Shown here one piece after another: positions 1 to 30,053 of a stretch of 30,053 bases of DNA (within the stretch, counting starts at the first letter, position 1; every line of letters starts with the position of its first letter). The DNA is from a virus, in the IMG/VR virus record IMGVR_UViG_3300036770_000251, positions 1-30,053 of that record; one strand, 5' to 3'. A model generated the notes under the pieces. That model was given only the letters and a program-made list of their open reading frames with translations, ran no database searches and had not been told where the DNA came from. Position numbers and translations under genes: made by a program.

Positions 1-18
1 AATTTTAATTTTTTTTTA

Positions 19-47
19 TTGATAAATTAAAAATACAAACCTACAAT
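19..47 (+). promoter_or_regulatory. Candidate promoter at the AT-rich left edge
   Basis: TTGATA at 19-24 lies 17 bases before TACAAT at 42-47, a plausible sigma70-type pair in a very AT-rich stretch. A run of nine T (9-17) precedes it and could be the tail of a terminator whose stem lies left of the window. Transcription from this pair would begin near 54-55, at the second in-frame ATG (55) of the HNH gene, and no Shine-Dalgarno sequence precedes either ATG. AT-rich sequence makes chance matches common, so this is a weak call. Confidence 0.3.
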
Positions 48-552
48 GCAAAGCATGACCTTTACAGCCGATGATCTTAAAAAAGTGCTGCATTACGACC
101 CCAACACGGGAAAGTTCACCCGGCTAACAAAATGGGGCCGCAAAAACGTAGGCGACGAACCTGGCAGCCTTAGTAAGTTTGGATACTGGCAAATAGGCGT
201 GTTTAATCGAACACACCCGGCGCACCGATTAGCGTGGCTCTATTACTACGGCGAATGGCCTCCACACGACGTAGACCACATAAACCGCAATCGTATTGAC
301 AACCGAATTGCTAATTTGCGTTTAGCAACTAGGTCTGAGAATTTACATAACAGCCCTGTTAGATCGCGCAACAAATCTGGCGTTAAGGGCGTAAGTTTAC
401 GGCCACTAAAGAGAGGCAAACGACCCGCAAAAATGTGGGCCGCATCCATAATGGTAAATGGCGTTCGACGATATTTAGGGTGTTACGCTACGATAGATGA
501 AGCTGCCGAAGCCCGTCGTAAAGCGGAGAAAGAAGGTATGCTCACTGTATGA
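46..552 (+). CDS. HNH endonuclease with C-terminal AP2 DNA-binding domain
   Basis: This 168-residue protein looks like a free-standing phage HNH endonuclease. An HNH core spans about residues 58-103, with AHRLAW at 59-64, the DHIN motif at 77-80 and the metal-site pattern ending in NRIANLRL. An AP2-type DNA-binding domain follows from about 111 (SGVKGV) to 163. HNH plus AP2 is the usual architecture of phage homing-type nucleases. It sits directly before TerS and its stop overlaps the TerS start (ATGA at 549-552), so the two are probably co-translated. Some phages of the HK97 type use an HNH protein with terminase during packaging, so either a homing or a packaging role is possible. Base composition is more AT-rich than the downstream genes, which suggests recent acquisition. 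The start may be ATG 46 or ATG 55; neither has a clear ribosome site. Confidence 0.85.
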   Translation: MQSMTFTADDLKKVLHYDPNTGKFTRLTKWGRKNVGDEPGSLSKFGYWQIGVFNRTHPAHRLAWLYYYGEWPPHDVDHINRNRIDNRIANLRLATRSENLHNSPVRSRNKSGVKGVSLRPLKRGKRPAKMWAASIMVNGVRRYLGCYATIDEAAEARRKAEKEGMLTV

Positions 553-998
553 GCTTCCAGTCCTTACCCTTCGCGCCCCGCGAAATCAGGGCGACCGAAA
601 AAGTGTTGCAGGCGATCTACGACGCCGCGAAGATTGGCCTCAAGGGCGACTCGTTGGCGCTGGCCGCCGGGTTGCTGCCAACGGAGTACCGGCGCTTATG
701 CCAGTTAGACCCGATAGTCGAGATGGCCGAACAGAAGGGGCGCGCCGATGGCGAAGCTGAAGCGGCGACCCAGCTACACCTTGCGGCTAGATCCGGCGAC
801 ACCAAAGCCTCCCTCGCCATCCTCACGCATGTGCATGGCTGGGTGGCGAAGCAACAGGTGCAAGTCGACATCAAGCAGCAGATCAGCATTACGGCAGCAC
901 TGCAGGAGGCGGAATCGCGCGTTATTGCTGGCCGATTGGGTCAAGACGTACGCGCCCCACTAACGATCGAAGGCGAACATGCAACTGCCGATTTATAA
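549..998 (+). CDS. terS: Terminase small subunit (TerS-like)
   Basis: This 149-residue protein lies immediately before the large terminase and overlaps it by 20 bases. The N-terminal half (about 10-70) contains a helix-turn-helix-like stretch (GDSLALAAGLLPTEYRRL), as expected for the DNA-recognition part of TerS. The middle (about 72-100) is helical and rich in Ala, Gln and Leu, fitting the oligomerisation region. The length is close to P22 gp3 (162 residues). TerS recognises the packaging site on concatemeric DNA and stimulates TerL. The assignment rests mainly on position and fold-like pattern. The stop of the HNH gene overlaps its ATG, indicating translational coupling. Confidence 0.75.
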   Translation: MSFQSLPFAPREIRATEKVLQAIYDAAKIGLKGDSLALAAGLLPTEYRRLCQLDPIVEMAEQKGRADGEAEAATQLHLAARSGDTKASLAILTHVHGWVAKQQVQVDIKQQISITAALQEAESRVIAGRLGQDVRAPLTIEGEHATADL

Positions 999-2502
999 CG
1001 CCGAAGATGAACAGCTCTTAATGAGCAAGCTCTGGTCGCCCACGATTAAGGACGACCCCGAGGCGTTCGTGCTGTATGTCTTTCCGTGGGGACAGAAGGG
1101 CACACCGCTCGAATACTTCACCGGCCCGCGCAAATGGCAGCGCAAAGTGCTACGCAAATTTGCCGATTATATCCGCGCTAATAAGCAGCGCGAGGCGTTC
1201 GAGGTGCTGCGCTCGGCGATCGCGTCCGGGCGTGGTATCGGTAAGTCGGCACTCGTAAGCTGGCTCATCCTTTGGATGCTGACCACCCGCATCGGCAGCA
1301 CCACTATTGTGTCGGCCAACAGCGAGGCGCAGCTGCGCTCGGTGACGTGGGCGGAAATTACTAAGTGGCTGGCGCTGCTCATCAACAGCCATTGGTTCGA
1401 GGTGTCGGCGACTAGAGTCATGCCGGCCAAGTGGATCTCGGAGCTGGTCGAGCGCGATCTAAAGAAAGGCACGCGCTACTGGTCGGTCGAAGGCCGGCTG
1501 TGGTCGGAGGAGAATCCCGACGCGTACGCGGGCGTGCACAACCATGATGGCGTCATGGTCATCTTCGACGAGGCGAGCGGTATACCGGACCCGATTTGGG
1601 CGGTGACGGCGGGCTTCTTTACGGAGAACACACCGAACCGCTTTTGGTGCGCGTTCAGTAACCCGCGTCGCAACGAAGGGTACTTCTTCGAGTGCTTCAA
1701 CGCCAAACGGGCGTTTTGGCAGACGGAGAACATCGACGCGCGGGAGGTCGAGGACACCGACAAGGCCGTGTACCAGCAGATCATCGACGAGTACGGCGCC
1801 GACAGTCCCCAGGCACGGGTCGAGGTGTATGGTCAGTTTCCATTGGTGGGCGACGATCAGTTCATTGGGCCATCGCTCGTGGACGCGGCGGCGCACCGGC
1901 CAAGGTGGAAGGATGAGACGGCGCCGGTGGTGCTTGGGGTGGACCCGGCGCGCTCAGGCAGCGACAGCACCGTGATCGTGGCGCGGCAGGGGCGCGACAT
2001 CATCGCGATCAAGCGGTACAAGGGCGACGACACCATGACGACGGTCGGGCGCGTCATTGATGCGATCGAAGAGTTCAACCCGGTGTTTACCGTCATCGAC
2101 GAGGGCGGACTCGGGTACGGCATCTTGGACCGGCTCAAAGAGCAGCGCTATAAGGTGCGGGGCGTCAACTTTGGGTGGAAGGCGAAGAACCCGGTCATGT
2201 GGGGCAACAAGCGCGCGGAGCTTTGGGGCGCGATGCGCGACTGGCTGCGCGAGGGGTGCATACCGGACGATCGGCAGCTGAAGACGGACCTGTGCGGGCC
2301 GACGCAGAAGCCCAACTCGTCGGGGACGATCTTCTTAGAAGGTAAGAAAGAGATGAAGTCGCGAGGGCTTGCAAGCCCTGACGCGGCAGACGCGCTTGCG
2401 GTGACATTTGCATTTCCGCTCGGGCAGCGCGAATATAGAGAGAAGGCTCGACGTGTTGTCCAGTATCAGGGCAACGTCTCGGGTAGTTGGATGGGAGCGT
2501 AA
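979..2502 (+). CDS. terL: Terminase large subunit (TerL)
   Basis: The 507-residue packaging motor has both expected domains. The ATPase domain carries Walker A SGRGIGKSA at 83-91 and Walker B VMVIFDEAS at 192-200, with the coupling motif FSNP at 227-229. The C-terminal RNase H-like nuclease shows VLGVDPAR (D322), VIDEGG (D374) and SPDAADALA (D468 and D471), the acidic metal ligands of the family. The length matches P22 gp2 (499 residues). TerL cuts concatemers and drives DNA through the portal encoded about 760 bases downstream. The ATG at 979 overlaps TerS by 20 bases; in-frame ATG codons downstream would remove conserved N-terminal sequence. Confidence 0.96.
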   Translation: MQLPIYNAEDEQLLMSKLWSPTIKDDPEAFVLYVFPWGQKGTPLEYFTGPRKWQRKVLRKFADYIRANKQREAFEVLRSAIASGRGIGKSALVSWLILWMLTTRIGSTTIVSANSEAQLRSVTWAEITKWLALLINSHWFEVSATRVMPAKWISELVERDLKKGTRYWSVEGRLWSEENPDAYAGVHNHDGVMVIFDEASGIPDPIWAVTAGFFTENTPNRFWCAFSNPRRNEGYFFECFNAKRAFWQTENIDAREVEDTDKAVYQQIIDEYGADSPQARVEVYGQFPLVGDDQFIGPSLVDAAAHRPRWKDETAPVVLGVDPARSGSDSTVIVARQGRDIIAIKRYKGDDTMTTVGRVIDAIEEFNPVFTVIDEGGLGYGILDRLKEQRYKVRGVNFGWKAKNPVMWGNKRAELWGAMRDWLREGCIPDDRQLKTDLCGPTQKPNSSGTIFLEGKKEMKSRGLASPDAADALAVTFAFPLGQREYREKARRVVQYQGNVSGSWMGA

Positions 2503-2763
2503 ATGGCTCGCAAGTCTGTGTCGCTGTCGGTTGGGCGCGGGGAGAAGCTGTCTACCAAGGCAGGGGCAGGGCTTACTGCCAAAGGACGCGCGAAGTACAA
2601 CCGCGAGACGGGGAGCAAGCTCAAGGCCCCCGCGCCCAACCCCAAGACCAAGGCGGACGCCGGTCGTAAAAAGTCATTCTGTGCACGCATGCGTGGCGTG
2701 GTGCGTAACGCAAAAGGCCCCGCAGAACGGGCCAAAGCCTCACTCAAAAGATGGAAGTGCTAA
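2503..2763 (+). CDS. Small basic phage protein, DUF6321-like
   Basis: An 86-residue lysine/arginine-rich protein that starts immediately after the TerL stop (GGGAG upstream serves as ribosome site). The pattern SVGRGEKLSTKAGAGLTAKG at the N-terminus and the RKKSFCARM segment near residue 56 followed by a C-terminal RWKC are typical of a conserved tailed-phage family that I recall as DUF6321. The function is unknown. Two cysteines (in SFCARM and at the last residue) are retained as in relatives. Its place between terminase and portal and its charge suggest contact with packaged DNA, but that is inference. Confidence 0.8.
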   Translation: MARKSVSLSVGRGEKLSTKAGAGLTAKGRAKYNRETGSKLKAPAPNPKTKADAGRKKSFCARMRGVVRNAKGPAERAKASLKRWKC

Positions 2764-2765
2764 CT

Positions 2766-2924
2766 ATGGCAGCTAAACGGGGACTCTATGAAAACATTCA
2801 TCGAAAGCGTGCTCGCATCGCTGCAGGCAGCGGTGAGAAAATGCGTAAGCCTGGTGCGAAGGGAGCCCCCACCGCCAAAGCCTTCCGAGACTCCGCCAAA
2901 ACCGCCAAGAAAGGTAAAAAGTAA
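2766..2924 (+). CDS. 52-residue very basic phage protein
   Basis: Translating from ATG 2766 gives a 52-residue protein beginning MAAKRGLYENIHRKRARI and ending AKKGKK. It has 11 Lys and 6 Arg against 3 acidic residues. The LYENIHRKRARI, GSGEKMRKPG and GAPTAKAF blocks are familiar from tiny proteins beside terminase or portal genes in many tailed phages, so I treat it as real despite its size. It begins two bases after the previous stop and its TAA overlaps the next ATG by one base. The function is unknown; a DNA-binding or packaging role is a guess from charge and position. Confidence 0.8.
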   Translation: MAAKRGLYENIHRKRARIAAGSGEKMRKPGAKGAPTAKAFRDSAKTAKKGKK

Positions 2925-3118
2925 TGAACTACCGAAGACTGACCGGCGTGTCGCCGGGCGCAACCATCGGCGACATGATCGTGCAAAGCCGCGCAAGCGC
3001 GCCAAAAATGCGCGCGCCGCGCACGCCAAAACGCGAGATGAATGAAGACGCTATCCGTACGACGGTGGACTTTCGCCCATCGCCGGTGCGGCCCAAAGGG
3101 CGTGGAGGCATGCGCTAA
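2924..3118 (+). CDS. Hypothetical 64-residue phage protein
   Basis: A small protein packed between two other small genes, overlapping both neighbours by one base (TAATG on each side). It is rich in Arg and Pro, with a short hydrophobic IGDMIV segment near residues 15-20. No domain is recognised. AAAGG at 2910-2914, inside the lysine codons of the preceding gene, is positioned as its ribosome site. The tight packing in a conserved cluster supports it as real, but coding evidence from the sequence alone is modest. Confidence 0.6.
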   Translation: MNYRRLTGVSPGATIGDMIVQSRASAPKMRAPRTPKREMNEDAIRTTVDFRPSPVRPKGRGGMR

Positions 3119-3261
3119 TGCCGCTGGTTAAAAGCGCCAGCAAAGGCGCGTTCCGTAAGAACATCAAAGCCGAGATGAAGGCAGGCAAGCCGCAGAAGCA
3201 GGCGGTTGCCATTGCGTATGCGGTCAAGCGACGCGCGGCGGCTAAGAAAGGCAAGAAGTAA
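3118..3261 (+). CDS. 47-residue basic phage protein, DUF6496-like
   Basis: From ATG 3118 the frame encodes MPLVKSASKGAFRKNIKAEM and continues through KAGKPQKQAVAIAYAV to an AAAKKGKK end. The N-terminal MPLVK, the KNIKAEMKAGKPQKQAVAIA core and the small size match a conserved phage family that I recall as DUF6496. There are 12 Lys and 3 Arg against one Glu. The function is unknown. The KKGKK tail is the same as that of the 52-residue protein two genes upstream. It overlaps the preceding stop by one base and ends two bases before the portal gene. Confidence 0.8.
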   Translation: MPLVKSASKGAFRKNIKAEMKAGKPQKQAVAIAYAVKRRAAAKKGKK

Positions 3262-3263
3262 TC

Positions 3264-5411
3264 ATGGCTAAAGACCCGACAGGCATTAAGGGCGCGGCGC
3301 AAGTCGCCAACAGTCCGCAGTCGCGCAGTACGCGTGATGCGGCGGACATTTTGGCTACGATGCGCAAGCGTTTGGAACAATCCTTGTCGGCGTACAGTGA
3401 GTCGCGAGACAGCGAGCTCGACGATCTGCGCTTTATGGCAGGCTCCCCGGACAACCGTTGGCAGTGGCCGCAAGAGGTGTTAGCCACTCGCGGTGCGGTG
3501 CAAGGCCAAACGATCAACGCGCGGCCGTGTCTGACCATCAACAAGCTGCCGCAGCATGTGCGCCAGGTCACAAACGATCAGCGTCAGAACCGACCGTCAG
3601 GCAAAGTCATCCCGGTCGATGATCGAGCGGACGTTGAGGTCGCCGAAGTTTTCAACGGCATGGTGCGGCATATTGAGTACATGTCGGACGCGGACGTGGT
3701 GTATGACACGGCGTGTGACAACCAAGTGACGTACGGCGAAGGGTACTTCCGCATTTTGACGGAATACTGCGACGAAACGAGCTTCGATCAGGACTTGCGC
3801 TTAAAGCGCATCCGCAATTCGTTCAGCGTCTACATGGACCCGCACATTCAAGACCCGTGCGGCGCCGACGCCGAATACTGCTTCATTACGGAAGACATGC
3901 CTCAGAGTGAATTTGAGCGCAACTTCCCGAACGCTGAGCCCATTTCGTCGATTGCCATTCGAGGCGTCGGCGATGAGGCCATGTCGCAGTGGATCATGGA
4001 GGATACCGTTCGTATTGCGGAGTATTTCTACGCCGTATACGAAAAGGCCACGCTTCATTTGTACCCCAACAACCAGACTGCCTACGCCGGGTCACCCGAA
4101 GCGCGGCAGATGGAGATGATGGGCGTGCGTCCGCTGCGCACCCGTGAGGTCGAGATCCGCCGTATTAAGTGGATGAAGACCAACGGCTACGAAATTTTGG
4201 AAGAAAACGACTGGCCGGGTCGACATATCCCGGTTATTCGCGTGATCGGCAACGAATTTGAGGTCGACGGACGCCTGTACATCTCGGGGTTGGTGCGAAA
4301 CGCCAAAGATGCCCAGCGAATGTACAACTATTGGGTGTCGCAAGAGGCCGAAATGCTCGCTTTGGCGCCAAAAGCGCCGTTTATTGGCTACGCAGGCCAA
4401 TTTGAAGGCTACGAACACCAGTGGAAGACCGCCAATACGCAAAATTACCCGTATTTGGAGGTCAATCCTGACGTAACTGACGGTCAAGGCGCCGTTTTGC
4501 CGCTTCCGGCACGCGCACAGCCGCCTTTGGCGCAAACAGGGCTCATTCAGGCCAAAATGGGGGCCTCGGATGACATTAAATCGACCACTGGATACTACGA
4601 TTCGAGCCTGGGCGAGACATCTAACGAGCGCTCAGGCCGAGCCATCTTGGCGCGTGAACGGCAAGGCGACACAGGTTCATATCACTACATTGACAACTTA
4701 GCTCGCGCTATACGCTACGGGACGCGCCAACTCGTTGATTTGATCCCGAAGATCTACGACACCCAGCGCATTGCGCGCATCATTGGTATCGACGGTGAAA
4801 CCTCGACCGTGCGCATCGACCCGATGCAGCCGGAGCCCGTGCGCGAAGTACGCAATGAGATAGGCATCGTGATCGAGAAGATTTACAACCCGTCTGTGGG
4901 CAAATACGACGTGGCGGTCACGACTGGCCCGTCGTATCTGACCAAGCGCCAAGAGGCGATGGACGCAATGGGTCAAATTCTGCAGGCCAACCCGAACTTG
5001 TGGGCCGTCGCTGGCGACCTGTTCGTTAAGAACATGGACTGGCCGGGCGCTCAAGAGATTGCCCAGCGCTTGCAGAAGACGATCGAACCGCGACTGCTGG
5101 AGGATGAAGAGGATCCAGCCATTCAAGCGGCCAAGATGGAGAACGAGCAGCTGCGCGCTCAGATGGATGAAATGCGCGTTATGCTTGATAACGTCCAGAA
5201 GTCGATCGAAGCCCGCGAAGTGGACATTAAGGCGTATGATGCGGAAACCAAGCGTATTAGCGCGGTGCAGGCAGGCATGACGCCCGAGCAAATTCAGGAC
5301 ATTGTGCTGGGTACAATTAGCGGCATGATGACTTCGGGCGATCTGGTAGCGCCAACCGAACGCGGAGCGCCTGTACCTATGGATATGTCTATGGAGTTAC
5401 CACCGCAATGA
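3264..5411 (+). CDS. Portal protein, P22 type
   Basis: A 715-residue protein close in length to the P22 portal (725). It forms the dodecameric ring at one capsid vertex through which TerL pumps DNA and to which the tail binds. Typical segments include the N-terminal helical region with SELDDLRFMAGSP (about 49-61), NKLPQHVRQVTNDQRQNRP (about 93-111), and GYYDSSLGETSNERSGRAI near 446-464. The C-terminal part (about 620-680) is a charged coiled-coil stretch like the P22 portal barrel. It follows the small basic genes by two bases and overlaps the next gene through ATGA, in the expected place after the terminase. Confidence 0.93.
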   Translation: MAKDPTGIKGAAQVANSPQSRSTRDAADILATMRKRLEQSLSAYSESRDSELDDLRFMAGSPDNRWQWPQEVLATRGAVQGQTINARPCLTINKLPQHVRQVTNDQRQNRPSGKVIPVDDRADVEVAEVFNGMVRHIEYMSDADVVYDTACDNQVTYGEGYFRILTEYCDETSFDQDLRLKRIRNSFSVYMDPHIQDPCGADAEYCFITEDMPQSEFERNFPNAEPISSIAIRGVGDEAMSQWIMEDTVRIAEYFYAVYEKATLHLYPNNQTAYAGSPEARQMEMMGVRPLRTREVEIRRIKWMKTNGYEILEENDWPGRHIPVIRVIGNEFEVDGRLYISGLVRNAKDAQRMYNYWVSQEAEMLALAPKAPFIGYAGQFEGYEHQWKTANTQNYPYLEVNPDVTDGQGAVLPLPARAQPPLAQTGLIQAKMGASDDIKSTTGYYDSSLGETSNERSGRAILARERQGDTGSYHYIDNLARAIRYGTRQLVDLIPKIYDTQRIARIIGIDGETSTVRIDPMQPEPVREVRNEIGIVIEKIYNPSVGKYDVAVTTGPSYLTKRQEAMDAMGQILQANPNLWAVAGDLFVKNMDWPGAQEIAQRLQKTIEPRLLEDEEDPAIQAAKMENEQLRAQMDEMRVMLDNVQKSIEAREVDIKAYDAETKRISAVQAGMTPEQIQDIVLGTISGMMTSGDLVAPTERGAPVPMDMSMELPPQ

Positions 5412-5770
5412 CTTGTGAAGTTTTTATCGGGCGGCTGTTTTTGGCACGGGACGTGACCCACAGCACTCATTTGAACACCCGCAGCTTTGCCAAGCACAAG
5501 GCGCTGCAAAAGTTTTATGAAGGCGTGATTCCGCTGGCTGACAGCTTTGCGGAAGCCTACCAGGGCAAGTACGGCCTGATCGGGCCAATCGTTCTGGCAT
5601 CCGCCGAGAAGTCGACCAACGTGCTCGACTTTCTCGAGAAGGAACTTAAAGAGCTCGAACAAATGCGGTATAAGGTCGTCGGTAAGGACGACACAACCCT
5701 TCAGAACTTGATAGATGCGATTTTCGAGCTGTATTTATCCACTATTTATAAGTTGAAATTCTTGGCGTGA
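5408..5770 (+). CDS. Conserved phage protein, DUF5856-like
   Basis: A 120-residue, mainly helical protein. The blocks FIGRLFLARDVTHSTHLNT, KALQKFYEGVIPLADSFAEAYQG and the C-terminal LQNLIDAIFELYLSTIYKLKFL match a family in many tailed phages that I recall as DUF5856. The spacing of His and acidic residues (HSTH, FAEAYQG) resembles a ferritin-like or Dps-like helical bundle, though I cannot prove this. Its ATG overlaps the portal stop (ATGA at 5408-5411). It opens the accessory block between portal and scaffold. The function is unknown. Confidence 0.75.
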   Translation: MTCEVFIGRLFLARDVTHSTHLNTRSFAKHKALQKFYEGVIPLADSFAEAYQGKYGLIGPIVLASAEKSTNVLDFLEKELKELEQMRYKVVGKDDTTLQNLIDAIFELYLSTIYKLKFLA

Positions 5771-5780
5771 GGACTAGATA

Positions 5781-6077
5781 ATGGAATTGCTTAATCCGCT
5801 TGATGGTTATCCGGCCTACAGCGCCAGTTACAGTGGCACCGCAGGCTCAACGACTGCGTGGAATCCCGGCCCGGAAGGCGTCGTTGTATGGTGTACGACG
5901 GCTGCTTATATCCGCGTAGGCGAAGACGTTACGGCAACGACTTCCGACACGCCGATCCCGGCAAACACTCCTATCCCGTTTATCGTACCGAACGGCACGG
6001 GTGCTCCGTGGCGAGTGTCGGCGATTCAAGTTGGCTCAAGCGGCGTAGTGTACGCCAAGCCGATTAACCAAAACTAA
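5781..6077 (+). CDS. Hypothetical beta-rich structural protein (98 aa)
   Basis: A 98-residue protein rich in Ser, Thr, Gly and Pro with alternating hydrophobic residues (VVVWCTTAAYIRVG, IPFIVPNGTGAPWRVSAIQVGSSGVVYA), suggesting a small beta barrel such as a decoration or fibre-attachment protein. GAGGA ten bases upstream is its ribosome site, and it overlaps the next gene by one base. No family name can be given with confidence. Its place among fibre genes supports a virion role. Confidence 0.65.
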   Translation: MELLNPLDGYPAYSASYSGTAGSTTAWNPGPEGVVVWCTTAAYIRVGEDVTATTSDTPIPANTPIPFIVPNGTGAPWRVSAIQVGSSGVVYAKPINQN

Positions 6078-6310
6078 TGGCTCGATATTACGGAGTCCCG
6101 TTGCGTAATGCCGTCAGCCTTGGGCTGGGCGGTATCATTGCATTGGCGACGGCTGAGGCCACCCCGCTGCCTGGGCCGCCGTTCCAAGTTGCTAATAGCG
6201 CAGGAACGGTTTATTCGTGCGACACAATTGTCGCAGACAGCAGCGGGACAACCTATGTGGTCGTCGATTCGGTGAGAGATAGTGCCGGAACGACCTATTT
6301 CCCAGTTTGA
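6077..6310 (+). CDS. Hypothetical small phage protein (77 aa)
   Basis: A 77-residue protein whose ATG overlaps the preceding stop by one base. The first half has a mildly hydrophobic LRNAVSLGLGGIIALAT stretch. The second half contains two related beta-hairpin-like units, VANSAGTVYSCDTIVADSSG and VVDSVRDSAGTTYFPV. It is probably a small structural protein of the fibre block. No family is recognised, and the function is unknown. Confidence 0.6.
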   Translation: MARYYGVPLRNAVSLGLGGIIALATAEATPLPGPPFQVANSAGTVYSCDTIVADSSGTTYVVVDSVRDSAGTTYFPV

Positions 6311-6321
6311 GGTAACTGAAC

Positions 6322-7650
6322 ATGGCTAATTTGGAAGTTTTGGCACTTGATACGGCAACCCCGCAGATTCGCGCTCCGGGGGCAGGCGATGGCTATGCCG
6401 TCCCGCGTGATATGACGTTCAGCCCCGGAACCACGTTGTCGGTTCCGAACGCACAAGTTACGAACGTTAAAGCAAACGACGGTACGGCGGCGATTACGAT
6501 TGCTGATAGCACCGGCAACGTTGGTATTGGGACGGCTTCGCCAAGTTCAATTTTAGAGTTATCAGCAGATCAGCCCACCTATACGCTGACAAGCACAAAT
6601 CCATTAAGTACAGCAGGCGGAACCGAAAAAATAGCCGACATTGATTTTGTTGGACAAAATAATAATTTATACAGAACTACGGCAAGAATTAGAGCAAGAC
6701 AAAGCGGAACATGGAGTACCGCAACCGCAAATCTTGCGCCAACCGCATTAGAGTTTTACACGCAAGATTCAACGACATCAGATGCAATGACGTCTGCGCG
6801 CATGACTATTGATCCCTCCGGCAACGTCGGAATCGGCGGGACGGCGAGTGCGTTTGACAAAGTAACGGTTACCGGAACACTGCCGACTAACAGCGGCAAT
6901 TCAATCGTATTCGCGGCAAGAGGCACAACGCCCGCCGGATCAACAGCGGATTATGTCGGCTTTAACAACGTGTTTTCTACCGCTGCCGCTTCTTTCACAA
7001 TGTTACGGAGCAGCGGGTTTTTTGCATCCCAAGGAACGCTTGGCGCTGGCTCTGCGGTAACAAGTCAATTCGGATTCCGCGCAGATTCTTCTTTAACCGG
7101 AGCCGCCAACAACTACGGCTTCTACAGCAACATTGCTAGTGGCACGAACCGTTGGAACTTCTATGCAGCGGGGACGGCGGCGAATTATTTTGCTGGCACA
7201 GTCAGCATTGGCACGACTTCAACAAGTGACGCGGGCGTGGTCATCACTCCGTCAGTAACCCGCGACGGTGCTTGGGATGCGAAGTTAGCACTCCAATCTA
7301 CAGCGTCAGGTGATTATCCAACTCTATATTTTTCGGGTTGTAACGCTACGGATCGCTACGGCGCAATCGTTCAAACAACGTCAACGTCTGGCAACGCGTC
7401 TTTCAACATTACCTCGTCAATAGAGTTTTTGAATTCATCCGCTACGGCGGGCAATATTGTTTTCAAAACTAACAACACTGTTGGAACTGGAGCGGCGGTA
7501 GAAAGACTGCGTTTGAAGTCCACCGGACAGGTGCGCTTTCAACCACTTGCAGCCGACCCCGCTGGTGCAGAGGCTGGTGACGTTTACTACAACAGTGGCA
7601 CCAACAAACTAAAGGTTTACGACGGAAGCACTTGGGTGGATTTGAACTAA
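6322..7650 (+). CDS. Tail fibre-like protein with GNVGIGT repeats
   Basis: A 442-residue Ser/Thr/Ala/Gly-rich protein with the hallmark of trimeric phage fibres. GNVGIGTASPSSILEL (about 69-84) and a second GNVGIGGTAS (about 168) mark repeats found in many fibre and adhesin shafts. The C-terminus (ADPAGAEAGDVYYNSGTNKL, then YDGSTWVDLN) is a common fibre ending. No intramolecular chaperone domain is visible. GAGGT at 6309-6313 is the ribosome site. A central patch (about 6540-6720) is clearly more AT-rich and uses AGA for four arginines within 27 bases, unlike its neighbours, suggesting an exchanged host-range segment. It probably binds a receptor. Confidence 0.75.
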   Translation: MANLEVLALDTATPQIRAPGAGDGYAVPRDMTFSPGTTLSVPNAQVTNVKANDGTAAITIADSTGNVGIGTASPSSILELSADQPTYTLTSTNPLSTAGGTEKIADIDFVGQNNNLYRTTARIRARQSGTWSTATANLAPTALEFYTQDSTTSDAMTSARMTIDPSGNVGIGGTASAFDKVTVTGTLPTNSGNSIVFAARGTTPAGSTADYVGFNNVFSTAAASFTMLRSSGFFASQGTLGAGSAVTSQFGFRADSSLTGAANNYGFYSNIASGTNRWNFYAAGTAANYFAGTVSIGTTSTSDAGVVITPSVTRDGAWDAKLALQSTASGDYPTLYFSGCNATDRYGAIVQTTSTSGNASFNITSSIEFLNSSATAGNIVFKTNNTVGTGAAVERLRLKSTGQVRFQPLAADPAGAEAGDVYYNSGTNKLKVYDGSTWVDLN

Positions 7651-7799
7651 TGGAAATCAACCTTAAATTGACGGTGGAAGAAGTCAACGCGATCCTACAA
7701 ACGCTCGGGCAACTCCCGACAATCAGCGGCGCGTGGCCTTTAGTGGTAAAGATCAAAGAGCAGGCGGAAGCGCAGGCAAAGGAGCAGAGCAATGGTTAG
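7650..7799 (+). CDS. 49-residue conserved phage protein
   Basis: Reading from ATG 7650, which overlaps the fibre stop by one base, gives a 49-residue protein starting MEINLKLTVEEVNAILQTLG and continuing with a LPTISGAWPLVVKIKEQAE segment and an AQAKEQSNG end. The helix-loop-helix pattern (VEEVNAILQTLGQLP, then WPLVVKIKEQAEAQ) is familiar from small proteins beside tail-fibre genes in other phages. It overlaps the next gene by eight bases in another frame. The function is unknown; a fibre-assembly or chaperone-like role is speculation. Confidence 0.7.
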   Translation: MEINLKLTVEEVNAILQTLGQLPTISGAWPLVVKIKEQAEAQAKEQSNG

Positions 7800-8139
7800 C
7801 ACTTGGAAGGTTCGCCAGATTGAGGCAATAAATGAAGATGCATTGGAAAACGTCGTTGTGACGGTTTGCTTTGCTATTGACGGCAACGAAAACGGGCTAA
7901 AAGGCTATGTGGAAGGCGACGTTAAGTTGCTGCCGCCGGATGCTGATCACTTCACCAAGTTGGCTGACGCTACCGAGGAACAAGTGATTGGCTGGACGAA
8001 GGCCGCGCTTGGCGATAACGGTGTCGCGCAAGTGGAGTCTAGGCTGCAAGCGCAGATCGACGCGCAGAAGGCCGCGCAGCCGAAGGTTGTGCCGCTGCCG
8101 TGGGCGCCTGTCGAGGAAAAGTCTGAAGAGGCCGCGTAA
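7792..8139 (+). CDS. Hypothetical protein, first copy of a tandem paralog pair
   Basis: A 115-residue protein beginning MVSTWKVRQIEAI, followed by a beta-rich segment (VVVTVCFAIDGNENG), then VKLLPPDADHF, a helix EEQVIGWTKAALG and an acidic tail after PLPWAPVEE. The next gene has the same order of elements, so the two arose by duplication. The fold looks like a small alpha/beta protein of unknown function, conserved in phages next to fibre genes. The start overlaps the preceding gene by eight bases and the stop overlaps the paralog start by one base. Confidence 0.75.
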   Translation: MVSTWKVRQIEAINEDALENVVVTVCFAIDGNENGLKGYVEGDVKLLPPDADHFTKLADATEEQVIGWTKAALGDNGVAQVESRLQAQIDAQKAAQPKVVPLPWAPVEEKSEEAA

Positions 8140-8450
8140 TGGCTAACTGGAAAGTCACCCGAGTAGAGACATCTAGTATTGGCGGCTTGAACGATGTAAT
8201 CGTTCGCTGTGCGTTTGATGTGCTGGCATCCGATGGCGAAAAGCACGGTTATGCGTTCGGCGAAGTAAACTTGCTGCCGCCCGATGCCGCCGCTTTCGTG
8301 GCGTTTGACTCGGTGACTCACGAGCAGGCTGTGGAATGGGTAAAGCAAGCCTTGGGTGCTGCTGCGGATGAATACGAGGCGAAGGTGCAAGCGCAAGTAG
8401 ATAACCAGCCGCAGCCTGTCTCGTTTGTGCCGTTGCCTTGGAGTAAATAA
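8139..8450 (+). CDS. Hypothetical protein, second copy of the paralog pair
   Basis: A 103-residue protein aligning along its length with the preceding gene: MANWKVTRVET, VIVRCAFDVLASDGEKHGYA, VNLLPPDAAAF, the helix EQAVEWVKQALG and a terminal PLPWSK. Identity is partial, so the duplication is not recent. The shared W-K-V start and PLPW end are strong internal markers. The function is unknown; both lie between a fibre and a tailspike gene. ATG 8139 overlaps the preceding stop by one base. Confidence 0.75.
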   Translation: MANWKVTRVETSSIGGLNDVIVRCAFDVLASDGEKHGYAFGEVNLLPPDAAAFVAFDSVTHEQAVEWVKQALGAAADEYEAKVQAQVDNQPQPVSFVPLPWSK

Positions 8451-8452
8451 AC

Positions 8453-9922
8453 GTGGCTAACGTCAAAATCTCTCAATTACCATCGGCTACTCAACCCCTT
8501 AGCGGCGCTGAATTAGCGCCTATCGTGCAGGGCGGCATTACCAAAAAGACGCCTGTTAGCGCATTTGGGCAGATGGTTAGCGTCAAGACTTATGGCGCGG
8601 TAGGCGACGGCACAACGGACGATACGGCTGCGTTTACTTCTGCGATGGCTGCATCGACGGCGGTGTATGTTCCGCCTGGTACCTACAAAATTACTTCTGG
8701 TTTGGCGGTTCCTGATAACACCACGCTGTACGGCGCTGGTCGCGGAACCTCCAAACTGTTGCATGCCTTCAACGGCGACATGATGACGTTAGGTAACTAT
8801 TCGGGCTTGTCCGGCCTTTGGATTGACGGGCAAGGCTCAACGTACACCGGCCAAGGCGTCGTCATTAACAACGGCGTGGGTCGCCAAAGCATTACTAACT
8901 GCCGCATTACCGACTTTAATGCCGCTTGTTTGTATTTTTACTCCCAAGGCGGTAATCAGTCCTCTGTATTTGACCTAATCGCCTCGCAGACCAACGGCGC
9001 AACTGGCACTGGCAACTACGCTATCGTCATTCAAGACACCGGTAGCGTGGAGTCTGGAGCATATCCGCGTAAGTTCTCGCACATCGAGACAAACGGGTTC
9101 TGCTCGTTTTCGTTCGGTTCAAGCAATAACACTTATGTTAACAACAGTTTTTTGGCTGATTTGTTCTACAGCCTGAACTCTCGCGCTACGTTGATTACAA
9201 ACTGCCGTATTGCCAACCAAGCAGCATTAACCATTCAAGGCAACAATCACACGATGATTAGTTGCGCGATCACGCCGCAAATTACGATTCAGACTACGTC
9301 TGACAACATCGCGTTGCAGGGCAATAGTTACAACAATTTGCCAATCATTGATAACGCTAACAACAATCGCAACTTGCTGGATGCGTGGCGCATTGCCTAT
9401 ACGCCTGTAGTGTCTGTTGATCCTACTCCGCAGGCCGCAGGAACCTTTGTTATTGGCAAGGTTTATGAAATTGTCGTCGTCGGCACAACTGACTTTACGT
9501 TGATTGGCGCCGCATCAAATACCGTAGGCGTTCAATTTACGGCAACCGGAGCCGGGACCGGCACTGGCACTGCTAAGTCGATTGCGTCTATCGGTAACGG
9601 CACTATTGCGGGCACTTACTTCCGCAACGGAGCCACGACCACGTTTGTTGTGGAACTTACTGTGGGCAGCACGACTGATTTAGGAACCGGTGGTATTCGA
9701 GTGTCACTGCCGTATGCCGTTAAAAACGACACTTTGTACGCAGGCGGAACGGTTTACATGAACATTGGCGGAACCGTTTATTCAGGTTTTGTTCAAATAC
9801 CCGGAGCCGGTTCAACCATTGCAGAACTTTTGCGCGATACGTCTGGATCGGTAACGTACAACAGCCCAGCAGCATTTGGAACAAATGACTTTATTCGTTT
9901 GTCTGCTACGTTCCCGAACTAA
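8453..9922 (+). CDS. Tailspike-like protein with pectate lyase-type beta-helix
   Basis: A 489-residue protein with a GTG start preceded by GGAG at 8440-8443. Residues 1-40 (KISQLPSATQPLSGAELAPI) form a common tail-attachment leader. The VKTYGAVGDGTTDDTAAF motif (about 44-61) opens a pectate lyase 3-type right-handed beta-helix running to about 300, with repeated strands and N/G turns (YTGQGVVINNGVGRQSITNC). Around 325-375 a second unit (FVIGKVYEIVVVGTTDF, ATGAGTGTGTA) resembles a repeat domain found in other phage fibres. Such spikes usually bind and often cleave surface polysaccharide; the catalytic residues cannot be assigned by eye. Its place upstream of the scaffold differs from P22, where the tailspike is at the far end of the late region. 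Confidence 0.85.
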   Translation: MANVKISQLPSATQPLSGAELAPIVQGGITKKTPVSAFGQMVSVKTYGAVGDGTTDDTAAFTSAMAASTAVYVPPGTYKITSGLAVPDNTTLYGAGRGTSKLLHAFNGDMMTLGNYSGLSGLWIDGQGSTYTGQGVVINNGVGRQSITNCRITDFNAACLYFYSQGGNQSSVFDLIASQTNGATGTGNYAIVIQDTGSVESGAYPRKFSHIETNGFCSFSFGSSNNTYVNNSFLADLFYSLNSRATLITNCRIANQAALTIQGNNHTMISCAITPQITIQTTSDNIALQGNSYNNLPIIDNANNNRNLLDAWRIAYTPVVSVDPTPQAAGTFVIGKVYEIVVVGTTDFTLIGAASNTVGVQFTATGAGTGTGTAKSIASIGNGTIAGTYFRNGATTTFVVELTVGSTTDLGTGGIRVSLPYAVKNDTLYAGGTVYMNIGGTVYSGFVQIPGAGSTIAELLRDTSGSVTYNSPAAFGTNDFIRLSATFPN

Positions 9923-9926
9923 GGTG

Positions 9927-9955
9927 TTGCACCCTGTTAAACCATACAGTATTGT
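9927..9955 (+). promoter_or_regulatory. Weak candidate promoter before scaffold and coat genes
   Basis: TTGCAC at 9927-9932 and TATTGT at 9950-9955 are separated by 17 bases. The -10 matches four of six consensus positions, but the -35 matches only the first three. It lies in the longest intergenic stretch of the late region (9923-10000), where a boost for scaffold and coat would be useful. The evidence is weak without mapping of transcript ends. Confidence 0.25.
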
Positions 9956-9971
9956 TACCCCGTACTGGTGC

Positions 9972-9997
9972 GAATCATCAGGGATTCCCAAGGAATC
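9972..9997 (+). promoter_or_regulatory. Hairpin switch overlapping the scaffold ribosome site
   Basis: Three complementary segments precede the scaffold ATG (10001): GAATC at 9972-9976, GATTCC at 9983-9988 and GGAATC at 9992-9997. The middle can pair with either outer one. Pairing with the right-hand segment (6 bp, CAA loop) buries the Shine-Dalgarno AAGGAA (9990-9995). Pairing with the left one (5 bp) frees it. The complementarity is seen directly; the regulatory role is inferred. P22 scaffold synthesis is known to be repressed post-transcriptionally by free scaffold. Confidence 0.4.
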
Positions 9998-10000
9998 AAC

Positions 10001-10780
10001 ATGACTGACGAGAATCAACTCCCTGAAGTTGTAGCGGCGGAAGCCGCGCTGGAACCGGAAGCTACGGCGGCCCCGGAACCCGAAGTTGCGCCTAATGAGG
10101 CGTCGCCGGAAGAGAAGCCTGCCAAGGTATTCACTCAAGAAGAGCTGGATGCAATGGTCGGCAAACGACTTGCCCGTGAACGGCGCAAGTGGGAACGAGA
10201 GCAAGCATTGAGGGCGCAGCCGGCAACGACTGCTCCTGCAGAGCTGCCTAGCAAGATCGAAGACCCGGACGCGTACGCAGAGGCTTTGGCCGAGCGTAAG
10301 GCGGCCGAGCTCTTAGCTCGACGCGAAGCAGAGCGAGAAATGCAGGCTATTCGTGACGCGTATCATGATCGCGAAGAGGCGGCGAGGGACAAATACGAAG
10401 ACTTCGAGCAAGTCGCGTATAACAACTCGCTACCGATTACGACCGTGATGGCTCAGACGATTCAGGCTTCGGATGTTGGACCCGATATTGCTTATTACCT
10501 CGGTTCTAACCCCCGTGAGGCTGACCGTATTTCCCGCATGAGCCCTTACTTGCAAGCCAAAGAGATTGGCAAGATCGAGGCTAAATTGGCTGACAATCCG
10601 GTACCAATCAAGAAAACATCCAACGCGCCCCCGCCGATCAAACCTGTTTCGGCAAAAGGCACTAACGGATCGGCCTTTGAGACGACTGACCCACGGTCAA
10701 TTTCGGCCATGAGCACGTCTGAATGGATCGAACGCGAGCGCCAGCGGCAGATTAAGCAGTGGGAAGCGCGTCGTCGCTAA
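10001..10780 (+). CDS. Scaffolding protein
   Basis: A 259-residue, highly charged helical protein directly upstream of the coat gene, where P22 has gp8 (303 residues). The N-terminus is acidic and rich in Ala, Pro and Glu (about 1-45). FTQEELDAMVGKRLARERRKWERE (about 46-69) and the 90-140 region are coiled-coil-like. The C-terminus WIERERQRQIKQWEARRR is a basic helix, like the P22 scaffold end that grips the coat. It would guide procapsid assembly and then exit. I chose ATG 10001 with AAGGAA at 9990-9995; an upstream in-frame GTG at 9968 lacks a ribosome site and would add 11 unlikely residues. No protease gene is seen nearby, as in P22. Confidence 0.85.
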   Translation: MTDENQLPEVVAAEAALEPEATAAPEPEVAPNEASPEEKPAKVFTQEELDAMVGKRLARERRKWEREQALRAQPATTAPAELPSKIEDPDAYAEALAERKAAELLARREAEREMQAIRDAYHDREEAARDKYEDFEQVAYNNSLPITTVMAQTIQASDVGPDIAYYLGSNPREADRISRMSPYLQAKEIGKIEAKLADNPVPIKKTSNAPPPIKPVSAKGTNGSAFETTDPRSISAMSTSEWIERERQRQIKQWEARRR

Positions 10781-10801
10781 CAATTTTTCGGAGATAATTC
10801 A

Positions 10802-12007
10802 GTGGCTAATACACTTCTTACTATTGACATGATCACGCGGAAAGCTCTCGAGATCCTCGAGAACAACCTCGTGCTCACCCGCAACGTCAACCGTCAGTAC
10901 GACAACAGCTACGCTGTCGAAGGCGCCAAGATCGGCACCACGCTGCGTATCCGCTTGCCGGACCGCGCTCTTGTCACCGACGGTGCTGCCCTCCAGGTGC
11001 AGGACGACAACGAGCAGTTCACCACGCTCACCGTTGCCAACCAGAAGCACATCGGCGTCAACTTCACGACTGCCGAAATGACCATGCAGTTGGACGACTT
11101 TGCCGAGCGCGTGCTGAAGCCGCGTATCAGCCAGTTGGCCGCCAGCATCGACGCTGACGTTGCTAACTCGTTCCAAGGCATCTTCCAGTCAGTTGGCACT
11201 CCCGGCACGACCCCCAGCAGCACCGCTGTTCTTCTCGCTGCCCAGCAGAAGTTGAACGAAGCCGCTGCTGTGATGTCGCCGCGCTATGTCACCGTGAACC
11301 CGGCTGCTAACGCCGCGCTCATCGAGGGCATGAAGGGCTTGTTCAACCCGGTCAGCACCATTTCGGCGCAGTTCAAGAACGGTATGTTCGGCGAAGGCAT
11401 CCTGGGCTTTAATGAGCTCAACATGTCGCAGTCGATCAAGCAGTTCACAACGGGTAGCCGCGCTGCGACCACGACAGTGAGCGTTACGGTGTCCGCGCAG
11501 GGCGCCTCGACGATTACCCTCGTTGGTGTGGACGGTCAGACCCTCAAGAAAGGCGACGTGTTTACCATCGCTAACGTGTTTGCAGTTAACCCGCAGACCC
11601 GCGAATCGACTGGCTCGCTCCAGCAGTTTGTGGTCACTGAGGACATCACTGCAGCTAGCAGCTTGTACACGGATGTAAAGATCAGCCCGGCGATCTACAC
11701 CTCGGCGCACGCTCTGGCGACCGTCAACTCGTTCCCGCAGTCTGGTGCGGCTGTCACCTTTTTGGGTGGCGCTTCGACCCAGTACCCGCAGAACCTCGTG
11801 TACCACAAGGACGCTATTGCCTTCGCCACGGCTGACTTGCTCATGCCGCAGGGTGTCGACATGGCTTCCCGCCAGGTCCACAACGGTATTTCCATGCGCG
11901 TTGTCCGTCAGTACGACATCAACAACGACCGTATGCCGTGCCGTATCGACGTGCTGTATGGCTACTCGGTGATCCGTCCGCAGATGGCCGTGCGCCTCTG
12001 GGGCTAA
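10802..12007 (+). CDS. Major capsid (coat) protein, P22 gp5-like
   Basis: A 401-residue protein following the scaffold gene, close to P22 coat (430). It begins GTG at 10802 with GGAG at 10790-10793. Typical segments include MITRKALEILENNLVLTRNVNRQYD near the start, GAKIGTTLRIRLPDR (about 41-55), NFTTAEMTMQLDDFAERVL and the C-terminal RQYDINNDRMPCRIDVLYGY followed by a PQMAVRLWG end, all characteristic of the P22 coat family with the HK97 fold. A variable middle (about 220-300) fits the inserted domain of P22 coat. Base composition is more GC-rich, as expected for the most expressed gene. The leader CGGAGATAATTCA closely resembles that of the next gene. Confidence 0.93.
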   Translation: MANTLLTIDMITRKALEILENNLVLTRNVNRQYDNSYAVEGAKIGTTLRIRLPDRALVTDGAALQVQDDNEQFTTLTVANQKHIGVNFTTAEMTMQLDDFAERVLKPRISQLAASIDADVANSFQGIFQSVGTPGTTPSSTAVLLAAQQKLNEAAAVMSPRYVTVNPAANAALIEGMKGLFNPVSTISAQFKNGMFGEGILGFNELNMSQSIKQFTTGSRAATTTVSVTVSAQGASTITLVGVDGQTLKKGDVFTIANVFAVNPQTRESTGSLQQFVVTEDITAASSLYTDVKISPAIYTSAHALATVNSFPQSGAAVTFLGGASTQYPQNLVYHKDAIAFATADLLMPQGVDMASRQVHNGISMRVVRQYDINNDRMPCRIDVLYGYSVIRPQMAVRLWG

Positions 12008-12037
12008 TCGTTAACCTAATTCACGGAGTAATTCAAA

Positions 12038-12445
12038 ATGGCACTTTCAAACGGTACTAGTGGGTATCAGGTTGGCGCAGGCAATTCGTCTGAGCCGTTG
12101 ATGGGCGTGCTCGGTGCGGTCACGGCGTATGCCGGGTCCACCGGCACCATCGCGGTTGCCGACCTTGTGAACGGCGTGTTCTCGGTTGACTCGGGCGGCA
12201 CGGATGCAGGCACCTACTCGTTCGCGGCGGCTTCGCTCGTGGACGCGGCGGTTGCCAGCGCTCGCGTGGGCAGCACGTTCGATTTCTACTGCGTTAACCT
12301 CGGTGACAACGCTGCGAACGACGTGACTTTCTCGGGCACGGGCTGGACGATTGTTGGCTCGGCAGTGGTGGCTGACGGTACGTCGGCTCACTTCCGCGCT
12401 CGCAAGACCGGCGACGCTGCTTGGACTTGCTACCGTCTCGGCTAA
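12038..12445 (+). CDS. Probable decoration or minor structural protein (135 aa)
   Basis: A 135-residue Gly/Ala/Ser/Thr-rich beta protein directly after the coat gene, with a leader (CGGAGTAATTCA) almost identical to that of coat. The C-terminal half, with STFDFYCVNLGDNAANDVTF, then GTSAHFRARKTG and AWTCYRLG, has the pattern of a small beta-sandwich seen also in the next gene and in two tail proteins downstream. The position and Ala/Gly-rich N-terminus fit a head decoration or fibre protein. The function is inferred. Confidence 0.6.
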   Translation: MALSNGTSGYQVGAGNSSEPLMGVLGAVTAYAGSTGTIAVADLVNGVFSVDSGGTDAGTYSFAAASLVDAAVASARVGSTFDFYCVNLGDNAANDVTFSGTGWTIVGSAVVADGTSAHFRARKTGDAAWTCYRLG

Positions 12446-12452
12446 TGGCAAC

Positions 12453-12480
12453 GTCCTCGGCGGGGCAACCCGCCGGGGGC
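12453..12480 (+). terminator. Strong GC-rich hairpin with GCAA tetraloop
   Basis: The transcript of 12455-12464 pairs perfectly (one G-U wobble at 12457/12476) with 12469-12478 around the four-base loop GCAA, a GNRA tetraloop. Two further pairs (12454/12479 wobble and 12453/12480) extend it to 12 bp. No U-run follows (CTAACCTAAAGG), so it is not a canonical intrinsic terminator. It may attenuate transcription or protect the 3' end of coat and decoration mRNA from exonucleases. The structure is clear; the role is uncertain. Confidence 0.55.
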
Positions 12481-12500
12481 TAACCTAAAGGGGTATTGAT

Positions 12501-12938
12501 ATGCCTAATACACAGGCGATTGGTGTTGCCTATGCTGACCCGGAGTTTCAAAGCGTAAGCGTTGTTGGCGGGGTTTCCGCTGGTAGCGTTTCGTCGGCTT
12601 CGGTCACGGCAAGCGGCAATCTGTTCATTAAGTCGGCCACCGTAGCGGCGGCAGGCAGCAACCAAGGTACGGCAGCGGCGGTGACGGGCGGTTTTACGCT
12701 CGTGACGGGCGCTGACGCGGCTAAGGGCGTTGTCCTTCCGGCAGCTGTTGCTGGTTTGGTTGTGATTATCAAGAACGCCGATGCGGCGAACGCAGTGCTA
12801 AAGGTCTATCCGGCCTCTGGCGATGCGATCAATGCGCTGTCGGCAAACGCTTCTTACGACATGGCGGCAAAGACCTCGATGCTGCTCGTGGCGTACGACG
12901 CGACGACTTGGTACACCGTACCGCTGCTGGCTTCGTAA
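12501..12938 (+). CDS. Probable minor structural protein (145 aa)
   Basis: A 145-residue protein with an Ala/Ser/Val-rich N-terminal half and a C-terminal beta-sandwich-like region. The latter contains GVVLPAAVAGLVVIIKNAD (about 77-95), AVLKVYPASGDAINAL and MLLVAYDATTWYTVPLLAS. This pattern of a LPAA strand, VxIxN strand, loop and closing W-x-V strand recurs in fibre-type proteins in this window. AAAGGGG at about 12486-12492 is the ribosome site. It is likely a virion surface protein; no named family is claimed. Confidence 0.65.
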   Translation: MPNTQAIGVAYADPEFQSVSVVGGVSAGSVSSASVTASGNLFIKSATVAAAGSNQGTAAAVTGGFTLVTGADAAKGVVLPAAVAGLVVIIKNADAANAVLKVYPASGDAINALSANASYDMAAKTSMLLVAYDATTWYTVPLLAS

Positions 12939-12939
12939 T

Positions 12940-13149
12940 ATGGCCAATATCTTTCTTCGCCACCCCAAGCATGGCGCAAAAGTCGCTATCTCTTGGAATG
13001 AAGCACAGGAAGATATGCAGCACGGGTGGGAGGAATTTGACCCTTCTGACCCGGATGATTCAGAATCACCGGCGTCGGCAGAAATGCCGGCGTCGGTCGA
13101 TTCCGACACGCCAAACGCTTTACGAGCTCGCCGCCGACGCAAGGAGTAA
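12940..13149 (+). CDS. Small acidic-then-basic phage protein (69 aa)
   Basis: Starting at ATG 12940, one base after the previous stop, this frame encodes a 69-residue protein beginning MANIFLRHPKHGAKVAISWN, then EAQEDMQHGWEEFDP, an acidic Asp/Ser/Pro linker and a basic RARRRRKE tail. The combination of a short beta N-terminus, a GWEEFDP motif and a basic tail is familiar in small proteins between coat and gp4-like genes of other phages. The open frame extends upstream to 12823, but that part lies inside the preceding gene. The function is unknown. Confidence 0.75.
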   Translation: MANIFLRHPKHGAKVAISWNEAQEDMQHGWEEFDPSDPDDSESPASAEMPASVDSDTPNALRARRRRKE

Positions 13150-13152
13150 TTG

Positions 13153-13866
13153 ATGGCTACCACCGCTGCTGACCAGATCAACGGTGCGTTACGTCTGATC
13201 GGGATGTTGGCAGAAGGTGAAGTGCCTTCCGCCGCCACGTCTCAAGACGCGTTGACGGCGCTCAACCAGATGATTGATTCGTGGAGCACGGAGCGGCTAT
13301 CCGTCTTCTCCACCATCGACCAAGTGTACAACTGGCCGCCGAGCACCCGCATGCGCACGCTCGGCCCCACCGGCGACTTTGTAGGCGAGCGCCCAATTAA
13401 GCTCGACGACGCTACTTACTTTCGCGATGCCTCGACCAACGTGTCGTACGGCATCCGCATGATTAACCAAGAGCAGTACAACAACATTGCGGTCAAGACG
13501 GTCACGTCTACCTACCCGCAGATCTTGTGGTACAACCCGACGTACCCTAACATCGAGCTGTATTTGTATCCAGTGCCGTCTCGCGTGCTGGAGTTTCACT
13601 TTGTGTCGGTGCGCCCGCTGACTCAGCCGGCTGCGCTGGATACGGACCTGACATTCCCGCCAGGCTATTTGCGCGCGTTTCGCTACAACTTGGCCTGCGA
13701 ATTAGCGCCTGAATTTGGCGTTGAGCCCTCGCCGCAAGTGCAGCGCATTGCGATGTACAGCAAGCGCAACCTCAAGCGCATCAACGATCCGGGCGATGTA
13801 ATGGCAATGCCGGCGGCGCTGATGGTTAACCGCCCGCGCTTTAACATCTTTACTGGCAACTTCTAA
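13153..13866 (+). CDS. Head-to-tail adaptor, P22 gp4-like
   Basis: A 237-residue protein in the position of P22 gp4 (166 residues), the first protein to bind below the portal and seal packaged DNA. The N-terminus TAADQINGALRLIGMLAEGE, the DALTALNQMIDSWSTERL helix (about 34-51) and IDQVYNWPPS are characteristic of this connector family. The middle contains DVRLYP-like strands (IELYLYPVPS), and the helix GYLRAFRYNLACELAPEFG is typical. I chose ATG 13153 with AAGGAG at 13141-13146; a TTG directly upstream is possible but unneeded. Its stop overlaps the gp10-like ATG by one base. Confidence 0.88.
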   Translation: MATTAADQINGALRLIGMLAEGEVPSAATSQDALTALNQMIDSWSTERLSVFSTIDQVYNWPPSTRMRTLGPTGDFVGERPIKLDDATYFRDASTNVSYGIRMINQEQYNNIAVKTVTSTYPQILWYNPTYPNIELYLYPVPSRVLEFHFVSVRPLTQPAALDTDLTFPPGYLRAFRYNLACELAPEFGVEPSPQVQRIAMYSKRNLKRINDPGDVMAMPAALMVNRPRFNIFTGNF

Positions 13867-15551
13867 TGCACACGCCGATCTTAGGGTCGTCGTACGTCAT
13901 CCGGTCGGTTAATGCTGCCGACAACCGGATGGTCAATCTTTATCCCGAAGTGATACCGGAGGGCGGCAAGGAGCCTGCGTATCTACAGCGTTGTCCCGGT
14001 CTGGCACTAAAAGTTTTGATTGGTACCGGCCCCATTCGCGGGCTGTGGGAACACCAAAATTTTCTGTATGTAGTGTCAGGCAGCGAGCTTTATCGTGTTA
14101 CGCCAAACTACACGGCCACTAAGATTGGCGATGTGACTGGCACGGGTCCGGTGTCAATGACCGACAACGGCACGCAAATTTTTATCGCGTGTAACCCGGA
14201 CGGATTCATCTACAACACGGATACGCTGCAGTTTGCGCAGATTACCGACCCAGATTTTCCGGGCGCTGTGACTGTTGGCTATCTTGACGGATATTTTGTT
14301 TTTAACGAGCCTAACAGTCAGCGCGTGTGGGTGACGCAGCTGCTTGACGGTCTGTCGATCGACCCACTCGACTTCGCCAGCGCCGAAGGTTCGCCGGACG
14401 GCTTGGTGTCGCTGATCATTGACCACCGTGAAGCGTGGCTATTTGGCACGAACTCGGTGGAGGTTTGGTACAACTCGGGCGATCCCTTGTTTCCGTTGAC
14501 GCGCATCCAAGGCGCTTACAACGAAATCGGCTGTATCGCACCGTATTCTGTTGCCAAGATGGACAACTCCGTCTTTTGGTTAGGCGCAGACGCTCGCGGT
14601 CAGGGCATTGTCTATCGAGCACAAGGCTATCAGGGTATCCGTATCTCTACGCACGCTGTGGAATTTGCCATTCAGGGCTACAGCAATTTAGCCGACGCAG
14701 TGGGCTATACCTATCAGCAGGACGGTCACACGTTCTATGTACTGAACTTTACCGACGCCGATACGACATGGGTATTCGACGCTGCTACGGGCGCGTGGCA
14801 CGAACGTGCAGGATTTGTGAAGGGTGACTTTACGCGCCACCGTGGTAACTGCCATGCGCGGTTTAACGGGGTACCTATCATTGGTGACTACCAAAACGGC
14901 AAGTTGTACGCGTTTGATTTAGACGTATACGCTGATAATGGTCAGGTACAAAAGTGGCTACGGCGGTGGCGTGCGCTGCCAACCGGCGCTAATAACCTTA
15001 AACGCACCGCCCATCACACCTTACAAATTGATCTTGAAACAGGCGTAGGTCTTGAAGGCTACAGCGTTTACGATCAAGTATTGCTGTTGGCCGAAAATGG
15101 CGATTTCATTATGACCGAGCAGGGCGGTAACGAGACTGTCGGGCCGCCTTGGTTAGTGCCTACATCAAGTGGGATTTATACGGTTACTAATTCCGTGTTG
15201 TCTAGCAGCGGCGTTTCATACACGGTTTCTGCGAATGTTTTGTCATCAACAAGTGTTGCGTATCAGCCAATCGGCAGCAACACCGGCATGTACATTGGCG
15301 TAGACGTAAATGCGGTTGTGGGCGCCGATCCGCAGTTAATGCTGCGTTGGTCTGACGATGGCGGACACACTTGGGTGGGCGAACGTAACGCCAGCATGGG
15401 CAGAATAGGGCAATACGGTCATCGCACCATTTTCCGTCGCCTTGGCATGACAACTAAACTGCGCGACCGAGTGTACGAAATTAGCGGCACCGATCCGGTC
15501 AAGGTTGCCATCATGGGTGCCGAACTGGAACTTTCCGGCACCAATGCCTGA
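13866..15551 (+). CDS. Tail hub / packaged DNA stabilisation protein, P22 gp10-like
   Basis: A 561-residue protein matching the P22 gp10 family, whose hexamer continues the tail channel below gp4. Family segments include ILGSSYVIRSVNAADNRMVN with LYPEV (6-28), LIIDHREAWLFGTNSVEVW (183-201), TWVFDAATGAWHERAG (301-316) and the C-terminal DPQLMLRWSDDGGHTW (488-503) followed by FRRLG and DPVKVAIMGA. It is about 90 residues longer than P22 gp10 (472). The excess lies at about 397-487, between ETGVG and DPQLMLR, which normally sit close together. This insert contains a 14-residue tandem repeat (438-451 and 452-465). It overlaps the next gene by eight bases. Confidence 0.88.
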   Translation: MHTPILGSSYVIRSVNAADNRMVNLYPEVIPEGGKEPAYLQRCPGLALKVLIGTGPIRGLWEHQNFLYVVSGSELYRVTPNYTATKIGDVTGTGPVSMTDNGTQIFIACNPDGFIYNTDTLQFAQITDPDFPGAVTVGYLDGYFVFNEPNSQRVWVTQLLDGLSIDPLDFASAEGSPDGLVSLIIDHREAWLFGTNSVEVWYNSGDPLFPLTRIQGAYNEIGCIAPYSVAKMDNSVFWLGADARGQGIVYRAQGYQGIRISTHAVEFAIQGYSNLADAVGYTYQQDGHTFYVLNFTDADTTWVFDAATGAWHERAGFVKGDFTRHRGNCHARFNGVPIIGDYQNGKLYAFDLDVYADNGQVQKWLRRWRALPTGANNLKRTAHHTLQIDLETGVGLEGYSVYDQVLLLAENGDFIMTEQGGNETVGPPWLVPTSSGIYTVTNSVLSSSGVSYTVSANVLSSTSVAYQPIGSNTGMYIGVDVNAVVGADPQLMLRWSDDGGHTWVGERNASMGRIGQYGHRTIFRRLGMTTKLRDRVYEISGTDPVKVAIMGAELELSGTNA

Positions 15552-16686
15552 CAAGATTACACAGATACCCGCGCCGCGAGTTCCGTTTGTTGACGCACAG
15601 ACGGGCTTGGTTAATCGTGAGTGGTACAGGTTCTTGTACAACTTGTACAACATTACAGGCGCAGGCACTAGCGACATCTCGACCGTGGACTTGGCGTTAG
15701 CGCCGGTTCCGCAACCGTCATTAGAGTCGCAAACGGAGATTATTGAGTCGGGGTTAAACATTTCCCCCGAGCCGCAGTTAGGAACGTTTGCCGGACTTCA
15801 GCAGGCTAATCTGCCGTGGACGACGTTCGGGCGTAATCCTGGGCCTTATCCGTCAACGGTTCCGGGAACGGTTTACTGGGACAACGAGGATAGATCAAAG
15901 ACGCTTGCGATTGTCATGGAAGATTCTGGCGACATTGTGCAAGACGTTGGCGAAGAGACGTTCTATCGAGTCAAAGCCAGCGCCCCTATAACCAAAGGGC
16001 AAGTGGTCATGTTTACCGGCGCATTAGGCGCTTCCGGTGGTTTGCAAGCGGCTCCCGCTACGGGGTTAACGTCTTCTCAAGCCGAATACATTATGGGCAT
16101 TGCCACGCAAAACATTGCCCTAAATGACTGGGGTTATGTCACTTGGTTTGGCGAGATTAAAGGCATTGATACTCGCGGCCTAAGCGAAGGCGGATGGGTA
16201 GATGGGCAGGTGTTGTACTACGACCCAGCGGTAACGGGTGGGTTAACCAAAAATCGCCCCGCAGTGCCGAACGCCATCGTGTTTATGGCCGCCGTGGTAC
16301 ATGCCGCCAACAACGGCATTTTGTTTGTTAGACCGACTTACGAAGACGGATCGGGCGAAATCGTTACTTCGGCCCCCGTCACTAAAACGGCAAACTTTAC
16401 GGTTGCAGATGGCGAAACTTGGATTATTAATAACAAGTCCGGTTCGTCTTGCACGGTAACGCTTCCCACCGCCTCTACTCATACCGGCAGGGTAATTACT
16501 TTCCAAAACTATCAGCCACAGACCTTGGTGTCTGCCTCGGCTAACGTCATCCCGCAAGGGGGTGGGGCAGCCCAAACCGGCATATTGCTTGACATTGCTG
16601 GAAACTGGGCAACGCTCGTCTCCAATGGCACAAATTGGGTTATTATGCAAGCGGGCGAATACAACAATCTTTTGCTAGAGAGTTAA
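15544..16686 (+). CDS. Tail protein replacing the P22 needle position (380 aa)
   Basis: The N-terminus PDKITQIPAPRVPFVDAQTG followed by REWYRFLYNLYN (2-33) is a tail-attachment motif shared by many podovirus-like tail proteins. The gene is where P22 encodes the needle gp26. The middle (about 95-260) is beta-rich, with GTVYWDNEDRSKTLAIVMED and a VKASAPITKGQVVMF stretch similar to fibre domains. The C-terminus (about 285-380) has a beta-sandwich-like unit, INNKSGSSCTVTLPTAS to NGTNWVIMQAG. I chose ATG 15544, since the frame upstream lies inside the gp10-like gene. It is likely a fibre or plug at the tail tip. Confidence 0.7.
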   Translation: MPDKITQIPAPRVPFVDAQTGLVNREWYRFLYNLYNITGAGTSDISTVDLALAPVPQPSLESQTEIIESGLNISPEPQLGTFAGLQQANLPWTTFGRNPGPYPSTVPGTVYWDNEDRSKTLAIVMEDSGDIVQDVGEETFYRVKASAPITKGQVVMFTGALGASGGLQAAPATGLTSSQAEYIMGIATQNIALNDWGYVTWFGEIKGIDTRGLSEGGWVDGQVLYYDPAVTGGLTKNRPAVPNAIVFMAAVVHAANNGILFVRPTYEDGSGEIVTSAPVTKTANFTVADGETWIINNKSGSSCTVTLPTASTHTGRVITFQNYQPQTLVSASANVIPQGGGAAQTGILLDIAGNWATLVSNGTNWVIMQAGEYNNLLLES

Positions 16687-16687
16687 T

Positions 16688-17488
16688 ATGACCGTCTACC
16701 TTTCAGCCTTAGCGGGCGCCGGATGGCAGTTCTTCGATAACGACGGAGACATTCTTTCTGGCGGCAAGATTTACACCTATGACGCAGGCACTACGACCCC
16801 CGCAGTGACCTACACCTCGGCATCAGCAGATGCTCAAAACTCTTTTCCGATTACGCTGGATTCGGCTGGACGTCCGTTTGAGGAAATCTGGTTAGAGGAA
16901 GGCAAAAACTATCGGTTTGATATTGCTGACTCTAATGGTGTCGTCATTCGATCGTATGACGATGTTCCGGGAATCAACGATATTTCAATTACGGGCGTTA
17001 GTTGGCTGTCCATATTGGATACCCCGACCACGCTTGCAGGTTATGGAATTACCGACGCGCTGACACCCGCACAGATTGCGGCTGTTTACGCTCCGATTGC
17101 CTCGCCTACCTTTACCGGAACGCCGCTAATACCGGACAACGATACGGTTAGCGCGAACTACGCGGTGGGCTATCGAGAAGCCCCACAAGTCAGCAAAACT
17201 GATGACTACACCTTGGTGCTGGCCGACCGTGGCAAGTCCATTTTGATGAACGGCACCAGCAAGACGCTGACCATTCCGGCTAACGGAGCGGTCGCGTTTC
17301 CGGTAGGTACGGTCGTTATTATCATCAACGTCAACTCAACGGCGCTGTCGATTGCGATTACGACCGACACGCTGACGCTGGCTAACAGCACGACGACCGG
17401 CACTCGCACCCTTGCCCAAAACGGCTTGGCGACCTGCGTTAAGATCGCGGCAACCTCGTGGCTAATCAGCGGAGCAGGGTTGACCTGA
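16688..17488 (+). CDS. Tail fibre protein (266 aa)
   Basis: A fibre with three visible parts. Residues 1-95 form a known N-terminal module: AGAGWQFFDNDGDILSGGKI, YTYDAGTTTPAVTYTS and LDSAGRPFEEIWLEEGKNYR, a fold used to attach fibres and spikes to tails. Residues 108-160 are shaft repeats (TLAGYGITDALT, YAPIASPTFTGTP) of the type in lambda-like side fibres. Residues 165-266 form a C-terminal beta unit (TLTIPANGAVAFPVGTVVII) ending in ATSWLISGAGLT. GAGAG upstream acts as ribosome site, and its stop overlaps the next ATG by one base. It probably recognises the receptor together with the next gene. Confidence 0.82.
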   Translation: MTVYLSALAGAGWQFFDNDGDILSGGKIYTYDAGTTTPAVTYTSASADAQNSFPITLDSAGRPFEEIWLEEGKNYRFDIADSNGVVIRSYDDVPGINDISITGVSWLSILDTPTTLAGYGITDALTPAQIAAVYAPIASPTFTGTPLIPDNDTVSANYAVGYREAPQVSKTDDYTLVLADRGKSILMNGTSKTLTIPANGAVAFPVGTVVIIINVNSTALSIAITTDTLTLANSTTTGTRTLAQNGLATCVKIAATSWLISGAGLT

Positions 17489-18150
17489 TGGGCGGCGCTA
17501 CCCTAGCAGCAGCGATTGCAGGCACGACCGGCGGGGCCGGAGCGGGCGTTAATGATTATTCGTCTGGGGCTGGGTTTGTCACTATCCCAACCGGTGCTAC
17601 AGGCGTCACCATTGAAGTGTGGGGCGGCGGTGGCGGCGGCGGCTTTGGCACGGTCACAGATATATTCGGTGGCGAGTTCCTTTATGAGCCGCAAGACAAT
17701 CCTGGCGGCGGCGGCGGAAGCGGCGGATACGCCAAAACCATTCTGGTACTGTCAGGCGGAGATGCGCTGAAGACTATTGCGTATTCCGTTGGCGCTGCTG
17801 GAACGGCTGGCACATCCGGCGACCCGTTGGGCGGTAATGGCGGTATCTCAACGGCCTACGCCGGAACCTATGCGCTTGCAGAAATGATTTGCACGGGCGG
17901 TGGTGGTGGTTTTGGCGGCATCGGCATTAACGGCGGCAAGCAGGGTGCAGGCGGTATCGCAACCGGCGGCAACACGACCAACACACCGGGTAACGGCGGG
18001 GCTAACTTCACGCAAACCGGCGGTGCGCCGATTGCGGGTGTGGGCAGCCTAGTCGGTGGCGCTGGTGGTGATGGCGGCGATCCGTTCCCCGGCGGTGATG
18101 ACGGCAAGGTCGGCAGCAATGGCCGCGTGCGTTTCGTATTTACCTTTTAG
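17488..18150 (+). CDS. Glycine-rich tail adhesin candidate (220 aa)
   Basis: A 220-residue protein with long glycine runs (WGGGGGGG near residue 46-52, PGGGGGSGGY, TGGGGGFGGIGINGGKQG, GGAGGDGGDPFPGGDDG) framed by strands such as VTIPTGATGVTIEVW and a SNGRVRFVFTF end. This resembles glycine-rich fibre-tip domains, including the polyglycine-helix adhesin gp38 of phage S16, although sequence similarity is only compositional. The position right after a fibre gene, with a one-base overlap, supports an adhesin that tips the fibre. I start it at ATG 17488, as the frame upstream lies inside the fibre gene. Confidence 0.7.
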   Translation: MGGATLAAAIAGTTGGAGAGVNDYSSGAGFVTIPTGATGVTIEVWGGGGGGGFGTVTDIFGGEFLYEPQDNPGGGGGSGGYAKTILVLSGGDALKTIAYSVGAAGTAGTSGDPLGGNGGISTAYAGTYALAEMICTGGGGGFGGIGINGGKQGAGGIATGGNTTNTPGNGGANFTQTGGAPIAGVGSLVGGAGGDGGDPFPGGDDGKVGSNGRVRFVFTF

Positions 18151-18157
18151 GTGACAC

Positions 18158-18493
18158 ATGGCAGTTAACGTCAGAGTTCTGATTCCCGCGAAGATTGCGG
18201 AGAATACCCAAGTTACCCAATACACGGCGTCGGGTGTCACGACCATTATCGACAAGTTCACGGCGACCAACTACAGCGCCACGGCGGCTACCCTGTCGGT
18301 CAACTTGGTGACGGCGCTAGATGGCGCAGGCAATCAGAACTTGATTGTTAAAACCAAGTCGTTGCAGCCGTCTGAAACCTACACGTTCCCCGAGATTGTG
18401 GGCGCTGCTTTGGCTCCGGGCGGGTTTATTTCTACGCTGGCCTCGGCTGCCTCGTCCATCAATATTCGCTCGTCAGGACGGGAGATTTCATGA
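18158..18493 (+). CDS. Conserved beta-rich phage structural protein (111 aa)
   Basis: A 111-residue protein with repeated strands: TQYTASGVTTIIDKFTATNY, ATLSVNLVTALDG, NLIVKTKSLQPSETYTFPEI, then GGFISTLASAASSINIRSSG. This pattern occurs in a small beta-sandwich protein found beside tail genes of many phages. The function is unknown; it may decorate the virion or cap a fibre. AGGTG at 18149-18153 is the ribosome site. Its stop overlaps the acetyltransferase start (ATGA), so the two are probably translated together. Confidence 0.72.
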   Translation: MAVNVRVLIPAKIAENTQVTQYTASGVTTIIDKFTATNYSATAATLSVNLVTALDGAGNQNLIVKTKSLQPSETYTFPEIVGAALAPGGFISTLASAASSINIRSSGREIS

Positions 18494-18948
18494 TCGTCCG
18501 CCCCGCTACGCTTGATGATCTGCCGGCGTACATGCCGCTGGCGATCGCGTTCCACGAAGCCTCGCCCATCCGCCAGGCTATCCCGTTCAGCCCGGATGGC
18601 TTTGCCGACTTCTTCACGGCCGCCGTCGAGAGTCAGAACATGGGCGTGTGGCTCGCCGAGCACGAGGGCCGCGCTGTTGGCGTCTGCGGGGCGCTGGTGT
18701 ACCCGATGTACTTCAACCCGGACTACTGGGTCGCGCAGGAGCTCTGGTGGTACTTGTCACCGGAAGCTCGCGGGCATGGCGCGGGCAAGGCAATGTATGA
18801 TGCAATAGACGCGTGGGCGACCGAAAAAGGGGCGTCGGCGCTGTTTATGATTGCATTAGAGGACGAACGAGCGTCAAAGATGGAAAAGCTGTACGTCCGT
18901 CAGGGGTTTCAACCGATGGAACGTACGTTCTACAAAGAGGTCGCGTAA
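18490..18948 (+). CDS. GNAT family N-acetyltransferase
   Basis: A 152-residue protein with the GNAT fold. The N-terminal strand and helix MIVRPATLDDLPAYMPLAIA, the VWLAEHEGRAVGVCGALV beta hairpin (53-70) and the acetyl-CoA loop motif RGHGAG at 94-99 after the strand ELWWYLSPEA are all clear. The C-terminal strand (KLYVRQGFQPMERTFYKEV) completes it. It would transfer an acetyl group from acetyl-CoA to an amine; the substrate is unknown. It is embedded in the late operon between tail and ejection genes, overlapping upstream by ATGA and abutting the next gene, which suggests a role in virion or host surface modification. Confidence 0.88.
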   Translation: MIVRPATLDDLPAYMPLAIAFHEASPIRQAIPFSPDGFADFFTAAVESQNMGVWLAEHEGRAVGVCGALVYPMYFNPDYWVAQELWWYLSPEARGHGAGKAMYDAIDAWATEKGASALFMIALEDERASKMEKLYVRQGFQPMERTFYKEVA

Positions 18949-19695
18949 ATGGCCATTAGTACCGCCGCCGCAGTTTTAGGAAGCGCCGCAATCGGCGCTG
19001 CAGCTAGTTCTCGCGCGTCTAGCAAAGCCGCTAAAGCTCAACAAAAAGCCGCCGATACTGCCGCACAGCAGCAGCGCGAAGCGCTGGCTCGACAGGAAGA
19101 GCTGTCACGCCCATTCCGCGAAACGGGCCTTGAGGCGCAAAACGCGCTGGCGCGTATGGCGGGCCTTGGCCCCGACACGGGCGCCGCCGACTATGGTTTG
19201 TTTGGTCGGCAGTTTGGTGAGCAAGATCTTATGATGGACCCCGGCTACGGGTTCCGTTTGCGCGAGGGCATGAAAGACCTTGACCGCCGATTGTCTGCAG
19301 GCGGCCGCATGTTCTCCGGCGGTGCGCTCAAAGCCGGTCAGCAGTACGGCCAGGAGCTCGCGTCGCAGGAGTACAGCAACGCGTTTAACCGCGCGATGCA
19401 GCTGCGCGCCGAGCGCGCTAACGCGCTTGCCGGTCTGTACGGCGGCGGTTTGCAGGCGACAACTGGTTTCGGTCAGGACGTGGGTCAATCTGCGCGTACC
19501 GCTGCAGATTTGATGACCTCGGGCGCAGCCGCTCGCGCGTCGGGCTACATTGGTGGCGCTAACGCGCTCAACCAAGCGATCGGCACCGGCGCCAACTATT
19601 TGATGCAGCGCGATCTGCTCAACCGAATTTACCCGACTAGCGGCATTGGTCGCGGTGGCCTCCCGTCCGGCGTCGGCGCCGAAGGCGTGATCTGA
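18949..19695 (+). CDS. Ejection protein, P22 gp7-like (248 aa)
   Basis: The first of three consecutive proteins matching the P22 order gp7, gp20, gp16 in position. At 248 residues it is close to P22 gp7 (229). An Ala-rich N-terminus with a weakly hydrophobic segment (AAAVLGSAAIGAAASS, 5-20) leads into a helix rich in Ala, Lys and Gln. DPGYGFRLREGMKDLDRRLS (about 97-116), SGGALKAGQQYGQ and LASQEYSNAFNRAMQLRAER are highly typical of phage DNA-transfer proteins. These travel in the capsid and enter the host envelope during DNA injection. The start abuts the stop of the acetyltransferase gene. Confidence 0.82.
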   Translation: MAISTAAAVLGSAAIGAAASSRASSKAAKAQQKAADTAAQQQREALARQEELSRPFRETGLEAQNALARMAGLGPDTGAADYGLFGRQFGEQDLMMDPGYGFRLREGMKDLDRRLSAGGRMFSGGALKAGQQYGQELASQEYSNAFNRAMQLRAERANALAGLYGGGLQATTGFGQDVGQSARTAADLMTSGAAARASGYIGGANALNQAIGTGANYLMQRDLLNRIYPTSGIGRGGLPSGVGAEGVI

Positions 19696-19710
19696 TAGAG
19701 GTGACTTGTT

Positions 19711-20979
19711 ATGGCCCTTGATCCTCGCATCGCATTAGGCGTCCAGCCGGTACAAATTCAATCGCCGCTTGAAATAGCGAATCAAATTGCAGGCTTACGC
19801 GCTGCCGAGCAGCGTAATGCGCTCGTGCAAATGCAGATGCGTGAGGCCGAGCGCGCGCTGACCGAACAGAACGCGCTGCGACGTAAAGTGGCGACGCCAG
19901 GCTTTTTTGACCAGCCGGACGCCCTGCCGTCGCTTGCGGGCGAGTTTGGTCAAGCTGGCGCCGAGCTGTACGAATCAGTAGCCAAGGGACGCAAAGCGGC
20001 GGCAGAAGCTAAGAAATCAAACTTAGACACTGAGATTGAGGGATCAAGAGCGCTATATGATTTTTTGGCGCTGGGTAAAGATCCGCGTAGCTACCGTCAG
20101 CTATACGACGAAGCTAAGGCGATCGGCATAGATGTCAGCCGCGCGCCTAAAGATTTTGACCCGCTATGGGTGTCCACAGCGCAAGAAGGCGCGTTGGGCT
20201 ACACCAAATATTTAGAGAATCTGCGTCAAAATGAAACTTTAGGCGTTCAAAAGCGGCAAGTAGCTGTGAGCGAAGGGCGCCTGGCGTTTGATAAAGACGT
20301 TGAAAAGTGGAAACGCGAAAACCCGGAGTTTGAAATCAAAGACACCGGGATAGGTTTGGTCGCTATCAACAAACGCACCGGCGCGCTCAAGCCCATCATC
20401 TATAACGGCGAAGTGGTTACTGGCGCTGCTAAAGCAGGCGACGCTCGCGTTGACGAGCAGAACACGGCGTTTAACGCCAGCCGCGTGTTGAACTCCGCCA
20501 AACGTATCGCAGCCGCTATCCAGCGCAACCCGAGCGCTATGTCTGCGGGCGCTTTGGAAGCCGCCGCGCGCGGCGTACCGTTGATTGGCGAAGGCGCTGC
20601 AGCGGTCATTCGCTCCGAAGATAGGCAGATCGTCGAGCAGAACTACGAAGGCATTATCGACGCATTGCTCTTTATGGCCACCGGCGCCGCATACAACAAA
20701 GAGCAGCGCGAGGCGACCATCAACGAGATCAAGCCGCTTTTTACTGACAAGGCAGGCGCGTTGGCTGACAAGCGCGGCAAACTCGCCGAGTATATTGAGG
20801 CGGCTAAACTTAAATCAGGTCGCGCGTGGACACCGGAGCTTGATCAGGCGATGAACGTCGTGCTCGGCATGTACGGCGCGCCCGATGCTGCTGCACCGGC
20901 GGCCGATGTGCCTGCAGGCGTTGACCCTGCAGTGTGGGCCGTAATGACACCGGCTGAGAGGGCGCTATGGCAGAAATGA
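19711..20979 (+). CDS. Ejection protein, P22 gp20 position (422 aa)
   Basis: A 422-residue, mostly helical protein between the gp7-like and the largest ejection protein; P22 gp20 has 471. Residues 18-60 are a charged helix (SPLEIANQIAGLRAAEQRNA). Around 215-235 there is a beta hairpin (IGLVAINKRTGALKPIIYNG), and from 265 to 375 a helical region with GALEAAARGVPLIGEG. The C-terminus (VDPAVWAVMTPAERALWQK) resembles endings of virion proteins that associate with peptidoglycan-crossing complexes. GAGGTGA precedes the ATG. The role in DNA injection is inferred from position and composition. Confidence 0.7.
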   Translation: MALDPRIALGVQPVQIQSPLEIANQIAGLRAAEQRNALVQMQMREAERALTEQNALRRKVATPGFFDQPDALPSLAGEFGQAGAELYESVAKGRKAAAEAKKSNLDTEIEGSRALYDFLALGKDPRSYRQLYDEAKAIGIDVSRAPKDFDPLWVSTAQEGALGYTKYLENLRQNETLGVQKRQVAVSEGRLAFDKDVEKWKRENPEFEIKDTGIGLVAINKRTGALKPIIYNGEVVTGAAKAGDARVDEQNTAFNASRVLNSAKRIAAAIQRNPSAMSAGALEAAARGVPLIGEGAAAVIRSEDRQIVEQNYEGIIDALLFMATGAAYNKEQREATINEIKPLFTDKAGALADKRGKLAEYIEAAKLKSGRAWTPELDQAMNVVLGMYGAPDAAAPAADVPAGVDPAVWAVMTPAERALWQK

Positions 20980-23495
20980 CGCTGGAGCAGAAGCGCGCGA
21001 TTGCTTTGGCAAACGCTCGATTGCGAGCGCAAAAAACCGACGCCATGCCCAAAGGCCGTGGCAGCTGGCTCGCCGACGTTGCCCGCGAAGTCGTTAACCC
21101 GAACTTAGCGCCGTACGCAACAGCGGCGGGGTTGGGCGGTACGGCAGGTTTTTTAACGGGCGGCCCACTACTTGCTCCGGTTGGCGCTGCGGTCGCCACC
21201 GGCGGTCTGTTGGCGTCGGACGTCGCTATAGGCGGCGTCGTCAACCCGCTGCTGCAAGCGTTTGGGCAAGAGCCCATGATGACGCCCTCCGAGGCCATCA
21301 ACGCGATGTATAGCCCCGATATTGTCGCGCCGGAGGCCACGACAAGTGGCCGCCGTGCTGCGCGGACGATCGGCGCGTTCGTCGCCCCGACGCGTGCCAC
21401 TATTGGCGCCGTCAACGAATTGGCGCCTATGGTCACGTCGCCCGTCACCCGCAACGTGCTTACGACGCTGGCTGAAAAGCCCGGCGCGCAGACGGTCGCT
21501 GCCATCGGCGGTGGTACGGCTGTCGGTGCAGGGCAAGAGGCCGGCGTCACCGATCCGTTGGCTTTGTCAGCGCTCGCTCTTGCGGGCGGTGCTGCGCCCG
21601 CCTTAGCGGCGGTGCCCATCAAAGCGGGCGCGCGCACCGTCTTCAACATCACTGAACCGTTCCTGCCGGGCGGCGCTGAGAAGGTCAAGGCGCGCGCTTA
21701 CCTCGAGGCGTTCGACAACGACCCGAACAAGGTGCAGCAGGCCATCAACTTGTTGGAGCTTGGCACGCCGCCGGAGAAGGTCGCGACCGCGCTCAACGCC
21801 TCGGGCTTTGCCGCGCTGCTCGGTAGCGCCCGCAACGCCAACACGATCGTCAAGGATCTTTACCTCGCTCGCGACTCCGCGCTGCAGCAGGGCCAAGCAA
21901 ACCGGCTGGCGGCTGCCTCGCGCAGCATCAACGCGCTGCGGGACAGCCTCGACGAGCAGCAGAAGAATCGTCTGCTCGCGCTGTCCGAACAGGACGAGAT
22001 GGCGCAGCGCGCCGTGCAGCGTGAGCGCGAGCGCTTGGCGGGCGGATTGCCGAAGGAGAGCCAGCGCGACGTGGGCCGTACGGTCACCGAGCGCCGCGCC
22101 AGCGAGCTTGAGCGTGTGCAGAGAGAGGTTGTGCGCCCGGCGTACCAAGCCGCGTTCGACGCCGCACCGGAGCCGTTCAGCTTTGCCAATGTCGAGACGG
22201 TGGCGCAGCAGTTGGCAGGCGAGACTGGCTACCTGTTCAACCCGGAGCAGGCGCCGTACACGGCCGACGCGATCGCCGCCTACCGCTCCAAAGTCGTCAC
22301 GCCGCGCACCGAAGCCGACGCGATGGCGGGCTTGGGTGGCGAACGTCCGCCGGCTGAAGTGCAAGTGCAACCGGCGATGGTCACGCTCCAAGACGCCGAT
22401 ACGTTCATCCAGGCGCTCAACGCCGACATCGGCAACTTGGTGCGCAGCAACGACCCGGCGGCCAACAAGACCGTGCGCAACCTCATGCGCTTGAAGACCG
22501 CCGCCATCGAAGCCATCGAGGCCGGCACCAAAGACACCGACGCGGCCGATCTGTACAAGACCGCTCGCGATGCCGCGCGCATCCAAGTGCGCGAGCGCTT
22601 CCGCACCGGCTGGGTGTCTAACTTGGAGCGCCAGGGCGCCACCGGCGTGCAGCAGCTCGCACCGGAGTCGGTCGTCAAGACCATCCTCGAAGGCGAAGAT
22701 AACGCCATTCGGTTCGTCGCCGCGCTCGGCGAGGACCAGCTCGCCGTCGACGCAGTGCGGCGCGGTATCATTGATCGTTACCGCCGCGAAGTGGTGCGCG
22801 ATGGCGTGATCAATCCGGCCAAGTCGGCAGAGTTCATGCGCAAGTACGACGACGCGCTGCAGACGCTCGACAGCTCGGGCGTCAAGATCATTGACGACTT
22901 GCGGCAGTTCGACCAAAGCGCAGCGCGACTGGCTGAGGCTGGCGAGGCCGCATCGGTGCGCGCCGCTGCCGAGTTCGAGCCGCGTCAGCGCGAGCTTAAG
23001 GAGCTGGAGCGCCGGGCGCGTACGCTTGCCAACCGCGTCGGCGTGCCACCTGAGAAGTCTGCCGAGAAGCTTGGCGCGCTCATGCAGTCGTCTGAGGACG
23101 TGGCGACGGTCGTCAACGACATCCGCCAAGATTTGCTCGACAAGCGCCGCTTCAAGACGCTGGTGCGCGAAGGCGTGGCGGCTGGCGGCGGTGTGCGAGA
23201 GCTCACAGCCGAACAGGCCGGCCCCAAGCTGCAAGTGTTCGACCAGCTCTTTACGTTCGCCAACTTCCTGCTCACCCGCGCTCAAGGCCGCGTCGACGCC
23301 AAGCTGGCGGTCGACATTGCCCAAGAGATGCTCAACTCCGACCCGGCTGCGAAGGCGCTGGCCGAGGCGATGGTCAAGGGCCAGCGGTCGCAGTTTGGCG
23401 AGATGCTGCAGCAACCCGCCACTCGTCCGGGGCCGGGCGCTGCGGTCAACGTGCTCGCGCCGGTGGTGACTAATCAAAACGCGCTTAGGGAGTGA
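20967..23495 (+). CDS. Large ejection / internal virion protein, P22 gp16 position (842 aa)
   Basis: The longest protein in the window, after two other ejection proteins. Residues 51-96 are an Ala/Gly-rich hydrophobic region (AGLGGTAGFLTGGPLLAPVG), and another lies at about 195-215, which could insert into the host membrane. Residues 290-390 and 660-740 are long charged helices (RALQ/REL-type coiled coil, for example LKELERRARTLANRVG). No lysozyme or transglycosylase motif is visible. P22 gp16 has 609 residues. It overlaps the preceding gene by 13 bases; an alternative ATG at 20976 would give an ATGA overlap. GAGAGGG at 20956-20962 favours 20967. Confidence 0.72.
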   Translation: MAEMTLEQKRAIALANARLRAQKTDAMPKGRGSWLADVAREVVNPNLAPYATAAGLGGTAGFLTGGPLLAPVGAAVATGGLLASDVAIGGVVNPLLQAFGQEPMMTPSEAINAMYSPDIVAPEATTSGRRAARTIGAFVAPTRATIGAVNELAPMVTSPVTRNVLTTLAEKPGAQTVAAIGGGTAVGAGQEAGVTDPLALSALALAGGAAPALAAVPIKAGARTVFNITEPFLPGGAEKVKARAYLEAFDNDPNKVQQAINLLELGTPPEKVATALNASGFAALLGSARNANTIVKDLYLARDSALQQGQANRLAAASRSINALRDSLDEQQKNRLLALSEQDEMAQRAVQRERERLAGGLPKESQRDVGRTVTERRASELERVQREVVRPAYQAAFDAAPEPFSFANVETVAQQLAGETGYLFNPEQAPYTADAIAAYRSKVVTPRTEADAMAGLGGERPPAEVQVQPAMVTLQDADTFIQALNADIGNLVRSNDPAANKTVRNLMRLKTAAIEAIEAGTKDTDAADLYKTARDAARIQVRERFRTGWVSNLERQGATGVQQLAPESVVKTILEGEDNAIRFVAALGEDQLAVDAVRRGIIDRYRREVVRDGVINPAKSAEFMRKYDDALQTLDSSGVKIIDDLRQFDQSAARLAEAGEAASVRAAAEFEPRQRELKELERRARTLANRVGVPPEKSAEKLGALMQSSEDVATVVNDIRQDLLDKRRFKTLVREGVAAGGGVRELTAEQAGPKLQVFDQLFTFANFLLTRAQGRVDAKLAVDIAQEMLNSDPAAKALAEAMVKGQRSQFGEMLQQPATRPGPGAAVNVLAPVVTNQNALRE

Positions 23496-23497
23496 TC

Positions 23498-23761
23498 ATG
23501 CTGCTGTTACTGTTCATCCTGTTACAAGTAGCGGACGGCTACACCACCGTGCGCGGGCTCAAGCTTGGCGCTCGCGAAGGCAACCCCATACTGGCGTGGT
23601 TGTTTGAGCGCTTCGAGCCGGTGCTCGTGCTGTTGGTCGTTAAGGCCGCCAGCATCATCGCCGTCGCCGTTGTTAACAGTGACATCCTGACCGCTTTCGT
23701 ATGCGGCGTGTATGTGCCGGTGGTGCTCAATAACATCCGAGTATTGCGTAAGAAGGCGTGA
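23498..23761 (+). CDS. Small polytopic membrane protein, DUF5658-like
   Basis: An 87-residue protein with three likely membrane segments: LLLLFILLQVADGYTTVRG (about 2-20), VLVLLVVKAASIIAVAVV (about 42-59) and ILTAFVCGVYVPVVLNNI (about 63-80), ending in a basic RVLRKKA. The ADxYTT and GAREGNPILAWLFERF motifs fit a family I recall as DUF5658. Its place before the holin and endolysin suggests a lysis-associated role, but this is not proven. I start it at ATG 23498 with AGGGAG at 23487-23492; an in-frame GTG at 23492 is inside that ribosome site. Confidence 0.75.
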   Translation: MLLLLFILLQVADGYTTVRGLKLGAREGNPILAWLFERFEPVLVLLVVKAASIIAVAVVNSDILTAFVCGVYVPVVLNNIRVLRKKA

Positions 23762-23764
23762 GCG

Positions 23765-23989
23765 ATGGACAGCGTACAGATGCTCTTTAACATCGTCATC
23801 GGTGTCGCTGCGTTCTTCGGTGGGTGGATACTGAACAACATCAGTCGCACCATCGAGCGCCTGGACAAAGACGTGCGCAACTTGCCGCACACTTACGTCA
23901 CGCAAGCAACGTACCAGCGCGACATCGACGACATCAAAAACATGCTGAGCAAGATCTTCGACAAGCTCGATGAGAAGGTAGACAAGTAA
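23765..23989 (+). CDS. Small single-TM protein with coiled-coil tail, lysis region
   Basis: A 74-residue protein with one N-terminal membrane segment (MLFNIVIGVAAFFGGWILNN, 6-25) followed by a charged helical tail (ISRTIERLDKDV to MLSKIFDKLDEKVDK) likely to form a coiled coil. This could be an accessory holin, an antiholin or an inner-membrane spanin. None can be proven, since no partner lipoprotein is seen. It starts three bases after the preceding stop and overlaps the next gene by one base, so the lysis genes look like one translational unit. Confidence 0.7.
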   Translation: MDSVQMLFNIVIGVAAFFGGWILNNISRTIERLDKDVRNLPHTYVTQATYQRDIDDIKNMLSKIFDKLDEKVDK

Positions 23990-24528
23990 TGCCCCCGGCA
24001 CTGCTCGGGTTACTGCAACCTTTACTGGCCAACGGCCTTAACGTCGTAGCCAACGCCGTGCTCGCCAAGGGCAAGCAGTGGACTGAGGACAAGCTTGGCG
24101 TCAAGCTCAAGCCCGACATGACGAGCGAGGATCTAGCCAAGGTACAGATCGCCGCGATGGAGCACGAAGAAGAGCTGCGACGCTTGGCCATCGAAGAAGA
24201 CCGGCTCGATCTTGCCAAGATGGAGCTCGGCGTGCGCGACACGATCGACGCCCGTCAGCGCGAGGCGCATATCGCCACAAGCAAAGACGCGCCGCTGCTT
24301 AATAAAATAATCACGCCTATCCTTGCGTTAGGAATTGTTAGCTTAACTTTCGTGCTGTTTGCTTTAGTTATGTTCGACGACGCGCCGGTCGACTCCAGCC
24401 GCAAGGACATCCTCATCTACATCCTGGGCGTGTTGTCGGCGATTGCGACCCAGATCATTAGCTACTACTTCGGCAGCTCGATCGGCTCCAAAGACAAGGC
24501 CGACCAGCTCAAGGACGCGATGAAATGA
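23989..24528 (+). CDS. Holin, 3-TM family-like
   Basis: A 179-residue protein with a soluble N-terminal part (KGKQWTEDKLGVKLKPDMTS, then a charged helix to about 95), and two clear C-terminal membrane segments: IITPILALGIVSLTFVLFALVMF (about 104-126) and ILIYILGVLSAIATQIISYYF (about 142-162). The end GSSIGSKDKADQLKDAMK is the signature ending of the holin family with three predicted TM segments described from phages and gene transfer agents. The weakly hydrophobic LLGLLQPLLANGLNVVANAV (about 5-24) may be the third. It would permeabilise the inner membrane for the endolysin encoded next, with which it overlaps by ATGA. Confidence 0.82.
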   Translation: MPPALLGLLQPLLANGLNVVANAVLAKGKQWTEDKLGVKLKPDMTSEDLAKVQIAAMEHEEELRRLAIEEDRLDLAKMELGVRDTIDARQREAHIATSKDAPLLNKIITPILALGIVSLTFVLFALVMFDDAPVDSSRKDILIYILGVLSAIATQIISYYFGSSIGSKDKADQLKDAMK

Positions 24529-24863
24529 GCCTCGTCACCGAACAAGCCGCGTTCCTGCTCGACGTGTGCAAGCTCGTGCAGAAGGCCAACGAGCTTGGCT
24601 TTACCGTCACCGGCGGCGAGCTGTTCCGTACGCTGGAGCAGCAACAGATTTACATTAAGACCGGGCGCAGCAAGACCATGAATTCGCTGCACCTAAAGCG
24701 CTGCGCCATCGACCTCAACTTTTTCATCGACGGCAAACTGACCTACGACGTGAAGGTGCTTACGCCGCTTGGCCAGTATTGGGAGTCGCTCAACCCCAAG
24801 AACCAGTGGGGCGGCTTCTGGCGCAGCTTCAAAGACGTGCCGCACTTTCAGCGCACCGTCTGA
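24525..24863 (+). CDS. Endolysin, M15-type peptidase
   Basis: A 112-residue peptidase of the M15 (VanY/CwlK-like) type, which cuts peptide cross-links of peptidoglycan. Zinc ligands are in place: H56 in NSLHLKRCAIDLN, D63 in the same motif, and H107 in DVPHFQ. The WGGFW segment (95-99) is also characteristic. The length fits the smallest phage endolysins with only the catalytic domain and no wall-binding domain, typical for Gram-negative hosts. It lacks a signal peptide, so it needs the holin encoded upstream. Its 3' end overlaps the convergent leftward gene by 16 bases. Confidence 0.92.
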   Translation: MSLVTEQAAFLLDVCKLVQKANELGFTVTGGELFRTLEQQQIYIKTGRSKTMNSLHLKRCAIDLNFFIDGKLTYDVKVLTPLGQYWESLNPKNQWGGFWRSFKDVPHFQRTV

Positions 24864-25039
24864 ATCCCCGCTAGTAGCTCTTCGCGCTCCCGCGCGTCGC
24901 GCAGCGCACAGAAGCGCTGGTGCAGTCGCACCAGGAACGTCACGCGTGGCTCGACGCGTCGGCGCTCTAGCTGCATCAGGTACTTAACCTCATCCTCGCT
25001 CATGTCGGGTAGGGCTTTGTTTAGTTCGTGCCAATTCAT
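24848..25039 (-). CDS. Conserved 63-residue phage protein
   Basis: A leftward gene whose product begins MNWHELNKALPDMSEDEVKY, then a charged helix LMQLERRRVEPRVTFLVRLH and an RFCALRDAREREELL end. The pattern of a WHELN start, SEDEV turn and LHQRFxxLR helix matches a small family of unknown function in phages, often beside helicase or replication genes. It is the last gene of the leftward unit. Its ATG overlaps the helicase stop (ATGA at 25036-25039, on the minus strand). It runs into the endolysin gene tail to tail. Confidence 0.75.
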   Translation of the reverse strand: MNWHELNKALPDMSEDEVKYLMQLERRRVEPRVTFLVRLHQRFCALRDAREREELLAGIQTVR

Positions 25040-26379
25040 GTTTTCAGTTCCTCCAATGCAATGTCAGATAGGGCGCGCTTGTCGTGCAGCGCGGCCCAGA
25101 TACGCTCGTCGATCGTCGAGTTGGCGATCAGGATGTAGACCCACACGTCCTGCGTCTGGCCGCTGCGGTGCAGCCGGCCGACCGTCTGCTCGTACTCTTC
25201 GAGCGACCACGGCAACGACAAGAACACCATGCGGCAGCCGCCGTGCTGTAGGTTCAACCCATGCCCTGCAGATTTAGGGTGTATCAATAGCAGCTCTATT
25301 TGCCCAGCGTTCCAGCGCTCTATCGCCTGCGGGTCGTCGATCGTCGCGGCGTGCGGATAGCGCCGGCGCAGCTCGGCGAGCTGTTCAACAAAGTTATACA
25401 CGATGATCGTATTCGCTCGCTGGTTCCCTTCGAGCACCTCATCGAGCAAGTCAAACTTGTGCTCGGCGAACCACACCGGCGTCTGCGATACGGTGAACTT
25501 GCCGGGCCGCGTGGGGTCAGCCTCGCGGTGCGAGTCGTAGACGAACCCCGAGGCCATCTGCTGCAGCTTACTGGTGACAGCGCCCGCGTTCATGGCGATG
25601 ACGCGCGCGTCGGGGAAGTCGTACAGGAAGTCCCGCTTCATCTTTTCGTACGGCTCGCGATCAGGCAGATCGCAGCGCATCTCGACGACGTGCAGCGGCG
25701 GCAGCTTATCTTTGTACTGCCCAGGCTCTAGCAGGAACGTCGCCGGCTTGATGCGCGCCATCACCTGTTCGAGCGATCCTTTGCGCGGCATCCACTCGCC
25801 GTACTCGCGGTTGAGGCACACGAAATACTGCTGCAGGAAGGCGCCCTTGCTGCGGCCGAGCAAGCCCTGGTCGATGATCTTGCACTGCCCGAACACGTCT
25901 TCGAGGCCGTTAGATGTGAACGATCCAGTCAAACCCCAGCGCAGCTTCATCGGCTCAACCACCTTCTCGAACGCTTTGAAGCGCTTGCCGCTTGGGTTCT
26001 TCAACCGCGTGAGCTCATCGAACACGACGCCATCGAAGTTGAGCTGCTGCTCAGCGAGCCACTGCAAGTTGTCGTAGTTGGTCACGACTACAGGCGCCGC
26101 CGACTTGAGCGCCGCAGCGCGCTGGGCCGGCGTGCCTAGAGCCACCGTCAGCTTCATGTCCGGCGTCCAGATCGGCTGCTCGACAGGCCACACCTTCTCG
26201 CAGACGCGCTTGGGCGCGAGCACCAGCCAGCGCTTAACGACGCCCTGGGCGAGCGCATCGCGCATAGCGGTCAGGGTGAGCGCCGTCTTGCCGGCGCCCA
26301 TCGGCGCCAGCACCATCGCGCGGTCACGCTCAAAGAGGAAGTCAGCCGCCTCGTTTTGATATGGACGCAATGAAAGCAT
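25036..26379 (-). CDS. SNF2-like DNA helicase/ATPase
   Basis: A 447-residue superfamily 2 enzyme of the SNF2 type. Motifs in order: Q-like LRPYQNEA (4-11), Walker A PMGAGKT (26-32), motif II VVFDELTRLKN (about 115-125), where DELT replaces the usual DEAH, motif III GLTGSF, motif V HPKSAGHGLNLQ and motif VI QTVGRLHRSGQ. It would use ATP to move on or remodel DNA in replication or recombination. In many phages such a helicase is next to a VRR-NUC nuclease, as here: the upstream nuclease gene overlaps it by 38 bases. The ATG at 26379 is needed to retain the N-terminal RPYQ motif. Confidence 0.93.
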   Translation of the reverse strand: MLSLRPYQNEAADFLFERDRAMVLAPMGAGKTALTLTAMRDALAQGVVKRWLVLAPKRVCEKVWPVEQPIWTPDMKLTVALGTPAQRAAALKSAAPVVVTNYDNLQWLAEQQLNFDGVVFDELTRLKNPSGKRFKAFEKVVEPMKLRWGLTGSFTSNGLEDVFGQCKIIDQGLLGRSKGAFLQQYFVCLNREYGEWMPRKGSLEQVMARIKPATFLLEPGQYKDKLPPLHVVEMRCDLPDREPYEKMKRDFLYDFPDARVIAMNAGAVTSKLQQMASGFVYDSHREADPTRPGKFTVSQTPVWFAEHKFDLLDEVLEGNQRANTIIVYNFVEQLAELRRRYPHAATIDDPQAIERWNAGQIELLLIHPKSAGHGLNLQHGGCRMVFLSLPWSLEEYEQTVGRLHRSGQTQDVWVYILIANSTIDERIWAALHDKRALSDIALEELKT

Positions 26380-26629
26380 CGACTTGCTCGGTGTCCCAGA
26401 TGACCATGTAACGCTGGTTCAGTTGCCGCATGACGCTGGCAAAGACCTTCTGCAGCGGTGAGAGGCGCCCGCCTGGGGCTTTCAACTCCACGAAGAACAC
26501 CGACCCATCAGGCAGGCAGACGATGCGATCGGCCACACCGCGCTGCGAGGGTGAACGGAACTTGAAGGTCACGCCGCCAGCCAGCTCGACCGCCCAAGTC
26601 AAATACTCTTCAATCGTCTTCTCACGCAT
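26342..26629 (-). CDS. VRR-NUC domain nuclease
   Basis: A 95-residue stand-alone VRR-NUC protein, a PD-(D/E)xK fold that cleaves structured DNA such as flaps or junctions. Key residues are visible: D34 in SQRGVADRI, E48 and K50 in FFVELKAPGG, and Q60 in SPLQ. The size is normal for phage members. I start it at ATG 26629. The frame is open further upstream, but that would run into the divergent gene and its promoter. No Shine-Dalgarno precedes this ATG, and the best promoter predicts transcription starting at the A of the ATG, so the mRNA may be leaderless. It overlaps the helicase gene by 38 bases. Confidence 0.9.
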   Translation of the reverse strand: MREKTIEEYLTWAVELAGGVTFKFRSPSQRGVADRIVCLPDGSVFFVELKAPGGRLSPLQKVFASVMRQLNQRYMVIWDTEQVDAFIASISKRGG

Positions 26630-26635
26630 GGTCAG

Positions 26636-26664
26636 ATAATAATTTACAAAACATCTATTGACAA
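26636..26664 (-). promoter_or_regulatory. Leftward promoter for the nuclease/helicase unit
   Basis: On the minus strand TTGTCA (26664-26659, five of six consensus positions) lies 17 bases before TATTAT (26641-26636, five of six). With a six-base discriminator, transcription would begin at 26629, the A of the VRR-NUC start codon. Its -35 shares five bases with that of the rightward promoter. Confidence 0.65.
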
Positions 26665-26686
26665 CCGATTTCGCCGTGCCTAATCT
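26658..26686 (+). promoter_or_regulatory. Rightward promoter for the replication unit
   Basis: A perfect TTGACA (26658-26663) lies 17 bases before TAATCT (26681-26686), which keeps the most conserved -10 positions (TA....T). Transcription would begin near 26693 and give a 21-base leader with the ribosome site AGGAG (26703-26707). This fits host sigma70-type RNA polymerase driving early genes. Confidence 0.65.
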
Positions 26687-26713
26687 TGGCTCAAAGCAGT
26701 ACAGGAGAGTGAA

Positions 26714-27841
26714 GTGTCCCACAGTAATATCGTCGGCGGTAGCACCGCCAAGCGCGTCATCAAGTGCCCTGGCAGTGTCAAGCTCTGCCAGCAAGTCCCA
26801 CCGAAACCTTCATCATCGTACGCCGACACCGGCACGCTGTTGCATAACGCCATCGCGCAGATGTTGAGCACCGATGCGACGGCCGATCAGGTCATGTACG
26901 AAGAGTACAACGGCATCTCTTTGACGCCTGAGTTGTTTGAAGAAAAGATTGTGCCTGCAATACAGGCGCTTAACGCGATTGACCCTAATCAGGAACTCGA
27001 ATATGCCGTCGAACAAACTGTCAGCTTTGGAACTCTTCTTCCGGGCGTGTTTGGCTCTTGCGATATTATTGGCCGTCTTGGTGATCGCGCCGTTATACTG
27101 GATTGGAAATTCGGTGACGGCGTGGCGGTCGAGGTTGAAGAAAATCCGCAGCTGATGTTCTACGCCGCAGCCGCGATGCGTACGCCGAGCTTGGCGTGGG
27201 TGTTCGACGGCGCGAAAGAAGTCGAGTGCATCATCGTGCAGCCGCCGTCGGTCAAGCGATGGGTGACGACCTTCGATCGTTTGCGATTCTTTGAACGCGA
27301 GCTGGTGCAGGCGGTCAAGATCGCCGAGAAGCCAGACGCGCCGTTGCATGTCGGTGATCACTGCCGCTGGTGCGCAGCCAAGCCCATCTGCCCGCAGATG
27401 ACGGGCGCTGCGGATCGCGCGCTTGCTAAGCAAGTCAAAGAGCTCAACGTCGAAGAGCTTGGCAAGGCGCTCGTGAAGGCCGACTTGCTCGAGGAATGGA
27501 TCAAAGACTTGCGTGGCCTTGCCATGCAAGTGCTTGAGAATAACGGCAAGGTGCCAGGGTATAAACTGGTAGCCAAGCGCGGCACACGCAAGTGGATCGA
27601 CGAGTCAGAGGCGCAGCGCGTGCTGCGTGAGCTTGGCTTGTCGGACGAACAGATTATCGAGCGGTCGATGGCAAGTCCTGCGACCGTCGAGAAGGTCTTG
27701 AAGAAGCTGAAGAAGCCGATGCCGGAAGGTATCTGTCATTCAGTTTCGTCAGGGACGACGATGGCAACCGTGGATGACCCACGGCCCGAAGTCGTACAGA
27801 TCGGGCAGCAGTTAACTGCGGCCCTTAATAAACTGATGTAA
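26714..27841 (+). CDS. DUF2800-type RecB/Cas4-like nuclease with cysteine cluster
   Basis: A 375-residue protein of the phage DUF2800 family. It shows the full RecB-type nuclease signature: H44 in GTLLH, D117 in GSCD, D130-W-K132 in ILDWKFGDG, and Q146/Y150 in NPQLMFYAA. Cys18 at the N-terminus together with Cys217, Cys220 and Cys226 (HCRWCAAKPIC) forms the one-plus-three cysteine set that binds an iron-sulfur cluster in Cas4 and AddB relatives. It probably processes DNA ends as an exonuclease in recombination or replication. The start is GTG at 26714 with AGGAG at 26703-26707. The C-terminal 140 residues are helical and family-specific. Confidence 0.88.
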   Translation: MSHSNIVGGSTAKRVIKCPGSVKLCQQVPPKPSSSYADTGTLLHNAIAQMLSTDATADQVMYEEYNGISLTPELFEEKIVPAIQALNAIDPNQELEYAVEQTVSFGTLLPGVFGSCDIIGRLGDRAVILDWKFGDGVAVEVEENPQLMFYAAAAMRTPSLAWVFDGAKEVECIIVQPPSVKRWVTTFDRLRFFERELVQAVKIAEKPDAPLHVGDHCRWCAAKPICPQMTGAADRALAKQVKELNVEELGKALVKADLLEEWIKDLRGLAMQVLENNGKVPGYKLVAKRGTRKWIDESEAQRVLRELGLSDEQIIERSMASPATVEKVLKKLKKPMPEGICHSVSSGTTMATVDDPRPEVVQIGQQLTAALNKLM

Positions 27842-27854
27842 AGGAGTCTTGATT

Positions 27855-28508
27855 ATGTCCAGTATCGTAAAGTTCTCTAAAGCCGGTCTGCCTGCCGTCA
27901 CGTCGCTTACTACGGCGTTGCGTCAGATGGAAAACGAAGTCGCCGCCGTTGGCACCGCCATCCTGAAGATGGACAAGACGGGCCACTGGGTTTTCGGCGC
28001 AGATCAAACCGAGGTCGAGGATGACAGCCTGTGGGCCGTCAATCCGTTCAGCTTCGTCCACGGCTACATCGCGTGGGGTGATGGTGAGGTGCTGGGAGAG
28101 AGCATGGTGTCTGTCTCTGAGCCGTTGCCAGAACCGCCGCCGGCGCCGCCGCAGGCTCGCAAGGGCTGGGAGAAGCAAGTGGGCCTGTCGCTGAAGTGCA
28201 TTAGCGGCGAGGACACTGGCCTCGAGGTGCGCTACACCACGACATCGGTCGGTGGTAAGCGCGGTGTGCAGACGTTGGCGGTAGCGATCGCCGAACAGGT
28301 CGAGAAGGACCAAGATAAGCCGGTCGCCATCGTTCGTCTGGGTAAGGAGCATTATCAGCACAAGTCCTATGGCCGCATCTATACGCCCGTCTTTGAAGTC
28401 GTGCGTTGGATCGGCATGGAAGGTGACGCTCCCGAGACTGTAGAGACAGAGGCGCCTGCAGTTGCAGAGGCCCCTGCCCCCACGGGTCGTCGGCGTAGAG
28501 CCGGCTAA
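27855..28508 (+). CDS. Conserved replication-region protein, possible ssDNA-binding protein
   Basis: A 217-residue protein starting MSSIVKFSKAGLPAVTSL with AAGGAG at 27841-27846. The N-terminal half (about 1-80) contains TAILKMDKTGHWVFGADQTE and VNPFSFVHGYIAWGDG. After a Pro-rich linker (residues 92-104) comes a domain, GWEKQVGLSLKCISGEDTGL to YTPVFEVVRWIGM, and then an acidic Ala/Glu tail ending RRRRAG. In many phages an ssDNA-binding protein (for example the DUF2815 family) occupies this place between a DUF2800 protein and DNA polymerase. The size and acidic tail fit that, but no clear OB-fold signature can be proven by eye. Confidence 0.65.
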   Translation: MSSIVKFSKAGLPAVTSLTTALRQMENEVAAVGTAILKMDKTGHWVFGADQTEVEDDSLWAVNPFSFVHGYIAWGDGEVLGESMVSVSEPLPEPPPAPPQARKGWEKQVGLSLKCISGEDTGLEVRYTTTSVGGKRGVQTLAVAIAEQVEKDQDKPVAIVRLGKEHYQHKSYGRIYTPVFEVVRWIGMEGDAPETVETEAPAVAEAPAPTGRRRRAG

Positions 28509-28550
28509 AGGAGAGGGAGCCGAAAGCCGTGCGCCCCACCCACCCAAGCG

Positions 28551-28745
28551 GTGAGTAGGCTCCCGATTCTGACGATGCGTGAACGACGCAACTGCCCCAT
28601 CTGTGGCGTAGAGACGTATGCCGGCCGAACGTGCCGGTATCACAAGCGTGTATATGACTGGCACGAGCGCACTGCGCGCGATCGACGCGTGCGGCACTGG
28701 GTGCACATGATCAATGAATTGATAGACAAAGCGAGGCGAGCATGA
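28551..28745 (+). CDS. Small zinc-ribbon-like protein (64 aa)
   Basis: A 64-residue protein with a putative zinc site CPICGVETYAGRTCRYH (residues 15-31, pattern CxxC then CxxH) and an Arg-rich helical remainder. The listed GTG start has no ribosome site of its own. ATG 28575 is an alternative start that keeps the zinc site. A nine-codon reading frame (GTG 28529, stop TAG 28556-28558) with a good ribosome site lies just upstream and overlaps the GTG start. Its stop overlaps the next gene by ATGA. Small zinc proteins of this type occur in phage replication regions; the function is unknown. Confidence 0.6.
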   Translation: MSRLPILTMRERRNCPICGVETYAGRTCRYHKRVYDWHERTARDRRVRHWVHMINELIDKARRA

Positions 28746-29014
28746 CCCGCGACGACATTATCCGCATGGCGAAAGAGGCAGGGTGGCACGACGGACTGCT
28801 GGCTGTGACGTTTACCGTGCCGCTGCTTGAACGTTTCGCCGCCCTCGTTGCCGCCGCCGAGCGAGAGGCGTGTGCGAAGGTGTGTGATGAAAAATATGAA
28901 GCCGTTCCGAAAAGTGATCCATACGCAGAAGCGGATGGGGATTACTCCGAATTAATTTACGCAGGAGCGGCGCAAGACTGTGCTGACGCGATTCGGGCGA
29001 GGGGTGAGCGCTGA
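28742..29014 (+). CDS. Conserved small phage protein (90 aa)
   Basis: A 90-residue protein with the typical pattern MTRDDIIRMAKEAGWHDGLL, then VPLLERFAALVAAAEREACA with KVCDEKYEA, and a closing CADAIRARGE. The LERFAALVAAAEREACAKVC core followed by AxxIRxRG is very common in small proteins of phages and prophages, generally of unknown function. It overlaps the preceding gene through ATGA (28742-28745) and ends one base before the DNA polymerase start, so it belongs to the replication operon. Confidence 0.82.
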   Translation: MTRDDIIRMAKEAGWHDGLLAVTFTVPLLERFAALVAAAEREACAKVCDEKYEAVPKSDPYAEADGDYSELIYAGAAQDCADAIRARGER

Positions 29015-30053
29015 ATGATCCTCTGGGTCGACTTCGAGACGCGCAGCCGCTACGACCTAAAGGTAGGCGGCGTCTACAACTACGCGCAGGATGCCAGCAC
29101 CGAGGTGCTGTGCATGTCCTACGCGTTCGACAACGAGCCGGTGCGCACCTGGCTCCCGATCCATCCGTTCCCCGAGGCGGTCGCCAACTTCAAAGGCCAG
29201 ATACGCGCCCATAACGCCGCCTTTGAGCGGCTTATCTTTTGGTACGTCCTGCAACTGAACCCCGACCTGACCCAGTTTTACTGCACCGCCGCGCAGGCGC
29301 GTGCCAACTGTCTGCCCGGCAGCCTCGAAGACATAGGCCGTGCGCTTGGCGCCGGTATGCGCAAGGACCATCGAGGCGCGGCGCTCATCCGGCAGCTGTC
29401 GATCCCGAAGCCCGACGGCACCTTCCGCAACGACCCTGACTTGATGGCCGAGATGATCGCCTACTGCGAGCAAGACGTGCGCGCCATGCGCGCGGCGAGT
29501 CTCGCCATGCGTGACCTGTCCGATGCGGAGCTTGCCGACTACCACGTCAACGAGCGGATCAATGACCGTGGCGTGCTGGTCGACGTGCCGCTCTGCAAGG
29601 CCGCCGTTACCTACGCCGAGCAGGAGCTCACCGACATTGAGCAGCTTGTCGTTGAGATCACCGAAGGCGCGCTTACGTCGGTGCGCTCGCCGCGTATGCG
29701 CGAGTGGGTCGCTGAGCGGCTAGGGCCAGAGGCTCGCAAGCTCATGACCGTGTATAAAGACGGTGAAAAGAAAACGTCGATCGACAAGGCGGTGCGCGCT
29801 AACTTGCTCGCCGTCACCGATCCTGAACAGGTGCCGCCTGATGTGGCGGATGTTATCCAATGCGCCGACGATCTGTGGGCCTCGTCGGTCGCTAAGTTCA
29901 ACAGGCTCGCCAATCTAGCTGATGTTGAGGATCACCGTGTCAGAGGAGCATTTGTATTTGCTGGTGGAAGTGCCACGGGGCGCGCTTCAAGCTACGGCGC
30001 CCAAGTTCACAACTTCACGCGTCGCACTCTTGGAAACGCTGATGCCGTCCGCC
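29015..30053 (+). CDS. DNA polymerase I, family A (N-terminal part, cut by window end)
   Basis: A long frame open to the last base gives 346 residues. The N-terminal 3'-5' proofreading domain is clear: Exo I VDFETRS (D6, E8), Exo II AHNAAFERLI (N67, F70, E71) and Exo III YCEQDVRAM (Y150, D154). After a linker (about 160-310) the start of the polymerase domain appears in FVFAGGSATGRASSYGAQVH, comparable to the GxTGR and QLQNLPR region of family A polymerases; the catalytic palm lies beyond the window. It would replicate the phage genome. ATG 29015 follows AGGGGTG at 29000-29006 and lies immediately after the preceding stop. Confidence 0.9.
   Translation, partial: MILWVDFETRSRYDLKVGGVYNYAQDASTEVLCMSYAFDNEPVRTWLPIHPFPEAVANFKGQIRAHNAAFERLIFWYVLQLNPDLTQFYCTAAQARANCLPGSLEDIGRALGAGMRKDHRGAALIRQLSIPKPDGTFRNDPDLMAEMIAYCEQDVRAMRAASLAMRDLSDAELADYHVNERINDRGVLVDVPLCKAAVTYAEQELTDIEQLVVEITEGALTSVRSPRMREWVAERLGPEARKLMTVYKDGEKKTSIDKAVRANLLAVTDPEQVPPDVADVIQCADDLWASSVAKFNRLANLADVEDHRVRGAFVFAGGSATGRASSYGAQVHNFTRRTLGNADAVR

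Follow-up and report, generated by a model that had tools for sequence, protein, structure and literature searches.

Phages need scaffold and coat protein in a fixed proportion, and in P22 the synthesis of scaffold from gene 8 is subject to post-transcriptional autoregulation by unassembled scaffold. To our knowledge, no sequence element has been described through which scaffold synthesis is controlled at the RNA level. This autoregulation is not mentioned in PMC12005531 or PMC13386823, and no paper on it was found in the open-license PMC literature. Whether the short leader in front of a scaffold gene can hold such an element is the question raised by the locus described here, and the answer is that it offers a concrete and widespread candidate, with an exact structure, that probably controls the building of the virus shell.

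The window, by which is meant the whole stretch of DNA that was analyzed, is a virus record of 30,053 bases with a P22-type head module that includes portal (PF16510), scaffold, and coat. The scaffolding protein gene (10001–10780, plus strand; phrog_8865 head scaffolding protein, E 5.3e-31) is followed after 21 nt by the gene of a coat protein of the P22 fold (10802–12007, plus strand; PF11651, E 2.5e-38), the order typical of such a module, and scaffold and coat are probably carried on one mRNA. The gene on the 5' side of the leader encodes a pectate-lyase-like domain with weak matches to tailspikes; as it ends at 9922, positions 9923–10000 are intergenic. Within and next to this interval, the letters read by the initial annotation are where it had placed them: GAATC at 9972–9976, GATTCC at 9983–9988, AAGGAA at 9990–9995, GGAATC at 9992–9997, and the ATG of scaffold at 10001. 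Two other features of the neighborhood may be recorded. Two tandem DUF7936 (PF25590) proteins are encoded 5' of the tailspike-like gene, at 7792–8139 and 8139–8450, and a small protein encoded after coat (12038–12445) has a weak match (E 4.7e-05) to a PHROG named head scaffolding protein, with a decoration protein as a possible alternative identity.

From these letters the initial annotation had proposed a two-state leader, in which GAATC with GATTC and GATTCC with GGAATC form mutually exclusive hairpins, one burying the ribosome site AAGGAA and the other freeing it. Only one of the two hairpins stood. That over the ribosome site (9983–9997) is real and conserved, but its supposed partner is paired in 56.4% of the cells of an alignment of 101 distinct leaders (A1, described below) as against 55.8% in shuffles, shows no excess of covariation, and contributes no pair above a tree-based null. 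A switch calls for alternative helices that are both conserved and close in energy, and the energies also speak against it: for the window sequence, the alternative hairpin is predicted at −3.9 kcal/mol, 2.2 kcal/mol weaker than the ribosome-site hairpin alone (−6.1) and 7.8 kcal/mol weaker than the two hairpins that it excludes (−11.7 together), the other of these being an upstream hairpin of 9965–9970 with 9976–9981 (−5.6). Although the complementary letters are present in the window, a two-state switch is thus barely credible. The direct repeat GAATCA, suggested as a site for a binding protein, did not survive either. It is not kept in the hairpin loops of those leaders of relatives that were read, and besides the copies at 9972 and 9993, 21 bases apart, a third lies at 10012 inside the gene, so that the repeat is not special.

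The more general proposal, that of a structured leader holding the scaffold ribosome site, is supported by covariation, which had been named beforehand as its test and is present in relatives, and by hairpin predictions in those relatives. The structure that carries most of this signal was absent from the initial annotation, as was the upstream hairpin on which it is built. At 9960–9981 (plus strand), an H-type pseudoknot arises where the loop of a 6-bp hairpin pairs with three bases on its 5' side. The 5' strand of its stem S1 (CCG, 9960–9962) covaries with the 3' strand at 9971–9973, which reads CGA in the window and CGG in the nearest relative (L001). Loop L1, the dinucleotide UA at 9963–9964, is nearly invariant, being found in 108 of the 111 leaders with a single strict hit even though L1 was left free in the search. 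Stem S2 pairs CUGGUG (9965–9970) with CAUCAG (9976–9981), with a conserved A at 9977 opposite U or C, and loop L3 between the 3' strands of the two stems (9974–9975) has 2 nt in the window and in 89 of the same 111 leaders, 3 nt in 14, and 1 nt in 8. The window has only two of the three S1 pairs and one G-U pair in S2, whereas S1 is complete in the nearest relative; the window is best read as a slightly decayed example of the pseudoknot.

In relatives the common pattern is CCG-UA-CUGGUG-CGG-UU-CACCAG, followed by the ribosome-site hairpin and then by ATG. The strict 6-bp form, searched with no constraint on L1 or on the fifth S2 pair, was found in 114 of 187 leaders as against 0.9 expected from shuffles, and the strict hits include 16 types of S1 and 30 types of S2, of which about two each are probably due to chance. 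That the helices vary while the UA of L1 and a single A hardly do fits selection on shape rather than on the sequence of an operator. The fifth S2 pair, which contains this A, is U-A in 81, C.A in 29, and C-G in one of the 111 leaders, so that the A is kept in 110. We infer that the U of L1 may contact the conserved A in the groove of S2, an arrangement that would explain how C can replace the U partner of this A. A coding explanation for the conservation, in which an in-frame GTG at 9968 would extend scaffold, was rejected on the pattern of spacing across leaders, because eight different spacings between S2 and ATG occur, from 15 to 23 nt, and these do not go in steps of three. The folding energy of the leader as a single sequence is unremarkable, with z between −0.35 and −1.08 for four stretches; since shuffles did as well, this energy was left out of the evidence.

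The covariation was assessed in two sets of sequences. For the first, leaders from 80 relatives of the scaffold were combined with 80 loci of coat relatives, giving 160 sources, in 159 of which scaffold was matched; 7 of the 159 were too short or had no ATG, and 111 distinct leaders remained at a length of 70 nt and 101 at 60 nt. Alignment A1 was made by MAFFT, with no use of structure, from the 101 leaders (100 relatives and the window). In A1, S2 is paired in 93.9% of cells, with both-sided changes in all six pairs, and S1 in 86.7%, with both-sided changes in 19 cells as against 2.8 in shuffles, while the first S1 pair is missing in 20 of 98 leaders. The pairing depends on the exact register: when the partners are shifted by 1–3 columns, no more than 52% of the cells of the whole structure pair, as against 77% in register, and no more than 53% of those of S1. 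Under a tree-based null, two S2 pairs exceed expectation and a third has E 0.47, and S1 pairs take the 8th and 9th places among 861 without being significant singly. This null is our own simplified version of a published approach, with the tree built from the leaders themselves. Because the sequences within each set are related, the cells of either alignment are not independent events, and the tree entered only into the tree-based tests.

The second, more distant set was collected through the coat proteins of Thalassomonas phage BA3, Vibrio phage VvAW1, and the environmental phage cta1H496. It comprised 139 loci, of which 135 had a coat start and 25 had no usable scaffold start, and merging of repeats left 93 leaders; the scaffolds of BA3, VvAW1, X14, FGH, and cta1H496 are about 29–43% identical to that of the window over the matched part. 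A generic descriptor, specifying three Watson-Crick crossing pairs, an L1 of 1–3 nt, an S2 of 5–7 bp, and an L3 of 1–3 nt, matches 68 of the 93 as against 1.75 expected from shuffles, with a few of the matches plainly due to chance and lying elsewhere in the stretch. Alignment A2 joins 86 distant leaders with the window; in some of them the start codon was moved downstream where the first ATG lies inside the pseudoknot, a choice informed by the pseudoknot itself. Here the pseudoknot cells are paired in 94.0% as against 70.5% in shuffles, and S1 in 92.7% as against 57.7%, with both-sided changes in 85 S1 cells as against 24.9. The tree-based test gave a stronger signal here than for A1: when 1,225 column pairs are ranked, the first seven places go to all three pairs of S1 and four of the six pairs of S2. 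Five of the seven, with S1 fully represented, have scores never reached in 40 null alignments. Of the two S2 pairs without signal, one hardly varies and the other is the U-A/C.A position. Pairing of hairpin-loop bases with bases outside the hairpin, with covariation, is what defines an H-type pseudoknot, and it is found in the family as a whole, with two of the three crossing pairs present in the window. The structure is well supported, and the family is solid and wide.

Between the pseudoknot and the start codon lies the hairpin over the ribosome site (GAUUCC/CAA/GGAAUC, 9983–9997, plus strand), which has a predicted counterpart in relatives and holds the ribosome-binding site AAGGAA (9990–9995) partly in its loop and partly in its 3' arm. 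Of 101 leaders, 99 are predicted to form a hairpin between S2 and ATG; the mean z is −2.24, as compared with −0.02 for the coat starts of the same loci, and the bases that pair with the end of 16S RNA are on average 53% paired in the predicted folds of the 101 leaders. The register of this hairpin varies, so that one fixed set of columns in A1 pairs only 55% of cells, and so does its distance from the hairpin of the pseudoknot, which is 1 nt in the window and 9–10 nt in the BA3 relatives inspected. In 49 distant leaders the region from S2 to ATG is more weakly folded, with a mean z of −1.18.

The place of the pseudoknot in its transcript can be estimated from promoter-like boxes. In the window, a candidate promoter of the sigma-70 type (9927–9955, plus strand) is composed of TTGCAC at 9927–9932 (3/6), a spacer of 17 nt, and TATTGT at 9950–9955 (4/6); at 7/12 it is weak, and a choice one base over scores equally. 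Boxes were counted in relatives where at least 9 of 12 letters agree with the consensus and the −10 box ends 0–14 nt before S1. Such boxes occur in 29 of 100 leaders of the window set (one of the 101 lacked enough upstream sequence) as against 3.4 in shuffles, with a maximum of 8 in 200, and in 30 of 49 distant leaders as against 3.35. At 15–24 nt before S1 there is no excess, with boxes in 2 of 100 and 1 of 49 leaders, respectively. With promoter-like boxes just upstream in many relatives, the pseudoknot therefore probably forms the 5' end of the mRNA or nearly so. Among the distant leaders there are 34 boxes of at least 8/12, and 32 of these end 6–10 nt before S1, with 8 nt as the spacing in 21; +1 would then fall no more than one or two bases from S1, so that transcription would start at or next to S1. 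In the window set, the commonest spacing is 4 nt (11 of 29), which by the usual rule places +1 inside S1, and 71 of the 100 leaders, that of the window among them, have no 9/12 box. S1 is kept nonetheless in the part of this set with the 4-nt spacing, as illustrated by a compensated variant in L055 (CTG with CAG), so that either transcription begins unusually near the box or read-through transcripts play a part.

The element stands before scaffold in phages of Vibrio, Shewanella, and Thalassomonas and in phages from lake water, and is distributed through a large group of mostly uncultured phages. A covariance model (R1) has one match in the window, at the leader site, and matches 27 of 37 whole records, with 25 of 28 matches in total directly before scaffold. 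That all 24 IMG/VR records match R1 is little informative, as one is the window, 14 were selected by way of proteins and have leaders that were used, themselves or as identical copies, to build the model, and 9 were selected by the pattern; the match is single in 23 of the 24. When viral contigs were scanned with the exact pattern, at least 120 stretches were found, with 118 new loci. Among the 118 new loci listed, scaffold is the next gene in 114, one has coat at the right distance, one lies at a contig edge, and two (L310 and L348, considered below) precede other genes. The gene on the 5' side changes, from the tailspike-like gene of the window to portal in BA3, X14, and VvAW1, while scaffold is constant. 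In bacterial genomes, the matches to the pseudoknot pattern were taken as chance, no scaffold or coat being found near them by tblastn among the matches listed (119 loci).

Named phages were compared by applying the descriptor to a stretch reaching from 110 nt upstream to 70 nt downstream of the scaffold start. Thirteen of 18 match (VvAW1, BA3, X14, FGH, cta1H496, ctn9Y15, ctkAd229, ctTUS972, ctNMl277, DSL-LC05, 1.184.A, D478, and PAE2), and five do not (P22, PBR31, P26218, EBPR podovirus 1, and ctfPj964). Because the covariance model misses several of the descriptor carriers, X14, VvAW1, and FGH among them, its silence alone is weak evidence; in P22, where 13 nt separate the portal and scaffold genes, neither model nor descriptor finds a match. 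The Pseudomonas phage PAE2 (L414, 2206–2227) has a 5-bp variant, CCG-ACU-UCCGG-CGG-AA-CCGGA, in which L1 reads ACT, flanked by a terminator-like hairpin and the gene that precedes coat.

A few copies head other genes. In two short contigs, each with a single match (L310, 7816–7838, minus strand; L348, 2043–2065), the pseudoknot precedes small non-scaffold genes. A related small protein is encoded in both contigs (37% identity over 79 residues, E 4e-18), and in L310 a GH108 endolysin is encoded downstream of the small genes; these genes are likely a lysis cassette. In another record (G007, from 13100; L443, 1522–1543), a second pseudoknot of different sequence lies between a long open reading frame and a gene of 82 amino acids, 315 nt before the copy at scaffold, with the ribosome site, as judged by eye, in the loop of an A/U-rich hairpin. 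Copies before non-scaffold genes favor a general role in mRNA over an operator for scaffold only.

On the pseudoknot, the hairpin, their covariation, the place before scaffold, and the promoter-like boxes nearby in many relatives, each of which computation bears out, a model of function can be built that we prefer tentatively, at somewhat short of an even chance: a 5'-terminal pseudoknot and a ribosome-site hairpin would protect and meter the scaffold-coat mRNA after transcription. This mRNA would start, or nearly start, with the pseudoknot (S1 of 3 bp, L1 UA, S2 of 6 bp, L3 of 1–3 nt), which would tie up the first transcribed bases and leave decay that depends on the 5' end with no free end to grip. 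The second hairpin, a weak one in which the ribosome site is divided about equally between loop and stem, would set how often scaffold is translated, and the two together would yield a long-lived, metered capsid mRNA. Protection and metering are inferred functions, preferred because the element is positioned with respect to the promoter, because a fast-evolving scaffold protein would find no constant sequence to read in its helices, and because rare copies head other transcripts. Several observations fit them poorly, including the 4-nt box spacing of the window set with +1 inside S1, the many leaders of that set (the window with its 7/12 included) that lack a 9/12 box, the incomplete S1 of the window and of the 20 A1 leaders without the first pair, the single copy in nearly all IMG/VR records, which a generic stabilizer need not predict, and the weaker ribosome-site hairpin of the distant set. 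Such a hairpin by itself would, moreover, expose the mRNA to decay through lower translation. More tentative again is the wider proposal of a previously undescribed family of pseudoknot "caps," in which the crossing helix would lock the first transcribed bases of phage capsid mRNAs, with the UA loop in the groove of S2 around the conserved A; in phages with P22-type coats and widely differing hosts, this would shield the messages from host decay and determine how much scaffold is made.

The chief rival is autogenous control, in which free scaffold would bind the pseudoknot and lock the ribosome-site hairpin, so that synthesis of scaffold but not of coat stops when scaffold is unassembled. Feedback by scaffold, which the initial annotation had proposed, has points in its favor: the element stands directly before scaffold whatever the 5' gene, the ribosome site lies inside a conserved hairpin, and scaffold feedback operates in P22. 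The principle is also established by the leader of T4 gene 32, in those passages of PMC3014915 that treat it. Yet the helix sequences drift, the scaffolds of named carriers share only about 29–43% identity with that of the window over the matched part, copies precede other genes in L310, L348, and the second site of G007, and P22 itself, with its 13-nt gap, has no element detectable by model or descriptor, so that this reading is doubtful. The binding partner might instead come from the host, with a ribosomal protein, a small molecule acting on a riboswitch, or temperature opening and closing the ribosome-site hairpin. The layout, a pseudoknot with conserved loop bases next to a ribosome-site hairpin, resembles that of riboswitches or of rpsO, and components of this kind are common to hosts that otherwise differ; but few unpaired bases are conserved beyond UA and no Rfam counterpart was found for the leader of the window or for the loci of 20 relatives, and such a sensor is improbable.

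Two further readings turn on the place of the element at the inferred start of the transcript. Two adjacent structures there could act on the nascent RNA, binding RNA polymerase for read-through of a long late operon as does putRNA of phage HK022; passages of PMC9378689 place putL just downstream of its promoter and describe two stem-loops. The element is only about 40 nt long as compared with about 70 nt for put, however, and its second hairpin follows the ribosome site rather than keeping a fixed distance (1 nt in the window, 9–10 nt in the BA3 relatives inspected). An antiterminator is accordingly rated as quite improbable, and both this action on RNA polymerase and the host-factor sensor are less likely than protection and metering or autogenous control. 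S2 could also be explained as an inverted repeat in DNA adjoining the promoter-like site, that is, as an operator rather than an RNA fold, except that S1 crosses S2 and covaries, which is not required of an inverted repeat, and that UA and the U or C opposite A are strand-specific; this explanation is very improbable.

Comparison with known systems helps to place the preferred model of protection and metering. The 5'-terminal stem-loops of ompA and papA mRNAs stabilize these messages, although they are stem-loops rather than a pseudoknot and belong to host genes, not to a phage. In rpsO, the pseudoknot is bound by a ribosomal protein and overlaps the ribosome site itself. What the phage leader would share with ompA and papA is base pairing at the 5' end of mRNA (titles cited in PMC3997798); with E. 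coli rpsO (S15), whose translational operator contains one (mentioned in PMC3014915), it shares a pseudoknot. The nearest known device is the leader pseudoknot of T4-type gene 32, an autogenous operator 67 nt before the start codon. As described in passages of PMC3014915, it too is of the H type and precedes the ribosome site of the phage gene in whose 5' leader it lies; here the position is directly upstream of scaffold. The ribosome-site sequence of gene 32 is described there as unstructured and rich in A+U, in contrast to the hairpin found here in 99 of 101 leaders, and the pseudoknot here lies at the inferred 5' end. Passages on HK022 putRNA (PMC9378689) likewise describe two adjacent RNA structures near a phage transcript start, but these span about 70 nt, form two stem-loops with a triplex, and act on RNA polymerase in early transcription. 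In the filamentous phage SW1, 5' UTRs are said to influence transcript stability; these are exceptionally long, and the abstract (PMC4762005) does not mention a short pseudoknot.

Against Rfam (4227 families), where membership was taken as a score above the gathering cut-off or E of at most 1, window positions 9850–10100 gave, with E up to 10, a single chance match inside the gene (E 6.4, far below the cut-off), and the loci of 20 relatives gave none with E up to 1. A 2010 survey of candidate RNAs (PMC2864571) names no such motif in its passages on phage, pseudoknots, or capsids, and no report of a pseudoknot in a scaffold leader was found in the open-license PMC literature. The leader is thus an RNA element outside Rfam, while a structured leader that controls a phage gene is a kind already known. 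As a second, unrelated pseudoknot leader in phages, small and at the inferred start of the mRNA, it would represent a new way to stabilize or meter a message and a new structure to solve.

Some smaller observations concern individual carriers. In rows of A2 from the cta1H496 group (L561, L550, and L580), an inverted repeat lies just 5' of the pseudoknot with arms that, by eye, change but continue to match; this repeat could be an operator or a third RNA hairpin. The annotated scaffold starts of Vibrio phages 1.184.A (L411, 589) and D478 (L413, 586) fall inside the pseudoknot (ATGGCTACC), and another ATG occurs 54 nt downstream, at the place of the X14 start. In MW202483, the scaffold gene (L280, 2964–3743) is annotated as the conjugal transfer protein trbI.
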